Of a stretch of 64,000 nt of DNA, positions 1 to 64,000 are shown in pieces. A program made the position numbers and the translations under genes. A model generated the notes under the pieces. That model made no database searches. It worked only from the letters and a program-made list of their open reading frames with translations, and was not told the DNA's origin. The DNA is taken from the NCBI GenBank assembly GCA_016214695.1, contig JACRNY010000001.1, positions 248,001-312,000 on the forward strand, given 5' to 3'. Each line of letters opens with the position of its first letter. Within the stretch, counting starts at the first letter, position 1. The DNA is from Nitrosomonadales bacterium (lineage in GTDB: Bacteria; Pseudomonadota; Gammaproteobacteria; Burkholderiales; Gallionellaceae).

Positions 1-635
1 ACAACCAGTCCGCGGTGACCATCCACGTGCTGCAGGGCGAGCGCGAGATGTCTTCCGGCAACAAGAGTCTGGGCCAGTTCAACCTGTCCGACATCCCGCC
101 GGCACCGCGCGGCATGCCGCAGATCGAAGTGACCTTCAACATCGACGCCAACGGCATCCTGCATGTGAGCGCGAAGGACAAGGCCACCAACAAGGAAGCC
201 AACATCACCATCAAGGCCAGCTCCGGCTTGAGCGAGGAAGAGATCAACCGCATGGTGGCCGATGCCGAGGCGCACGCCGACGAAGACAAGAAGGCCATGG
301 AACTGGTGACCTCGCGCAACCAGCTGGATGCGCTGATCCACTCCACCAACAAGTCGATGAAGGAATACGGCGAGCAATTGTCTGCTGACGAGAAGGCCGC
401 CATCGAGGCTGCGGTGAAGGATGCCGAAGGCGTGGTGAAGGGCGACGACAAGGCCGCCATCGACGCCAAGGCCGAAGCACTGGCCACCGCCGCGCAGAAG
501 CTCGGCGAAAAGATGTACGCCGCCGAGCAGGCCAAGGCGCAGGCAGCAGGCGGTGCACAGCCCGGCAACGAAGCCAAGGCGGACGACGCCGACGTGGTTG
601 ATGCAGAGTTCACCGAAGTAAAAGACAAGAAGTAA
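1..635 (+). CDS. dnaK: Chaperone DnaK (Hsp70), C-terminal part
   Basis: The gene enters from the left edge; reading in frame from base 3 gives about 210 residues to the TAA. The visible part is the substrate-binding beta-sandwich ([32 protein letters not shown]) followed by the helical lid and an acidic tail ending in EFTEVKDKK, all typical of bacterial DnaK. Hsp70 binds exposed hydrophobic segments and cycles with DnaJ and GrpE in the cytoplasm. dnaJ follows on the same strand after about 210 bp, the usual dnaK-dnaJ order. The ATPase domain and any heat-shock promoter lie outside the window. Confidence 0.97.
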
Positions 636-645
636 AACCTATTAG

Positions 646-711
646 CCACAGAGAACACAGAGCACACAGAGAAAGTCGTTACATGCACCACGCTCTCTGT
701 GATCTCTGGTG
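646..711. repeat. CACAGAG inverted repeat, dnaK-dnaJ spacer
   Basis: CCACAGAGAACACAGAG on the left faces CTCTCTGTGATCTCTGGTG on the right, so the transcript can fold into a long imperfect hairpin. A second member of the same family lies just after dnaJ (1981-2079). It may act as a processing or attenuation hairpin, but I see no following T-run. Confidence 0.7.
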
Positions 712-796
712 AAACAACTAGCCATTCGACTAAGCTGGCAAAAGACGCCAGCAAAGTCGCTGGTTATGTGGCAAAAAAGGTTTTGTAGTGATAAAC

Positions 797-823
797 GATG
801 GGTTTCGCGGCGCGAAACCCATC
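797..823. repeat. Perfect 13-bp palindrome upstream of dnaJ
   Basis: GATGGGTTTCGCG and CGCGAAACCCATC are separated by one base and form a perfect hairpin about 25 bp before the dnaJ start. Palindromes of this GGGTTTCGC type are dispersed repeats in many proteobacteria; a specific regulatory role here is not shown. Confidence 0.7.
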
Positions 824-848
824 CTACATTCAGCGGTTAACTGAAGAC

Positions 849-1973
849 ATGTCAAAAAAAGACTACTACGAAGTCCTCGGCGTCAATCGCGACGCGTCGG
901 AGGAAGAGATCAAGAAGGCTTATCGCAAGCTGGCGATGAAGCACCATCCCGACCGCAACCCGGACAACCCGAAAGCGGAGGAACAGTTCAAGGAAGCGAA
1001 AGAAGCCTACGAGACCCTGTCCGACGGGCAGAAGCGCGCAGCCTACGACCAGTACGGCCACGCGGCATTCGAGGCGGGCGGCATGGGCGGCGGCAATCCG
1101 TTCGGCGCCGGCGGCGCGCAGGGTTTCGACTTCGGCGACATCTTCGGCGACATCTTCGGCGGCGGACGCGGCGGGCGCTCGCAAGCGCACCGCGGCGCCG
1201 ACCTGCGCTACAACATGGAGATCACGCTGGAGGAAGCCGCGCGCGGCACCGAGAAGCAGATCCGCATCCCGGTCATGGAAGAGTGCGAGACCTGCAGCGG
1301 TTCCGGCGCCAAGCCCGGCACCAGCGCCACCACCTGCCAGACCTGCGCCGGCCACGGCCAGGTGCGCATGCAGCAGGGATTCTTCTCGGTACAGCAGACC
1401 TGCCCGCGCTGCCACGGCAGCGGCAAGCAGATCAGCTCGCCGTGCAAGGACTGCCACGGCACCGGCCGCGTGAAGCAGCACAAGACGCTGGAGATCAAGA
1501 TACCCGCCGGCATCGACAGCGGCATGCGCCTGCGCCACAGCGGCCACGGCGAGGCCGGTTCGCACGGCGCTCCGCACGGCGACCTGTACGTGGAGATCCA
1601 CATCAAGCCGCACAGTGTGTTCCAGCGCGACGGCGACGACCTGCATTGCGAGATGCCGATCAGCTTCTCCACCGCGGCCCTGGGCGGCGAGATCGAGATC
1701 CCCACGCTGGACGGTGCGGCGCGCATCAAGATCCCCGCCGAGACCCAGAGCGGCAAGCAGTTCCGCCTGCGCGGCAAGGGCATCAAGGGCATGCGCACCC
1801 ACACCCACGGCGATCTGCATTGCCATGTCATCGTGGAGACACCATCCAACCTGACCGAGCGCCAGAAGGAGCTGCTGCGCGAGTTCGAGGCCATCAGTCA
1901 GGAAGATACGGGTCGCCACAATCCGCGCGCCAAGTCGTGGATGGGCAAGGTGAAGGATTTCTTCGGGCAATAA
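849..1973 (+). CDS. dnaJ: Chaperone protein DnaJ (Hsp40)
   Basis: 374 residues, the normal size for a type I DnaJ. The J-domain carries the HPD motif (KHHPDRNP, about residues 31-38) that stimulates the DnaK ATPase. It is followed by a G/F-rich linker, then four CxxCxGxG zinc motifs ([32 protein letters not shown], about residues 137-212) and the C-terminal substrate-binding domain. I chose ATG 849 ([11 protein letters not shown]) because the in-frame extension back to 798 lies in a palindromic repeat and is not DnaJ-like. It works with the dnaK gene just upstream. Confidence 0.97.
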
Positions 1974-1980
1974 ACCAATC

Positions 1981-2079
1981 GGCCACAGAGATCACAGAGA
2001 AAGTCTGGCCAGATAATCAGCACGACGAGTTGGAATAGACCCATCGAACTCTCTGTGTACTCTGTGCTCTCTGTGGCTA
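1981..2079. repeat. CACAGAG inverted repeat after dnaJ
   Basis: GGCCACAGAGATCACAGAG on the left pairs with CTCTGTGCTCTCTGTGGCT on the right. The left arm and the following GAAAGTC match the repeat at 646-711, so dnaJ is bracketed by two copies of one family. Confidence 0.7.
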
Positions 2080-2180
2080 AGTTTTTCTGCTTCTTTTCAC
2101 ATCACATTCCTTGTGCCCCGGCGCGGCGTTTTGATTTATGATTCGCCGCGCCTTCTTCCACTCGCACAAGGAGCTTCGTC

Positions 2181-2750
2181 ATGACCAGCACGCTTATCCT
2201 TCTCGGCATCTGCATTGTCGTCCTCATTTATGCCGTCAGCCTGTACAACACTCTGGTGCAACTCAAGCACGGCGTCAGCAAAGCCTGGGCCAACATCGAC
2301 GTGCTGCTCAAACAGCGCCATGACGAACTGCCCAAGCTGGTCGAGGTGTGCAAGCAATACAAACAATTCGAGCAGGAAACCCTGCAGCGCGTGATCGAGG
2401 CGCGCTCCATGGTGCAGACCGCGCGCCAGGGCCAGGACATCGAGGCGCTGGGCAAGGCCGAGGGCATGCTGCGCATGGGACTGGGCAACATCTTCGCCGT
2501 GGCCGAGGCCTATCCCGACCTGAAGACCAACCAGAACTTCATGCAGTTGCAGACCCGCATCACCGGGCTGGAGAACGGCATCGCCGACCGCCGCGAGCTG
2601 TACAACGAGTCGGTCAACATCTACAACGTCGGCATCGAACAGTTCCCCGCCGTGCTCATCGCCAACATGTTCGCTTACACGGAAAAACCGCTGCTGGAGT
2701 TCTCCACCGCCGAGAAGGCAGACGTCGACATGAAGGCCCTGTTCAATTAA
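2181..2750 (+). CDS. lemA: LemA family membrane protein
   Basis: 189 residues. One N-terminal transmembrane helix (residues about 4-22) is followed by a long helical domain with the LemA signature (YNTLVQLKHGVSKAWANIDV, LLKQRHDELPKLVEVCKQY) and the YNESVNIYN segment near the C-terminus. LemA proteins have a short outside N-terminus and a soluble helical body; their exact function is unsettled. A good ribosome site (AAGGAG, 12 bp upstream) supports this ATG. The next gene encodes a GIDE-domain membrane protein, a frequent LemA neighbour, so the two probably work together at the membrane. Confidence 0.93.
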   Translation: MTSTLILLGICIVVLIYAVSLYNTLVQLKHGVSKAWANIDVLLKQRHDELPKLVEVCKQYKQFEQETLQRVIEARSMVQTARQGQDIEALGKAEGMLRMGLGNIFAVAEAYPDLKTNQNFMQLQTRITGLENGIADRRELYNESVNIYNVGIEQFPAVLIANMFAYTEKPLLEFSTAEKADVDMKALFN

Positions 2751-2801
2751 ACGGGCGAAGCGAGTAGTTCCTTTCCCCCAATGCAATTCGACGCGCCCGT
2801 T

Positions 2802-2845
2802 CCCTCACCTCAATCCTCTCCCGCAAGCGGGCGAGGAGGCGATCG
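2802..2845. repeat. Degenerate copy of the CTCTCCCGC palindrome family
   Basis: CCTCTCCCGCAAGCGGGCGAGG resembles the palindromes at 34026, 51045 and 54289. It fills the gap between lemA and the GIDE-domain gene. Confidence 0.6.
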
Positions 2846-2875
2846 AATCGCTACGCGAGCTTTACGTTCCCTGCC

Positions 2876-3778
2876 ATGCTCGTTTCGCTGAAACGCGAAT
2901 ACGCGCAGCTCGTCACTTCCGGCGGACAGCTCCTGCTGCTGTTCGTCGGTTTCAAACTGGAATCCTATACCGGCTGGTTGTGGTGCCTGGGCGCGATGGC
3001 GCTGGTCAGCCTGTTCGCCTGGTACTCAGCGCTGCACCGCCTGCGCATGGTGAGCGGCACGCCGACCTCGCGCATCGGCTCGGCCGCGCAGGGTTACGTC
3101 GAACTGATCGGCCAGGGTGAACCGCACGGCAACCCCGTCATCGCGCGCTATTCCACACTGCCCTGCCTGTGGTGCCGCCACCGGCTGGAGAAGCGCAACA
3201 GCGACAACAAGGGTTGGCACACCGTCGAACAGGGCGAGACCAGCGCGCCCTTCATCATCGACGACGGCACCGGCAGATGCGTGGTCGATCCAGAACATGC
3301 CGAGATACTCACCAAGCACAAGGACAGCTGGACCACCGGCGACCTGCGCTATACGGAATGGAAGCTGCTCGACATCGACGATATCTACACGCTGGGCGAA
3401 TTCAAGACCGTGGGCGGCAGCACGCTTTCCACCACGCATGAAGACCTGGTGAAGGATGTGCTGTCGGAATGGAAGATGAACAACGACGACCTGCTCAAGC
3501 GCTTCGACCTGAACAACAACGGCGTACTGGAGATGCAGGAGTGGATGCTGGCGCGTTCGGCCGCCAAACGCGAAGCGGAGAAACGACTGAACGAACTGCG
3601 CGCCCAGCCGGACACCAATTTCATGCTGCGCCCGCACGACGGGCGCCTGTTCCTGATCAGCAACCTCGACCACGAAGCGCTGGCCTGGCGCTACAAGCTA
3701 TGGACCTGGCTGCACCTGGCGATCCTGTTCGGTTCGCTCGGCACCCTGGGATGGTTGCTGCAAAATCCCCCGAGCTGA
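2876..3778 (+). CDS. GIDE-domain membrane protein with EF-hand-like loop
   Basis: 300 residues. Two N-terminal transmembrane helices (about 17-50) precede a region resembling the GIDE domain (GHPxxxYxxLPCLWCR-type sequence, WHTVEQGETSAPFIIDDGTG, YTEWKLL). A final transmembrane helix is at about 275-295. Residues around 213-224 read DLNNNGVLEMQE, a near-perfect EF-hand calcium loop (acidic or Asn at 1, 3, 5; Glu at 12). In eukaryotes GIDE domains occur in mitochondrial E3 ligases; this bacterial protein has no RING finger, so ligase activity should not be assumed. It follows lemA in probable co-transcription. Its stop lies one base from the convergent mltC stop. Confidence 0.8.
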   Translation: MLVSLKREYAQLVTSGGQLLLLFVGFKLESYTGWLWCLGAMALVSLFAWYSALHRLRMVSGTPTSRIGSAAQGYVELIGQGEPHGNPVIARYSTLPCLWCRHRLEKRNSDNKGWHTVEQGETSAPFIIDDGTGRCVVDPEHAEILTKHKDSWTTGDLRYTEWKLLDIDDIYTLGEFKTVGGSTLSTTHEDLVKDVLSEWKMNNDDLLKRFDLNNNGVLEMQEWMLARSAAKREAEKRLNELRAQPDTNFMLRPHDGRLFLISNLDHEALAWRYKLWTWLHLAILFGSLGTLGWLLQNPPS

Positions 3779-3779
3779 A

Positions 3780-4982
3780 TCACAGCGTCGCATAACGCTT
3801 CTTCGCATCCACCACCTTGGCCACATAGCCGCGCGTCTCTTCGTACGGCAGCTTTGTCCGCAGGGTGTCGTAGACCTCATCCGCTTTCATGGCGTTGATA
3901 CGATCGAGCGCTTCCTCCTGGCGCGCCTTGCCGCTCAGCTTGCTGAAGGCGCGGAACACGTTGCTCGGGCCGGTGTTGTAGGCCGCGATGGCACAGTATT
4001 CGCGCGCGACCGGATCGCGTATCTCGCGCAACGGGCTGTCGTTAAGCAGCACACTCAGATAGGTGGAGCCCAGCTCGATGTTGTTGTCGGCATCGAACAG
4101 ATATTCCTTGCTCGGCATCGCATCCTGCCCCTTGGCCTTGCGATAGGCTTCGCGGCCGCCGCTGGACGGAACCAGCTGCATCATGCCGTAAGCCGGGGCG
4201 CTGGACACCGCATAGGGATTGAATGAACTCTCGGTCTTGATGACCGCGAAGATCAGGCTGCGACTGACCGAGGTGGTGTCGGAGTGTTTGCGCACCGTGG
4301 ATGCGTATTGCAGCGCACGTTTGTCCACATGGGCATTCACCATGCTCATCTGCACATACAGCACGTTCTTGCTCACGCCGTTGGCGTCGATGGTGCGGCT
4401 CTGCAGCCTGTTGGCGACCAGGTAATCGGCATAACGGTCCACCTCCTCGCGCGTCCTGATCACCACCCCGTTCTCGTCCACCACCAGCTCTTCCAGATAG
4501 GGCCGGCCGTTGAGCTCGATCTCCTTGTCCGAGAACAGATCGACCGCACCGGGATCGTCCGGCGTGAGCAGTGCGACCACGGCGGCATTGCGCAGCTTCT
4601 CTTTCGCCTGTTCCTCGTCCAGATGCTCGATGACGATGGTGCCCGCATCGTAATCCACCACCACGCGGTTCTTGTAGTTCTCGGTGTACTTCACATAGCG
4701 CGTGCGGCTGGGCAGCACACCGGATTCGCGCTTGCCCCACTTTGCGCCGCTTTCCTTCTGCACGTTGCCCATCAGGCGGTCGTACTCGGACTTGGCCTTT
4801 TTGAAATCGACGACGATCAACTCGGGATTGTATTTGTAGGAGTTCACGCGGCGTTCGGCCATGCTCTTCAGCGCCTTCTCCGGGTCTTTCGCCGTCGCCA
4901 CCTGGATCATCTGCTGCGTGGTACAGGCCGGCAGGGACAGTGTTCCCGCCACGATCGATATCAATCCGTACTTGAACTTCAC
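3780..4982 (-). CDS. mltC: Membrane-bound lytic murein transglycosylase (MltC-like)
   Basis: 400 residues. A short signal sequence ends in a lipobox (SLPAC), so it is an outer-membrane or periplasmic lipoprotein. The N-terminal half matches the MltC-specific domain (AKSMAERR, YTENYKNRVVVDYDAG, EELVVDENG). The C-terminal half is an SLT goose-lysozyme-like domain with the catalytic Glu in IKTESSFNPYA and the motifs AYGMMQLVP and AAYNTGPSNV. It cleaves the glycan backbone of peptidoglycan to 1,6-anhydro-muropeptides. Its start is 10 bp after the uup stop, so the two are probably co-transcribed. Confidence 0.92.
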   Translation of the reverse strand: MKFKYGLISIVAGTLSLPACTTQQMIQVATAKDPEKALKSMAERRVNSYKYNPELIVVDFKKAKSEYDRLMGNVQKESGAKWGKRESGVLPSRTRYVKYTENYKNRVVVDYDAGTIVIEHLDEEQAKEKLRNAAVVALLTPDDPGAVDLFSDKEIELNGRPYLEELVVDENGVVIRTREEVDRYADYLVANRLQSRTIDANGVSKNVLYVQMSMVNAHVDKRALQYASTVRKHSDTTSVSRSLIFAVIKTESSFNPYAVSSAPAYGMMQLVPSSGGREAYRKAKGQDAMPSKEYLFDADNNIELGSTYLSVLLNDSPLREIRDPVAREYCAIAAYNTGPSNVFRAFSKLSGKARQEEALDRINAMKADEVYDTLRTKLPYEETRGYVAKVVDAKKRYATL

Positions 4983-4992
4983 CGCTCTCTCC

Positions 4993-6891
<1,899 letters not shown>

Positions 6892-6893
6892 CC

Positions 6894-7036
6894 GGCCACC
6901 TCAATAAACACAAAACTTCGTTGCAATACTGCGTTGCTCACAAAAAATCACTCCTTACATATTCCGCATATGCTGCGTCGCGATTTTTTGCTCGCGCCTT
7001 GTCTTGCTTGGAATTCTTGCGTTTCTTGAGGTGTCC
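6894..7036 (-). mobile_element. MITE-like 143-bp intergenic element, copy A
   Basis: It begins GGCCACCTCA and ends TGAGGTGTCC, so it has roughly 10-bp terminal inverted repeats. An inner block (GCAATACTGCGTTGCTCAC, CAAAAAATCACTCCTTACAT, GCTGCGTCG, GCGCCTTGTCTTGCTT) is repeated almost exactly, in inverted orientation, at 32537-32677. It carries no gene and ends two bases from the neighbouring stop codon. The family is not identified; a non-autonomous transposon or REP-like element fits. Confidence 0.7.
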
Positions 7037-7037
7037 A

Positions 7038-7487
7038 TTAACCATTCTTTTCTTCCTGTGGCAGAGAGGATTGATAGACCAGCGAGAAACCGACGGCGAA
7101 CAGCCCCATCGACAAATAGCCGAACGAGGTGGTGAACTTGTTCAGCACCAGATGCGTGTTGTAGCTGTCGATGCCGGTGGCGAAGAAATGGAACACGAAC
7201 AGCGAACCGGCCATGAGATTGCCGACCAGCAGCAGGCGATGCCCGAACTTGAAGCCATTCCCTTCCGGATTGCCCTGCGGCGGCAGGCCGCGCATGAAGT
7301 ACCAGACCAGGAACACGATCAGTAACAGCAGCAGCGCCCCGACCAGCCGTCCGGGGATATCCCCCTCGGTCGTCGCCACACCCAGCAGTTCCAGCACGAC
7401 GCGCCCAGCCGCCGCGACCCAGCCCATCGCCAACGTCTGCAACATCAGGAACCAGGCTGCAAACACATTCACATTTGGATACCGCAT
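7038..7487 (-). CDS. Small multi-spanning membrane protein, unknown function
   Basis: 149 residues. Four hydrophobic stretches (about 8-30, 45-66, 84-104, 120-139) suggest four transmembrane helices. The loop RGLPPQGNPEGNGFKFGH carries the only notable polar segment. I do not recognise the family. The start ATG overlaps the stop of the peroxiredoxin gene (ATGA at 7487), so translation is almost certainly coupled and the protein may support the same periplasmic peroxide defence. An in-frame extension back to 7865 lies antiparallel inside the peroxiredoxin gene's other frame and is not real. Confidence 0.75.
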   Translation of the reverse strand: MRYPNVNVFAAWFLMLQTLAMGWVAAAGRVVLELLGVATTEGDIPGRLVGALLLLLIVFLVWYFMRGLPPQGNPEGNGFKFGHRLLLVGNLMAGSLFVFHFFATGIDSYNTHLVLNKFTTSFGYLSMGLFAVGFSLVYQSSLPQEEKNG

Positions 7488-8026
7488 CACTTGCCCTTCT
7501 CGGTTAGTTTCTTCAAATCTTCGATGATCTCGGTCGAGTGTTTCGACGTCTCGACTTTCATATATACCTTCGCGACCTTGCCCTGCGGGTCGATCAGAAA
7601 GGTGTAACGCTTGGCGAACTTGATCAGTCCCAGATTCGTCAACGCGCCGTATTTTGCCGCCACCGCAGCGGTCTTGTCCGCAAGCAAGGGGAACGGCAGA
7701 TGGTACTTCTTCGCGAACTCGGCATGGCTCTCGCTGTCGTCCACGCTGATGCCCACCACCTGTGCCCCCAATGCCGTCAGCTTGTGCAGGTCGTCGCGGA
7801 AGGCACACGCCTCCTGCGTGCAGCCGGGCGTATCGTCCTTGGGATAGAAATACAGCACCAGCCACTTTCCCGCATAGCCTTGCAGACTATGTTTCACCCC
7901 GTTCTGGTCGGCCAACTCGAAATCGGGCGCCGCGTCCCCCACCCTGGGCAATTCGCCCGCACGCGCCATCTGCCCCACCAGCAACATCAACGAGGCGAGC
8001 AAACCGAACAGGATCAGCCACTTCAT
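7487..8026 (-). CDS. Exported thioredoxin-dependent peroxiredoxin (Bcp/PrxQ type)
   Basis: 179 residues. An N-terminal hydrophobic signal (about 1-23, ending MARAG) is followed by a complete AhpC/TSA domain (GDAAPDFELADQNG). The peroxidatic and resolving cysteines sit in the PGCTQEAC arrangement (C-x4-C) typical of atypical 2-Cys PrxQ/Bcp enzymes, after YFYPKDDT. It reduces hydroperoxides using thioredoxin-like donors. The cytoplasmic Bcp of E. coli has no signal peptide, so this copy probably acts in the periplasm. It is translationally coupled to the downstream membrane protein. Confidence 0.9.
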   Translation of the reverse strand: MKWLILFGLLASLMLLVGQMARAGELPRVGDAAPDFELADQNGVKHSLQGYAGKWLVLYFYPKDDTPGCTQEACAFRDDLHKLTALGAQVVGISVDDSESHAEFAKKYHLPFPLLADKTAAVAAKYGALTNLGLIKFAKRYTFLIDPQGKVAKVYMKVETSKHSTEIIEDLKKLTEKGK

Positions 8027-8099
8027 GGGAACCTCCTCAAATACCGGATCAGCGGGGAAGGGATTTTACGTTAGAATGCGCACGCTAACGCACACATCT

Positions 8100-8174
8100 G
8101 TCCTCGTAGTTAAATGGATATAACCGGCCCCTCCTAAGGGTCAATTACAGGTTCGATTCCTGTCGAGGACGCCA
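8100..8174 (+). tRNA. tRNA-Arg (anticodon CCT)
   Basis: The acceptor stem GTCCTCG (8100-8106) pairs with CGAGGAC (8164-8170), followed by discriminator G and an encoded CCA (8172-8174). The anticodon arm GGCCC-CTCCTAA-GGGTC has CCT in the loop, reading AGG codons. The T-arm contains the expected GGTTCGATTCC. It stands alone upstream of the PAS/GGDEF/EAL gene. Confidence 0.95.
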
Positions 8175-8201
8175 GCTGCTACACGAATCGGGAGCTTCGT
8201 C

Positions 8202-11200
8202 ATGCACGACCCTGTCCATAGCCGCTTGTCCCCCTCCGACATCCTCAAGGTTGTGCTGGTCTATGCTGTCTTCGGCAGCCTGTGGATACTGGTCTCGGAC
8301 CACATAGTCGAATGGTTCTTCCCCGATCATGCCTTCCAGACGATCGCGCAATCCCTCAAGGGTTGGGCATTCATCTTCACCACCTCTTTCCTGCTGTATT
8401 TTCTGCTGCAGCGCTCGAACAGGAGCGATCCGATCCGGCAGGGATCTTTGCGGCGCGCGGGACTCGTGAACTGGAAACCCTGGCAACTCTATCTGTTCGC
8501 GATCGCGGTGACGATCATGACCACGCTGATCCGCAACGATTTCTCGGCATCGTCCGGCGGACTCCCGCTGCTGATCCTGTTCATGTTCCCCATCATCCTG
8601 AGCGCAGCCATCGGCGGCTTCGGCCCGGGAGTCGCCGCCACGGTCGTTGCCGGACTCTCGGTCTGCTATTACATCTTCCCGCCGCTCCACAGCTTCAGGG
8701 TCGAACATCACTTCGACCTGCTCCACCTGGGCTTCCTGCTCGCCGAGGGTCTGCTCGTCAGCTTCCTCAGCATGATGATGCACGAGGCGCGCTTCCAGTC
8801 GGAGCTGGAAAGGCAGCGGGCCGAAGCCAGCCTTGAAGACAAGACCCGTGCCATGCAGTTGCTCAACAGCATCGCAACAGGATCCAGCGACGCCATCTTC
8901 GCCAAAGATCTGCAGGGGCGTTATCTGCTGTTCAATGAGGCCGCCGCCCGCAACGTGGGCAAACAGGTGGCAGAAGTGCTGGGCAAGGACGATACGGCGA
9001 TCTTCAAGCCGGAGGATGCCGCGCGGGTCATGGAAGATGACCGCCACATCATCGAAGCAGGCAAGGTCATGACCTGGAACCACACCCTGTCCACCGCGAC
9101 CGGCACCAAGGTGTTCTCCACCACCCAGGGGCCGCTGCATGACATGGATGGCAAGATTGTCGGCGTGTTCGGCATCGCACGCGACATCACCGCCATCAAG
9201 GCGAACGAGGAGGCGCTGCGGCGCGAGCGCGACCGCAACCAGCGTTATCTCGACACCGTCCAAACCATCATGGTCGCGCTCGATTCGGAAGGACGCATCA
9301 CCATGCTCAACCGCTACGGCTGCGAACTGCTGGGCTACCGGGAAAGCGAACTGCTCGGCGAGAACTGGTTCAGAGCCTGCCTGCCGCAACCGGATGGGAT
9401 GGAATCCGTTTATCCCGTATTCAAGAGCATCATGTCGGGGAATCTGGCGGGCGCCGATCAGTTTGAGAACCCCATCCTGTGCCGCGACGGTTCGCAACGT
9501 GTGATTGCCTGGCACAACGGCTATCTAAAAAACCACGCAGGTAACATCGTCGGCACACTCAGCTCTGGTCTGGACATAACCGAAAAAATGAGAACAACTG
9601 CCGCCCTGCAGGAGAGCGAAGAAAAATTCCGTGTCACATTCAACCTCGCCGAGGTCGGCATCGCCCGCGTCGCTCTGGACGGAGGCTGGCTGGAAGTGAA
9701 CCAGCGTGTTTGCGAAATCGTGGGCTATACAAAGGATGAGCTGATGAAACTCACCTTTCAGGACATCACCCACCCAGACGATTTGGATGCCGATCTCGAT
9801 TATGTGCGTCAGATGTTAAATGGCGAACGGCACACCTACAGCATGGAAAAACGCTACATACGAAAATCCGGCGAGGCCGTCTGGATATTGCTTTCCGTCG
9901 CGCTCGTACATCACGAGGATGGCACACCCAACTATTTCATCTCGGTTATCGAAGACATCAATCAGCGCAAGCTCGATGAACTTCGTCTGCGCAAACTCAC
10001 CTTGGCGGTGGAGCAAAGTCCGGAAAGCATCGTCATCACCAACATCGATGCTGATATCGAATATGTGAACGAAGCCTTCGTCCGCAACACCGGCTACAGC
10101 CGCGAGGAAGTCATCGGGCAGAACCCGCGCATCCTTCATTCCGGCAAGACGCCAAAAGACAACTACAAAGCACTCTGGGAAGACCTGGTCGCCGGCAAAG
10201 TTTGGCAGGGCGAGTTCCATAACAAACGCAAGGACGGCAGCGAATATATCGAGCACGCCATCATCAGTCCCATCCGCCAGCCAGACGGCAGCATCACCCA
10301 CTATATTGCGGTGAAGGAGGACGTCACCGAGAAGAGGCGCGCCGAGGCCGAGATCAACCGCCTGGCGTTCTACGATACGCTCACCGGGCTGCCCAACCGG
10401 TCTCTATTACTGGAACGCCTGAGCCAGACGCTGGCCACGACACGCCGTTCCGGTCATTACAGCGCCCTCATCTCATACAACCTCGACCGCTTCAAAACCG
10501 TCAACGATGCCGGCGGCCAGGAACTCGGGGATCAGCTGCTCAAGGCACTTACCGAAAGGCTTGGCCACACCATACGCGAAGGAGATGTGGTGGCCCGCAT
10601 TGGCGGGGACGAGTTCTGCATCTTGCTCACCGATCTTGCTCCGCAACAGCAGTCTGCCGCGCATTACGCACTGCACGTGGCAGACAAATTACATGCCGCG
10701 CTGCAAAAGCCGCTCCAGATAGCAAAGGATGGTCTCACGCTCACTGCCTGCCTTGGCATCGCTCTGTTCCCGGAAGGCGACACGGATACCCCGCTGGACA
10801 TCCTGCGCCGAACCAACTCCGCGCTTCATCACGCCAAACAACGGGGCAGCGGCCAGACCGCTTTCTTCGAAAGCGCGCTCGACGAAGCCGCCAAGCAGCG
10901 CTTCGACATCGAGCGCGAGCTGCACCATGCCATCACATCCGGTGAACTGCGCGTCTTCCTTCAACCGCAGGTCGATGCCGCCGGCAAGATCGTCGGCGCG
11001 GAAGCGCTGGTGCGCTGGCAAGACCCGCAGCGCGGCCTGATCCAGCCGGGGGCCTTCATCCCCATCGCGGAAGAGTCCAACCTCATCATCGAGCTTGGTG
11101 AATGGGTGTTCACCGAGGTGTGCCGCCTGCTGGCGCAGGAAGAGCAGGCAGGCGGCACGATGCGCATCTCGGTCAACATCAGCCCGCGCCATTTCCGCCA

Positions 11201-11654
11201 GAGCGATTTCGTTGGGCAGATCAAGCGCCGCATCGCCCAAACTGGGGTCGACCCGGCCCGCCTGACGCTGGAAGTGACCGAGGGCATGTTGATCGACAAT
11301 GTGAACGAAGTGATTGCCAAGATGGTGGAACTGAACGCACTGGGCATCCACTTCTCGCTGGACGACTTCGGCACCGGTTACTCCTCGCTGTCCTACCTCA
11401 AACGCCTGCCCATCCACGAGATCAAGATCGACAAGACCTTCGTGCAGGACATGACCACCGACGCCAACGATGCCTCGCTGGTCGAGACCATCCTGCTGGT
11501 GGCCCAGCACATGCGCCTGAAAGTGGTGGCCGAAGGGGTGGAGACCGAAGAACAGGCGGCATTCCTCAACCAGCGCGGCACGGTCATCCACCAGGGTTAT
11601 CTGTTCGGCCGGCCGGAACCGGCAGCACAGTTGTTCAAACGGCTGGCCCACTGA
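8202..11654 (+). CDS. Membrane PAS-GGDEF-EAL c-di-GMP turnover protein
   Basis: 1150 residues. N-terminal helices (about 10-75) and a DUF4118-like membrane block (about 90-195) anchor the protein. At least four PAS domains follow (starting near 220, 345, 475 and 605), with PAC-like ends. The GGDEF domain carries intact GGDEF (residues 801-805), although its LDRFKTVND segment is less canonical. The EAL domain has E934-A935-L936 and later DDFGTGYSSL, so a phosphodiesterase is plausible. It probably converts redox, oxygen or small-ligand signals into c-di-GMP levels. The guanine-recognising GD of the GxxLGD segment is kept, which argues for c-di-GMP rather than cGAMP. GGAG lies 14 bp before ATG 8202. 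Confidence 0.93.
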   Translation: MHDPVHSRLSPSDILKVVLVYAVFGSLWILVSDHIVEWFFPDHAFQTIAQSLKGWAFIFTTSFLLYFLLQRSNRSDPIRQGSLRRAGLVNWKPWQLYLFAIAVTIMTTLIRNDFSASSGGLPLLILFMFPIILSAAIGGFGPGVAATVVAGLSVCYYIFPPLHSFRVEHHFDLLHLGFLLAEGLLVSFLSMMMHEARFQSELERQRAEASLEDKTRAMQLLNSIATGSSDAIFAKDLQGRYLLFNEAAARNVGKQVAEVLGKDDTAIFKPEDAARVMEDDRHIIEAGKVMTWNHTLSTATGTKVFSTTQGPLHDMDGKIVGVFGIARDITAIKANEEALRRERDRNQRYLDTVQTIMVALDSEGRITMLNRYGCELLGYRESELLGENWFRACLPQPDGMESVYPVFKSIMSGNLAGADQFENPILCRDGSQRVIAWHNGYLKNHAGNIVGTLSSGLDITEKMRTTAALQESEEKFRVTFNLAEVGIARVALDGGWLEVNQRVCEIVGYTKDELMKLTFQDITHPDDLDADLDYVRQMLNGERHTYSMEKRYIRKSGEAVWILLSVALVHHEDGTPNYFISVIEDINQRKLDELRLRKLTLAVEQSPESIVITNIDADIEYVNEAFVRNTGYSREEVIGQNPRILHSGKTPKDNYKALWEDLVAGKVWQGEFHNKRKDGSEYIEHAIISPIRQPDGSITHYIAVKEDVTEKRRAEAEINRLAFYDTLTGLPNRSLLLERLSQTLATTRRSGHYSALISYNLDRFKTVNDAGGQELGDQLLKALTERLGHTIREGDVVARIGGDEFCILLTDLAPQQQSAAHYALHVADKLHAALQKPLQIAKDGLTLTACLGIALFPEGDTDTPLDILRRTNSALHHAKQRGSGQTAFFESALDEAAKQRFDIERELHHAITSGELRVFLQPQVDAAGKIVGAEALVRWQDPQRGLIQPGAFIPIAEESNLIIELGEWVFTEVCRLLAQEEQAGGTMRISVNISPRHFRQSDFVGQIKRRIAQTGVDPARLTLEVTEGMLIDNVNEVIAKMVELNALGIHFSLDDFGTGYSSLSYLKRLPIHEIKIDKTFVQDMTTDANDASLVETILLVAQHMRLKVVAEGVETEEQAAFLNQRGTVIHQGYLFGRPEPAAQLFKRLAH

Positions 11655-11848
11655 CCCCTCGGCATGCCACGCACTGGCGACATACCGAGGGACGGCTCCG
11701 CTTCCCCTTTCCAATCATTGAATTGCATCGCTTTTCCCCTTCTGTTCATTCCACCCGAATGTCAAATCCAAGTTAGTATGGTGGCGCACTCAAGTATTAT
11801 GAGCGCCTGCCGATAGCCACTAACAAGTTCAAATACCAAGGAGTCCCT

Positions 11849-13960
11849 GTGCGCAACAACCAACCCGTCACCGGACGCGAACACCCCTTCCCGCAAGGCC
11901 AGACCGTCATCTCCTATACCGATCTGAAAGGCCAGATCACCCGTGCCAATGAGGCCTTCGTCGAACTCTCCGGCTTCACCAAAGATGAGTTGATGGGCCA
12001 GCCGCACAACCTCGTGCGCCACCCGGACATGCCGGCCGAGGCCTTTCGCGACCTGTGGCACACCCTGAAACAGGGACGTCCGTGGAGCGGGCTGGTGAAG
12101 AATCGGCGCAAGAACGGCGACCACTACTGGGTACGCGCCTATGCCTCGCCGCTGGCAGACGGGAGCGGCTACGTCTCGGTGCGCGTCGCCGCCAATCGCC
12201 AGGAGATCGCGGCCGCAGAACAGTTGTATGCCAGGATGCAACAGAACGCGGACATCAAGCTCGATGAGGGGCAGGTCCGCAGCGGCGGACTAGCCGGCGT
12301 GACAGGTGTCTTCACCCGCATGCGCGTCGTCTCGCGCCTCTGGCTGCTGGCGATCAGCGGCCTCGCCGGGTTCCTGATCGCGATCGCCGTGGGCTGGCAA
12401 GGACTGACCTCGTCGACGAACGCGCTCAAGACGGTCTATGAAGACCGGGCCGTTCCGATGTACGACCTGTCCATGATCGACTCGAAGATCCGCGAAAACT
12501 ACAACGACCTTACCCTGGCGTTCCAGCACGACCCCGCAGGCGGACTTGCCGGTTTGCATGACCACCCGGCCTCGCACCATCTCGATGCCGTCAGCAAGCG
12601 CCGGGACGAGATCAACGCCTTGTGGAAGAAATACATGGCCACCTACCTGACCGAAGAGGAAAAGGTGCTTGCCGCAGAGGTCGATGCCCGGCGCACGGCA
12701 TGGCAAGGCAAGATCAGCGAAACAGTCAGGACCTTGTCACAAAATAATTACAGCCGGGATGCCCTGCAGAATCTGCTCAAGGCCGGACGCGAAGAACGCA
12801 TGGCGTTCCATGACGCGCTGGACAAGCTGATCGTCTACCAGACGGTTGTCGCCAAGCAGGAATTCGAACGCTCCCAGCAGGCTGCGAACACCGGCGTGAC
12901 CATCTTTATCATCCTGCTTGCCGTCGGCACCCTGGGCCTGCTCGCCCAATCCTGGTTCATCATCCGCCGCATCAACAGCGGTCTGGGTGCGGCAAAGGAT
13001 GCAGCCAATGCCATCGCCGGCGGCGATCTCACTCGCCCCCTGCCTGTCGCCACCAAGGATGAACTCGGCGACCTCGTCGCAGCACTATCGGTGATGCGCA
13101 ACAACCTGCACGAACTGATCGCCAGCGTCCGCGATGGCATCACCGATCTGAACAAGACATCCGGCGACGTCTCCGCCTCGGCGCAAAGCAGTTCCAGGGT
13201 GACCGAGATGCAATCCGAAGCGGCCTCCGGCATGGCGGCGGCGATGGAACAACTCTCGGTGTCCATCGACCAGGTGAGCGAGCACGCCAGCGAAGCCCAC
13301 CGCGTCAGCCAGACCTCCAGCGAACAGGCCGGCGAAGGCGGCAGCATCATCCACAGCGCGGCGACCGAGATGGAGAACATCGCCAACTCGGTGAACCATG
13401 TCGCTGAGACCATACGCAGCCTCGATGAGTACTCCGCGCAGATCTCCGGCATCGTCAATACCATCAGGGACATCGCCGACCAGACCAACCTGCTGGCGCT
13501 CAATGCAGCGATCGAGGCGGCGCGCGCCGGCGAACAGGGACGCGGTTTCGCCGTGGTCGCGGACGAAGTGCGCAAGCTCGCCGAACGCACCGCCACGTCG
13601 ACCAAGGAGATCACCGGCATGATCGGCAAGATCCAGAACGGCACCAAGCTGGCGGTGGAGGAGATGGAGATCGGCGTGAAACGCGTCAGCGACGGTGTGG
13701 GTCTGGCACGCAAGGCCGGAGATTCCGTCAGCAGCATCCGCGAAGCGGCCCAGCATGCCGCCCACGCGGTGGACGACATCACTTCCGCGATCCAGGAACA
13801 ATCCCTCGCCGCGCGCGACATCGCGCAGCGCATCGAGAAGATCGCCCAGGGCACCGAAGAGAACAGTCTGGCTTCGGCGCAGACTGCTTCTTCCGCCAAG
13901 CAGATGGCCGAGCTCAGCAGGCAACTGGACGAACTGGCGACGCGCTTCCGTATCGCCTGA
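11849..13960 (+). CDS. PAS-containing methyl-accepting chemotaxis protein (Aer-like)
   Basis: 703 residues from a GTG start preceded by AAGGAG (11838-11843). The order is a PAS domain (about 20-110, [23 protein letters not shown]), a transmembrane helix (about 165-187), a four-helix-bundle sensor region, a second transmembrane helix (about 350-372), HAMP, then the signalling domain. The hairpin tip reads [20 protein letters not shown], the universal receptor motif that binds CheA/CheW. A cytoplasmic PAS suggests redox or energy taxis. No che genes are nearby. Confidence 0.94.
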
Positions 13961-14079
13961 CCCCGGCGCCCCGGTCTGCCGGAGATCCGGCAGTCCGGGC
14001 GAGATCGCGATCCTGTGGTTATGCTAGGCTATGCCCGATTGCATCGCAATCGAACGCCAACAATCCAGAAAGGCATACC

Positions 14080-14532
14080 ATGAAAATGACCTCCTCCCTG
14101 AAAAGCCTGATATTGATCGGAACGATCGCGCTGCTGACCGGCTGCGCGGCCTCGGTTCCGCTGGCTTCAAAAGAACAAGACGCCAGCAGCAAGGCATTCA
14201 AGACTTCCGCCACCATGGCCGGTGTTTACATCTACCGCGACAACAGCCAGTTCGGCAAGGCTCTCACCAAGAGGGTCTCCATCGACGGCGTTGTGATCGG
14301 TGAGACAGCCCCCGGGGTCTACTTCCGCAAAGAAGTCGCACCGGGCGAACATACGGTGGCCACCCAGGCCGAGTTCGGCGAGAACACTCTCAAGTTCAAC
14401 GCCGAGGCGGGCAAGATCTATTTCTTCCAGCAATACATGAAATGGGGGACCTTCCAGGGAAGTGCGGGGATCCAGGCCGTCAGCGAAGACGTGGGCAGAC
14501 AGAGCGTTCTGCAGGGTAACGAAGCCAGGTAA
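14080..14532 (+). CDS. DUF2846-like lipoprotein
   Basis: 150 residues. The signal peptide ends in a lipobox (LLTGCAAS), so the mature protein begins at Cys23 or so and is lipid-anchored. The rest resembles DUF2846 proteins (AGVYIYRDNSQFGKA, VSIDGVVIGETAPGVYF, APGEHTVAT, FFQQYMKWG), a beta-rich domain found in small envelope lipoproteins of unknown function. It stands alone between the chemoreceptor and the convergent alr gene. MKMTSS at 14080 is used; the second Met two codons later is an alternative. Confidence 0.82.
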   Translation: MKMTSSLKSLILIGTIALLTGCAASVPLASKEQDASSKAFKTSATMAGVYIYRDNSQFGKALTKRVSIDGVVIGETAPGVYFRKEVAPGEHTVATQAEFGENTLKFNAEAGKIYFFQQYMKWGTFQGSAGIQAVSEDVGRQSVLQGNEAR

Positions 14533-14602
14533 GCGTCACCTTCGAAGGACCGGATGGCGTGGCAGGATCGCCATCCGGTCTTCCTGCCGCAAGAAGATCA
14601 GA

Positions 14603-15664
14603 TCAATAGCTGACCGGAACGCGCGCGGTCAGCGCACACATCAGCTCATAGCTGATGGTTCCCGCGGCACCGGCCACCTCTTCCACAGGCAAACCGGCGC
14701 CCCACAGGATGACGCGGCTGCCGACGTCGGCATCCGGCATCTCGCCCAGATCCACACACAGCATGTCCATCGACACGCGCCCCAGCGTGCGGGTACGGCG
14801 TCCGTTCACCAGCACCGGCGTGCCTGTAGGCGCATGGCGCGGATAGCCGTCGGCATAGCCGCAGGCCACGATGCCGATGCGCATCGCCCTGTCGGCACGG
14901 AACAGGCCGGCATAGCCGACGCTGTCGCCCGCCTGCAGTTCGCGCACCGCGATGATCTCGCTGCCCAGCGTCATCACCGGCTGCAGGCCGAGTTGTTGCG
15001 CACTGGCATCGGCAAACGGCGATGCGCCATACAGCATGATGCCGGGACGCACCCACTCGGCATGCGTGGCGGGATAACGCAGCAACGCAGCCGAGTTGGC
15101 CAGCGAACGCGGGGCGCGATATGCGGCGGTCAACCCTTTGAAAAGCTCCAGTTGCTCGGCCACGCCTTCCGGCTCGTCTGCATGGGAAAAGTGGGTCATC
15201 AGCGTGACCTCGCGTATCGCCGGATGCGACTTGAGTTTCTCCATCACCGCCGGGACCTGTTCCGGCAGGAATCCCAGCCGGTTCATGCCGGTATTGATCT
15301 TGAGCCAGACCGACAGGGTGCCGCGCCGCGGATAGGCATCCAGCATGGCGAGTTGCCAGGTGCTGTGGATGACACTGGACAGCTCGTATTGCGCGAGCAG
15401 CGGCAATTCGTCCGCAGTGAAAAAGCCTTCCAGCAGCAGGATGGTCTGGCGGAAGCCGGCCTCGCGCAAGGCGATGGCATCACGCACATCCAGCAGTGCG
15501 AACCCCTCCGCCTCCTCCAGCACTTCGGCCACGCGCAGCAACCCATGCCCGTAGGCGTTCGCCTTGATCACCGCCATGATGCGGCTCGAAGCGAGTCGAC
15601 GCGCCACGCGAAGATTGTTCCTCAAGGCGGAGAGGTCGATGCGGGCGTGTATCGGGCGGGACAT
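14603..15664 (-). CDS. alr: Alanine racemase
   Basis: 353 residues, standard length. The PLP lysine is K34 in AVIKANAYGHG, and the catalytic tyrosine region is DSVGYAGLFRA. The barrel also shows THFSHAD, NSAALLRYP and RPGIMLYG. It interconverts L- and D-alanine to supply D-Ala for peptidoglycan. It is divergent from lplT, whose GTG start lies about 95 bp away, so the two share a promoter region. An alanine dehydrogenase is encoded about 4 kb further on. Confidence 0.96.
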   Translation of the reverse strand: MSRPIHARIDLSALRNNLRVARRLASSRIMAVIKANAYGHGLLRVAEVLEEAEGFALLDVRDAIALREAGFRQTILLLEGFFTADELPLLAQYELSSVIHSTWQLAMLDAYPRRGTLSVWLKINTGMNRLGFLPEQVPAVMEKLKSHPAIREVTLMTHFSHADEPEGVAEQLELFKGLTAAYRAPRSLANSAALLRYPATHAEWVRPGIMLYGASPFADASAQQLGLQPVMTLGSEIIAVRELQAGDSVGYAGLFRADRAMRIGIVACGYADGYPRHAPTGTPVLVNGRRTRTLGRVSMDMLCVDLGEMPDADVGSRVILWGAGLPVEEVAGAAGTISYELMCALTARVPVSY

Positions 15665-15760
15665 GGCTTCTTCAGAAACGGGGGATTTAAAGTGCCGCGA
15701 ATGATAGCAGGCATCATCCTTTCATGTTATAAAAGCCCGTCTTTCAGATAACCACACAAA

Positions 15761-16987
15761 GTGAACCGCGGTTTCTACACCATCCTGGCGGCACAGTTCT
15801 TCTCAGCGCTCGCTGACAACGCACTGCTGTTCGCCGCCATCGCTCTGCTCAAACAAGTGCATGCCCCCAGTTGGCAAACACCCGTTCTGCAACAGGCATT
15901 CATCCTGTCGTTCATCCTGCTCGCACCCTTCGTCGGCGCCTTTGCCGACTCGCTGCCGAAAGGCCGCGTGATGCTCATCAGCAACGCCATCAAGATGGCA
16001 GGCTGCGTCGCCATGCTGATCGGGGTGAACCCGCTGCTGGCCTACGGCCTTGCCGGTTTCGGCGCGGCGGCCTATTCGCCCGCCAAATACGGCATCCTCA
16101 CCGAATACCTGCCGCCGGAGCGGCTGGTGTGGGCCAACAGCTGGATGGAAGGCCTGACCGTCGCCGCCATCATCTTCGGTGCAGTGGTCGGCGGCATGCT
16201 CATCACACCAAGCTTCGCGCATACCATCATGTCGTACCTGCATGTCCCGGCGTTCGTCACCCCCGCCGAGATGGCGATCTTCATCATCTTCTTCCTCTAC
16301 CTGCTGGCGGCGCTGATCAACCTCTACATCCCGCTCGTCCCCATCGAACACAAGCCGCTCAGTCCCAGCCCGTTGTTCCTGCTCAAGGATTTCTGGCACT
16401 GCTTCATCCTGCTGTGGAAAGACCCGCTGGGCCAGGTCTCGCTCGCCGTCACCACGCTGTTCTGGGGTGCAGGCGCGACCCTGCGCCTGCTGGTGCTGGC
16501 CTGGGCGGGCGTCGCCCTGCATTACAGCATCGGCGAAGCGGCCAAGCTGATCGCCTGGTTCGCCGTCGGCATCGCCATAGGCTCCGTGCTCGCCGCACGC
16601 CTGATCAAACTGGAACATGCGGTGAACGTGCTGCCGGTCGGCATCGGCATGGGCCTGATGGTGCTGGTGATGATCCCCATCTCCCATCCCTTGCTCGCCA
16701 TCCTGCTGCTCATCTGTATCGGCGTGATGGCCGGATTCTTCGTGGTACCGATGAACGCGCTGCTGCAACACCGCGGCCACCTGCTGATCGGTTCGGGACG
16801 CTCCATCGCCGTGCAGAACTTCAACGAGAACATCAGCATCTTCCTCATGCTGGGACTCTACGCACTGATGGAGAAACTCGGACTGCAACTGAATTACATC
16901 ATCCTCTTCTTCGGCTTGCTGATGGCCGGACTCATGGCACTGCTTTACAAGAAGCACGGCCACGACCAAGATACGGGCAAGATCTAA
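15761..16987 (+). CDS. lplT: Lysophospholipid transporter LplT
   Basis: 408 residues from GTG 15761. About twelve hydrophobic segments identify a major-facilitator protein; the N-terminal FYTILAAQFFSALADNALLFAAIALL and the PLPKGR-type loop are characteristic of LplT. In enterobacteria LplT flips lysophospholipids inward across the inner membrane for re-acylation by Aas. No aas gene is in the window, although the gene could be elsewhere. It is followed after 21 bp by a CorC/HlyC-type membrane protein, so an operon is likely. Confidence 0.92.
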   Translation: MNRGFYTILAAQFFSALADNALLFAAIALLKQVHAPSWQTPVLQQAFILSFILLAPFVGAFADSLPKGRVMLISNAIKMAGCVAMLIGVNPLLAYGLAGFGAAAYSPAKYGILTEYLPPERLVWANSWMEGLTVAAIIFGAVVGGMLITPSFAHTIMSYLHVPAFVTPAEMAIFIIFFLYLLAALINLYIPLVPIEHKPLSPSPLFLLKDFWHCFILLWKDPLGQVSLAVTTLFWGAGATLRLLVLAWAGVALHYSIGEAAKLIAWFAVGIAIGSVLAARLIKLEHAVNVLPVGIGMGLMVLVMIPISHPLLAILLLICIGVMAGFFVVPMNALLQHRGHLLIGSGRSIAVQNFNENISIFLMLGLYALMEKLGLQLNYIILFFGLLMAGLMALLYKKHGHDQDTGKI

Positions 16988-17008
16988 GCTCCCCTTTAGG
17001 AGAACCAT

Positions 17009-18310
17009 ATGGAATTCTGGATACTCGTGCTGCTGATCCTGCTCAGCGGCTTCTTCGCCATGTCCGAGATGAGCATAGGCGCGAGCCGCATGGCCATCCT
17101 CACGCAGATGGCCGAAGCGGGCAACGAAGGCGCGCGAGTCGCCGCCGCCCTGCGCAGCCAGCCCTCGCGCCTGCTCGCCGCCACCCAGACCGGACTCACC
17201 GCACTCGCTACCCTGCTCGGCGTGTTCGGCGAAGCCATGTGGGTGCCGCGCATCGAAACCTTCATCGAGACAGAGATCGCGTTCCTTGCTTTCGTCAAAT
17301 ATCCGCTCGCACTGCTGATGGTGGTCGGCAGCATCACCTTCGCCACCATCGTCATCGGCGAGATCATCCCCAAGCGCATCGCGCTGGCCAAACCCGAGGT
17401 CATCGCCTCCCTGCTCGCCCCCACCATGGCGCTGTTCGCCAAGATCACCCGTCCCTTCATCTGGGCGCTGTCGGTCGCCAGTGAAAGATTGCTCGCGCTG
17501 TTCCCGTTCAAGGAAAGCGCCGCGCATGTCGCCTCGGACGAGATACGCGCCATGATCACCGCCGGACGCCGCGACGGCGGCCTCGACGAGACCGCGGGCG
17601 AACTGCTCGGCAACGTGTTCCGCCTCGACGACCGCAAGGTGGCCAGCGTGATGACACCGGCCAACGCCATCATCTTCCTCGACCTGCAGGCCCCCAGCGA
17701 GATCAACCTGGAAAAGATCAAGACGCAAAGCGTCTCGCGTTTCCTCGTCTGCAAGGGCGGGCTGGGACAGGTGATGGGCTACATCGAGAGCCGCGAGCTG
17801 CTGCAGCACCTGCTCGCGGGCAACCAGCTCGACCTCGGCAAGCTGCCCACCCACGCCATCCAGTTCATTCCCAACACGCAGTCGCTCATCGGCGTGCTCG
17901 AATTCTTCCGCACCCAGAAGACCCACCTCGCCATCGTCGTCAACGAGTTCGGCCAGACCGAAGGCCTGGTCACGCTGAGCGACCTGCTCTCCTCGGTGGT
18001 CGGCGATGTGCCCAGCTCGGTGGACGAACTGCCGCTCGCGGTGCAGCGCGAGGACGGCAGCTGGCTGCTCGACGGCCTGCTGCCGCTGGACGAGATGAAG
18101 GACAAACTCGGCATCACCTCGCTGCCGGAAGAAGACCTCGGCAACTATCACACCGTCGGCGGCTTCGTCATCACCGCCGTCGGCCGCATCCCCAAGAAGG
18201 CCGAGACCTTCGACTGGCACGGCTGGCGTTTTGAAGTAGTCGACATGGACAAGAACCGCGTCGACGAAGTGTTCGCCCGCCCCATCGGTGACAGCATCCC
18301 CAACGACTGA
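17009..18310 (+). CDS. CNNM/CorC-HlyC family transporter-like protein
   Basis: 433 residues. An N-terminal DUF21 (CNNM) membrane domain of about 180 residues with several helices (LLSGFFAMSEMSIGASRMA, GEIIPKRIALAKPE) is followed by a pair of CBS domains (about 205-330) and a C-terminal CorC/HlyC domain (DGSWLLDGLLPLDEM, YHTVGGFVITAVGRIP). The family is linked to magnesium/cobalt efflux. AGGAG lies 8 bp before ATG 17009. The gene sits between lplT and a small lipoprotein, probably in one transcript. Confidence 0.93.
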   Translation: MEFWILVLLILLSGFFAMSEMSIGASRMAILTQMAEAGNEGARVAAALRSQPSRLLAATQTGLTALATLLGVFGEAMWVPRIETFIETEIAFLAFVKYPLALLMVVGSITFATIVIGEIIPKRIALAKPEVIASLLAPTMALFAKITRPFIWALSVASERLLALFPFKESAAHVASDEIRAMITAGRRDGGLDETAGELLGNVFRLDDRKVASVMTPANAIIFLDLQAPSEINLEKIKTQSVSRFLVCKGGLGQVMGYIESRELLQHLLAGNQLDLGKLPTHAIQFIPNTQSLIGVLEFFRTQKTHLAIVVNEFGQTEGLVTLSDLLSSVVGDVPSSVDELPLAVQREDGSWLLDGLLPLDEMKDKLGITSLPEEDLGNYHTVGGFVITAVGRIPKKAETFDWHGWRFEVVDMDKNRVDEVFARPIGDSIPND

Positions 18311-18320
18311 GGAGAACAGC

Positions 18321-18512
18321 ATGAGCTACCGCACCGCAGCCTTCCTTTCCATCCTGCTGCTCAGCGCCTGCAGCCCGGGCGACGACGATGCACCGCCGCC
18401 GAAACTGTTCGAGGACCAGCGTCAGGCGCTCGACAAGGCCAAGGAGGTGAACTCCATACAGCTGGATGCCGCCGAAAAGCAGCGCAAGGACATCGAACAG
18501 CAATCGCAGTAA
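18321..18512 (+). CDS. Small lipoprotein, 63 residues
   Basis: The sequence has a short signal peptide with lipobox LLLSACSPG, so only about 45 residues remain after processing. The mature part is charged and probably helical (QRQALDKAKEVNSIQLDAAEKQR). It starts at ATG 18321, 10 bp after the stop of the CorC/HlyC-type gene and with GAGGAG upstream. An in-frame extension to 18288 overlaps the previous gene and is unlikely. Function unknown; co-translation with the upstream gene is likely. Confidence 0.8.
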   Translation: MSYRTAAFLSILLLSACSPGDDDAPPPKLFEDQRQALDKAKEVNSIQLDAAEKQRKDIEQQSQ

Positions 18513-18570
18513 TGGCGGATAAAAACAGTAGGGCATAGCTGCGTTGACCTCGTTTCCACAAACGGGTACT

Positions 18571-18657
18571 GTGCATATCACTTGGCAAACATACTGAAAG
18601 GTATCGACGCAAAGTCTCCGGCCTAAGGGAAACTATGGCAGCGGGACCGCGACATGG
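18571..18657 (+). ncRNA. GEMM-I (c-di-GMP-I) riboswitch aptamer
   Basis: The core matches GEMM-I aptamers: GGCAAAC (18584-18590), a GAAA tetraloop in the P2 hairpin (18595-18598), GACGCAAAG (18606-18614), TCCGGCCTAAG and then AGCGGGACC. CCTAAG and TATGG form the standard 11-nt tetraloop receptor. The base equivalent to Vc2 G20 is G18584, consistent with c-di-GMP binding. My hand fold gives only a weak P1 helix. It precedes the 60-codon ORF at 18783, whose GGAGGGGG ribosome site can pair partly with ACCCCTGA at 18683-18690. Confidence 0.85.
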
Positions 18658-18782
18658 GGGTTCTTCCCCATGCCTGTTCTGATACCCCTGACGTCGTTGC
18701 AAACACTATGAATCACCAGCAGCTGCCCGGCCTCGGGAGCAGTGAATGGTGACAAGGCATTGCCCTTCAGGAGGGGGTTAAC

Positions 18783-18965
18783 ATGAAGACGCACCCGCAT
18801 CGCAACAAGGGGCAAGCACCCGCCCCAACCTGCGAAAACTGCATGCACACCATCAAGCAGAACGAACGCCGCGACGTGGTCGTGTGCGTACCGCATCTCA
18901 AGACCATGCCCGCCAGCAACGCGCTGGTCTGCGAGCTGCACGCACTCAGGCACCAGCGTACCTGA
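18783..18965 (+). CDS. Small cysteine-containing protein under a GEMM riboswitch
   Basis: 60 residues. It contains a CENC motif (C17-x2-C20), with further cysteines in VVCVPH and LVCELH, so a small metal site (Cys/His) is possible. No signal peptide or membrane segment is visible. A very strong ribosome site (AGGAGGGGG) sits 8 bp before ATG 18783, which supports translation. The GEMM-I riboswitch about 130 bp upstream suggests c-di-GMP-dependent expression. I do not recognise the family. It ends three bases before the convergent L,D-transpeptidase stop. Confidence 0.65.
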   Translation: MKTHPHRNKGQAPAPTCENCMHTIKQNERRDVVVCVPHLKTMPASNALVCELHALRHQRT

Positions 18966-18968
18966 ACC

Positions 18969-19811
18969 TCAGCACACAGGAACCGGCCCCTTGTCCGCCT
19001 TTGGTCCCGGCACCGCCGGCGGCGGAGCAGGCGACCAGGCCGGTCGCTCCGCACTCCCCGAATCGATGATCACCAGATAGCGTCCCGACCATGGCGTGGG
19101 CGTCCGGTCCGCGCGGATCATCCACAGCTTCTTTCCGTTCCCCAGCGCTTCTTCGTAATCCGCATCGAGTATCCCGTAGCGATCGATGAAATCGTTCAGC
19201 GTCGCGGGGATGCGTATGCAGCCCTTCGACATCGCCGCACCCAGATGCGGCTCGAAATAATCCGGATCGGTCGCGTGCATCAGCAGACGCATCTGGCTGA
19301 TGCCGCCGCGCCCCCAGCCGCGCTCGCCGGACACCCAGCCGAAATCGTAGACGCGCATGCCCTTGCGGCCGAAACCGCGCACCCCCAGTTTGCTGCGCGT
19401 GCCTTCGGCGCGGAAATCCCTGTTGGCCAGCGTGTGCGCGAATACACCCGTCGGTGTGATGAAGTGGTCATACGCACCGGGTTTGCCGGTCGAGGCAGGC
19501 GCTGCCCCGATGAAATGGAAATGCGCTTCCGTTGCCTGCAGATCCAGCCAGTACAGAAAGATCGCCTGCACCTGCGGGTTGCGGTCCAGCACCAGCACAT
19601 ACTGCGACCTGGTGAACGGCGTCTGCGCGCCCGCCAGCTCGGCTTCCAGCAATCGCACATAGCGCTCCTGCGCCTCCTGCGGCAATTCGAGGCGCCGCTC
19701 CACCTCGCGCTGGAAAACGGAGACAAGCGCAGTGCCGTCGTCGGTCCGGGCCGGAACGGATGCGACAGCGAGCAGCAAGACGATGGTCAGCAAGATTCTC
19801 TTCACGCGCAC
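18969..19811 (-). CDS. L,D-transpeptidase (YkuD domain), exported
   Basis: About 280 residues from GTG 19811 (GTG 19805 is equally possible). The upstream in-frame extension to 20147 runs antisense through ald and is rejected. A signal peptide ([19 protein letters not shown]-like) is followed by a YkuD-type domain with the active-site motif [14 protein letters not shown], in which Cys is the nucleophile. It probably makes or attaches 3-3 cross-links or a lipoprotein in peptidoglycan. The C-terminus is Pro/Ala-rich. It is divergent from ald (start 19870), so the 58-bp spacer must hold both promoters. Confidence 0.88.
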
Positions 19812-19869
19812 ATTGTACTGGCATAAACTTGGACGAACATCACACGGACACACTCGCGAAGGTCGATAC

Positions 19870-20985
19870 ATGAAGATAGGCATCCCGAAGGAGATCAAGA
19901 CCAACGAGAACCGCGTCTCGCTGGTACCGGCAGGCGCCGAAGCGCTGGCGAGTGCGGGACACACGGTGCTGGTGGAAACGGGAGCGGGAGCAGGCAGCGC
20001 TTTCAGCGACGAGCAATACATCGCCGCCGGCGCGCGCATCGCCGGGGATGCAGATGAGGTGTGGGCGGCCGCCGACCTGATCGTCAAGGTGAAGGAACCG
20101 ATCACACCGGAGTGGAAACGCATGCGCCCCGGCCAGACCATCTTCACCTATTTCCATTTCGCCGCCAGCGAACAGCTCACCCGCGCGCACATGGCTTCCG
20201 GCGCGGCCTGCATCGCTTACGAGACCGTCGAGCTGCCCTCGCGCGAACTGCCGCTGCTGACGCCGATGTCGGAGGTGGCCGGGCGCATGGCGGTGCAGGA
20301 AGGCGCCAAGTATCTGGAGAAGCTGCAGGGCGGTCGCGGCATCCTGCTCGGCGGCGTGCCCGGCGTGCCACCGGCCAAGGTGGTCATCCTCGGCGCCGGC
20401 GTGGTCGGCGTGAACGCCGCCAAGGTCGCGGCCGGCATGGGCGCCAGCGTGGTCATCCTCGACATCTCGCTGGAGCGCTTGCGCTACCTCAGCGACGTCA
20501 TGCCTGCCAACGTGCAGCTGGTGTACTCCGACCGCCACAACATCCAGGCGCAGATCGCCACTGCCGACCTGGTCGTCGGCGCGGTGCTGATCCACGGTGC
20601 CCTCGCCCCCAAACTGGTCCGCCGCGAAGACCTCAGGACCATGCGCCCCGGCGCCGTGATCGTGGACGTGTCCGTCGACCAGGGCGGCTGTGTGGAGACC
20701 ACGCGCCCGACCACGCACGAGCAGCCCACCTTCGTCGTCGACGGCGTGGTGCACTACGGCGTGGCCAACATGCCCGGCGGCGTGCCGATCACCTCGACGC
20801 TGGCGCTCACCAACGCCACCCTGCCCTATGTACTCAAGCTGGCCAACAAGGGATTCCGCCAGGCACTCAAGACCGACTCTGCGCTGCTCAACGGCCTCAA
20901 CATCATCAATGGCAAGATCACCCACCGCAAGGTCGCCGAAGCGTTCGGCCTCGACTATCACCCGGCGGAATCCTTCCTCGACTAA
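19870..20985 (+). CDS. ald: Alanine dehydrogenase
   Basis: 371 residues, the usual length. It starts [23 protein letters not shown] with the conserved Lys/Arg substrate residues. The NAD-binding Rossmann motif is [22 protein letters not shown] (GxGxxG). HKVAEA-type residues and NLPGGVPxTST-like [14 protein letters not shown] close the domain. It catalyses L-alanine + NAD + water to pyruvate, ammonium and NADH. ATG 19870 is preferred over the longer in-frame ORF from 19732, which overlaps the divergent gene. A Lon-type protease follows after 18 bp. Confidence 0.96.
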
Positions 20986-21003
20986 GAACTGCAAGACGCC
21001 CCC

Positions 21004-23427
21004 ATGCCGACATCGAACCTGACTCCCGCCGAACTCCGCCTCGTCTTCGATCCATCCACCTTCGGATACGCCGACACTTCCGAACTGCTCGACCAGCCGC
21101 TGCCGTGGATAGGCCAGGAGCGCGCGGAACAGGCCGCCCGCTTCGGGCTCGGGATGGACCAGCCGGACTACAACCTGTTCGTGCTGGGCGAGGTCGGCAG
21201 CGGCCGTTCCTCGCTGCTCAAGCGCGCGATGCAGCAGGCCGCCGCGGGCAGGCCGGTGCCGCCCGACCTGTGCTACCTGCACAACTTCGACACCCCGGAA
21301 CGCCCGCGCGCCCTGCGCCTGCCCGCCGGACAGGGCCGCATGCTGCGCCAGCTCATGACCCAGATGCTGAAGTCGCTGCTGAAGAACATCCCGCAATGCC
21401 TGAAAGGGCAGGACTTCAAGGTCGAGAGCGAGCGCATCGAGAACACCTACAAGGCGGAAGAAGTCACGGCCTACACCGTGCTCGACGCCCTCGCCGAAGA
21501 GCGCAAGTTCACGCTGCACCGCGAGAGCGGTCACCTGGTCTTCACCTACCGCGACGCCAAGGGGCACACGCTGACCGAGGAGGAGATGCTGGCCCTGCCG
21601 AAGGAAAAGCGCGCCGAGATAGACAAGGCCGAGCAGGAACTGCGCGCCGAGATCAGCCGCTACTTCGAGAAGACCGCCGCGCTGGAGCGCGTGAAGGACG
21701 AGGCACTGGCGGCACTGCGGCGCCAGGTGGTCAAGCCCCTGCTGGAACACGAGCTGCAGGAGATACGCGCGGCACTGAAGAAACAGATCAAGGACTCGGT
21801 CAAGCTCGGCACCTATCTGGAGCAGGTCGAGCGCGACATCCTCGACAACCTCGAACTGTTCGAGATGCTGGACGCCGAGGACGACATCCGTCAGGAAGCG
21901 CTGGGCAAGGTGCTGTCGCGCTACCGCGTCAATCTGATCGTGGACAACGACGGCCTCACCGGCGCGCCGGTCATCGTCGAGGACAACCCGCTGTTCCGCG
22001 CGCTGTTCGGCAGCATCGAATACCAGTCGGAGAACGAGGCGCTGGTGACCGACTTCTCGCGCATCCGCGCCGGCAGCCTGCACAAGGCGCACGGCGGCTA
22101 CCTCATGCTGCACCTGCGCGACCTGCTGGTCGACGGCCTGGTGTGGGAGAAACTGCGGCGCCTGCTGCGCAGCGGCAGGCTGCAGGTCGAGGAACCCGGC
22201 ACCGCTTTCACGCCCATCGCGATGGTTTCGCTCGAACCCGAGGCGGTCGATGTCGAGGTCAAGATCGTGCTGGTCGGCTCGCGCGAACAGTATTACGAAC
22301 TGCAGGAAGACGACCCCGAGTTCGCGCGCCACTTCTCGGTCAAGGTGGACTTCGCCGAAAGTTTCACCAGCAGCGCCGACAGCCACCGCGCGACCGCCGT
22401 CTTCGTCGCGCACACCTGCCGCCGCTCGGGATTGGCGCATTTCAGCGCCGCCGCCGTGGCGCGCCTGCTGGAAGACGGACACCGCGAAGTCGATGACCAG
22501 TCGCGCCAGAGCGCGATCTTCGCGCGCACCGAAGCGCTGGTGCTGGAGAGCGCCGCGCTGTGCCGCGCGCGCAACGGCCGCCTGGTCGAGGCGGCGGATG
22601 TCGACGCGGCGCTGGCGGCGCGCATCCTGCGCCACGACTATCCCGAACAGCGCCTGCAGGAAGCCTTTGCCGAGGGCGACCTGTTGATCGCCGTGCACGG
22701 GGAGCGGACAGGCCAGCTCAACGGGCTGACCCAGGTGGATTCGGGCGATTACCGTTTCGGCTTCCCGGTGCGCGTCACCGCGCGCACCCATGCCGGCGAG
22801 CACGGCCTGGTCAACATCGAGCGCGAAGTCGAGATGTCCGGCCCCATCCACGACAAGGGCGTATTCATCCTGAACAACTACCTGTCGGCGCTGTTCGCAC
22901 ACAACGCGCCGCTCGCCTTCAATGCCTCCATCGTGTTCGAGCAGGAATACCACGGCGTGGAGGGCGACTCGGCCTCCTGCGCGGAACTGTATGTGCTGCT
23001 GTCGTCGCTGTCGGGTTTGCCGCTCAAGCAGGGCATCGCGGTGACAGGCGCGGTCAACCAGCACGGCGAGGTGTTGCCGGTGGGCGGCATCAACGAAAAG
23101 ATCGAGGGCTACTTCCGCATCTGTTCACAGGCGGGACTGGACGGCAGCCACGGCGTGCTGATCCCGCAGCGCAACCGCCGCCACCTGATGCTGAAACGCA
23201 AGGTGGTCGAAGCGGTAGATCAGGGGCTGTTCCACATCTACACGGCGGAACATGTCAGCGAAGGGATAGAGTTGCTCACCGGCAGGCCCGCGGGCGTGGC
23301 CGATGCTTCCGGCAACTACCCGCCGGGCAGCGTGCTGGGGCACGCGCAGAAGACGCTGCTGGCCTACCGCCGCGCCTGCCAGCATTCGTCACATCCCAAG
23401 CCCGTGCTCAAACACCTGCACCCGTGA
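21004..23427 (+). CDS. Lon-like ATP-dependent protease (AAA_32 + Lon C-terminal domain)
   Basis: 807 residues. The N-terminal AAA region has a Walker A-type [14 protein letters not shown] and an inserted helical coiled coil (about 180-290). The C-terminal domain is a Lon protease fold with catalytic dyad Ser656 (EGDSAS) and Lys699 (GGINEKIEG). This is the LonB/YcbZ-like subgroup found in many bacteria, distinct from classical LonA by the absence of the N-terminal Lon domain. It is probably a cytoplasmic stress protease. It is adjacent to hpf and a block of stress-related genes. Confidence 0.92.
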
Positions 23428-23440
23428 TGCGGCGCTGCCG

Positions 23441-23803
23441 CTACTCCTCTTCGGCGGCGGCCTCGCTCACGCGCGGCTCGTGCTTCTTGACGTCGCCGCG
23501 CAGCTTGCGCGCATACTCACCCACCTGGCGTTTGGCGGCATCGAAGCCGTCGCGCAACGCGACATACACATCTTCCGCATCGTCGCGGTTGACCACGATC
23601 TCGCCGCCGGCCACGCCGACGTCGATACGCACCGCAAAACGCTTGCCCTGATGATGATGCTTGTGCGGCATCTCGACCACCACCCGGCATGACATGATGT
23701 GATTGAAGAACTCATCGAGCTTCTTCGCCTTTTCGCGGATGCGCGCCTCCAGTGCTTCCGAATGTTCGACATCGCGAATGGTGATCTGCAGCGGGATCTG
23801 CAT
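23441..23803 (-). CDS. hpf: Ribosome hibernation promoting factor (short HPF/RaiA type)
   Basis: 120 residues. The fold follows the Ribosomal_S30AE family: N-terminal MQIPLQITIRDVEHSEALEARIREKAKKLD, middle CRVVVEMPHKHHHQGKRFAVRIDV, then VVNRDDAEDVYVALRDGFDAAKRQV. It binds the small subunit and inactivates ribosomes in stationary or stressed cells. It lacks the C-terminal dimerisation domain of long HPF. AAGGAGG precedes the ATG. The gene is the first of a minus-strand run of stress-linked genes reaching the ClpX paralogue, although the spacers of 50-140 bp leave the operon limits open. Confidence 0.93.
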   Translation of the reverse strand: MQIPLQITIRDVEHSEALEARIREKAKKLDEFFNHIMSCRVVVEMPHKHHHQGKRFAVRIDVGVAGGEIVVNRDDAEDVYVALRDGFDAAKRQVGEYARKLRGDVKKHEPRVSEAAAEEE

Positions 23804-23852
23804 AAATTCCTCCTTGAAGATTGATTATCCTGCAGTGGCCCTGCTTGCCTTG

Positions 23853-24353
23853 TCAGTGCGCCCAGGTCACCCGCAGCAGGTTCTGCTCCGGGTTGTAGTG
23901 GAAATCCAGCCCGCCCTGATAGGCATGATGCAGCGCCTCGCCGATGCCGCGCGCCAGATGGATGTCGGTGGTGGTGACCTGCATGCCATGCGCGGTCTTT
24001 TCGATATCCATGATGCGCTGCAGGGGATGCGCGGCTTTCTCTTTCGCCTCATGGTGGCGTATCAGCTGGCGGATCTCCTGCTCGTGCGCAGCCAGAAAAT
24101 CGCCGGACAGCGAGACGAAGCCGGCCGGGAAACGGTCGTGGATGCGGTGGCAGGCCGGGCAACGCTCTTCATGCGCCCCCTTGGGCTTGTCCAGCCATTG
24201 CCAGCGTCCGGCATGGAACACCGCGCCGCAATCGGGACAGACGGTAGGCTCGGGCAGTTTGCCCTTGCTCTTGTAACTGTCGTGGACCGCTTCCTGCTGC
24301 AGGCGGTCGCGGCGGATGGGCTGGAAACCGGGAGGATGCGATGAATGGCTCAT
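23853..24353 (-). CDS. BCAM0308-type zinc-ribbon protein
   Basis: 166 residues. Two CxxC pairs (CPDCGAVF, about residue 39; CPACHRIHDRFP, about residue 65) form a probable zinc ribbon, and the C-terminal half has alternating charged helices. It resembles the BCAM0308 protein family of unknown function, often encoded near HPF and universal-stress genes. It could bind RNA or ribosomes, but that is only inferred from the zinc ribbon and the neighbourhood. ATG 24353 is preceded by GGAGAG. Confidence 0.75.
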   Translation of the reverse strand: MSHSSHPPGFQPIRRDRLQQEAVHDSYKSKGKLPEPTVCPDCGAVFHAGRWQWLDKPKGAHEERCPACHRIHDRFPAGFVSLSGDFLAAHEQEIRQLIRHHEAKEKAAHPLQRIMDIEKTAHGMQVTTTDIHLARGIGEALHHAYQGGLDFHYNPEQNLLRVTWAH

Positions 24354-24433
24354 GATTCTCTCCTTGCAAGATCGGCCTCGCTCACCACGATGGATGCCGC
24401 ACCATCATTCACAGGGCCGGACAGCGGACAACT

Positions 24434-24640
24434 TCAGGACAGCTCGCCTTTTCTGACGGCATCGAAACAATCTTCGCGCCAGCAACAATCCATGCGATCG
24501 CACTCGAAGTTCGAGGCGGTCGCGAAGCAATCGAAATTGCCCTCGACGAGCTGGAGCGTTCGTATCAGTTTGGTCTTGGTCAGGCTGTCGGGATGGACAC
24601 CCCGCGACTTGGCGATGTTGCGTACCTCATCCAGTCTCAT
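24434..24640 (-). CDS. Small SAP-motif-like protein, 68 residues
   Basis: The first half (DEVRNIAKSRGVHPDSLTKTKLIRTLQ) follows the SAP/Rho_N helix-loop-helix pattern, a short nucleic-acid-binding fold. The second half is cysteine-rich (DCFATASNFECDRMDCCWREDCF), five cysteines in about 25 residues, which suggests metal binding. No membrane segment. It lies between the zinc-ribbon gene and the APH/AAA kinase on the same strand. Related short proteins occur in similar betaproteobacterial stress clusters, but I cannot confirm that here. Confidence 0.7.
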   Translation of the reverse strand: MRLDEVRNIAKSRGVHPDSLTKTKLIRTLQLVEGNFDCFATASNFECDRMDCCWREDCFDAVRKGELS

Positions 24641-24777
24641 GATGCCCCCTTTTGAAAAACGCGCGAAGCACGAACGGAAATCAGTGCAGAGATGATGTTC
24701 TTCTTTCGGTCATTATGCGCCAATAAAAGAGGATGACAAGCCATGCCCATGACGCCGACCTGCCCTTGCAGACTGGC

Positions 24778-26414
24778 TCAGGCAGTGTGCCATCCGCCTT
24801 GCGCGGCATGCTCCAGCAAGCGTGTCAGCCGCTGCCAGGCCTGCATGTTCGCCTTGCTCGTCGGCGCTTCTGCGGTGGTGAACCTTGCGCTCGCTTCCAG
24901 CTCCGCCGGCGCCAGCACTTCCTGCGCCGCCTGCAGTTTCTCCAGCACCGCCACATCGGCTTCCGAGGCATCGTTGCGCCGCTGCCGGACACGTTCGCGC
25001 AATGTCTCGTCTTGCGCGTACAGCGAGGCGATGACGAAAGGTACTGCCAGGTTTTGCGCCAGTGCGCGGAACGATTCGCGCTCCGCGCGCTTGAGGAAAG
25101 CGGCATCCACGATCACGGTGCAGCCCGCCGTCAGCAGTTCCTGCGCCAGTTCGCGCAGCCGCGCATAGGTGCGCCGGGTCGCCTCGCGGCCGTAGATATC
25201 GCCGACCGCCGCACTGCTCTCCAGCATGCCCAGTCCGTACATGCGCTTGCGCTCGACATCGGAACGGATGCGCACCGCACCCAGCTGCTGCAAGGCCATC
25301 TGCGAGAACGTGGTCTTGCCCGAGCCGGGCAGGCCGTGGGTGACGATCAGCGCCGGTGCGTACTGTTGCAGGCACTGCTGCGCCAGCACGAGATAGCTGC
25401 GGCACGCCGCCAGTTCGCCGCTCCGCTCGCGCTTCGGGATGGAGGACTGGGCGGCGCGGATGGCGCAGACCTTGGCGCGCACCGCAGCGCGGTAGGCCAG
25501 ATAGAAGCGCAGCACAGCCAGGCCGCCGTAATCCCCGCTCGCCTCCAGATACGCGTTCAGCAGGCGCCAGGCAAAGTCCGCGCGATCGCGGTGCAGCAGG
25601 TCCATCACCGAGAAGGCGACCTCGTCCATCACATCGATCCAGCGCAGGGCCGGATTGAACTCGATGCAGTCGAACGGGACAGGCACATCGCCCGCCAGCA
25701 CGATGTTGCCCAGATGCAGATCGCCGTGGCACTCGCGCACGAAGCCCTGCGCGCGGCGTTGCGCGAACAGGCTCGCGCACGCCGCGAACTCCGCTGCGGT
25801 GGCGGCTTCCAGCCGCGCGATCGATTCCCGCTCGGCCCTGCCCGGCAGCGACGCGCGCAACTGCCGGTAGTTCTGCATCGCAGCCGCCTCGATCGTCGCG
25901 GGAGTACCGAATGCAGAGGCGGCGTTCGCCACCGGCACCCCGGCATGGAAGCGCGCGATGGTCGCGGCCAGCCGGTCGATGTGCTGCGCGGCGATCTTGC
26001 CGCGCGGCAGCAAACGGTCCATCAGTTCGGCGGAAGCGAAACGGCGCATCCTGACCGCATACTCGATGGCCGGCTGCGCGCCCAAGCGCGGCTGCGCCGG
26101 CGTCCCGCCTATATTCACCGTTTCCAGATAGATATCGGGCGCGGTGCGGCGGTTGAGCCGCAGCTCTTCATCGCAGCAAAAGCGCCGCGCCGCCAGTGTG
26201 GAGTAATCGAGGAAACCGAGGTCGAGCGCCTTCTTGATCTTGTAGGCATAGTCGCCGGCCAGCACCACCCAGGAGATATGCGTCTCGATCACCTCGATGT
26301 CTTTCGCCGCATGCGGATAGCATCCCGGATCCTTCAGGGCGGCGATGAGCCGTTGCTGGTCCGTGTCCTGGCGTTGAATGCTCATGGCATGAGACTCCGC
26401 TCCCGTGCGCCGCA

Positions 26415-26415
<1 letters not shown>
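24778..26415 (-). CDS. Bifunctional aminoglycoside-phosphotransferase-like / AAA kinase
   Basis: About 545 residues. The first two-thirds is APH/kinase-like: YAYKIKKALDLGFLDYSTL, HGDLHLGNIVLAGD (catalytic loop) and DCIEFNP (metal). The C-terminal third is a P-loop kinase domain with Walker A GLPGSGKTTFSQM and RSDVERK. The pairing of these two domains is a recognised family of unknown substrate; antibiotic resistance is not implied. The start overlaps the ClpX-like stop (TGATG, 26413-26417), so the two are translationally coupled; MSIQRQD at 26385 is an alternative start. Confidence 0.85.
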
Positions 26416-27440
<1,025 letters not shown>

Positions 27441-27565
27441 CCCATCCCCCTCGCTCGGCCTTCATCGAAGCACTGTTGCAGTCTACCTCGTTAGCGTCCC
27501 GTGCGGCAAAGTCCGCCGCACAGGTGGATGGTCAAAACCATACACCTGCGGTACATTCCTTCGGC

Positions 27566-28225
27566 ATGGACACCCTCTTTCCTGCATCGCGCAATTCATT
27601 TCGGCAACTGCTCCTGCTGCTCAGCGCCATCGTACTGCTCGCCGCCTGCGGCAAGGACGACAAGGAAGCGGCCATCCCGCCGGGCAGCCAGGTGCTGGCG
27701 CTGGGCGACAGCCTGACCGAAGGTGTTGGCGTGAAGAGCGAGGAAGCATGGCCCGGCCTGCTGGCGGCCAGGACGGGCTGGGAGGTGGCGAACGGCGGGG
27801 TCAGTGGCGACACCAGCGCCGCGGCGCTGAAACGTCTGCCGTCATTGCTGGAACAACACTCCCCCGTGCTGGTTCTGGTGACCTTGGGCGGCAACGACAT
27901 GCTGCGCCATCTTCCGCAGCAGGAGACTGTCGCCAATCTGGAAAGGATGATCGCCCTGGTCAGGGCGCACGGGGCGAAACCGGTGCTGCTGGCGACGCCG
28001 CAACCGAGTATTGCGGGAGCGGTCTTCCAGCATCTCTCGGCTCCCGACTTCTACCGCGAGCTGGCCGAGGCACAGCAGGTGCCGCTGATCGAGGATGCGA
28101 TGGCCGACGTGCTCTCCGATCCGCAACTGAAGGCCGACCAGCTGCACCCGAACGCTGCCGGGCACGCACTGCTGGCAGAAAAGATCCATGAGGAACTGCA
28201 GGCCATCGGTTATATCGGCCATTGA
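27566..28225 (+). CDS. tesA: SGNH-type arylesterase/lysophospholipase (TesA-like)
   Basis: 219 residues from ATG 27566; an in-frame extension to 27476 lacks a signal sequence. The N-terminus is a signal peptide with a lipobox-like AACG, so it may be a lipoprotein. SGNH blocks are visible: GDSLTEG (nucleophile Ser), GGVSGD, GGND and LHPNAAGH (Asp/His). It hydrolyses acyl esters, thioesters or lysophospholipids in the envelope. It is divergent from the ClpX-like gene and stands alone. Confidence 0.9.
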   Translation: MDTLFPASRNSFRQLLLLLSAIVLLAACGKDDKEAAIPPGSQVLALGDSLTEGVGVKSEEAWPGLLAARTGWEVANGGVSGDTSAAALKRLPSLLEQHSPVLVLVTLGGNDMLRHLPQQETVANLERMIALVRAHGAKPVLLATPQPSIAGAVFQHLSAPDFYRELAEAQQVPLIEDAMADVLSDPQLKADQLHPNAAGHALLAEKIHEELQAIGYIGH

Positions 28226-28298
28226 CCCCGGCAATGGCAAAAACCGGCGGACTCCGGTACATTGCAGCACAAGGCATGGAATCCAACAGGAGGATGCT

Positions 28299-29792
28299 AT
28301 GAGCGAGGTGCTGAGCCTGACGCGCGCCGCAAGACTGATCGGCGTGACACGCGCGGAACTGCAGAAGAAGATCCAGCGCGGCGAGATGATCTCGCACGAC
28401 GGCATGGTCACCGTCGGCAACCTGCTTGCCTGCTATCCCGATGCGCAACTGGAAGACACCGCCGAAACCCGGCGCATCGCCCTGATCAAGGAACGCGCCT
28501 TCGGCAAGCGTGTGTTCGAGCGCGCCCTCCCCGAACCGGAAGTATTGGCCGCGCGCATCACCGAACTCAGCACCACGCTGGCGCACAGCCAGGCGCAGGT
28601 GAAACAGTTCAACGCACTATTGGGCAAGCTGTGGGACAAGTTTGGCGAGATCGAGGCCCGACTCGACAGCACATCGCGCAAGACGATGGAAGACCTGAGG
28701 ATATGGGTCAAACAGGAGGTGGAGATGGCTACGGAACCCGGCTTCGTCAATCCGCTGGCGATCAAGGACACCGTGCTGCGCGTCATGACAGCCCAGGTGA
28801 CCGTGTTGCCCAGCAAACACGATTTTCTCGTCGAGGGTCACGACACCCTGCTCGAAGCGGCGATGCGTTCCGGCATCCCGCTCAACTACGGCTGCAGCGG
28901 CGGCAACTGCGGATTGTGCAAGGCCAGGGTGCTGTCGGGCGAAGTGAAGAAGACGCGCCAGCACGACTTCGTCATCTCCGAGTCGGAGAAACAGCAGGGT
29001 TACGTCCTGCTGTGCAGCAACACCGCCGTCAGCGACGTGGTGATCGAAGCCGAGGTGGCCGGCAGCGTGCGGGACATCCCCTTCCAGCAGATCAGCGCCC
29101 ATGTCAAAACGACAGGCCACATCGACGATGACATGATCCTGTTGCACCTGCAGACCCCGCGCACCCAGCGCCTGCGCTTCCTCGCCGGACAGAGCGTGAC
29201 GTTGCGCGTCGGCCAGTCCTACAGCATGGAGTTGCCCATCGCCAGCTGCCCCTGCGACGACCGCAACGTGCTGTTCCACATCCACCGCCAGCCCGGCAAC
29301 CTGTTCGCCGATTACGTCTTCGACCACCTCAGGAACAATGACACGGTGGAGATGGAAGGCCCGCACGGCGAATTCATCCTGAGCGAAAGGTCCCCGCGCC
29401 CGCTCTACTTCTTCGCCTTCGACAGCGGCTTCGCCCCGATCAAGAGCCTGATCGAACACGCGCTGTCGCTCGATGCCGAGACCATACGCCTGCACTGGTT
29501 CGGTTCGAGCCAGCGCCACATCTACCTGCCCAACATCGCCCACGCCTGGCGCGACGCACTGGACAACTTCCGCTACGAGGAACATGTCGCCGGCTTCGAC
29601 CTGCGCACGGTGAGCGGCAAGCGCGAGGAGATGCTGCGCAAGCAACTCGACGCCATCGTCGCGGCCGATGCCGGGCTGTTGCAGAGCGACATCTATATCG
29701 CCGGGCCGGAAGACGCGGTGGGCGTCGCCGAACGCTACTTCCTGGGCAAGGGGCTGCCGAAGACACGGGTGGCGGTGGCAAGCGTGAAATGA
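28299..29792 (+). CDS. Ferredoxin-NAD(P)H reductase with N-terminal HTH-like extension
   Basis: 497 residues. Residues about 1-140 hold an excisionase/MerR-like helix-turn-helix (LTRAARLIGVTRAELQKKIQRGEM) and a helical stretch. Then a plant-type [2Fe-2S] domain (about 165-260) has CSGGNCGLC plus LLCSN as cluster ligands. The C-terminal half is FAD/NAD(P)-reductase-like (RQPGNLFADYV, FAFDSGFAPIKSLIEHA). The ferredoxin-reductase part resembles CDP-6-deoxyglucoseen reductase and oxygenase reductases. No partner oxygenase is adjacent. AGGAGG precedes ATG 28299; its stop overlaps an upstream option for the exonuclease gene. Confidence 0.85.
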   Translation: MSEVLSLTRAARLIGVTRAELQKKIQRGEMISHDGMVTVGNLLACYPDAQLEDTAETRRIALIKERAFGKRVFERALPEPEVLAARITELSTTLAHSQAQVKQFNALLGKLWDKFGEIEARLDSTSRKTMEDLRIWVKQEVEMATEPGFVNPLAIKDTVLRVMTAQVTVLPSKHDFLVEGHDTLLEAAMRSGIPLNYGCSGGNCGLCKARVLSGEVKKTRQHDFVISESEKQQGYVLLCSNTAVSDVVIEAEVAGSVRDIPFQQISAHVKTTGHIDDDMILLHLQTPRTQRLRFLAGQSVTLRVGQSYSMELPIASCPCDDRNVLFHIHRQPGNLFADYVFDHLRNNDTVEMEGPHGEFILSERSPRPLYFFAFDSGFAPIKSLIEHALSLDAETIRLHWFGSSQRHIYLPNIAHAWRDALDNFRYEEHVAGFDLRTVSGKREEMLRKQLDAIVAADAGLLQSDIYIAGPEDAVGVAERYFLGKGLPKTRVAVASVK

Positions 29793-29872
29793 CAACATCT
29801 GCCGCGCGGCCCGGCCCGCGCTGGCGAGATGCGTTACACTGCCGCGCCCGATCGATCTCCCACACATGCCCC

Positions 29873-30520
29873 ATGAAAAAGCACGCCCCCTCAAAACCCG
29901 ACATCGCGCTGATGCCCCCCTTCGTCGGCCTCACGCTGAAACACATCCACGTGCCTGCGAACAAAACGGAGTTCGCCGCGGCCGCGGCCGCGATCAGGGC
30001 GGCAGGCCTCGTCGGGTTCGACACCGAATCGAAACCGACCTTCAGCGTCGGCGAGGTGAGCGACGGGCCGCATGTGGTGCAGTTCGCGCTGCATGACAAA
30101 GCCTATCTGTTCCAGGTCCACCGAAAGGAGGGGCATCACGAACTCATCGAGCTGCTGCGATCGGACGAAGTGCTCAAGGTGGGTTTCGGGTTGCGCTCGG
30201 ATCGCAAACATATCCGCGCGAGATTCGGCGTCGAGTTCGGCGGCGTGGTCGATCTCAATACCGTGTTCAGCATGGACGGCTACCAGAAGGAGATGGGCGT
30301 GCGCAATGCGGTCGCGCTGATGTTCCGGCAACGTTTCGCCAAATCGAAATCGATCACCACCACCAACTGGTCGCAGCGCGAACTCACCCCGCAGCAGATA
30401 CTCTATGCAGCGAACGATGCGTATGCCGCACTGAAAGTGCTGGAGGCGCTCAAGCTGCCGCGCGATGAATTGCCGATCATGACGGCAACTTCCGCCCCAT
30501 CGGAAATAGAATCGGATTGA
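29873..30520 (+). CDS. 3'-5' exonuclease (DEDDy, RNase D-like)
   Basis: About 215 residues. The metal-binding residues of a DEDDy exonuclease are visible: Asp and Glu in GFDTESKP, Asp in GLRSDRKH, and Tyr/Asp in YAANDAY. It lacks the HRDC domains of RNase D. It probably trims RNA or DNA 3' ends. Start choice is uncertain: ATG 29789 overlaps the previous stop (ATGA) and would add 28 residues of low-quality sequence, while ATG 29873 begins a conserved-looking MKKHAPSKPD. Confidence 0.88.
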   Translation: MKKHAPSKPDIALMPPFVGLTLKHIHVPANKTEFAAAAAAIRAAGLVGFDTESKPTFSVGEVSDGPHVVQFALHDKAYLFQVHRKEGHHELIELLRSDEVLKVGFGLRSDRKHIRARFGVEFGGVVDLNTVFSMDGYQKEMGVRNAVALMFRQRFAKSKSITTTNWSQRELTPQQILYAANDAYAALKVLEALKLPRDELPIMTATSAPSEIESD

Positions 30521-30581
30521 GGGCCCCCTGCTTCCAAAAGGCGTGCCAGCAGGATTCGGGAGGATAGGGAAAAGCATTCAC

Positions 30582-30668
30582 TCTCGCCAAGACGCCAAGG
30601 ACGCCAAGCCCCCCGTGATTTGTGGAAATACAGCCGCTTTTCTTGGCGCTCTTGGCGTCTTGGCGAGA
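30582..30668. repeat. CGCCAAG inverted repeat
   Basis: TCTCGCCAAGACGCCAAG (30582-30599) and CTTGGCGTCTTGGCGAGA (30651-30668) are exact complements at the ends of a long stem. The spacer 30521-30824 holds nothing else that I recognise, apart from this repeat. Confidence 0.8.
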
Positions 30669-30824
30669 ACCTGTTGTTCGTTGCGAAAAAATCAGCCCGC
30701 CCACAGGACAGATACGCGCAAGTACTGTCACGTATCAGCCAACATTAAAGTCCGCACAACGCCGATTCATTGGAGTAGGATGACCCTCGCAGTTCTTCCT
30801 TAACTTTCGATAAGGAGTCAGATC

Positions 30825-30962
30825 ATGCCCAAGTCACACAACACCCACAGAGATACCAAGAAGAAGCCGCTGATGACGCCGAAGGAAAAGCGGATGGCGA
30901 AACATGCGAAGAAGCACAGCCATGATGTGCAGCCATTCATCACTCCGGTGACGACACATTAG
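30825..30962 (+). CDS. Small basic Lys/His-rich protein, 45 residues
   Basis: Reading from ATG 30825 to TAG 30962 gives 45 residues, rich in Lys and His (KKKPLMTPKEKRMAKHAKKH). AAGGAG lies 7 bp upstream and a good rho-independent terminator follows at 30985, so this is a compact single-gene unit. No signal peptide, membrane segment or cysteine. The basic, helical middle suggests nucleic-acid or ribosome contact, which is inference. It is too short for most gene callers. I do not recognise the family. Confidence 0.65.
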   Translation: MPKSHNTHRDTKKKPLMTPKEKRMAKHAKKHSHDVQPFITPVTTH

Positions 30963-30984
30963 GCGGTTGCTAGTTTCAGATGAA

Positions 30985-31014
30985 CAAAGCCCGGCATGCC
31001 GGGCTTTGTTTTTT
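30985..31014 (+). terminator. Rho-independent terminator
   Basis: CAAAGCCCGG-CAT-CCGGGCTTTG forms a 9-10 bp GC-rich hairpin followed by TTTTTT, just after the 45-codon ORF. The same hairpin could also serve the convergent dbpA transcript, but its T-run on that strand is poor. Confidence 0.85.
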
Positions 31015-31034
31015 GGTGCGGCGTATGAGTCGGT

Positions 31035-31068
31035 CGTTCATGGTTCGACAGGCTCACCACGAACGGAA
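31035..31068. repeat. Copy of the TTCGACAGGCTCA repeat, next to dbpA
   Basis: TTCATGGTTCGACAGGCTCACCACGAACGGAA belongs to the repeat family CCGTTCGTCCTGAGCCTGTCGAAGG seen at 33335, 40201, 51523 and 59984. It lies directly after the dbpA stop. Confidence 0.75.
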
Positions 31069-31072
31069 TTGA

Positions 31073-32500
31073 TCAATCCTCCAGCGCGCGCACCTTCACC
31101 GTCTTGCCTTTCACCTTCCCCGCCGACAAACGCTTCACGGCTTCCTTGGCAATATCCCGCGTGACGGCGACGTAGGTGGACATGTCGGTGACGGTGATCT
31201 TGCCGACCTGTTCGCGCGTGAAGCCTGCTTCGCCGGTGAGCGCGCCCAGCACGTCGCCGGGACGGATCTTTTCCTTGCGGCCGCCGAGGATCTGCAGGGT
31301 GACCATGGGCGGCACCAGCGGTCCTTTCTTTTCGTTGATCAGCGAATCCATGCTGTGCCATTCGGGTTCGATGCCCGTCATCTTGGCGATGTTGGAAACG
31401 CGGTTCATGTCAGCAGGGCTGCACAGACTGAATGCCCAACCTTCCTGGTCGGCGCGTCCGGTGCGCCCGATGCGGTGGATGTGTACTTCGGGATCGGGGG
31501 TGACGTCGACGTTGATGACCGCCTCGAGCTGCGAGATGTCTAGTCCGCGCGCGGCCACGTCGGTCGCCACCAGCACCGAACAACTGCGGTTGGCGAACTG
31601 AATGAGCACCTGGTCGCGCTCGCGTTGCTCCATGTCGCCGTTGAGCGTCAGTGCGTGGATGCCCTTGGCATGCAGGATGTCCACCAGATCGCGGCATTGC
31701 TGCTTGGTGTTGCAGAAGGCCAGCGTGCTGACCGGGCGGTAGTGCTTGAGCAGGACAGAGACGGCCTGCAAACGGTCTTCGTGTTTGATCTCGTAGAAGC
31801 GCTGGCGGATCTTGCTGCCCTCGTGCTGTTCCAGCAGTTTCACTTCCTGCGGTTTGCGCATGAACTTCTGCGCCAGCCGCGTGACGCCTTCGGGATAGGT
31901 CGCCGAGAACAGCATGGTCTGGCGCTGTGGCGGGATCTGCTTCACCACATACGCGATGTCGTCGTAGAAGCCCATGTCCAGCATGCGGTCGGCTTCGTCC
32001 AGCACCAGCGTGTTGATGGAATCCAGTTTCAGGTTGCCGCGCTCGATGTGGTCCATGATGCGGCCCGGCGTGCCGACCACGATATGCGCGCCGTGTTCCA
32101 GGCTGTCGGCCTGCGGGCGCAGGGTGCTGCCGCCGACCAGCGCGAGGATCTTGATGTTCTCGGCGAAGCGCGCCAGCCGGCGCATCTCCGTCGTCACCTG
32201 GTCAGCCAGCTCGCGCGTGGGGCACAGCACCATGGCCTGCACGCCGAAGTGGCGCGGGTTGAGTTTGGTGAGCAGCGGCAAGGCGAACGCCGCGGTCTTG
32301 CCGCTGCCGGTCTTGGCCTGCGCGATGAGATCGTGCCCGGCCAAAGTGATCGGCAGGCTGGCCGCCTGGATGGGCGTCATGGTGCGGTATTCGAGCTGCT
32401 GCAAGTTCGCCAGCATGGCCGGCGACAGCGGGAGTTCGTTGAAGGAGCGTCCGGCAACGTCGGTTGCGGGCGCGGAAGCGGGGGTGTCGGATTTGGTCAT
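31073..32500 (-). CDS. dbpA: ATP-dependent RNA helicase DbpA
   Basis: 475 residues. All DEAD-box motifs are present: Q-motif region, AKTGSGKT (Walker A), PTRELADQV, VGTPGRIMD, LDEADRMLD, FSATYP, and HRIGRTGR (motif VI). The C-terminal about 75 residues form a DbpA-type RNA-binding domain (RPGDVLGALTGEAGFTREQVGKI) that recognises hairpin 92 of 23S rRNA. It assists large-subunit assembly. The gene is alone; a MITE-like element lies upstream and a palindromic repeat follows its stop. Confidence 0.94.
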   Translation of the reverse strand: MTKSDTPASAPATDVAGRSFNELPLSPAMLANLQQLEYRTMTPIQAASLPITLAGHDLIAQAKTGSGKTAAFALPLLTKLNPRHFGVQAMVLCPTRELADQVTTEMRRLARFAENIKILALVGGSTLRPQADSLEHGAHIVVGTPGRIMDHIERGNLKLDSINTLVLDEADRMLDMGFYDDIAYVVKQIPPQRQTMLFSATYPEGVTRLAQKFMRKPQEVKLLEQHEGSKIRQRFYEIKHEDRLQAVSVLLKHYRPVSTLAFCNTKQQCRDLVDILHAKGIHALTLNGDMEQRERDQVLIQFANRSCSVLVATDVAARGLDISQLEAVINVDVTPDPEVHIHRIGRTGRADQEGWAFSLCSPADMNRVSNIAKMTGIEPEWHSMDSLINEKKGPLVPPMVTLQILGGRKEKIRPGDVLGALTGEAGFTREQVGKITVTDMSTYVAVTRDIAKEAVKRLSAGKVKGKTVKVRALED

Positions 32501-32536
32501 GCGTGATTATCCTCGCTTGCGGCGAGTATAGCTATC

Positions 32537-32677
32537 GGCCACCTCTAAAAATTCAAAGTTCTAAGCAAGACAAGGCGCGAACAAAAAATCACGACGCAGC
32601 ATATATGCAATATGTAAGGAGTGATTTTTTGTGAGCAACGCAGTATTGCGACGAAATTTGGATTTTTAGAGGTGGCC
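32537..32677 (+). mobile_element. MITE-like 141-bp intergenic element, copy B
   Basis: Terminal inverted repeats GGCCACCTCTAAAAAT and ATTTTTAGAGGTGGCC are exact over 16 bp. The inner block (CTAAGCAAGACAAGGCGCG, AAAAAATCACGACGCAGCAT, TGTAAGGAGTGATTTTTTG, GCAACGCAGTATTGCG) matches copy A (6894-7036) when reverse-complemented. No ORF inside. It reaches the last base of the neighbouring TAG stop codon. Confidence 0.75.
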
Positions 32678-33324
32678 TAATGTTTTGCGGGTTTAATGGA
32701 TTGCAGCGCCTCGGCCGCGATCTCGCGCACTTCCTCGTTGGCATCGTCCAGACAGGTTTCCACATAGGAACGTGCCGCCGCACTGCCGGTGAGTCCGAGC
32801 AGATGGCAGGCATCGGCGCGCACGCGGTGGTCGGGATGGAAAGTGAGTTCGCCCAACCTCGGCAGCAGCGCCTGCAGCTCGGGGGTATGGGAATAGGCTT
32901 CCAGCAGCGCGCTCACACCCAGGCGCACCGAGATGTTGGCTTCGGGATTGGCCACGATGGTGAGCAGCGACTTGAGCCGCTGCGTGTCCGCCGCGATGAA
33001 GGCCACGGCCTGCTTGTAGCCGCCCTCCTTCAGCAGATGCTCGACGTAATGCGCGGTTCCTTCTTCCCCGCTGGCCCACTCCGCCCACTGCTTCAACTCG
33101 CTGGCGCTCTGCGCGCCGGTGAGCGTAAAGGAACCGAGGCGCAGCCAGGGCGCGCTGCGCACCTCATACTCCGCGGCCTGCTCGGGATGCGCCGCGATGT
33201 TCACGACCGTCAGTTTGCCGATCTGCGACTGCTTCAGCATCTCGCTCAGCGACTGCAGCACGGCAGGACAATGCCGGCAGACGGGCGTGATAAAAAGCAG
33301 TGCGTCGGGTGGGGTTGGAGACAT
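32677..33324 (-). CDS. Thioredoxin-like / HEAT-repeat fusion protein
   Basis: 215 residues from ATG 33324; a TTG start five codons earlier is possible. The N-terminal about 85 residues look like a glutaredoxin/thioredoxin fold with CxxC in TPVCRHCPAV. The C-terminal part consists of HEAT-like repeats (LLTIVANPEANISVRLGVSALLEA, LTFHPDHRVRADACHLLGL, LDDANEEVREIAAEALQS). The pair suggests a redox protein with its own protein-docking platform. No obvious operon partner. The ribosome site GAGAGG lies 8 bp upstream. Confidence 0.8.
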   Translation of the reverse strand: MSPTPPDALLFITPVCRHCPAVLQSLSEMLKQSQIGKLTVVNIAAHPEQAAEYEVRSAPWLRLGSFTLTGAQSASELKQWAEWASGEEGTAHYVEHLLKEGGYKQAVAFIAADTQRLKSLLTIVANPEANISVRLGVSALLEAYSHTPELQALLPRLGELTFHPDHRVRADACHLLGLTGSAAARSYVETCLDDANEEVREIAAEALQSIKPAKH

Positions 33325-33334
33325 TGATATCCCT

Positions 33335-33478
33335 CTCAATAAATCCGTTCGGGCTGAGCCTGCGGCGACCTTTAGTCCTGAGCGTAGTCGAAGAGTAAAT
33401 GGCTCTCCGACAATCCCGGCCTGAGCGCCGCTCGTTCCTTCGACAGGCTCAGAACGAACGGGGTAAAGGGCTCAGGGT
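33335..33478. repeat. Degenerate cluster of TTCGACAGGCTCA repeats
   Basis: Several partial copies in both orientations (CCGTTCGGGCTGAGCCTGC, CTTTAGTCCTGAGCGTAGTCGAAG, GTTCCTTCGACAGGCTCAG) fill the gap between the thioredoxin-HEAT gene and yjbQ. Confidence 0.75.
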
Positions 33479-33489
33479 GCGCAGGGAAT

Positions 33490-33909
33490 TCATTCGCCTT
33501 GTACGGTGACCATGATACGCCGACTACCGCCGTGGTTGCGATGCTCGCACAGGTAAATCCCCTGCCAGGTTCCCAACTTTGGCCGCCCGTCCGTGATCGG
33601 GATGTTGAGGCTCGCGCCGAGCAAACTGGACTTGATATGCGCGGGCAGATCGTCGGGGCCCTCGTCCTGATGCTGGTAATAGGGCTCGTCCTCGCGCACG
33701 GCGCGGTTGAAGAAGCTCTCGAAATCCTGCCGCACGGTGGGGTCGGCATTCTCGTTGAGGGTGAGCGAAGCGGAAGTGTGCAGGATGAACACATTCATCA
33801 TGCCGACCTTGAAATTACGCAGCTCGGGCAGTTCGCGCAGCAGCTCGTCGGTGACGAGGTGGAAACCGCGCGGGCGGGGTTTGAGAGTGATCTCTTTTTG
33901 TAGCCACAT
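33490..33909 (-). CDS. yjbQ: YjbQ family protein (UPF0047)
   Basis: 139 residues, the family length. Conserved blocks: GFHLVTDEL, FILHTSASLTLNENADP, QHQDEGPDDLPAHIKSSLLG, and TWQGIYLCEHRNHGG. The conserved His, Glu and Asp residues suggest a metal-dependent or thiamine-phosphate synthase-like site, as proposed for E. coli YjbQ. Cytoplasmic. It lies just downstream of a minus-strand terminator hairpin, so it has its own promoter in the 33910-33950 region. Confidence 0.9.
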   Translation of the reverse strand: MWLQKEITLKPRPRGFHLVTDELLRELPELRNFKVGMMNVFILHTSASLTLNENADPTVRQDFESFFNRAVREDEPYYQHQDEGPDDLPAHIKSSLLGASLNIPITDGRPKLGTWQGIYLCEHRNHGGSRRIMVTVQGE

Positions 33910-33950
33910 GGCAGTCAGCGTCCGTTATTACCTGTGCGGTACTTTAGCAA

Positions 33951-33976
33951 AGAAAAAGCCCGGCGGTGCCGGGCTT
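33951..33976 (-). terminator. Rho-independent terminator (minus strand)
   Basis: On the minus strand AAGCCCGGCACCGCCGGGCTTTTTCTTT forms a GC hairpin followed by a T-rich run. It lies downstream of the SQR-like gene and the 53-codon ORF, and just upstream of yjbQ, so it probably ends the former transcript. Confidence 0.75.
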
Positions 33977-34024
33977 CTCCTTATGCATACTCTCCTGTCA
34001 GTCCATAGCCTTACTGTGTCACAA

Positions 34025-34142
34025 GCCCCTCTCCCGCAAGCGGGAGAGGGGTTGGGGTGAGGGGTGGCGAGCAGAAACCGCCTGTCGCATATGCTGAACG
34101 CCCCTCATCCCCAGCCCTTCCCCCGCCTGCGGGGGAAGGGAG
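34025..34142. repeat. Pair of CTCTCCCGCAAGCGGGAGAG palindromes in mirror order
   Basis: CCCTCTCCCGCAAGCGGGAGAGGGG plus GTTGGGGTGAGG (34026-34063) faces a second copy CCCTCATCCCCAGCCCTTCCCCCGCCTGCGGGGGAAGGG (34102-34140). The same mirrored pair occurs at 54289-54405. The repeat fills most of the 280-bp gene-free interval. Confidence 0.8.
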
Positions 34143-34189
34143 TTGAGCGCAATGGATTTGATGTACGTCAGGAATTTAGCACCGCTTGC

Positions 34190-34351
34190 TTAGTGATGCG
34201 ACTTCGCCAGCAGCTTGATCATCTTGATGTTGATGCTCACGAAACGCCAGAGTTGCCACAGCACGCAAGTGCGCATGAAGCGGGTGAAGCCGGTCGGTGC
34301 GGGCGGGTAGTAGGCCTGCTGGTAGGGCTCGCGGTTGGTGATGTTTCCCAT
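34190..34351 (-). CDS. 53-residue small protein downstream of the SQR-like gene
   Basis: Reading ATG 34351 to TAA 34190 gives 53 residues: a Tyr/Pro-rich start (NREPYQQAYYPPAP) and an amphipathic, basic, tryptophan-containing helix (FMRTCVLWQLWRFVSINIKMIKLL). GAGGAAC sits 7 bp upstream. It follows the SQR-like gene by 131 bp on the same strand. The helix could bind a membrane surface, possibly to dock the flavoprotein, which is an inference. The family is not recognised. Confidence 0.65.
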   Translation of the reverse strand: MGNITNREPYQQAYYPPAPTGFTRFMRTCVLWQLWRFVSINIKMIKLLAKSHH

Positions 34352-34482
34352 GTTCAGTTCCTCGTAATTTCGTTGTCAGTAAATCTGAAACTCGCGTAGC
34401 GATTCGTTTGCCCTTTCCCCCTCCGGGGGAAAGTTGGATAGAGGGAAACGGGCATCGCAAGTTTCATGATCGGGCTTGCCCG

Positions 34483-35940
34483 TCAGTCCGGCAGCAGAGA
34501 CCAGCCCGGACGCAGTTTCGCCTGATAGATGAAGGTGTGGTGCAGCAGGTACTTCATCCAGTGACCGGCCAGGCCGATCTCGCCGAAGGTCAGGTCGATG
34601 TCGCGGCCGAACTCCGGATACTTCTCGTAATCGGGCACCACCGGGAACACGGTCATCGTCGCCGCCGTGCCCTTGAGGATGTGCGAGCCGGTGGAGGCCA
34701 CGCAGGCTGCGCCCATCTCGGCCATCGAGGCGGTGTGGGTGGGCTTCTCGGCGCCGTTCAGCATGTCGCGGATGCTCATCGCCACGGCCTTGGCCATCGC
34801 GGCGGAAGGCATGCCGGTGCGCGGTGCGGTCGGGTTGATCGGCGTGCCGTTGGCGCTTTGCATCGGCTTGCTGATCAGGTGCGGCACGGCGAAGGCGATA
34901 CCGACGGCGAAGATGTTGCGATGCGTCGGCGTCTGGTAGGTGCGCGGCCAATCCTTTGCACTCCACTCCATGAAGGGACGCGCGGTGTAATCGGCATCCA
35001 CCTTCATGAAACCGTTGGGCAGGAACATCTGTGCGGTGATGTCTTCTTCGGTCTTGCTGTAGGCCTTGAGGCCCACACCGGCGAACGGCGGGATCAGCAT
35101 GGAGAAATCGAATTCCAGTTCGTGGAAGGTGCCGTCCAGTATCTCGTAATGGATCTTGCCGGCTTCCACCTTCTTGACGTGCGCGCGCGTGATCCACTCG
35201 ATGCCGCGCTCGACCATCAGCGATTCGGCGAAGGTCTTGCCGTTGGTGATGTAGCCGCCGCGCTTGATGTGCACGCCGCCCATGCCGAAGTCGCCCAGCT
35301 CGTATTCGTTGCTGATCCAGACGATGCGCGCCATGTCGCGCACGCCCGCTTCGCGCAGCACGTGGTCCACGTTGTAGATGTATTCGAACGCCGCGCCCTG
35401 GCAGGTGCACATGCCGTGGCCGGTGCCGATGACGACGGTCTGGCGCTCGCCCTTGCGCATCTTTTCGATGCTTTGCTGCAGCTTCTCGTTGGCTTCCTTG
35501 GCGTGGCCGTAGGTGCAGACGGAAACGGTGTGGCCATGATCGGGGCCGAGGCCTTCGGTCGCGCCGAAGTTCAGCTTCGGCCCGGTGGCGTTGATGAGGT
35601 AATCGTAGCCGATGTTCTCCACCACACCGGCCTTGTCGGCGCGGGTGTATTCGACTGTCACGAAAGGCACCGGGCTATCGGCATTGCCATCGGGATGGAT
35701 GGACACGGCCTTGGCCTGGCGGAAATCCACATTGGTCTTGCCGTAGAGCTCGGCGAGATCGAAGGTCACATCCTTCTCGGTCATCTGGCCGACGCCGACC
35801 CAGATGTTGGAAGGGATCCAGTTCCATTTCGAATTGGGCGCCACCACGATGATCTCGTGCTCTTTGCCCACCCACTTGTTCAGATATCTGGCGGCGGTGT
35901 GGCCGGATATACCCGCACCCAGGATGACGATTCGCGACAT
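34483..35940 (-). CDS. Sulfide:quinone oxidoreductase-like flavoprotein
   Basis: 485 residues from ATG 35940 (AGGAGAG upstream); the extension to 36000 is rejected. The N-terminal FAD motif is RIVILGAGISGHTAARYL. Other blocks: WIPSNIWVGVG, ATGPKLNFGATEGLG, TVSVCTYGHAKEA and CTCQGAAFEYIYNVD, with Cys residues near the flavin as expected in SQR/FCSD enzymes. The C-terminal part includes amphipathic segments that would attach to the membrane. It would oxidise sulfide (or a related reductant) and pass electrons to quinone. Subtype is not assigned. It is divergent from sufS across a 353-bp spacer. Confidence 0.85.
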   Translation of the reverse strand: MSRIVILGAGISGHTAARYLNKWVGKEHEIIVVAPNSKWNWIPSNIWVGVGQMTEKDVTFDLAELYGKTNVDFRQAKAVSIHPDGNADSPVPFVTVEYTRADKAGVVENIGYDYLINATGPKLNFGATEGLGPDHGHTVSVCTYGHAKEANEKLQQSIEKMRKGERQTVVIGTGHGMCTCQGAAFEYIYNVDHVLREAGVRDMARIVWISNEYELGDFGMGGVHIKRGGYITNGKTFAESLMVERGIEWITRAHVKKVEAGKIHYEILDGTFHELEFDFSMLIPPFAGVGLKAYSKTEEDITAQMFLPNGFMKVDADYTARPFMEWSAKDWPRTYQTPTHRNIFAVGIAFAVPHLISKPMQSANGTPINPTAPRTGMPSAAMAKAVAMSIRDMLNGAEKPTHTASMAEMGAACVASTGSHILKGTAATMTVFPVVPDYEKYPEFGRDIDLTFGEIGLAGHWMKYLLHHTFIYQAKLRPGWSLLPD

Positions 35941-36293
35941 TTTCTCTCCTACTGAAATTCCAAAAATGAACCCTGAAGCGGACCGTTCTGAGCGATCCAC
36001 TGCCTACCCCTCTATCCTGGCTTTTTTTGTAACAGTTCCAAGCGTGATTGATTTTGCCGGAGGACGGTCGGAACCGACCCATCCAGAGACCCACCGCGTT
36101 GATCCATGCACTCGCCTTGCGCAAACATCATAATATAAGCATGTTCTAATCATCAACTGATTTAAATCCCGCTGCCGCCGGTCGGGTATGGCTCCTGCTG
36201 TACTTCACGGCGACTGCCCGGCAAAACGGCTTCCGGCTTGGGATGCGACGGCGATATCGCGTAAGATGGCACCGTCCCCATCCAGCCACGACC
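35941..36293. other. Divergent intergenic region (SQR-like / sufS)
   Basis: This 353-bp stretch must carry both promoters. I see no RNA structure, repeat family or credible small ORF. The only notable run is an AT-rich patch around 36125-36165. Confidence 0.5.
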
Positions 36294-37544
36294 ATGAGCC
36301 AGAACGACCACCCGGCCACCGCCGCGCCGACCTTCGATGTCGCAGCCATCCGCCGCGACTTCCCCATCCTGCAGCGGCAGATGCACGGCAAGCCGCTGGT
36401 CTGGCTCGACAGCGCCGCCACGGCGCAGAAACCGCAAGTCGTGATCGACCGCGTGGTGCGCTACTACGAGCAGGAGAACTCCAACATCCACCGCGGCACC
36501 CACACCCTGGCCGAGGTGGCCTGCGATGCCTATGACGATGCGCGCGACAGCGTCGCCGTCTTCCTCAACGCGGCAACGCAGGACGAGATCGTGTTCGTGC
36601 GCGGCACCACCGAAGGCCTCAACCTGCTCGCCGCCCTGTTCAGCGACAGCCTGCTCAAGCCCGGCGACGAGATACTGTTAACCCAAGCCGAGCATCACGC
36701 CAACATCGTGCCCTGGCAGTTCGCCGCGAAGAAGAGCGGCGCCGTCATCCGCGTCGCCCCGGTGGACGACAACGGCGACCTTATCCTCGCCGCCTACGAA
36801 CGCCTGCTCGGCCCGCGCACCAAGGTCGTCTCCATCACCCACATCTCCAACGCACTCGGCACCGTCATGCCCATCCGCGAGATGACGCAGATGGCCAAGC
36901 GCGTCGGCGCCACCGTGGTGATCGACGGCGCGCAGGGCATCCCGCACCGCCGCGTCGACGTGCAGGATATCGGCTGCGACTTCTATGTATTCTCCGGCCA
37001 CAAACTGTTCGCCCCCTGCGGCATCGGCGCCGTCTACGGCCGCCACGAACTGTGGCAACAACTGCCGCCGTGGCAGGGCGGCGGCAGCATGGTGCAGCAG
37101 GTCACCTTCGAGCACAGCACCTACGCCACCCCGCCCAAGCGTTTCGAGGCAGGCACCCCGGCGGTGGCTTCAGCTGCCGGGCTGGGTGCGGCCATCGACT
37201 ACCTCAACAGCATCGGCCTGGAAGCGATAGAGCACTACGAGACCGAGCTGCTAGCCTACGCGCTGGAAGAGATCCGCAAGGTCAACGGTCTGCGCGTGAT
37301 CGGCATGCCCAAAGAACGCGGCGGCGTCATCTCCTTCGTGATGGACGGCCTCCCCGATCTGCAGGTCGCCAAACTGCTGGATGCACAAGGCATCGCAGTG
37401 CGCGCCGGCACTCACTGCGCGCAACCCATCCTCGCGCGCTTCGGCCTGCAGTCCACCTTGCGTCCCTCGTTCGCCTTCTACAACACGCGCGAGGAAGTGG
37501 ATGTGCTGGTGGAGACGCTGCGCGGGATCAGTGCGCGGCGTTGA
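36294..37544 (+). CDS. sufS: Cysteine desulfurase SufS
   Basis: 416 residues from ATG 36294. The PLP lysine is K237 (FSGHKLFAPCG) and the active-site cysteine is C375 (RAGTHCAQPILARF), matching the group II desulfurases (SufS). GGGSMV and NSNIHRGTHTL are also conserved. It removes sulfur from cysteine to supply Fe-S cluster assembly. No SufBCD or SufE is adjacent, so this copy is detached from the rest of the pathway within the window. A radical SAM gene follows after five bases. Confidence 0.94.
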   Translation: MSQNDHPATAAPTFDVAAIRRDFPILQRQMHGKPLVWLDSAATAQKPQVVIDRVVRYYEQENSNIHRGTHTLAEVACDAYDDARDSVAVFLNAATQDEIVFVRGTTEGLNLLAALFSDSLLKPGDEILLTQAEHHANIVPWQFAAKKSGAVIRVAPVDDNGDLILAAYERLLGPRTKVVSITHISNALGTVMPIREMTQMAKRVGATVVIDGAQGIPHRRVDVQDIGCDFYVFSGHKLFAPCGIGAVYGRHELWQQLPPWQGGGSMVQQVTFEHSTYATPPKRFEAGTPAVASAAGLGAAIDYLNSIGLEAIEHYETELLAYALEEIRKVNGLRVIGMPKERGGVISFVMDGLPDLQVAKLLDAQGIAVRAGTHCAQPILARFGLQSTLRPSFAFYNTREEVDVLVETLRGISARR

Positions 37545-37549
37545 ACGAC

Positions 37550-38431
37550 ATGCCCCTGATTTACGACCAACCCCTCTTCCGCCCACCCTCCGAAGGCGAC
37601 AACCTGATCATCCAGGCCACGCTGGGCTGCAGCTTCAACCAGTGCAGCTTCTGCGCCATGTATCGCAGCAAGCAGTATGTCGAGCGTCCGCTGGCCGAAG
37701 TGATCGCCGACATCCACCAGGCCGCCGCCGACTGGCCGGATGCACAGCGCGTGTTCCTGGCCGACGGCGATGCGCTGGCACTGCCGACGGAACACCTGCT
37801 CGCCATCCTGCGCGAACTGGCCGCAACCTTCCCGCGCCTCACGCGCGTCTCCTGCTATGCCACACCCGGCAACATCCAGCGCAAGAGCGCTGAAGAACTC
37901 GCGCAGCTGCGCGAACACAAACTCGGCCTGCTCTACTTCGGCATCGAAAGCGGCTCCGACCTCATCCTGAAAAAGATCACCAAGGGCGCCACGCAGCGGC
38001 GCATGGCCGAAGTGCTGACCAAGGCGCACGCCAGCGGCATGAAAATCTCCGCCACCGTCATCCTCGGTCTGGGCGGCACCACGCACAGCAACGAACACAT
38101 AGACGGCACCATAGACCTGCTCAACAGCGCACCCGTCACCTACCTCTCCACGCTGCAGCTGTATCTGGACGACAGCATCGCGGAAGAATTCCAGCGCAAG
38201 TTCGGCGAACCTTTCGAGATGCCGGACGACCTGGCGATATTGCAGGAACAGCACAGACTCATCAGCGGCCTCAACCCGCCGCAGCCCGTCATCTTCCGCT
38301 CCAACCATGCTTCCAACGCGCTGGCACTCGCCGGGAATCTGCCGAGAGACAAAGACAAGCTGCTGCAACAACTGCACGAAGCGATGGCCGGGCAGCGGCC
38401 ACTGCGGCCGTTGTTCATGCGCGGGCTTTGA
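37550..38431 (+). CDS. Radical SAM protein, family not resolved
   Basis: 293 residues from ATG 37550, five bases after the sufS stop. The CxxxCxxC motif is CSFNQCSFC near residue 22; the SAM/cluster loop is followed by a typical Elp3/B12-like barrel (LADGDAL, IESGSDLILKKITKGATQRRM, SATVILGLGGTTHSN). The AMYRSKQYV start resembles radical SAM proteins of the Elp3/MiaB-like domain class, but no TRAM or HAT domain is present. The [4Fe-4S] cluster would be supplied by Suf/Isc pathways, which fits the sufS neighbour. Confidence 0.88.
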   Translation: MPLIYDQPLFRPPSEGDNLIIQATLGCSFNQCSFCAMYRSKQYVERPLAEVIADIHQAAADWPDAQRVFLADGDALALPTEHLLAILRELAATFPRLTRVSCYATPGNIQRKSAEELAQLREHKLGLLYFGIESGSDLILKKITKGATQRRMAEVLTKAHASGMKISATVILGLGGTTHSNEHIDGTIDLLNSAPVTYLSTLQLYLDDSIAEEFQRKFGEPFEMPDDLAILQEQHRLISGLNPPQPVIFRSNHASNALALAGNLPRDKDKLLQQLHEAMAGQRPLRPLFMRGL

Positions 38432-38544
38432 GATTTCGCTGGTTGCAAGCTCCCGGCATCCCCCTGAAAGATTTAATTGCGGCCGCACTATTAAGCATAT
38501 AGCATAGAAACCATTAATAAGACTGCCGCAATTAATACTTTCGA

Positions 38545-39756
38545 ATGCGCAAAACCGATCTTCATCCCGACCTGCAACAAAGCTGCGTGCCAGTACCGGA
38601 ACGCTCGGGATGCTTTGCAGTTATCCCGCCCGCAACGCCCTCCTCTGTCAACGTGCCCGCTTGTCATGGTCTGCTGGTGCTTGCCCAAAGGGAACTGGAA
38701 CTGCTGACCGACATGATCCGCAGAAACCCGCAAGAAGCGGAGCTGCTGATATACATGCTGAACCGTCGCGAAGCGGTCGACAGCAGCCAGATCGAAGGCA
38801 CGCACACCGGCTTCGATGGCCTGCTGATACACGAGATCGAAGCAGGAACGGAAGACGAGATTTCCGATAGCGACGCCAGCGCAACGCTGAACTATGTGCG
38901 CGCCTTCATGATGGGCGCGCGCGAAGTCGAAGCCCGCGGCCAGGCAGCACTGGATCTGGGCCTCGTTCGCAACCTCCATGCGCAATTGATGGCGGGGCAA
39001 AGCCAATCTGCGCCCGGACGATGGCGCGACCGGCAAAACTACATCGGCCTGCGCATGGAAACGGCGCGCTACATACCGCCACCGCCTGGCGAAGTGCCGC
39101 GCCTGATGGATGATCTGCTTGGCCTGCTGCAATACGAAGCGAATGGAGTCGCGGTGACATCCATAATGCTACGCGCCGCGATCGCCCATGTGCAATTCGA
39201 AGCGATCCACCCCTTCCTCGACGGTAACGGACGCACCGGCCGCCTGCTGCTGCCGCTGATGCTCAAGGCCGAGGGTAAGCCCCCCATCCATCTCGCTTCG
39301 TTCCTGAAACTGCGCCAGCAGGAATACTACGACGCACTATTACAAGTGCAGACCAGGCTGGAATGGGAACCCTGGATTCGCCTTTTCCTGGAAAGCGTGG
39401 TCGCCTCTTGCCGGCATACCACGCGACTGTTCGATGACATGCGCGCCATACACCAGCGCTGGCAAAGCCTGCTGACCCAACAAGGCAAACGCCGGCACGC
39501 CACCATCTGGAAGGTCGGCGGTCTGCTGCTGGGGCAACCCGTGGTGACGATCAACTCGATCTCCCAACGCCTTGGCGTCACCTTCCCGGCAGCGAACGAC
39601 GCCGTGTCCGAACTGGTTGCGCTGGGCATTTTGCGCCCCGCCACCCAGCAAAGACGCCACCGCGTTTTTCATGCCCACGAAGTGATGAACGTGCTTTACA
39701 CAGGCTTGGATGCCGTGATCGAAGATGTCGAACGGAGCACCAGGATCAATGTGTAA
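38545..39756 (+). CDS. Fic family protein (class II, self-inhibited)
   Basis: 403 residues. Fic core motif HPFLDGNGRTGR at residues 222-233 with the catalytic His. An N-terminal inhibitory helix motif SSQIEG (S80-xxx-E84) places it in class II, where the Glu blocks ATP binding. A Fic_N domain precedes it and a winged-helix DNA-binding segment closes the protein (INSISQRLGVTFPAANDAVSELV). It would transfer AMP to a protein target; self-inhibition and the winged helix suggest a regulator. It opens the accessory region. Confidence 0.9.
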   Translation: MRKTDLHPDLQQSCVPVPERSGCFAVIPPATPSSVNVPACHGLLVLAQRELELLTDMIRRNPQEAELLIYMLNRREAVDSSQIEGTHTGFDGLLIHEIEAGTEDEISDSDASATLNYVRAFMMGAREVEARGQAALDLGLVRNLHAQLMAGQSQSAPGRWRDRQNYIGLRMETARYIPPPPGEVPRLMDDLLGLLQYEANGVAVTSIMLRAAIAHVQFEAIHPFLDGNGRTGRLLLPLMLKAEGKPPIHLASFLKLRQQEYYDALLQVQTRLEWEPWIRLFLESVVASCRHTTRLFDDMRAIHQRWQSLLTQQGKRRHATIWKVGGLLLGQPVVTINSISQRLGVTFPAANDAVSELVALGILRPATQQRRHRVFHAHEVMNVLYTGLDAVIEDVERSTRINV

Positions 39757-39813
39757 TCCCGCAATCGCTTCATGAGCATCCGGCTTCCAATGCGCAGTAA
39801 GCATCGACCAAAT

Positions 39814-39841
39814 CGTCATACCGGCCTTCGCCGGTATGACG
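39814..39841. repeat. CGTCATACCGGC palindrome
   Basis: CGTCATACCGGC-CTTC-GCCGGTATGACG is a perfect 12-bp inverted repeat. Related sequences lie at 45911-46019 and 57965-57992, so it is a dispersed palindromic family; one member stands on each side of the accessory region. Confidence 0.85.
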
Positions 39842-39914
39842 CGATCACTGCAAATGGATTATTCAAGTTAATTCCAGTAAAGTCCCCTCCTGCATTCCAC
39901 ACCGGACCATATCC

Positions 39915-40190
39915 ATGAACACAGAAGAGTTAAGCAAGGAACAACAGATCCTGCGCCTGATGCGCAAAACATTGGGCAACGTCGTTAGAGACGCCACACC
40001 ACTCGGCGGACGCCCCAACCCGCTGACCGCCAGCACCATCCAGGACATCAAGGATTGCTTCGCACTGATCTCGGAGCGGGAGAAGGAACTGGCCGACCTG
40101 CTCGGCTTCGACCAATCCAAGCCCTATTACACCGACGGCCAGCAACCGAACTCGAACGTCCTCAACTTCGTCAAACCAACCAAGGAGTAA
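39915..40190 (+). CDS. Hypothetical protein, 91 residues
   Basis: Mostly helical (EELSKEQQILRLMRKTLGNVVRDA, STIQDIKDCFALISEREKELADLLG) with a disordered C-terminus. No signal peptide, cysteine cluster or catalytic motif. It starts with ATG 39915; no strong Shine-Dalgarno is visible. It is flanked by repeat-rich intergenic DNA. Similar short proteins are scattered in betaproteobacteria, but I cannot name a family or role. Confidence 0.7.
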   Translation: MNTEELSKEQQILRLMRKTLGNVVRDATPLGGRPNPLTASTIQDIKDCFALISEREKELADLLGFDQSKPYYTDGQQPNSNVLNFVKPTKE

Positions 40191-40200
40191 CTCAACAATC

Positions 40201-40386
40201 CCCCCATTCGTTCTGAGCCTTCAACCCCGTTCGTCCGAGCCCGCCCTCACCCCCGTTCGTCCTGAGCCAACCCTCAACCCCGTTCGTCCTGAGCCCACCT
40301 TCAATTCCGTTCGTCCTGAGCCTGTCGAAGGAATGAACGGCGCTCAGGACCAAAGGCATGTCGAAGGAACGAACGGCGCGCAGCAC
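40201..40386. repeat. Tandem cluster of CCGTTCGTCCTGAGC repeats
   Basis: At least five head-to-tail degenerate copies (CCATTCGTTCTGAGCC, CCGTTCGTCCGAGCC, CCCGTTCGTCCTGAGCC, CCGTTCGTCCTGAGCCC, CCGTTCGTCCTGAGCCTGTCGAAGG) with inverted partners to the right. This is the largest cluster of the family in the window and fills much of the 448-bp gene-free interval 40191-40638. Confidence 0.85.
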
Positions 40387-40638
40387 TAAAAATGACGAAG
40401 GGGGCCAATCATGCAATTGCCTGATTGCTCCCAATCCCCTTCTTTCGGCATTGACACTACCCAGCCAACTCCCATACAGTTCGTCCCACTTGCAGATCTG
40501 CTAGACACACATCGCACCGCACGCACGGCGCGAGGTACACAGCAGAATCCCCAGGACAGTGAGGCTGGCGCAAGGTACAAACCCGCAACGAGGGGTATGC
40601 CGGCATCACGACTGTTCGCAAAAGGGGAAGCATTGAAC

Positions 40639-41157
40639 ATGAACGCAACAGTGTCGCAGATCGAATCGAAGATGTATCTGATTCGTGGGCAGAGGGTCAT
40701 GCTCAGCCAGCACTTGGCGGAACTGTACGAAGTAGAACCAAAAGTATTGAATCAGGCAGTCAAGCGCAACCTCGAACGCTTCCCGGAAGATTTTATGTTC
40801 CAACTGACGGAAGAAGAGGATGCACTTTTAAGGTCACAAATTGTGACCTTAAAGACAGGGCGCGGACAACACTCCAAATACCTGCCCTACGCCTTCACCG
40901 AACAAGGCGTCGCCATGCTCTCCAGCGTCCTCAACAGCGAACGCGCCATCCAAGTCAACATCGAAATCATGCGCGCCTTTGTACGCCTGCGGCAAATGCT
41001 GTCCACCAATGCCGAGCTTTCCCGCAAACTCACCGCCCTTGAAAAGAAATACGACATCCGCTTCAAAGCCGTCTTTGAAGCCATCCACGACTTGATGGCC
41101 CCGGCAGAATCCAAAAAGAAACGCCCCATCGGCTTCGCACCCTGGGAAAAGAAATGA
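40639..41157 (+). CDS. ORF6N domain DNA-binding protein
   Basis: 172 residues from ATG 40639 (TTG 40633 is possible; the upstream in-frame extension to 40411 is repeat-derived). The N-terminal half matches the ORF6N domain ([44 protein letters not shown]), a DNA-binding fold typical of phage antirepressors and mobile elements. The C-terminal half is helical ([23 protein letters not shown]). Its stop overlaps the methyltransferase start (ATGA, 41154-41157). Confidence 0.88.
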
Positions 41158-41981
41158 CCCAGCCAGCCAACAACCAGAACCCCCTCTCCGCCAGCGAACC
41201 CTGGAACCTCGTCGCCGACGGCTACGCCGAGACCACCATGCTCGTGTTCGAGCAATTCGCCGACGAGGCCATCGCCGCCAGCAAGCTCAAACCCAACTCC
41301 ACCGTGCTCGATGTCGCCTGCGGCCCCGGCACGCTCGCGCTCAGGCTCGCGCAGCATGCCGAACAAATACACGGCATCGACTTCTCCGAAGCCATGCTCG
41401 CCATCTTCAACAAAAAGATCGAACAAGCCGGACACCGCAACATCGCCCTGCACTGCGGCGACGCGCAGACCCTGCCCTATGCCGACGCCACCTTCGACGC
41501 CGCCTTCTCGCTGTTCGGCCTCATGTTCTTCCCCGACAGGCAACGCGGTTTCGCCGAAATCCACCGCACCCTCAAACCCGGCGGCAGCGTCGCCATCACC
41601 AGTTGGGCGCCCGTGGACCAATCGCCCGCGATGATGACCATGTTCGGCGCACTGCGCGCCATCAAGCCCGACCTGCCGCAACCGCAACGCTCCGTCACCA
41701 CACTGGAAAACCCCGAACGCTTCAAACAAGAGATGGAAGAAGCCGGATTCCGCAACATCGAGATACGCAGCGTCACCAAAGCCTTCCCCGTCGGCAGCAC
41801 CGCCGAATTCTGGGACAGCATGGTCAAGGGCAGCGCGCCGATTCAGATGATGAAGAAGGGATTGGGCGAAGTGTTGTGGCGCGAGAAGGAAAAGCTTGCG
41901 CTGGCCTGGCTGGAAGAGACACTGCCTACGCTGAAGGGGCCGCTGACTTCGGATGCTTGGTTGGGGGTGGGGGTGAAGTGA
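41154..41981 (+). CDS. Class I SAM-dependent methyltransferase
   Basis: 275 residues. Motif I is [17 protein letters not shown], motif [12 protein letters not shown], motif III region [15 protein letters not shown], so the Rossmann methyltransferase fold is complete. The substrate is not deducible; similarity is to the UbiE/Methyltransf_11 group. It is translationally coupled to the ORF6N gene (ATGA). The codon use is GC-rich, unlike the AT-rich TIR gene 50 bp downstream, so the island probably has several origins. Confidence 0.88.
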
Positions 41982-42034
41982 TGAAAGAAGCCGTAGCCTA
42001 CCCCCGATTACTATTGATATATTGAAAGTAGACC

Positions 42035-43966
42035 ATGCGACTAAGTGCATTTGTTGGGCGTAGCTTCCTTGATGATGACAAAAAAATCTGGCATGACCTA
42101 CGCGATATCCTCGACAGCCTTAAGACTATGGGTTTTGAATACGAGGACGGAAAGGAAGGCCAAATACGTCCAATCTCAGAAAAGGTGCAAGAACTAATCA
42201 TGCGCCATGAAATCTATATTGGAATTCTAACTAAACGCTATCCAATTTGGCATGCACCATCTACCTGGTCAGCTCGCTGGCTGCGGCCCCTCGGATCATA
42301 TACTCCGCAAAAATGGACCACGTCTGAATGGGTAATTGAAGAAGTTGGATTTGCAATTGGCAAAGATCGAAAAGTGCTCCTTCTTATAGAAAATGGCGTT
42401 AATTTCCCTACGTCTGATTTGGATGGAGATACACAGTGGATATTGTTCAACCGAGATAACCTATCTGCAAGTCAAACTGAAATAAGCCAGATGGTTTTAC
42501 ACTTAATTTCACAAAGAGTGACGACCATACCGGAACCAGCATCTGCGTCTACCTCAGCCTCAAGCGGCACAGAACCCGTCGTTGCTCAGAAAACACCGTC
42601 CTTTTCTGAGCAACTAAAAACCATAAAGGAGCATGTACTTGCCAGTAGGTTTACAGAAGCAGAGAGAATACAGGGTGAGATTACAGAATCCGAAACCGAC
42701 CCAATACAGCGCAGTTCGATAGAAGCCTTTCTTCTATATTTTCGCGCACGAAATAGCGATGCCAATGCATTAGATCGCCTTAAGAAACGTTGCGCAGACG
42801 ACCCGAGTGATTATTTTGCATTAATGTCACTAGCCGATGCATTTTCCAGCTTCAATGATTTCAAACAAGCAGCGAAACTGCTTATTTCCAACTTGAAAAA
42901 CGTGCCTCAAGATCAACGCAGCAATCTCACCATTAGAGCCGCGCAAGCATTATGCGACGATGGCAATTCAGCCGATTCAATCCCTCTGCTCCTAGAAAGT
43001 CTCCAACAGGAAGAGGATGAAGCCAGTCGTACTATGCTGTATTTGGAAATTGCAAAGGTTGCAGAAAGAACGAAGAACACCAATCTTGAAATGGCATTTC
43101 TTGAGAGAGTACTTAAGACTACGCCAACCGACAATACCGCGAGATTTCGCCTTGCCTATGTGTCCAGCGAAAGCAAGTTGGAAAAGATTGCGGCATATCA
43201 CTATAAGTTGGTAGTCCAACACACAAACTGGCCAGGAGCCTCCAACAACCTTGGTGTTGCCTATGGCGGACTTGGATTCAAATCGGAGGAATGTCAGTTG
43301 TATAAAAATACTGCTGAGAAATATCCTTTAGCAAAGGCCAACTTGGCTTCGTTATATGCAAGCGCCGGATTTAATTCCGACGCAAAAGAATTAGCCAATT
43401 CAGCGTTGTTGGCTGCAAATGATCACAATGACGAGCAGCTTATAACTGACCGAGCACACTATGTCCTGAAAGAAATCGCGAACTCCGAAAAAACAGAAAA
43501 GGAAGCTATTGAACAATTGGCAGATGACACAAAGGCCGAACGTGAATTTATGTGTGCTTATGCAGAAGCCTACTGCCAAATGCCACTGAACAACTCTAGC
43601 GGTGTTTACGCCACACCCCATGGTGAAATTGCAATAACTCGCGAGCTGGGCAAACTCAAGGGGGAAGGTACTTTTACAAAAGTCGCGCCGCGTGGATTGT
43701 TGTACGCACTTTCTGGAGTTGCAAAGAAGGACACCCAAGAACCTGAAGCAACAACATACACATTGTTTTTTTCAGCTCAGATACACGGCCAAGCAGGTAC
43801 ATTTGAGTTAAATATTGCTCCCTGCGAAAAGCCCCAAACCCTCTTGGGCGATCAATCACGCACCATAAAAGGTCTACTGTATTTTCAAGATCAGGGAAAT
43901 ACTATTCAGTTCTTGGAATGTGACGATGCTAAACGTACTGTTACAGCAGCACAGTGCATTATGTAA
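42035..43966 (+). CDS. TIR-like domain + TPR repeat protein, candidate defence effector
   Basis: 643 residues. Residues 1-140 form a TIR-like (or TIR/deoxyribosyltransferase-like) fold: beta-strand LSAFVGRSF, IYIGILTKR, and S97-E98-W99 leading to E102/E103, then KVLLLIEN; the Glu near 103 is the candidate NADase residue. A Ser/Thr-rich linker (about 165-185) is followed by a long TPR-like solenoid (about 190-500) and a C-terminal beta domain. The codon use and composition are visibly AT-rich relative to the neighbours, which suggests recent transfer. It lies 116 bp from a DUF4238 gene. Confidence 0.75.
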   Translation: MRLSAFVGRSFLDDDKKIWHDLRDILDSLKTMGFEYEDGKEGQIRPISEKVQELIMRHEIYIGILTKRYPIWHAPSTWSARWLRPLGSYTPQKWTTSEWVIEEVGFAIGKDRKVLLLIENGVNFPTSDLDGDTQWILFNRDNLSASQTEISQMVLHLISQRVTTIPEPASASTSASSGTEPVVAQKTPSFSEQLKTIKEHVLASRFTEAERIQGEITESETDPIQRSSIEAFLLYFRARNSDANALDRLKKRCADDPSDYFALMSLADAFSSFNDFKQAAKLLISNLKNVPQDQRSNLTIRAAQALCDDGNSADSIPLLLESLQQEEDEASRTMLYLEIAKVAERTKNTNLEMAFLERVLKTTPTDNTARFRLAYVSSESKLEKIAAYHYKLVVQHTNWPGASNNLGVAYGGLGFKSEECQLYKNTAEKYPLAKANLASLYASAGFNSDAKELANSALLAANDHNDEQLITDRAHYVLKEIANSEKTEKEAIEQLADDTKAEREFMCAYAEAYCQMPLNNSSGVYATPHGEIAITRELGKLKGEGTFTKVAPRGLLYALSGVAKKDTQEPEATTYTLFFSAQIHGQAGTFELNIAPCEKPQTLLGDQSRTIKGLLYFQDQGNTIQFLECDDAKRTVTAAQCIM

Positions 43967-44082
43967 AGAAAAAAAGGGGCCTGGCTCGAATTAGATTCCA
44001 ACAAGGTTGAAACGAAATGCAAATCACTATGCGATAGAAAAGCAAACATACGAAACCAGCCCGCGCAACTCAAAGCTAATCA

Positions 44083-45123
44083 ATGTCCGGTAAGCGCCAC
44101 CACTACATTCCTCAATTTCTGCAGAGAGGCTTCGCTAGCCACTCTTGCAGAGATGAGTTTTATACATGGGTATATCGAAAAAACACGCTACCGTTCAATG
44201 CCAATATTGCCAACACTGGAGTTGAAGGGCATTTTTATTCTCAAGATGGCGATTGCGAAGCAGACGACAGGATTACCGAAGCTGAAAATGCATATTCCTT
44301 GCTGGTAGAGGCGCTTCGTCACGGCTCCAAAGATGCAGTCAACGATTCCCTCTCACTCTCAAGACTTGTCACGCATCTTGAGCTTCGCACTCGTCATTTT
44401 CGCCAGAGTTTTTCAAATACCGCAAGCCTCGTAATGGAAGAATTGGCGCAATTCATGGCGGATGAACAAGCCTTTGGCAGCTATATGACAAGAAGGATAA
44501 AGAGTGATCCTTCGTTCATGCGTGGTGTTATTGCTGATGAATTACGGAAACGCAATTTGCCAGAGTCGTTGTTGCCTTATCTAGTAGAAGTCAGCCAAAC
44601 ACATTGGGAACAAATGCTACCTGCATTACTTGCTGATTTGCCCTTAATGGCAGAACGTTTTCGCGCGGAAATTCCGAAGATCGCTAAGGGTGGAGGCAAG
44701 TCTGGTCACATAAAGGCACTTAAAGAAACACCAACCCCAGAAGCAATGGTAGAGCGGTATCAAGATTTGGAGTATTGCTTACTGCAAAGCAAAGAGGTAG
44801 CTCTACCTTTAGGTGACTCAGCAGTCGTAATTCAAATTGAAGGGGAGAGACGATTCAAACCACTCTGTGAGAAAGATGACCCAATTAGTGCACTCTATCT
44901 CCCTTTATCCTCAGACCTTATTCTCGTCGGCAGCAAGAACAAGACAATCCTAGATATGTCCTCAATTTCAATGGCGATTGCCCAGTGTTCTTTAGAATAC
45001 TTCATCAGCAACACGGAGAATGACGCAAACAAACTCATTCAGTCGCACATTGGCGAGCGCGCCCATTTACTAACTGAAGATCAAATATGCAATCTGATCA
45101 CAGAATTGAAAGTGGATTGTTAG
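44083..45123 (+). CDS. DUF4238 protein, defence-linked
   Basis: 346 residues. It begins MSGKRHHYIPQFLQRGFAS and contains YTWVYRKNTLPF and FYSQDGDCEADDRITEAENAY, the hallmark start of DUF4238 proteins. One DUF4238 protein was reported as a single-gene anti-phage system in an earlier hotspot study (Rst_DUF4238), so a defence role is plausible. The gene shares the AT-rich composition of the TIR-TPR gene upstream and is in the same direction, so the two may act together. Confidence 0.78.
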   Translation: MSGKRHHYIPQFLQRGFASHSCRDEFYTWVYRKNTLPFNANIANTGVEGHFYSQDGDCEADDRITEAENAYSLLVEALRHGSKDAVNDSLSLSRLVTHLELRTRHFRQSFSNTASLVMEELAQFMADEQAFGSYMTRRIKSDPSFMRGVIADELRKRNLPESLLPYLVEVSQTHWEQMLPALLADLPLMAERFRAEIPKIAKGGGKSGHIKALKETPTPEAMVERYQDLEYCLLQSKEVALPLGDSAVVIQIEGERRFKPLCEKDDPISALYLPLSSDLILVGSKNKTILDMSSISMAIAQCSLEYFISNTENDANKLIQSHIGERAHLLTEDQICNLITELKVDC

Positions 45124-45373
45124 TCTTCGACGCACATCTACAAGCATTGAATTAGCCCCCTCCCAGAGACCAGAAAAGGGGACCGATTTATTTTTGGAGA
45201 TACCAGAACGTCGAAGTACGCCTGAAAGCCCTGCGCCGCATTTGCCATCACCCGCGTCAGGTCATAGAAACTGAGGCAAAGCCTACCGGTTTCCCGCCTT
45301 AACCGGCCCGCATCCATTAAACTCTCGCCCTCAAGTCCGTCTCGGACGCACGCTAACTCTGCAAAGGTTCACC

Positions 45374-45874
45374 ATGTACCCCGTTCACGACGACGATGCC
45401 GCCCTGCTGTTGTCACTCACCGTTGCGGCCAAGCGTCGCCCGGCCGCGCTGGACGAGATCATCACTGCGCTGGCCATGGCGCAGCACGGCGAGATTCCGG
45501 CCAAGTCCAAACTGGTGGACGCGTTTGCGCGCATGGGCGCTTGTGGCCTGATCGCCGAGGCAGAGGGTGGCTATACCCTCTCTGCTGCGGCGCAGGCAAT
45601 GATGACGGGCCAGCGCGCCAAGGACGACAGCGCCACCCGGCTGGCCCGCCTCAAGCAACAACTCACCGACTTTGATCCCAAGGACAAGCACCCAAGCATT
45701 CAGGTCACCCAGGAGCAGTTGCTGGCGGCGATTCAGAGCTACAAGGCGGCTCAACACAGCCACCAGGGCCAGAACATACAGACCGACAGGCCCAAGTCGA
45801 AGAACAGCTGGATTCCGACCAAGGATCTGGTGCAGGGCAAACAGCACCTGTCCTCCAAACGCCGCAAACCGTAA
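45374..45874 (+). CDS. Hypothetical protein with winged-helix-like start
   Basis: 166 residues. The first about 75 residues could fold as a winged helix (LDEIITALAMAQHGEIPAKSKLVDAFARMGACGLIAEAEGGYTLSAAAQAMM). The rest is basic and low-complexity (QNIQTDRPKSKNSW, HLSSKRRKP). It returns to GC-rich composition. No known family or partner; it may be a host gene flanking the island. The 250 bp before it hold no gene, only a GGGGACCGATTTATTTTT-type fragment that may be the edge of a decayed insertion element. Confidence 0.65.
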   Translation: MYPVHDDDAALLLSLTVAAKRRPAALDEIITALAMAQHGEIPAKSKLVDAFARMGACGLIAEAEGGYTLSAAAQAMMTGQRAKDDSATRLARLKQQLTDFDPKDKHPSIQVTQEQLLAAIQSYKAAQHSHQGQNIQTDRPKSKNSWIPTKDLVQGKQHLSSKRRKP

Positions 45875-45910
45875 GTCTGCGAGAGAGACTAAGGAGCCTC
45901 TGTTTAAGTC

Positions 45911-46019
45911 CGTCACACCGGCGAAGGCCGGTGTCCAGTTCATTGAAGAAGGGTAAGCAGGCAATCCGCGAAGCGGATGCTCGCAAAGCACTGGATTCCG
46001 GCCTTCGCCGGAACGACGA
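45911..46019. repeat. Two CCGGCCTTCGCCGG-type repeat copies
   Basis: CGTCACACCGGCGAAGGCCGGTGTCCAG (45911-45938) and CACTGGATTCCGGCCTTCGCCGGAACGACG (45989-46018) are facing copies of the palindrome family at 39814. The remaining gene-free sequence 45875-46122 holds these and a terminator. Confidence 0.8.
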
Positions 46020-46063
46020 ATGAGTGATATAAGGTCAATTCAGCTTCGCAATACCGCCCAACA

Positions 46064-46095
46064 AAAAGCCCGGCAGCGCCGGGCTTTCGATTTTC
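46064..46095. terminator. Rho-independent terminator hairpin
   Basis: AAAGCCCGGCAGCGCCGGGCTTT forms a GC hairpin. The T-run is stronger on the minus strand (TTTTTGTT), where it would end the toxin-antitoxin transcript; on the plus strand it could end the 45374 gene. Confidence 0.75.
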
Positions 46096-46122
46096 TGACC
46101 AAGCAAAGAACCTGTCCAGGTT

Positions 46123-46467
46123 TCACGCCGCCTTGAGCATGAAGTCCACATGAATTGCGTCGTAGGGAAAAACGATCATCCCGTCGTCGGTCTTCGACAA
46201 CATCCCCGCATTGATCAGCGCGGTCACGTCGCCGTGCACGGCCTTGACGTCTCGTTCCACTCGCCTTGCTGCTTCGCGGATAGACATGGGGCCTGCGCCG
46301 GTCATGGCGTTCAGCAGCTCCCAGCGCTTGCCGGACAGAGTCTTGAATAGCAGTTCCGGAGATTCAAAGCTGATGCGCGGTGCGGAGGCTTTGCCGGCCT
46401 TCCAGGACCGGGTGAAATCTCCCAGCGTGTCGGCCAAAGGTCGTACATCAATCGTCACTGTTTTCAT
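46123..46467 (-). CDS. HTH antitoxin-like regulator (HVO_A0114 type)
   Basis: 114 residues. It has a MarR/ArsR-like winged helix (KRWELLNAMTGAGPMSIREAARRVERDVKAVHGDVTALINAGML) after an N-terminal segment (RPLADTLGDFTRSWKAG). This matches regulators found with DUF6516-type partners, and the frameshifted DUF6516 gene lies just upstream, overlapping by 20 bp. In such pairs the HTH protein is probably the antitoxin and autoregulator. Confidence 0.8.
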   Translation of the reverse strand: MKTVTIDVRPLADTLGDFTRSWKAGKASAPRISFESPELLFKTLSGKRWELLNAMTGAGPMSIREAARRVERDVKAVHGDVTALINAGMLSKTDDGMIVFPYDAIHVDFMLKAA

Positions 46468-46743
46468 CGCGCCACCTCTTCACATCCTCGAAAAAATCCG
46501 CCACCAGTTTGTCGACACTGACGAAGCGATATTTCACTTCCTTGCCGTATCTGTGTCTGTGATCGCCCTTGCCGGCTTCGTTGTCGTAGCGCAGCACACA
46601 TTCCCCCGCAACCACGAATGCAGCCGGTATTTGTAGGGGTGCCCGCTACCGGGCAAGGGTTCCGGCAACTCCCACAACACCAGCTCCGCAAAAGCCTGTT
46701 CGGTGACCGGGACGCGACGGTTGAATAGTTCGCGGGCTTTCAT
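46448..46743 (-). pseudogene. DUF6516 toxin-like gene, -1 frameshift
   Basis: From ATG 46743 the first 41 codons read MKARELFNRRVPVTEQAF to HPYKYRL. At about 46621-46623 the frame must shift to continue as AFVVAGECVLRYDNEAGKGDHRHRYGKE to YRFVSVDKLVADFFEDVKRWRDEN and TGA 46448. Without the shift it runs into a wrong frame and stops early. A one-base loss in CGGCTGCATTC explains it. It overlaps the antitoxin gene by 20 bp. This could be a real inactivation or a sequencing error; no product is expected as it stands. Confidence 0.7.
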
Positions 46744-46756
46744 GTTGGAGACGATA

Positions 46757-46790
46757 ACAACACGACAGGGTGTTGTCAATTACTACAACA
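46757..46790. promoter_or_regulatory. Candidate operator of the toxin-antitoxin pair
   Basis: ACAACAC (46757-46763) and GTGTTGT (46770-46776) form a perfect 7-bp inverted repeat with a 6-bp spacer, and a third half-site ACAACA lies at 46785-46790. It is just upstream of the toxin-like start, where an autoregulator would bind. No experimental support. Confidence 0.5.
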
Positions 46791-46822
46791 AACGGGGGCT
46801 TGGCGCAGTCAGCCGACGCGAT

Positions 46823-47221
46823 TCAACTCGCCGCCTGCGGCACGTAAAACTTCACCGTCTTGCGCGAACGCGGATGCCGCTTGTGGGTGACCACGCCCTT
46901 GAGGATCTCCAGCCCTGCGATGGCGGTATCGGGATAAGCGGGGTTGAGTGCGACGAGCTTCCAGCCGCCTTTCTCGTCGCGCTTGAGCTGGCGGAAGATG
47001 AAGTCTTCCTTTGCCACTTCGGCGATCACGAACGATCCATCCGTTGCCGGTCTGCCCAGTTCGATGACCAGTATCTCGCCCTCGTTGAATTCCGGCTGCA
47101 TGCTGTCGCCCAGCACCATGAGTGCGACCAGTTCATTGCCGGAGCAGTTGCTTTCGGTTGCGGCGCTTTCTTCTGCGCTGGCGGAGACGACGGGGATGTT
47201 GATGGGCTTGCGGGTTTGCAT
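46823..47221 (-). CDS. S24 peptidase-like domain without DNA-binding domain
   Basis: 132 residues. The core resembles the LexA/UmuD C-terminal S24 fold (LVALMVLGDSMQPEFNEGEILVIELGRPATDG with the Ser in GDSM, then FIFRQLKRDEKGGWKLVALNP). It lacks an N-terminal HTH, so it is not a complete repressor. It could be a UmuD-like regulator, or a phage-derived remnant. The start is ATG 47221. It is isolated, 79 bp from the TA operator. Confidence 0.7.
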   Translation of the reverse strand: MQTRKPINIPVVSASAEESAATESNCSGNELVALMVLGDSMQPEFNEGEILVIELGRPATDGSFVIAEVAKEDFIFRQLKRDEKGGWKLVALNPAYPDTAIAGLEILKGVVTHKRHPRSRKTVKFYVPQAAS

Positions 47222-47305
47222 GGGGTGATTCCTTGTTGAGGGGGCAGGATGATAGCGCCAAATCGCCCGGCGAGCAGCCGGGACTGGCCGCTCGGCATTA
47301 GCAGT

Positions 47306-47767
47306 TCACTTCTTGACCATGTCGGCTTTCTCGATGATGCGGTAGGCGTATCCGCCGCCGACGGGGTCGGCCAGTACGGCGACCAGTATCTCTTTGCCGC
47401 CATCGACCAGTTTGTAGACGGGGATGTCGTTGCTCATGCCGGCCAGTGCGCCGCCATGCGGGCGGATGGCTTTTTCGAAACTGGCGATGATCTGTTTCCT
47501 GTCGGGTTTGGTTTTGAGTTCGGGCTGCGCGCTGTAGACCAGCACTTTCGATCTGCCTTCGATGTGGACGGACTCGGCGGTCTTGCCCGTCGATTTCGCC
47601 ATGTCGAAGCTGGCCTCGCTTTCGGCGCAGAGGGCGATGTAGGAGCCTGGCATCCTGGGCAGCAGCGGATGGTCCTTGCAGCCGGGGGCGTCTTGTACCG
47701 CAGCGTGGAGATTGGATGACAGCAGACAGAACAGCGATGACATGAGTAATGCAGAGTGTTTCTTCAT
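47306..47767 (-). CDS. Exported protein, OmpA-associated N-terminal domain-like
   Basis: 153 residues. Signal peptide (about 1-22, ending NLHAA). The mature part reads PGCKDHPLLPRMPGSYIALCAESEASFDM then YSAQPELKTKPDRKQIIASFEKAIRPHGG and GGKEILVAVLADPVGGGYAYRIIEKADM. This resembles the domain that precedes OmpA-like regions in larger outer-membrane proteins, but here it stands alone. Probably periplasmic. Function unknown. Confidence 0.65.
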   Translation of the reverse strand: MKKHSALLMSSLFCLLSSNLHAAVQDAPGCKDHPLLPRMPGSYIALCAESEASFDMAKSTGKTAESVHIEGRSKVLVYSAQPELKTKPDRKQIIASFEKAIRPHGGALAGMSNDIPVYKLVDGGKEILVAVLADPVGGGYAYRIIEKADMVKK

Positions 47768-47846
47768 GTTGGCCTCCTGGTGGTTGTGTTGTCAGTCGAT
47801 CGAAGTGGGTGGGCAAGGATCAGGCGCCGCTGCTTCGCTTGCCCGC

Positions 47847-49553
47847 TCACCTGCCCTTTTTCGTCTTGCAAATATACATCGCCTGGTCGGCGGCGGCGAT
47901 GAGGGTGGAAGCGGTGGTGCCGTTTTCCGGATAGCGGCCGATGCCGATGCTGCCGCCGGATTCGAGCTCGATATCCTGATACGGGACCGGCAGTGACAGG
48001 GATGCCTGCACCTTGCGCACGATGCTTTCCATCGATGCGTCATCGCAGGGGCCTTCGATCAGGACGATGAATTCGTCGCCGCCGATGCGGGCTGCCATAT
48101 CGGTCTCGCGCAGCAGCGTGCGCAGGCGTTGCGCCACGGTCTGCAGCACGGCATCGCCGGCGTGATGCCCGTGGGTGTCGTTGATGGTCTTGAAGTTGTC
48201 CAGATCGATGAACAGCAGGGCCACTTGCGTCTCATGGCGTTTGGCGCGGGCCAGGGCCTGATCGAGCCGGTCCAGGAACAGGCGGCGGTTGGGCAGGCCG
48301 GTGAGGCTGTCGTGGCTGGCGAGGTGGTCGAGTTTGTCTTGTTGTTCGTGCAGATCCTGGATCTGTTTGTGTATCTGCGCTTCCATCTGTTCGATGCTGT
48401 GCGCCAGTTCGCCGATCTCGTCGTTGCGCGCGATCGGCAACGCTCCGGTCGAGCCATCCGAGGAAAAACGCCGCACTTCCGCCACCATCTGGCTCAATGG
48501 CCGCACCAGCGCGCGCGCCAAGAAGATGGCCAGCAGGACCGCCAGCGCGCTGAAGATCAGCACGATGCTGAGCGTCTCCGCGGCAAGCCGGTTGCTTTCG
48601 GCCAGCACGCTGGCGAGCGGCTGCGAGAGGCCGAGGATGTATTCGTCCTCGGATTCGAGCCCGCGCAGAGATTGGTAGACGAAGGCGGCGACGAGCGCTT
48701 CGGAGGTGTCGGCCGTGTGCGTGCCGGAGGTGACGACGTAGTCCTCGTGCCGCTGGCCGCTGCTGAGCAACGCGGCGGCGGCGGGAAATTCTTCCTGCAC
48801 GCGTGCGTTCTGGCCGCGGTCGAAAGCGAAGCTGCGGGCGGGATCGGGATGGATGAGGAAGTCGCCCTGGCCGTTGGTCAGATAGAGTTTGAGCTCGGGC
48901 GGCAGGTCGCCCGCGAGCTGTGCGAACAGGCCCTGCAGGTCGACGTTGATGACGACGACTCCGATCGCCTTGTTGTCGGCGTCATGCACGGGCGCGGCGA
49001 CCTGCAGCGCGGGCCGCTCTTCGCCGGCATGGGCGCCGACTTCGTGGTTGATCGTGGCGCGCGACACATACACTGCGCCGGGTGACAGATGCAGCGTGTC
49101 GAAGACATAGGGATAGTGGCCTTTCTCCTGCAGCTCGGCGTCATCGACGCGGAATATGCTGCCGAGGCCGCGGTCGACGCGGATGCGCTCCAGCCCGTGG
49201 TTGGCGGATTCGATGAGGCGGATCTGGAAGTATTCCGGATGCACTCTCATCATGCGATCGAAGATGAGCGCGACGTTGTTTTCGGTCAATTCCTGGAAGG
49301 CCGGGTGACTGCGCCGCAGGATGCGCACCATCTGCGGGTGCTGCGCCACGAGGAGGACATCGGCGGAGATGCCTTTCAGCGCCACAGTCACCTGGCGCAT
49401 CAGCACGCGGGTCGCGGTGAGCAGGCGTTCTTCGGAGGCTTTCACCAGCTGGTCGCGGCTGGCCTGATAGGCGAAGTAGCCGGTCAGCCCGCTGCCCAGC
49501 ACGCCGACCAGCATCAGCGCCAATCCGAGTCGCCAGGCGATGGGGAACTTCAT
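47847..49553 (-). CDS. Sensor diguanylate cyclase (periplasmic sensor + HAMP + GGDEF)
   Basis: 568 residues from ATG 49553. Two transmembrane helices (about 7-28 and 345-370) bracket a large periplasmic sensor region resembling dCACHE domains. HAMP and a coiled coil follow, then GGDEF: RIGGDEF with LDNFKTINDTHGHHAGD, so it keeps the guanine-contacting GD (c-di-GMP, not cGAMP). RETD five residues before GGDEF matches the RxxD feedback site. The ATG overlaps the stop of the binding-protein gene (ATGA), so a ligand-bound binding protein probably controls this cyclase. Confidence 0.92.
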   Translation of the reverse strand: MKFPIAWRLGLALMLVGVLGSGLTGYFAYQASRDQLVKASEERLLTATRVLMRQVTVALKGISADVLLVAQHPQMVRILRRSHPAFQELTENNVALIFDRMMRVHPEYFQIRLIESANHGLERIRVDRGLGSIFRVDDAELQEKGHYPYVFDTLHLSPGAVYVSRATINHEVGAHAGEERPALQVAAPVHDADNKAIGVVVINVDLQGLFAQLAGDLPPELKLYLTNGQGDFLIHPDPARSFAFDRGQNARVQEEFPAAAALLSSGQRHEDYVVTSGTHTADTSEALVAAFVYQSLRGLESEDEYILGLSQPLASVLAESNRLAAETLSIVLIFSALAVLLAIFLARALVRPLSQMVAEVRRFSSDGSTGALPIARNDEIGELAHSIEQMEAQIHKQIQDLHEQQDKLDHLASHDSLTGLPNRRLFLDRLDQALARAKRHETQVALLFIDLDNFKTINDTHGHHAGDAVLQTVAQRLRTLLRETDMAARIGGDEFIVLIEGPCDDASMESIVRKVQASLSLPVPYQDIELESGGSIGIGRYPENGTTASTLIAAADQAMYICKTKKGR

Positions 49554-50623
49554 GGCGCCAGCACCCGCGCGATATTGTCGCCGGAACGGATGCGGCCCCA
49601 GAGTTTTTCGCGGCGGCCGGTGTCTTCCGGCGGCTGCAGCCATATCAGCCGGCGCTCGGGCCGGGTGGCGGCCGGTTCGGCCATCGTGCTGGCCAATCCC
49701 TGGCGTTCGGTCAGCAGGCGGCTGGCCTGTTCGCCGAGCAGGTGGTCTATCCATTTGTGCGCGAGCGCGGGATCGCGGGCCGCGCGGGTGATGACCCAGC
49801 AATCGAGCCAGGTGAGCGCGCCCTCTTGCGGGATCACATATCCGATGTCCGCCCCGGCGTCTTCGAGCAGATGCACCTGCTGCATGCCGTAGTTGGCGAA
49901 CATCAGGGCCGCCTTGTGGCGCTGGAAGAGTTGTACCGACTCTTCCGGCTGCGTGTAGAAACCGAGCACGTTGCGGCGCAGCGCGATCAGCTGTTCCGCG
50001 GCGTGCGGCCATTCAGCAGGGGAGATGCGGAAGGGCGATTTCAGTTTGAGTCTTTGCGCCGCCAGCGAGAAGTTGTGCGTGCCGCCGTCATAGGCGATCA
50101 CCTTGCCGCGATAGCGCGGGTCCCACAGCGCGGCGATGGTGGTGGGCGCTGTGCCGATCTGCTTGCGGTCGTAGATCAGGCCCATCTCGGAGTAGGTGAA
50201 GGGGATGCCGAAGGTCTTGCCGCCGCTCATCAGGCCGGGGATGGCGGCCAGATCGCGGAAGCGCGCGAGCTGGCGACTGGTGTTGGGTATCTGCTCGGGT
50301 TTCAGCGGCGATACCAGACCCGATGCGATGTAGCGTTGCAGTTCGGCGGCATTGACCGCGAACACATCGTGATCCATGTTGCGGCTGCTGACTTTCTGCC
50401 ACAACGAGACATCCGAAGTGACGATGGTCACTTCGACGCGCACGCCGTGCTGCCGCTCGAAACTCTGCACCACTTCGCTTTCCGCATATCCCGGCCAGGC
50501 CAGCACCCGCAACACGGGCGTCTCCGCACGGACAGGCATGACGATGAAAGTCGGCAGCAGCGCAGTCATGAGCAACAACAGTTTTCTGATTGCGGCCGGT
50601 CGCTTCAGGGCAGGTCGGAACAT
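49550..50623 (-). CDS. Periplasmic binding protein, PotD-like (polyamine-type)
   Basis: 357 residues from ATG 50623; a GTG 11 codons earlier is possible. A signal peptide (KLLLLMTALLPTFIVMPVRA) leads to an extracellular solute-binding domain (LRVLAWPGYAESEVVQSFERQHGVRVEVTI, KTFGIPFTYSEMGLIYDRKQIG, VIPQEGALTWLDCWVIT), closest in style to spermidine/putrescine-binding proteins. No ABC permease or ATPase is adjacent. The gene overlaps the sensor cyclase instead, as in Vibrio NspS-MbaA, where a PotD-like protein signals to a c-di-GMP enzyme. Confidence 0.85.
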   Translation of the reverse strand: MFRPALKRPAAIRKLLLLMTALLPTFIVMPVRAETPVLRVLAWPGYAESEVVQSFERQHGVRVEVTIVTSDVSLWQKVSSRNMDHDVFAVNAAELQRYIASGLVSPLKPEQIPNTSRQLARFRDLAAIPGLMSGGKTFGIPFTYSEMGLIYDRKQIGTAPTTIAALWDPRYRGKVIAYDGGTHNFSLAAQRLKLKSPFRISPAEWPHAAEQLIALRRNVLGFYTQPEESVQLFQRHKAALMFANYGMQQVHLLEDAGADIGYVIPQEGALTWLDCWVITRAARDPALAHKWIDHLLGEQASRLLTERQGLASTMAEPAATRPERRLIWLQPPEDTGRREKLWGRIRSGDNIARVLAP

Positions 50624-50788
50624 GGATCTTGGGATCGCTTCGATGAAGAAAGGCACTGGCGCACCCTAACCTGCACCGCACGGCAGGTCAACAACTTAAA
50701 GACCTCGTTACAGGCTCAGTTAAGGGGATTTGGAGATGTTAGAATCTCGCGCGAATATCCGCATCTCGATCTGCTCCCCACCTCCGCC

Positions 50789-52093
50789 ATGCGCCTCTCC
50801 CAACTCCGCCAACGCCTGCACGACCTCGGCTGCAAGCCCTGCCACGCAGACCGCCTGCTGCGCGGCTGGAGCCGGGTGTGTTCGTACGACAAGAAAGGCA
50901 GCCCGGCCGCAACGTTCTTTCCCGCGGCATTGCGCAAGGAGTTGCCGGCCATCGAGGTGGAGCTGGACGGGCTGGCGCGACTGCATGGCGAGTATCCCGC
51001 TACCCTCTCCCCAACCCTCTCCCGTCCGCCCTCTCCTCAATCCTCTCCCGCAAGCGGGAGAGGAGACCAACGAGAAAGGCAATCTTCAATCCCTGCGGGA
51101 GAGGGGACAAACGCAGCGCTACGCGCAATCTCAAATACAGCCGAGGTCGCGCGCTTGCTGGTGCAACTGCACGACGGCCAGATGGTGGAGAGCGTGCTGC
51201 TGCCGCGCGGCGGGCTGTGCGTTTCGACACAGGTGGGTTGTGCGGTGGGCTGCGTGTTCTGCATGAGCGGCCGCGATGGCCTGATCCGCCAGCTCGGCAG
51301 CGCCGAGATCGTGGCGCAGGTGGTGCTGGCGCGCCGTCGCCGTGCGGTGAGCAAGGTGGTGTTCATGGGCATGGGCGAGCCGGCGCACAATCTGGACAAC
51401 GTGCTGGAGGCGATCGAGCTGCTGGGTACGCTGGGTAACATCGGGCACAAGGAACTGGTGCTTTCGACGGTGGGGGATGTGCGGGTGTTTGAGAGGTTGA
51501 TGGCCAGTGTCTCAAACTCCGTTCATCCAGCTGAAACCACCAATTCCGTTCGCCCTGAGCTTGTCGAAGGAACGAACGGGACAGATGGCGGGGCCGTTCA
51601 TGCTTCGACAGCACCCGCAAGGAGTACGCCGGTGGGAGCCCCCTCCGCAGGCTCAGCACGAACGGAATGCGGATCGGTGAAACCCGCACTCGCGCTCTCG
51701 CTGCACAGCACCGACGATGCGTTACGCGCGAAGTTGTTGCCACATGCGCCGCGCATCGCGGTGGAGGAACTGGTGGCGCGCTGCCAAGAATATGCACGCG
51801 CCACGCACTACCCCACACAATATCAATGGACGCTGATCGAGGGGGTGAACGACAGCGATGCCGAGCTGGAGCGCATCGTCGCTTTGCTTGCCGGCAAGTA
51901 TGCGGTGATGAATTTCATCCCGTTCAATGCGGTGGAGGGTCTGCCATACCGCCGCCCTTCAACAGAGCGCATCGCCGCCATCATGCACACGCTCAACCGG
52001 CGCGGCATCTATACGCGCATCCGCGATTCGGCCGGGCAGGAGGTGGAAGGTGCGTGCGGGCAGTTGCGGGCGCGGGCGGAGAAGGCACGGTAG
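50789..52093 (+). CDS. RlmN-family radical SAM RNA methyltransferase with two in-frame insertions
   Basis: 434 residues from ATG 50789. The radical SAM motif is CAVGCVFC, followed by VFMGMGEPAHNLDNV, LSTVGDVRVFERLM, KPALALSLHSTDDALRAKLLPH, and the C-terminal cysteine in EGACGQL, all as in RlmN enzymes (adenine C2 methylation of 23S rRNA or tRNA). About 40 codons (50999-51117) and 55 codons (51510-51677) are inserted relative to the family pattern; both come from dispersed repeats and keep the frame. If translated, these loops must be tolerated on the surface, otherwise the gene could be impaired. Confidence 0.85.
   Translation: MRLSQLRQRLHDLGCKPCHADRLLRGWSRVCSYDKKGSPAATFFPAALRKELPAIEVELDGLARLHGEYPATLSPTLSRPPSPQSSPASGRGDQRERQSSIPAGEGTNAALRAISNTAEVARLLVQLHDGQMVESVLLPRGGLCVSTQVGCAVGCVFCMSGRDGLIRQLGSAEIVAQVVLARRRRAVSKVVFMGMGEPAHNLDNVLEAIELLGTLGNIGHKELVLSTVGDVRVFERLMASVSNSVHPAETTNSVRPELVEGTNGTDGGAVHASTAPARSTPVGAPSAGSARTECGSVKPALALSLHSTDDALRAKLLPHAPRIAVEELVARCQEYARATHYPTQYQWTLIEGVNDSDAELERIVALLAGKYAVMNFIPFNAVEGLPYRRPSTERIAAIMHTLNRRGIYTRIRDSAGQEVEGACGQLRARAEKAR
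50999..51066. repeat. CTCTCCCGCAAGCGGGAGAG repeat inside the RlmN-family gene
   Basis: CCCTCTCCTCAATCCTCTCCCGCAAGCGGGAGAGGAGACC carries the same core as copies at 34026 and 54289. It lies within the coding frame and would add Pro/Ser-rich residues. Confidence 0.8.
51523..51666. repeat. TTCGACAGGCTCA-family repeat inside the RlmN-family gene
   Basis: CCGTTCGCCCTGAGCTTGTCGAAGGAACGAACGG (51548-51580) and the inverted CGTTCATGCTTCGACAG plus GCAGGCTCAGCACGAACGG (51594-51668) are members of the family at 40201. Both are within the coding frame. Confidence 0.8.
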
Positions 52094-52338
52094 TCATCAC
52101 CTTCCCCAAGGCAAGACCAGGGGTTTGCCGGCGCTCACCCTGACGCAATCCATCCCGCTTTACCCGATATTTCAGTCACTTGAATTCCTGTTGGCACGAT
52201 GATGACAAGCGCTCACCCGGGGTGTCCGATCTCATCAATGCCCCGGCTTCTTTTCCCATTTCGAGAGTGTGGTCGGAGGCCAGGCAAAATCCCCTTGCCG
52301 TTTCAGGATTATTGGGTTGATAATGCCGCCCAGTAGTT

Positions 52339-52430
52339 GAGCAGTTAACCAAGAGCAAACCTATTGAAAAGTAGGGACGCAAAGTTTCCGGTCTAAGGAG
52401 CCCCAAGGCTCTACGACAGCGGGACTGCCG
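52339..52430 (+). ncRNA. GEMM-I riboswitch aptamer with A at the Vc2-G20 position
   Basis: GAGCAAACC (52353-52361), P2 hairpin CCTATT-GAAA-AGTAGG, GGACGCAAAG (52376-52384), TCCGGTCTAAGGAGCC with its hairpin (52388-52412), then ACGACAGCGGGACTGC (52414-52428). P1 pairs GCAGT (52341-52345) with ACTGC (52424-52428). Aligned with Vibrio Vc2, position 20 is A52354 instead of G. In Geobacter this change marks aptamers that prefer 3',3'-cGAMP (GEMM-Ib) and in Vc2 it lets cGAMP bind. It precedes the adenylate cyclase gene at 52535. Confidence 0.87.
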
Positions 52431-52493
52431 GCAGCCACGTCGCACCTGAGTGGTTCCCGTTAGCCCAAAGCTTCGTCCAGCCGTACCTTGTGT

Positions 52494-52530
52494 CCCTCCT
52501 GCCAGATAGTGTGTGCGGAAGTAAGGAGGG
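52494..52530 (+). promoter_or_regulatory. Anti-Shine-Dalgarno / ribosome-site hairpin
   Basis: CCCTCCT (52494-52500) is the exact complement of AGGAGGG (52524-52530), which is the ribosome site of the cyclase gene, 4 bp before ATG 52535. Pairing would block translation, so ligand binding by the upstream aptamer could switch it. The wiring between aptamer and helix is inferred. Confidence 0.6.
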
Positions 52531-52534
52531 CGTC

Positions 52535-53878
52535 ATGCATTTCCATATCAAGAACAGCGAAGTCTGGCTTCTGCTCATCGTCGCGCTATTGGCACTCGGC
52601 GCCAATCTTCCTGCCGAGGTCGTCGGCAACGTGGTCGATCCCAATCTGTTGCTGGTCGCATTGTCGGCGACCGTATTCATCGCGCTGTTCCGCTACCTCA
52701 AACTGATGCTGTTCCTCACGGTCGCGGTGCTGGCCATCGGTGCGAACCTGCCGGATCAGCTGGCGAGCCAGCTCGGCATCAGCCAGACCGCGATGATCGT
52801 GGCCTCCGGTGTGCTGGTGATCATGTCGCTGCTGTACAAGTATTACTACCGGCATCAAGCGCGCAACAAGGCAGCGGAAGAGAACGGGCTTGATACGACA
52901 GCGGAAGTGCCCGCGGCAGTCAGCCATTTGCGCGACACCATCGATTCCCGGCTCTCGATCATCTCCGCGATCACCCACGGCGACTTTGCCGCATTGCATC
53001 AGTTGCTGATCTCGGATGTGGAGGTCAATTTCAGCCAGGATGGGCAGATCCCGCTGTTCCTCGCCATCGAGAAGGGCAATGTCGATATCGTGCTGCTGCT
53101 GCTGACCCACGGGGCGAAACTCAGGATCAAGAACCAGCACGGACTGACCCCCACCGACCTTGCGCTGAAGCTGCGCTTCGCGCGCATCGCCAAGATCCTC
53201 CACTACGCCGAAGCGCAGAACATGTCGATCCAGAACCGGGCGGTCTACTCTTCCCAGCAGACGCGGAAGATGGCGGTGCTGTTCGCCGACATCAGCGGCA
53301 GCACCGCCTTGTACGAGCAGCTGGGCAACGAGACCGCGCTGAACATGGTCACGCGCACGCTGAACCTGCTGAAGCAGGAGGTCGCCAGGCACAAGGGCAC
53401 CCTGATCAAGACGATCGGCGACGAGATCATGTGCACCTTCCCCAATGCACTGCGGGCGGCACAGGCTGCACGCGCCATGCATCTTGTGATCGATGCCGAA
53501 AAACCCGGCGGCGAGTATCCCATCGCGGTGCGCATCGGCCTGCATTTCGGCGATGTCATCCTCAAGGCCAACGATGTGTTCGGCGATACCGTGAACGTCG
53601 CCGCCCGCATCGCCGCGATCACACGGGCACGGCAGATCTTGACCACGCAGGATGTCATCGATGCCCTGCCCGAGGAATACGCGAACATGGTAGAGCCGGT
53701 CACCCGCGCATCGTTCCGCGGCAAGCAGGATGCGCAGGTCGTGTTCCAGCTTCTGTGGGAACCCAATGATTCGCTGTCGAAACGGATCGGCGATGCGACA
53801 CTACGCAGACTGAAGGCAAATGATGAGGAACCGTCCGGTACCGAGCAGGACCTGCAGTTAGCCGAAGCCAGCAACTGA
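52535..53878 (+). CDS. Membrane class III adenylate cyclase with ankyrin-like repeats
   Basis: 447 residues from ATG 52535, with AAGGAGG (52523-52529) upstream. Three or four N-terminal helices (about 8-95) anchor it. Ankyrin-like repeats follow (AITHGDFAALHQLLISDVEVNFSQDGQIPLFLAIEKGNVDIVLLLLTHGAKLRI). The catalytic domain keeps both metal Asp residues (LFADISGSTAL, TIGDEIMC), the adenine-selecting Lys (LIKTIGDE) and Asp (FGDTVNVAAR), and the catalytic Asn/Arg of VNVAARI. It should make cAMP. A GEMM-I riboswitch with an A20 equivalent precedes it. Confidence 0.9.
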   Translation: MHFHIKNSEVWLLLIVALLALGANLPAEVVGNVVDPNLLLVALSATVFIALFRYLKLMLFLTVAVLAIGANLPDQLASQLGISQTAMIVASGVLVIMSLLYKYYYRHQARNKAAEENGLDTTAEVPAAVSHLRDTIDSRLSIISAITHGDFAALHQLLISDVEVNFSQDGQIPLFLAIEKGNVDIVLLLLTHGAKLRIKNQHGLTPTDLALKLRFARIAKILHYAEAQNMSIQNRAVYSSQQTRKMAVLFADISGSTALYEQLGNETALNMVTRTLNLLKQEVARHKGTLIKTIGDEIMCTFPNALRAAQAARAMHLVIDAEKPGGEYPIAVRIGLHFGDVILKANDVFGDTVNVAARIAAITRARQILTTQDVIDALPEEYANMVEPVTRASFRGKQDAQVVFQLLWEPNDSLSKRIGDATLRRLKANDEEPSGTEQDLQLAEASN

Positions 53879-53900
53879 GCCGCCCCTGCAAGGCGGCCAG

Positions 53901-53929
53901 AAAAAAGCCCGGTCGCACCGGGCTTTTTT
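53901..53929. terminator. Bidirectional rho-independent terminator
   Basis: AAAAAAGCCCGGTCGCACCGGGCTTTTTT is a near-perfect hairpin with T-runs on both strands, between the cyclase gene and the convergent membrane protein gene. Confidence 0.92.
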
Positions 53930-53946
53930 GTTTTATCGCTACACGC

Positions 53947-54249
53947 TCACTTCACATCACGCGGCTCGACCACCCGGATCACTTCACCCTCGAACACGCC
54001 GTCATTGCTCGCCTGTGCCTCGCGCGCCATTTCCTGCGGCGTGAAATCGCGCATGCGCTTGCGCAGTTCGCGCGTCTTCCACCACAGGTATGCCCAGGCG
54101 AGCGTGCCGACGATGGCCAGGACCACCAGCAGCACCGCCGAGAACATCAATACCAGCACAACGACCGCCACTGTGACGACCAGCCCCGCCAGCTTGCGCA
54201 GCGGGCTGGGAGGTTTCTCCGGGGAGTTCGATATGAATCTGATCTGCAT
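53947..54249 (-). CDS. Small membrane protein, 100 residues
   Basis: One or two hydrophobic helices (about 20-55, LAGLVVTVAVVVLVLMFSAVLLVVLAIVGTLAWAYLWW) are followed by a charged cytoplasmic tail (KTRELRKRMRDFTPQEMAREAQ, GEVIRVVE). No family recognised. It is isolated between a bidirectional terminator and a repeat pair. The start ATG 54249 has no strong ribosome site. Confidence 0.65.
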   Translation of the reverse strand: MQIRFISNSPEKPPSPLRKLAGLVVTVAVVVLVLMFSAVLLVVLAIVGTLAWAYLWWKTRELRKRMRDFTPQEMAREAQASNDGVFEGEVIRVVEPRDVK

Positions 54250-54288
54250 TTAGTGTGTCCGATACTTCGAAAGTGGATCAATGCCTGA

Positions 54289-54405
54289 GCCCCTCTCCCG
54301 CAAGCGGGAGAGGGGTTGGGGTGAGGGTGTCAAACCTGAAAATATTCTTCGTGACTCACACAGGCCCTCATCCCCAGCCCTTCTCCCGCCTGCGGGAGAA
54401 GGGAG
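54289..54405. repeat. Mirrored pair of CTCTCCCGCAAGCGGGAGAG repeats
   Basis: CCCCTCTCCCGCAAGCGGGAGAGGGGTTGGGGTGAGG (54290-54326) and CCCTCATCCCCAGCCCTTCTCCCGCCTGCGGGAGAAGGG (54365-54403) repeat the arrangement at 34025-34142. Confidence 0.85.
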
Positions 54406-54421
54406 TAAAGTTTTACACCGC

Positions 54422-57007
54422 TTACCCCTTGTCGAACTTCATCACCCCGCCCTTGCAATCGACCTTGATGGTGTCTTTCGCGGCGAAATGTCCTTCGAGG
54501 ATGTGCTTGGCCAGCGGGTTCTCCAGTTGTGCCTGGATGGCGCGTTTCAGCGGACGGGCGCCATACACCGGATCGAAGCCCGCGTTGGCGATCTCGGACA
54601 GGGCGGCGTCGGTCATTTCCAGCTTCATCTCCATCGCGGCCAGGCGCTTCTCCAGATTCTGCATCTGGATGCGTGCGATGGACTTGATGTTCTTCTCGTC
54701 CAGCGAGTGGAACACCACCACCTCGTCGATGCGGTTGATGAACTCGGGACGGAAATAGCTCTTCACTTCGCCCATCACCGCGAGCTTCACCACCTGGTAG
54801 TCGTCGCCGGACATCTGCTGGATCATCTGGCTGCCGAGGTTGGAGGTCATCACGATGACGGTATTCTTGAAGTCCACGGTGCGGCCCTGACCGTCGGTCA
54901 TGCGACCGTCGTCGAGCGCCTGCAACAGCACGTTGAACACGTCGGGGTGCGCCTTCTCGACTTCGTCGAGCAGGATGACGGAATAAGGTTTGCGGCGCAC
55001 AGCCTCCGTAAGCCCGCCGCCTTCCTCGTAGCCGACATAGCCGGGCGGTGCGCCGATCAGGCGCGCGACGGAATGCTTCTCCATGTATTCGCTCATGTCG
55101 ATACGGATGAGATGGTCTTCGGAGTCGAACATGAAGCCGGCCAGGGCCTTGCACAGCTCGGTCTTGCCCACGCCGGTGGGGCCGAGGAACAGGAAGGAAC
55201 CGTAGGGGCGGTTGGGGTCGGAGAGGCCGGAACGCGAACGGCGGATGGCGTCCGATACGAGACGCACCGCCTCGTCCTGACCCACCACGCGCTCGTGCAG
55301 TTTGTCTTCCATCTTGAGCAGCTTGTCGCGCTCGCCCTGCATCATCTTGCTCACCGGGATGCCGGTGGCACGGCTCACCACTTCGGCGATCTCTTCGGCG
55401 CCCACTTGCGTACGCAGCAATTTGTTCTTGGTGCCGGCACCTTCGGCCTCGCGCTGGGCGGCTTCCTTCAATTTCGCTTCGAGTTGCGGCAGCTTGCCGT
55501 ATTGCAGCTCGGCCACTTTCTCCAGCTTGCCTTCGCGTTGCAGGCGCACGATCTCGGCCTTCACATGGTCGATCTCTTCCTTCACGTTGGCCGCGCCCTG
55601 CGCTGCGCCCTTCTCCGCTTTCCAGATCTCTTCGAGGTCGGCGTATTCGCGCTCCAGCTTCTTGATCTCGCCTTCGATGAGCTCGAAGCGTTTCTTCGAT
55701 GCTTCGTCCTTCTCTTTCTTCACGGCTTCGCGTTCGATCTTCAACTGGATCAGGCGGCGTTCGAGCTTGTCCATCACCTCCGGCTTGGAGTCGATCTCCA
55801 TCTTCACGCGCGCGGCAGCCTCGTCGATGAGGTCGATGGCCTTGTCCGGCAGGAAGCGGTCGGTGATGTAGCGGTGCGAGAGTTCCGCCGCCGCGACGAT
55901 GGCGGGGTCGGTGATCTCGACGCCGTGGTGCAGCTCATACTTTTCCTGCAGACCGCGCAGGATGGCGATGGTGGATTCGACACTGGGCTCATCCACCAGC
56001 ACCTTCTGGAAGCGGCGCTCCAGCGCGGCATCTTTTTCGATGTATTTGCGGTATTCGTCCAGCGTGGTCGCGCCGATGCAGTGCAACTCGCCGCGCGCCA
56101 GCGCGGGCTTGAGCATGTTGCCCGCGTCCATCGCGCCCTCGGCCTTGCCCGCACCGACCATGGTGTGCAACTCGTCGATGAAGACGATGGTCTTGCCTTC
56201 ATCCTGCGACAGCTCCTTGAGCACGTTCTTCAGGCGTTCTTCGAATTCGCCGCGATACTTGGCACCGGCCAGCAGTGCGGCCATGTCCAGCGACAGCACC
56301 TTCTTGCCTTTGAGCGATTCCGGCACTTCGCCGTTGATGATGCGCTGCGCCAGACCTTCGACGATCGCGGTCTTGCCGACGCCGGGTTCACCGATCAGCA
56401 CCGGGTTGTTCTTGGTGCGGCGTTGCAGCACCTGGATGGCGCGGCGGATCTCGTCGTCGCGGCCGATGACCGGGTCGAGCTTGCCCTGGCGGGCGCGCTC
56501 GGTGAGGTCGAGGGTGAATTTCTTCAGTGCTTCGCGCTGGCCTTCGGCTTCTTGCGAACCGACCGACTCGCCGCCGCGCACGGCATTGATGGCGGTCTCC
56601 AGCGGCACACGGGTGACGCCATGCTGCTTGAGCAGACGACCACATTCGCCCTTGTCGTTGGTGAGCGCCAGCAGGAACATCTCGCTGGCGATGAACTGGT
56701 CGCCGCGTTTCTGCGCTTCCTTGTCGGTGAGGTTGAACAGGTTGGAAAGATCGCGGCCGACCTGCACTTCGCCGCCGTGGCCTTCGATCTTGGGCAGACG
56801 GTTCACGGCATCGTTGAGCGCGGTCTTGAGCGCGTTGACGTTGCCTCCGGCGCGCGCCAGCAGCGAGCCTGCCCCGCTGTCGGCATCGTTGAGCAGGGCC
56901 AGCAGCAGGTGCTGCGGCTCGATGAACTGGTTGTCGGCGCCGACGGCCAGGCTCTGGGCATCGGACAGGGCTTGTTGCAGTTTGGTGGTGAATTTGTCGA
57001 AACGCAT
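54422..57007 (-). CDS. clpB: ATP-dependent chaperone ClpB (disaggregase)
   Basis: 861 residues. Two AAA+ modules: NBD1 with GEPGVGKT and [11 protein letters not shown]2 with GPTGVGKT and LLDEVEKAH, separated by the ClpB middle coiled-coil domain ([43 protein letters not shown]). N-terminal Clp-N repeats ([23 protein letters not shown]). It works with DnaK to rescue aggregated protein. A sigma32-like promoter lies upstream. Confidence 0.97.
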
Positions 57008-57043
57008 GGCTTGTTACTCCCAAAGGAATTCGGTCTAGCGGGT

Positions 57044-57071
57044 AAGTGGGGGAGGCTTCGGCGATTTCAAG
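57044..57071 (-). promoter_or_regulatory. Sigma32-like heat-shock promoter of clpB
   Basis: On the minus strand CTTGAAA (57071-57065) is followed, after 13 bp, by CCCCACTT (57051-57044), close to the heat-shock consensus CTTGAAA-N13-CCCCATNT. It lies 37 bp upstream of the clpB start and overlaps the divergent nadC promoter region. Confidence 0.7.
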
Positions 57072-57111
57072 TCCCATCCTTTATACTACGCCCACAAACA
57101 AGGGAACGCCC

Positions 57112-57957
57112 ATGCCACACGCCAATCTCGTCCACCATATCCGTGCCAATGTCCGCGCCGCCCTCGATGAGGACATCGGCAGCGGCGACCTCACCGCGCA
57201 ACTGATCGCCGAGCACACCAGGGCGCATGCCACCGTAATCACGCGCGAGCCGGCCGTGCTGTGCGGCACGCTGTGGTTCGAGGAGTGCTTCCTCACACTC
57301 GACCCGGACTGCAAGATCAGCTGGAAATTCAGGGAAGGCGATAGCGTCGGGGCCAACGAGACGCTGTGCGACATCCACGGCGATGCGCGCGCGATGCTCT
57401 CGGCCGAACGTCCGGCGCTGAACTTCCTGCAGACGCTCTCGGCGGTGGCCACCAAGACACGGCGCTATGCGGATGCCACGCGGGGGCTGAAAGCGAAGGT
57501 CATGGACACGCGCAAGACGCTGCCCGGCCTGCGCATGGCGCAGAAGTATGCGGTGACGGTGGGCGGCGGGCACAACCAGCGCATCGGCCTGTTCGACGGC
57601 GTGCTGATCAAGGAGAACCACATCGCGGCGGCAGGCGGCATCAGCGAGGTGATGGAGCATGCCTTCCAGATCACGCCGCCGCACATCCCCGTGCAGATCG
57701 AGGTGGAATCGCTGACGGAGCTGGAGGAAGCGCTGCGGGCCGGGGCCAAACTCATCCTGCTCGACAACTTCTCGCTGGCGGATATGCGCCTTGCCGTGGG
57801 GCACGCTGCCGGGCGCGCCGAGCTGGAAGCTTCCGGCGGCATCACGCTGGAGAACGTGCGCCGCGTTGCCGAGACGGGCGTGGACCGCATCTCCGTCGGC
57901 GCTCTCACCAAGGATGTGGATGCCATCGACCTGTCGATGCGTATCCTGCTCCCTTGA
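57112..57957 (+). CDS. nadC: Nicotinate-nucleotide pyrophosphorylase (carboxylating)
   Basis: 281 residues from ATG 57112 (MPHANLVHHI); the in-frame extension to 57046 lies in the clpB promoter. Conserved blocks: DEDIGSGDLTAQL, NFLQTLSAVATKTRRY, DTRKTLPGLRMAQKYAV, GGGHNQRIGLFDGVLIKENHI, VEVESLTELEEAL-like and LDNFSLADMR. It converts quinolinate and PRPP to nicotinate mononucleotide in NAD synthesis. It is divergent from clpB. Confidence 0.95.
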   Translation: MPHANLVHHIRANVRAALDEDIGSGDLTAQLIAEHTRAHATVITREPAVLCGTLWFEECFLTLDPDCKISWKFREGDSVGANETLCDIHGDARAMLSAERPALNFLQTLSAVATKTRRYADATRGLKAKVMDTRKTLPGLRMAQKYAVTVGGGHNQRIGLFDGVLIKENHIAAAGGISEVMEHAFQITPPHIPVQIEVESLTELEEALRAGAKLILLDNFSLADMRLAVGHAAGRAELEASGGITLENVRRVAETGVDRISVGALTKDVDAIDLSMRILLP

Positions 57958-57964
57958 AGTATCC

Positions 57965-57992
57965 CGTCATTCCGGTGAAAGCCGAAATGACG
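57965..57992. repeat. Degenerate CGTCATTCCGG palindrome
   Basis: CGTCATTCCGGTGAAAGCCGAAATGACG belongs to the family at 39814, placed between nadC and trxC. Confidence 0.75.
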
Positions 57993-58075
57993 GTGTTCGA
58001 AGGCTTGTAGATCCCGGGCTTGAATTCTGCGCACAATATCCATATATTAGAATCTCCTAATTTGCTGAGATCATC

Positions 58076-58510
58076 ATGAGCGACCCCAAACATATCGTCT
58101 GCCCGCATTGCGATGCGGTGAACCGCGTCCCTGCCGACAAACTCGGCGAACACCCTGCCTGCGGCAAGTGCAAGCAGCCGCTGTTCACGGCGCACCCGGT
58201 GGAATTGAACGAGGGCAATTTCATGCGCCACATCGGCAACAGCGACATCCCGGTGCTGGTGGATTTCTGGGCGCCCTGGTGCGGTCCGTGCCGCTCGATG
58301 GCGCCCGCCTACGAGCAGGCCGCGCAACGCCTGGAACCGGGGATGCGCGTGGTCAAGCTCGACACCGAACAGGCGCAGCAGCTCGGCGCGCAATTCAACA
58401 TCCGCAGCATCCCGACGCTGGCGCTGTTCAAGGGCGGACGCGAAGTGGCACGACAGGCCGGTGCGATGGACGCCGCCAGCATCGTGGCCTGGGCGACTTC
58501 AAAAGCCTGA
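58076..58510 (+). CDS. trxC: Thioredoxin 2 (TrxC)
   Basis: 144 residues. The N-terminal zinc domain has two CxxC pairs (IVCPHCDAVN, PACGKCKQPLF), then a thioredoxin domain with active site WCGPC (DFWAPWCGPCRSM) and cis-Pro IRSIPTLALF. This is the TrxC class, a cytoplasmic reductase linked to oxidative stress. A second, divergent copy lies 89 bp downstream. Confidence 0.94.
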   Translation: MSDPKHIVCPHCDAVNRVPADKLGEHPACGKCKQPLFTAHPVELNEGNFMRHIGNSDIPVLVDFWAPWCGPCRSMAPAYEQAAQRLEPGMRVVKLDTEQAQQLGAQFNIRSIPTLALFKGGREVARQAGAMDAASIVAWATSKA

Positions 58511-58599
58511 TCGACAGCATCCGGAGCTGCGGCCGATCGCGCGCTTGATATTATTCAAGACACTCCCAATAATGGGGTCTCTGATCCGCGGGAGCCAGC

Positions 58600-59034
58600 A
58601 TGAACGATTCGACACATATCGTCTGTCCCCATTGCGATGGTGTGAACCATGTTTCGACCGGCGCGATCGCCGAGCAACCCGTCTGCGACGAGTGCAGGCA
58701 GCCGCTTTTTACCGCCCACTCGGTCGAACTCAACGAAAACAATTTCGTGCTGCATATCTCGCGCAACGATATACCGGTACTGGTGGATTTCTGGTCGCCT
58801 TCGTGCGGCCCATGCCGAATGATGGCGCCCGCCTACGAAAAGATCGCGCAACGCCTGGAACCCGGGTTGCGCGTTACCAAACTGAACATGGACGAAGCGC
58901 AGCAGATTGCCGCGCAATACAATATCCAATACTCTCCAACCCAGGTTCTGTTCAAAGCCGGCCGGGAAGTGGCTCGCAGAGCAGGCGCGATAGACGCCGT
59001 CTATCTTGAAGCGTGGGTCAAAGCCAAATCCTGA
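58600..59034 (+). CDS. TrxC paralogue with altered active site
   Basis: 144 residues, same layout as the upstream TrxC: zinc pairs IVCPHCDGVN and PVCDECRQPLF, then a thioredoxin domain. The active site reads DFWSPSCGPCRMM, so the Trp before the first Cys is Ser, and the cis-Pro region is IQYSPTQVLF instead of IRSIPTLALF. Both redox cysteines are kept. It is a tandem duplicate that has diverged and may use different partners. It is probably co-transcribed with the small lipoprotein gene after it. Confidence 0.9.
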   Translation: MNDSTHIVCPHCDGVNHVSTGAIAEQPVCDECRQPLFTAHSVELNENNFVLHISRNDIPVLVDFWSPSCGPCRMMAPAYEKIAQRLEPGLRVTKLNMDEAQQIAAQYNIQYSPTQVLFKAGREVARRAGAIDAVYLEAWVKAKS

Positions 59035-59045
59035 CGGGAGTGATG

Positions 59046-59231
59046 ATGAGATACCTGTTCGCAATCCTGGCAACTCTGGTTCTGTCGGCATGCGCCGATC
59101 CGGAACGCAATCTGTACGAAGGCATCAAGGCCAACAACGACGCCGGACGCTCGCCCAGTGAGCGCGCCATGACACCGGCGCCGAGCTACGACCAGTACAA
59201 GAAAGAACGCGACGCCGAGTCGGCCAAATGA
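59046..59231 (+). CDS. Small lipoprotein, 61 residues
   Basis: Lipobox LVLSACADP after a short signal; the mature part is charged (NLYEGIKANNDAGRSPSERAM, SYDQYKKERDAESAK). GGGAG at 59036 favours ATG 59046 over ATG 59043. It follows the second trxC-like gene by 11 bp, and its stop overlaps the start of the methyltransferase (ATGA, 59228-59231). Function unknown. Confidence 0.82.
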   Translation: MRYLFAILATLVLSACADPERNLYEGIKANNDAGRSPSERAMTPAPSYDQYKKERDAESAK

Positions 59232-59980
59232 CGGCGAAGGGCGCTGACCATTTCACCCCGGTCGCCACTCAGTACGCGACGTTCCGGCCTTCCTATCCCG
59301 ATGAACTGTTCGACTGGCTGGCCGACGTTGCGCCGCAGCGCGGGATGGCATGGGATTGCGGTGCGGGCAGCGGTCAGGCGACCGTTGCGCTGGCGCAGCG
59401 ATTCGCCCAAGTGATCGGCACCGACCTCAGCGGCGCACAACTAGCTGCCGCCCCCGCCCTGCCCAACGTGGAATACTGCACTGCTTCCGCCGAATCGAGC
59501 GGCCTGGCCGACGGTTCGGTCGATCTCGTCACCGTCGCACAGGCCATGCACTGGTTCGACCTGCCGAAGTTCTATGCTGAAGTCAGGCGCGTGTTGAGAC
59601 CGCGCGGCGTGCTGGCGGCATGGGGCTACAACCGCCTGCTCATCGCGCAGCCGGAAGTGCAGAAGCTGGTGGACTATTTCTACGAGGAAAAGATAGGCGC
59701 CTGGTGGCCGGCCGAACGCGTGCATGTGGAGAACGGCTACCGCGACCTGCCCTTTCCTTTCGCGCGCATCGCTGCGCCGCAGTTCTCACTGCACAAGAAC
59801 TGGTCGCGCGAGCAACTGCTGGGCTACCTGCGCAGCTGGTCGGCGGTGGCAAGGTTCAAGGCGGCGAACGGTGGCGATCCGGTCGATGCGCTGGCGGAGG
59901 AGATCGCGCCGTACTGGCCGGAGGGTCTGACGATGAAGGTGGAGTGGCCGCTGTTCATGCATGCGGGCCGGGTCGGCTAG
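59228..59980 (+). CDS. Class I SAM methyltransferase
   Basis: 250 residues. Motif I WDCGAGSGQATVALAQRF, then IGTDLSGAQL and VDLVTVAQAMHWFD, LRPRGVLAAWGYN. The family resembles trans-aconitate methyltransferase-like and other small-molecule methyltransferases; substrate is not deducible. Its start overlaps the lipoprotein stop, so the trxC-like gene, lipoprotein and methyltransferase probably form one transcript. Confidence 0.88.
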   Translation: MTAKGADHFTPVATQYATFRPSYPDELFDWLADVAPQRGMAWDCGAGSGQATVALAQRFAQVIGTDLSGAQLAAAPALPNVEYCTASAESSGLADGSVDLVTVAQAMHWFDLPKFYAEVRRVLRPRGVLAAWGYNRLLIAQPEVQKLVDYFYEEKIGAWWPAERVHVENGYRDLPFPFARIAAPQFSLHKNWSREQLLGYLRSWSAVARFKAANGGDPVDALAEEIAPYWPEGLTMKVEWPLFMHAGRVG

Positions 59981-59983
59981 CTG

Positions 59984-60112
59984 CCCCCCGTTCGTCCTGC
60001 CCCTTCGACTGCCTTTAGTCCTGCCCTTTCGACAAGCTCAGGACTAAAGGCTGGCGAAGGTCTTCAGTCTGGTGCGCCGTCCGTTCCTTCGACAGGCTCA
60101 GGACGAACGGGA
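59984..60112. repeat. TTCGACAGGCTCA repeat cluster
   Basis: CCCGTTCGTCCTGCCCCTTCGACTG, GTCCTGCCCTTTCGACAAGCTCAGGAC and GTTCCTTCGACAGGCTCAGGACGAACGG are members of the family at 40201, between two methyltransferase genes on opposite strands. Confidence 0.85.
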
Positions 60113-60142
60113 TAGAAGAGTTCAGAGAAAACAACCCATCCC

Positions 60143-60742
60143 TTATCGTTTGCGCGCTACCATGTCGATCAGCGCCGACATGCCGCTGTGGCCGGCACCC
60201 TCGCGGATGACGCTGTCATGCTCGTGCAGTTGCAGGATGTCCATATCGGCGAAGGCTCTGGCCAGCATGGCTTCGGTATAGAGGTTCTCGGCCTGCGAGG
60301 GACCGCCGGTCTTGTATTCCAGCTGGCGCGGTGTATAGCCCTGCAGCAACAGCAATCCGCCCGGTTTGAGACAGCGTTTGATGGCTGCGAACATCTGCTC
60401 GCGCTCGGGCGAGGTGACGAACTGGATGAAGATGGCCACGACCAAGTCGTAGTTATCGACACCCCAATCCCATTGCAGCAGGTCCACCTGCTCGAATGTC
60501 ATCGCCACACCGCGCTGCTGTGCGAGTTGTTTCGCCTTGCTCTGCGCGACATGCGAAGAATCCACCGACAGCACTTCCAGCCCCTGTTCCGCCAGCCACA
60601 CGCCGTTGCGGCCTTCGCCGTCGGCCACCGCCAGACATCTCATGCCCGGCTTGAGCAATGCCTTTTGCGCAACCAGGAAGGCGTTCGGCTCGGTGCCGTA
60701 GAAGAAGTCCTCGCCAGCATATCTCTCGTTCCAGATGCTCAT
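60143..60742 (-). CDS. SAM methyltransferase (TehB/NodS-like)
   Basis: 199 residues from ATG 60742 (MSIWNERYAGEDFFYGTEPNAFL). Motif I CLAVADGEGRNGVWLAEQG, then SVDSSHVAQSKAKQL and YDLVVAIFIQFVTSPEREQMF. The start overlaps the AEC-transporter stop (ATGA, 60739-60742). The family includes TehB-like enzymes linked to tellurite or thiol methylation; the substrate here is open. Confidence 0.88.
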   Translation of the reverse strand: MSIWNERYAGEDFFYGTEPNAFLVAQKALLKPGMRCLAVADGEGRNGVWLAEQGLEVLSVDSSHVAQSKAKQLAQQRGVAMTFEQVDLLQWDWGVDNYDLVVAIFIQFVTSPEREQMFAAIKRCLKPGGLLLLQGYTPRQLEYKTGGPSQAENLYTEAMLARAFADMDILQLHEHDSVIREGAGHSGMSALIDMVARKR

Positions 60743-61644
60743 ATCGTCCTCAACAGCAGCCACCACACGCTCAGTGTGATGAAAGAAAGTATCAAGCCGA
60801 CCGCCACCATCAGATTGGCGAGTTCGGGATCGAGATCGTGCTCGGAGGCGACGATGGAGGCGGTGATCATCGATGGCATGGCCGCTTCGAAGATGGTGAC
60901 CTGGATGGGCAGCCCCTGCGCACCGAGCAGCTGCACATACAGCAGGTAGATCGCCAGCGGTGCCAGCACGAGCTTGTAGGACAGACCCAGCGCCAGGTTA
61001 CGCCTGTGTTCGGCGATGTGCCCCAGACGCAACTGCATGCCGACCGATAGCAGCGCCAGCGGTGCCAGCGTGTCGCCCAGACGCTTCAGCAGCACGCTGA
61101 ACCAGTCGGCATATTCGACCGGTATCAGCAGCAATGCGATGGCGAGCGAGATGAACGGCGGGAACAGCGCGATGCGTTTGACGATCTCCGCCGCAGTCGG
61201 CCTGCCGGAAGAATAGATGCCCGCCACGGTGATGCCCAGCACGGAGAGCGCGAAGAAGGAGCCGAGCTGGTCGGCAACGATGGCGGTGGCCAGCCCCGCG
61301 CTGCCGAAATAGGCATCGACCATGGGCAGGCCGAAGAACGAGGTGTTGCCGAGACCGCCGACCAGCATCAGGGCACCGACCGTGGCGCGCGGCAACTGCA
61401 GCCAGCGCCCCATCAGCCAGAAGAACCCTGCCGACAGGCCGAACACGATCCACGCCATCGCCGCAACGAGGATCACATCGCCGGAGATATGCAGTTCGTG
61501 GATGTACAGCAGCGTCAGCGCGGGCAGCGAGACATGGATGATGAAGCTGTTGAGCGTGGCCGGCGCGTTGTCGGGCATACGCTTGTAGCGGCGCAGCAGC
61601 ATGCCGGCGATGAAGCAGAGGATGAGCAGGATGAGATTGTTCAT
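60739..61644 (-). CDS. AEC family transporter (auxin efflux carrier superfamily)
   Basis: 301 residues from ATG 61644. About ten hydrophobic helices arranged as two five-helix halves, with the broken-helix segments GGLGNTSFFGLPMVDAYFG and SALLVGLGLSxx-like LLSVGMQLRLG. Bacterial members export amino or organic acids such as malate or malonate. Substrate not determined. It is co-translated with the methyltransferase. Confidence 0.9.
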   Translation of the reverse strand: MNNLILLILCFIAGMLLRRYKRMPDNAPATLNSFIIHVSLPALTLLYIHELHISGDVILVAAMAWIVFGLSAGFFWLMGRWLQLPRATVGALMLVGGLGNTSFFGLPMVDAYFGSAGLATAIVADQLGSFFALSVLGITVAGIYSSGRPTAAEIVKRIALFPPFISLAIALLLIPVEYADWFSVLLKRLGDTLAPLALLSVGMQLRLGHIAEHRRNLALGLSYKLVLAPLAIYLLYVQLLGAQGLPIQVTIFEAAMPSMITASIVASEHDLDPELANLMVAVGLILSFITLSVWWLLLRTI

Positions 61645-61683
61645 GACTGCGCCATTGTGACACAGCAAGGCCCTGCCTAAGAA

Positions 61684-61707
61684 GCCGGAGGTGTCATCTC
61701 CTCCGGC
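61684..61707. terminator. GC hairpin after the FecR-domain gene
   Basis: GCCGGAGG and CCTCCGGC form an 8-bp stem with an 8-base loop between the FecR gene and the AEC gene. No long T-run follows on either strand, so termination is only likely, not clear. Confidence 0.4.
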
Positions 61708-61717
61708 ATGGCATGGC

Positions 61718-63064
61718 TTATGGAACGATCACGCACTCCTTGGGATCGGAGTCGTTGAACTCGACATTGCTGTCGCCGCCGAAGAAGCCCGGCATATATG
61801 ACAGTCGCAACACATCGGTGCCGGTGGCCAGGCCGCTCTCGCCGCCGCCTATGGTCAGGCTCTTGTCGCCCTGGGTGAGCACGATCTGACCGTCGTGGAC
61901 CGTCACGTACAGGCCGGCGCCGCCCGCATCAGCCCCGTTGAACTCCTTGTCGAAATCGACCGGGATACTGTCGGGACGCGGAGCACCGTTCTCGATGATG
62001 CTCTTGGGGATCAGCATGATGGGCACCGGCTTGCCGGTGTTCCTGGCGATGATGGCAGCCTGCTGCAGCGCGACTTCGAACGAGCCGTCGGGTGTGATGA
62101 ACACCACCTCGCCGGACCACACGTAGACGCCGGCACCTTCCAGCGGGTTGTCCTGGCTCGCGCCGGGATTGCCGCCGGTCGCACAGGCGCCGTTACACCA
62201 GGCATCGAAACCGGTGCCGCGGATGCCGATGGTGGCTCCCGCCACGCCAAACTTGTAGTCATCACGCTTCACGCGGCCGATCAGGCCGGTGACCACGCGC
62301 ACGCCGCCCTTGAGCAGGCGCAGCACGGCGCTCTCCTGAACGGTACCGGCCTTGTCGTACTTGAACTTCTCGACGTAGAAGGAACTGCTTTCCTGCAGGG
62401 TGATGCGGCTCTGATCGCGGAAGGCCACCACCGATTGCGACTTGGCTTCGGTGTTCAGCACATCGCCTTCATAGACCGAGGAACCCAGCAGCAGCTTGCG
62501 GACGTTGCCGAGTATGTCTTTCGCACTCATGCTGCCCTGCAGCAGCATCACCCGGCCGACCACCTGTCCTGCGGGTTGCTGCGGCGCCGCGGGCGCCTTG
62601 GTTGCATCGGCCTGGCAATCCTTCTCGCCGCACAGGCGGGTGCTGAAATCGGTCCCGCGTATGCCGATGGTCGCGGTCGCGGCGCGCAGCTTGTAGGCAT
62701 CCGGATCGCCACGCTTGCCGATCAGTCCGGTGACGGTGCGGAAACCGCCTTTGAGCAGACGGAAGATCGCGCTGTCCGCCTTCGGCTCATCCTGCTTGAA
62801 CTTGTAGGCCTCGATCTTCAGATTGGAATCGGGACGCATGGTCATGGTGGTGCCATCGTTCATCTTCACCTGGGCATAACCGTTGTCCGAAGTGGCCAGC
62901 ACATCGCCTTCCAGCACCTGGGCATTGGGCGCCATCACCTTGACGGTGCCGTCGGCCCGCTGCGCGATCATGCTGCCGCTCATGTAACCGATCTGGCCGG
63001 CGACCTCCGCGGCCATCGGCGAGGCACTGAGCGAAAGGAGAAGCAGTCCAAGTATCTTTTTCAT
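61718..63064 (-). CDS. Exported protein with two FecR domains
   Basis: 448 residues. Signal peptide (about 1-19). Two similar FecR-type regions are visible: first at about 22-145 (APNAQVLEGDVLATSDNGYAQVKMNDGTTMTMRPDS, FRLLKGGFRTVTGLIG, ATATIGIRGTDF), second at about 165-300 (GSSVYEGDVLNTEAKSQSVVAFRDQSRITLQESS, LRLLKGGVRVVTGLIG, AGATIGIRGTGF). The duplicated block suggests an internal repeat. FecR domains of this sort occur next to two-partner secretion and outer-membrane genes; the TpsB gene follows immediately on the same strand. Confidence 0.9.
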   Translation of the reverse strand: MKKILGLLLLSLSASPMAAEVAGQIGYMSGSMIAQRADGTVKVMAPNAQVLEGDVLATSDNGYAQVKMNDGTTMTMRPDSNLKIEAYKFKQDEPKADSAIFRLLKGGFRTVTGLIGKRGDPDAYKLRAATATIGIRGTDFSTRLCGEKDCQADATKAPAAPQQPAGQVVGRVMLLQGSMSAKDILGNVRKLLLGSSVYEGDVLNTEAKSQSVVAFRDQSRITLQESSSFYVEKFKYDKAGTVQESAVLRLLKGGVRVVTGLIGRVKRDDYKFGVAGATIGIRGTGFDAWCNGACATGGNPGASQDNPLEGAGVYVWSGEVVFITPDGSFEVALQQAAIIARNTGKPVPIMLIPKSIIENGAPRPDSIPVDFDKEFNGADAGGAGLYVTVHDGQIVLTQGDKSLTIGGGESGLATGTDVLRLSYMPGFFGGDSNVEFNDSDPKECVIVP

Positions 63065-63080
63065 ATCGTCACCTGCTCAA

Positions 63081-64000
63081 TCAAAACGTCGCCGAGACGG
63101 CGGCATGGATGCGCCAGTCGCCTTTCTTCTGTAGCGGGTCGGTCCCTTCTTTGCGGATGCGGGCCGCATCCATGCGGAAAGAGACCTCCTGCCAGGAGGT
63201 GCGCAGTCCCAGGCCATAACTGCCGATGGAGGCGCTCACCCCGCTCTTCGCGCGCACGCTGCCGCCGTCGAAGAAGGCCAGCACACGATTGGAAGTTCCC
63301 GCCAGGGACATTGCCGGACTGTAGCCTTCCAGGGTCCAGCGCGCGCCGCTCTCGCCCGCTTCACTGCCCTCGGTGAAGCCGCGCACCGCATTCATCCCGC
63401 CCAGACGCATCTGCTCGCCGAGGACCAGGATGTTGCGCGTCCATTGTCCGGTCAGCGCGGCTCTTGCCTGCCAGTCGTCCCCGAACGCACTCATATGGCT
63501 CAAGCCATAACGCACGATGCGGTATTTCACGTCGGGCTTAAGTATCCCGAGCGGGTCGTAAGCGGCGAACTGCTCTTTCTTGCCCTTGCCCGACATCGGC
63601 ACGTTGGCGGCAAAAGTCAGATCAAGATTCGTCTCAGCCTTTTCATGCCTGCCCTGCGCGACCACACCGAGGCTCAGCGGCGTCACCACGATTTCGTTGT
63701 ACAACACCACCGACTTCGGCTCGGTCTGTTCGATGCGCTTGAAATCGCGCCAGTCGAAACCATAGAGGATGCGCGGATCGAATCCGGCGATCTTTTCCAG
63801 CGCCTGGTTGTAGTGGGCATTGAGCAGAATGCCGCCACCCTGGAAGTTGGACAGGCCGCCGACGACCGAGTTGACGTTGGAATAACCGCCGAAGAACTCC
63901 ACACTGTCGCCGGACTCGTACAGCGGGATCTTGTAGCTGCCGCCGAACACGCGCACCCGGTTCATGTGTTGCGGTGACACCTGCATCTGCACCGTCCCCT
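63081..64000 (-). CDS. TpsB outer-membrane transporter (ShlB/FhaC family), C-terminal part
   Basis: The gene runs off the right edge; about 306 residues are visible. Beta-strand pattern of a 16-stranded barrel, conserved NAVRGFTEGS (the VRGF loop tip of Omp85/TpsB) and YSPAMSLA. It lacks its POTRA domains here because they lie beyond the edge. TpsB proteins export large TpsA adhesins or haemolysins; the partner must be outside the window. The FecR gene is 17 bp downstream. Confidence 0.9.
   Translation of the reverse strand, partial: GTVQMQVSPQHMNRVRVFGGSYKIPLYESGDSVEFFGGYSNVNSVVGGLSNFQGGGILLNAHYNQALEKIAGFDPRILYGFDWRDFKRIEQTEPKSVVLYNEIVVTPLSLGVVAQGRHEKAETNLDLTFAANVPMSGKGKKEQFAAYDPLGILKPDVKYRIVRYGLSHMSAFGDDWQARAALTGQWTRNILVLGEQMRLGGMNAVRGFTEGSEAGESGARWTLEGYSPAMSLAGTSNRVLAFFDGGSVRAKSGVSASIGSYGLGLRTSWQEVSFRMDAARIRKEGTDPLQKKGDWRIHAAVSATF

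Follow-up and report, generated by a model that had tools for sequence, protein, structure and literature searches.

A c-di-GMP-I riboswitch aptamer with A at position 20 lies upstream of a class III adenylate cyclase gene in Gallionellaceae

Introduction

Within a 64,000-nucleotide stretch of DNA (hereafter the window) from Gallionellaceae, iron-oxidising relatives of Gallionella, the leader of a predicted adenylate cyclase gene resembles a GEMM-I riboswitch and carries A rather than G at the base that selects the ligand. The locus raises two linked questions: which cyclic dinucleotide does this RNA sense, and what would its binding do to the synthesis of a different nucleotide, cAMP?

Results

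A c-di-GMP-I aptamer with a weak or absent P1

The leader matched the c-di-GMP-I (GEMM-I) model RF01051 at 52344..52432 on the forward strand with 75.5 bits (E 5.3e-13; gathering threshold 35 bits), in agreement with the initial annotation, which had recognized a GEMM-I aptamer here and an A at Vc2 position 20. In the cmscan alignment, A52354 (+) occupies model position 11, where the consensus is G before a conserved GC; we take this position, in Vc2 numbering, to be position 20, the ligand-selecting base. The cGAMP aptamer has a matching A14 before C15 (PMC6274999). The equivalents of A47 (52381) and C92 (52428..52428, +, from the RF01051 alignment and invariant in the leader alignment) are present in the window. 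These two pocket residues and the G21-C46 pair are invariant in all 19 aptamers that we found linked to orthologous cyclases, as are A17, A18, G21, C22, A23 and A25, and differences among the 19 occur at N14-N16, N19 and N20.

Of the two helices originally drawn by hand, P1 and P2, only the latter stood. The P2 hairpin with its GAAA loop (52360..52375, +) is paired in 100% of alignment cells across 19 sequences, and P3 is also formed (98.9% of cells in the 19-leader alignment). For P1, the best match between the 5' and 3' sides of the window aptamer is 3 bp, candidates across the 19 orthologous leaders span 2-5 bp at shifting positions, and no consistent P1 helix closing the junction, as G14-C93 does in Vc2, was found among them. 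The hand-drawn helix was therefore rejected; in the predicted folds C93 is used by a hairpin, which we call H. The only 5-bp candidates belong to three leaders with G at position 20 (G001, G009 and G019), and members with A20 never exceed 4 bp. Hairpin H (52429..52459, +) begins at C93, in the place expected for the 3' strand of P1. All 19 leaders are predicted to form it, with energies of -5.0 to -13.6 kcal/mol when a hairpin starting at C93 is specifically asked for in each leader. RNAalifold also recovered it; 97.7% of its cells are paired, and in two pairs both sides have changed. P1 is thus weak or absent in these leaders.

N14, which is G in Vc2 and a key residue there (PMC9049102), is A in the window and G in 1 of the 19 cyclase-linked aptamers, but it is also variable in many other aptamers of the family and so is not unique to this group. 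The RF01051 model itself contains no P1. Vc2 requires P1 and Cd1 shows none (PMC9262584, section 21), so P1 is no strict requirement for membership of the c-di-GMP-I class. By sequence and predicted structure, the window leader belongs to that family, with P1 unsupported.

The window genome (2.66 Mb) has two other c-di-GMP-I aptamers, one of them outside the window, and both have G at position 20. The second aptamer within the window (18574-18654; 57.3 bits) lies upstream of a short Cys-containing open frame; in several relatives, aptamers of this type precede a bacteriohemerythrin-like frame (for example L113, L114, L121 and L125, judged by eye).

The downstream gene and its conserved linkage

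The gene downstream of the leader (52535..53878, +; start codon ATG at 52535) encodes a protein of 447 aa with hydrophobic N-terminal segments, ankyrin repeats and then a PF00211 domain (E 3.3e-19). Six residues, D252, K292, D296, D347, N354 and R358, are invariant in the 19 aptamer-linked orthologues; we take them to be the two metal-binding Asp residues, the Lys/Asp pair that selects adenine, and the catalytic Asn and Arg. The domain match and the six retained residues uphold the earlier assignment of the regulated gene as a class III adenylate cyclase, and the product should, judging from its sequence, make cAMP. Among the 60 PDB sequences listed, Ma1120 (4wp9) was the best match to the catalytic domain. 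A terminator-like hairpin lies 3' of the gene (53901..53929, +; one found, compared with a mean of 1.8 in shuffled sequence).

To assess the conservation of this arrangement, we looked for the cyclase by protein search in 34 genus genomes and 158 family genomes. This yielded 20 full-length cyclase orthologues including that of the window, the others being 49-79% identical to it; one orthologue (G023) is cut by a contig end. The aptamer lies about 100 nt upstream of the start codon in 19 of the 20, and the linkage is kept across cyclases 60-79% identical to that of the window. The exception is the most distant orthologue (G153), in which no aptamer was found in the 400 bases upstream of the start and whose genome is absent among those listed with an RF01051 match. 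Where the records with full-length orthologues are named (7 of 18 loci), they read Sideroxyarcus, Sideroxydans or Gallionellaceae or, in two cases, more broadly Nitrosomonadales and Gammaproteobacteria.

At six further loci (L116, L172, L174, L183, L195 and L198), in genomes G002, G036, G038, G040 and G042, a G20 aptamer is followed by a protein similar to the membrane module at the N-terminus of the cyclase. Five of these proteins are 228-249 aa long, too short to hold a cyclase domain, and the sixth, that of L172, is truncated near a contig end. The similarity of L116 comes from a BLAST match; the rest were judged by eye. On the receiving side, the window genome encodes 18 cNMP-binding domains (L308-L325) that are candidate cAMP receptors, 8 of which have a phosphate-binding-like GE...R[ST][AT] motif (by eye). 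Its two PF00325 proteins look Fnr-like and not like CRP, again by eye.

Adenine at position 20 is tied to the cyclase target

Searching other genomes for A20 aptamers ahead of the cyclase, a check proposed with the initial annotation, we found A in 12 of the 19 linked aptamers and G in the remaining 7. Within the genus, our reading covered every one of the 67 aptamers over threshold (L146, at 29.2 bits, fell below it and was left out): 16 are cyclase-linked, with A in 10 and G in 6, and the other 51 all have G. In the family outside the genus we read the best-scoring 106 of 154 places (the latter a hand sum). Three of these are cyclase-linked, with A in G064 and G096 and G in G102; the other 103 have G in 102 cases and A in one (G147). 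A20 therefore occurs in 12 of 19 cyclase-linked aptamers and in 1 of the 154 other aptamers read (Fisher p 6e-13, a value that ignores relatedness), with the proviso that A20 lowers the Rfam score, so that low scorers outside the genus beyond the best 106 could hold more of it. None of the first 109 others had A20, and the idea that A20 is strictly confined to cyclase-linked aptamers was given up once G147 had been read. The aptamer concerned (L371; G147:C263:44005-44089), the one A20 aptamer seen without a cyclase in the family, precedes a 538-residue histidine-kinase-like frame and then a response-regulator-like frame (by eye).

We had regarded retention of A among orthologues as a mark of GEMM-Ib, the cGAMP-selective subclass; position 20 is not so retained. 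Mapped onto the cyclase tree, the A/G label takes four changes (3-5 across bootstraps, with starred branches forcing two); 33 to 40 of 500 shuffles gave counts as low, which amounts to only weak clustering. The tie between A20 and the cyclase target is strong but short of fixation, and it suggests that A is selected and not merely tolerated.

In a sample of the phylum outside the family, 26 of 29 places over threshold were read, giving 2 A, 1 C and 23 G. Both A20 cases, the only ones among these 26, form a tandem of c-di-GMP-I aptamers in a single genome (L244 and L250, G184) ahead of a 295-residue frame whose product is maybe exported; the C at position 20 belongs to an aptamer of 71.3 bits (L245, G403). 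Three other aptamers (L140, L145 and L247) resemble the Geobacter cGAMP aptamer in having C21-G46 instead of G21-C46, but their position 20 is G.

Candidate sources of cGAMP

If A20 marked a dedicated cGAMP circuit, a cGAMP synthase might be expected among the nucleotide cyclases of these genomes. We located the residue diagnostic of Hypr GGDEF enzymes by PleD numbering, taking it to be the D of the GHxxGD motif. All 45 GGDEF domains of the window genome keep Asp here and none has the Hypr Ser; they include the two in the window (L011 and L160), already described as keeping the residue expected for c-di-GMP. In another A20 genome (G002), 45 of 48 GGDEF domains have Asp, one has Asn and two are degenerate and poorly alignable, and the Hypr Ser was found in none of the 48. 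Ser in place of the canonical Asp distinguishes Hypr enzymes (PMC6456294).

The window genome also encodes a CD-NTase (L164; G000:C2:621102-621476) that matches a PADLOC oligonucleotide-cyclase model with E 1e-143 and whose SMODS match falls below the Pfam cut-off. The neighbouring frame carries a HELGH zinc-protease motif, and the two may be a defence pair. We considered this enzyme as an explanation of A20 and rejected it, as SMODS matches occur in only 3 of the 34 genus genomes (2 over the cut-off), one of the three being an A20 genome; put differently, 1 of the 10 A20 genomes of the genus has a SMODS-type match, and that match lies below the Pfam cut-off. Together, the GGDEF and SMODS surveys weigh against a dedicated cGAMP circuit and are compatible with cGAMP from another source.

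A predicted translational switch in the leader

Upstream of the aptamer, a consensus scan returned a possible -10 hexamer, GATAAT (52319..52324, +; one found, shuffle mean 0.8, and so not above shuffles). The motif [GC]ATAATG was seen by eye upstream of the aptamer in 12 of the 19 orthologous leaders, and the transcript may start just downstream of GATAAT.

Between aptamer and gene, we found an element (52484..52498, +) complementary to the aptamer core at 52373-52385; in every one of the 19 leaders, no other part of the platform pairs better with the core than the corresponding element. The window element overlaps an anti-Shine-Dalgarno sequence, CCCUCCU (52494..52500, +), which can form seven pairs with the Shine-Dalgarno (SD) sequence AGGAGGG (52524..52530, +). 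Across the 19 leaders, with best partners picked by eye, the core-element duplex has a mean z of -1.5 relative to shuffled platforms; at most 10 of 200 shuffles equalled it in 9 leaders, and it was weaker than most shuffles in two (G006 and G029). The best partner of the SD overlaps the switch element in 16 of 19 leaders (by eye), and SD pairing is not stronger than with shuffled platforms over the 19 (mean z -0.3). Run on the whole leader, RNAalifold recovered the aptamer and hairpin H without any helix at the SD. The alignment is gappy in that region, and duplex energies were therefore used to judge SD pairing.

Forcing the aptamer to form lowered the mean unpaired probability of the SD over the 19 leaders from 0.30 to 0.15, with openness lower in 13 leaders, equal in 2 and higher in 4; in the window leader it was nearly unchanged (0.15 free, 0.14 forced). 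Forcing the aptamer costs about 4 to 16 kcal/mol in the model relative to the free ensemble, so the choice between the two would have to come from the ligand and from co-transcriptional folding.

These calculations are consistent with the following scheme. Ligand binding would fold the aptamer and release the downstream element, whose CCCUCC end would then cover the SD, so that translation would fall. Without ligand, the element would pair with the aptamer core and leave the ribosome site freer. High cyclic dinucleotide would then mean lower cAMP synthesis. The mean over the 19 leaders and the overlap of the core-pairing element with the anti-SD favour OFF, and we hold the leader to be a translational OFF switch with moderate confidence. 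Vc2 is itself a translational OFF switch (PMC9262584, section 21).

Discussion

The reading that best fits these data, to which we assign a probability of roughly 0.6, is that a c-di-GMP-I riboswitch acting as a translational OFF switch lowers cAMP synthesis, responding to c-di-GMP or perhaps to two ligands and serving no dedicated cGAMP circuit. The ligand is most likely c-di-GMP, and A20 probably lowers affinity or also admits 3',3'-cGAMP. Both the OFF direction and the effect on cAMP are what we infer from the modelled pairings. A coupling in the same direction exists in P. putida, in which c-di-GMP acts with FleQ to reduce both cyaA transcription and cAMP (PMC8125075). Counting against our reading are the nearly unchanged SD openness of the window leader, SD pairing and several core duplexes that do not stand out from shuffles, the close association of A20 with this one target, and the presence of a CD-NTase homologue in the window genome.

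The initial annotation had read A20 as the signature of cGAMP selectivity. Position 20 does set cGAMP against c-di-GMP preference in Gmet_0970, in which A20G reverses it (PMC6456294), and the concentration of A20 in cyclase-linked aptamers (12 of 19, compared with 1 of 154 others) would suit A20 members that are 3',3'-cGAMP-selective in the manner of GEMM-Ib, with ligand identity switched repeatedly between orthologues. We nonetheless think this improbable: the aptamers keep G21-C46 where the Geobacter aptamer has C15-G40 (PMC6274999), neither A20 genome surveyed has a Hypr GGDEF domain, the lone SMODS-type match in the genus A20 genomes is below cut-off, and the base switches between A and G ahead of a single gene. 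Because of that alternation, A alone does not show cGAMP sensing, and we rejected A20 as sufficient proof of it, the lack of Hypr GGDEF domains in both genomes pointing the same way; present evidence makes cGAMP sensing the less likely option, behind c-di-GMP and dual sensing. The same recurrence of A/G changes ahead of one gene instead suits a narrower form of our preferred explanation, in which A20 sets a threshold and the RNA binds c-di-GMP only, with affinity below that of the G20 orthologues. A wild-type Kd for c-di-GMP of 0.011 nM is quoted, with G20 and C92 mutants binding less tightly (PMC9049102), and position 20 is described as a selectivity factor and not a hard filter (PMC9262584); we put this form at a little short of even odds.

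Two other alternatives concern the switch itself. Ligand could raise cyclase translation, through hairpin H or another unrecognized element: hairpin H is conserved, with its two doubly changed pairs, and the SD opened when the aptamer was forced in 4 of the 19 leaders. The 19-leader mean and the overlap of the core-pairing element with the anti-SD speak for OFF, and we consider an ON switch unlikely but worth keeping in view. The variation at N20, N19 and N14-N16 might also be taken for drift in a decaying relic; yet none of the 19 departs from A17, A18, G21, C22, A23 or A25, P2 is fully paired and the linkage persists over cyclases 60-79% identical to that of the window, which makes decay very hard to credit. 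A bolder proposal, which we regard as doubtful, is that one orthologous riboswitch repeatedly changes its ligand, A20 forms reading 3',3'-cGAMP or both dinucleotides and G20 forms c-di-GMP, with a 3' hairpin in place of P1 and the dinucleotide setting cAMP in iron oxidisers.

If the preferred c-di-GMP reading is right, two second messengers are joined here by RNA alone, with a cyclic-dinucleotide riboswitch setting how much cAMP is made. The 19 natural orthologues, 12 with A and 7 with G ahead of the same gene, also form a ready-made set for asking whether the base changes the ligand or only the affinity, a question that to our knowledge has so far been put only to engineered mutants and Geobacter.

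Comparison with known systems

As far as our searches show, the riboswitch class is known and its target and platform are new: among the top literature matches, judged by title and the start of the abstract, none described a cyclic-dinucleotide (GEMM-I) riboswitch ahead of an adenylate cyclase, which is weak evidence of absence. The window leader shares with Vc2 of Vibrio cholerae (RF01051) the aptamer core, P2, P3, A47, C92 and G21-C46, as well as a suspected translational mode of control, and differs from it in A20, an unsupported P1, the predicted hairpin H at C93 and the adenylate cyclase target. With the Geobacter 3',3'-cGAMP riboswitches of the GEMM-Ib subclass it has A at position 20 in common; unlike them, it keeps G21-C46, sits in a genome in whose 45 GGDEF domains no Hypr Ser was found, and has G20 orthologues ahead of the same gene. 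A20 fits GEMM-Ib, but the other indirect tests of that subclass that we could make point elsewhere. As a class III adenylate cyclase, the regulated enzyme has the PF00211 domain and what we take to be the catalytic and adenine-choosing residues of its class, and is set apart by its N-terminal hydrophobic segments and ankyrin repeats. Finally, like the repression of cyaA by c-di-GMP and FleQ in P. putida (PMC8125075), the system described here would tie c-di-GMP to lower cyclase expression, in a direction that is predicted for our locus; there, however, a protein regulator acts at the promoter, and here the connection would be made by an RNA leader.
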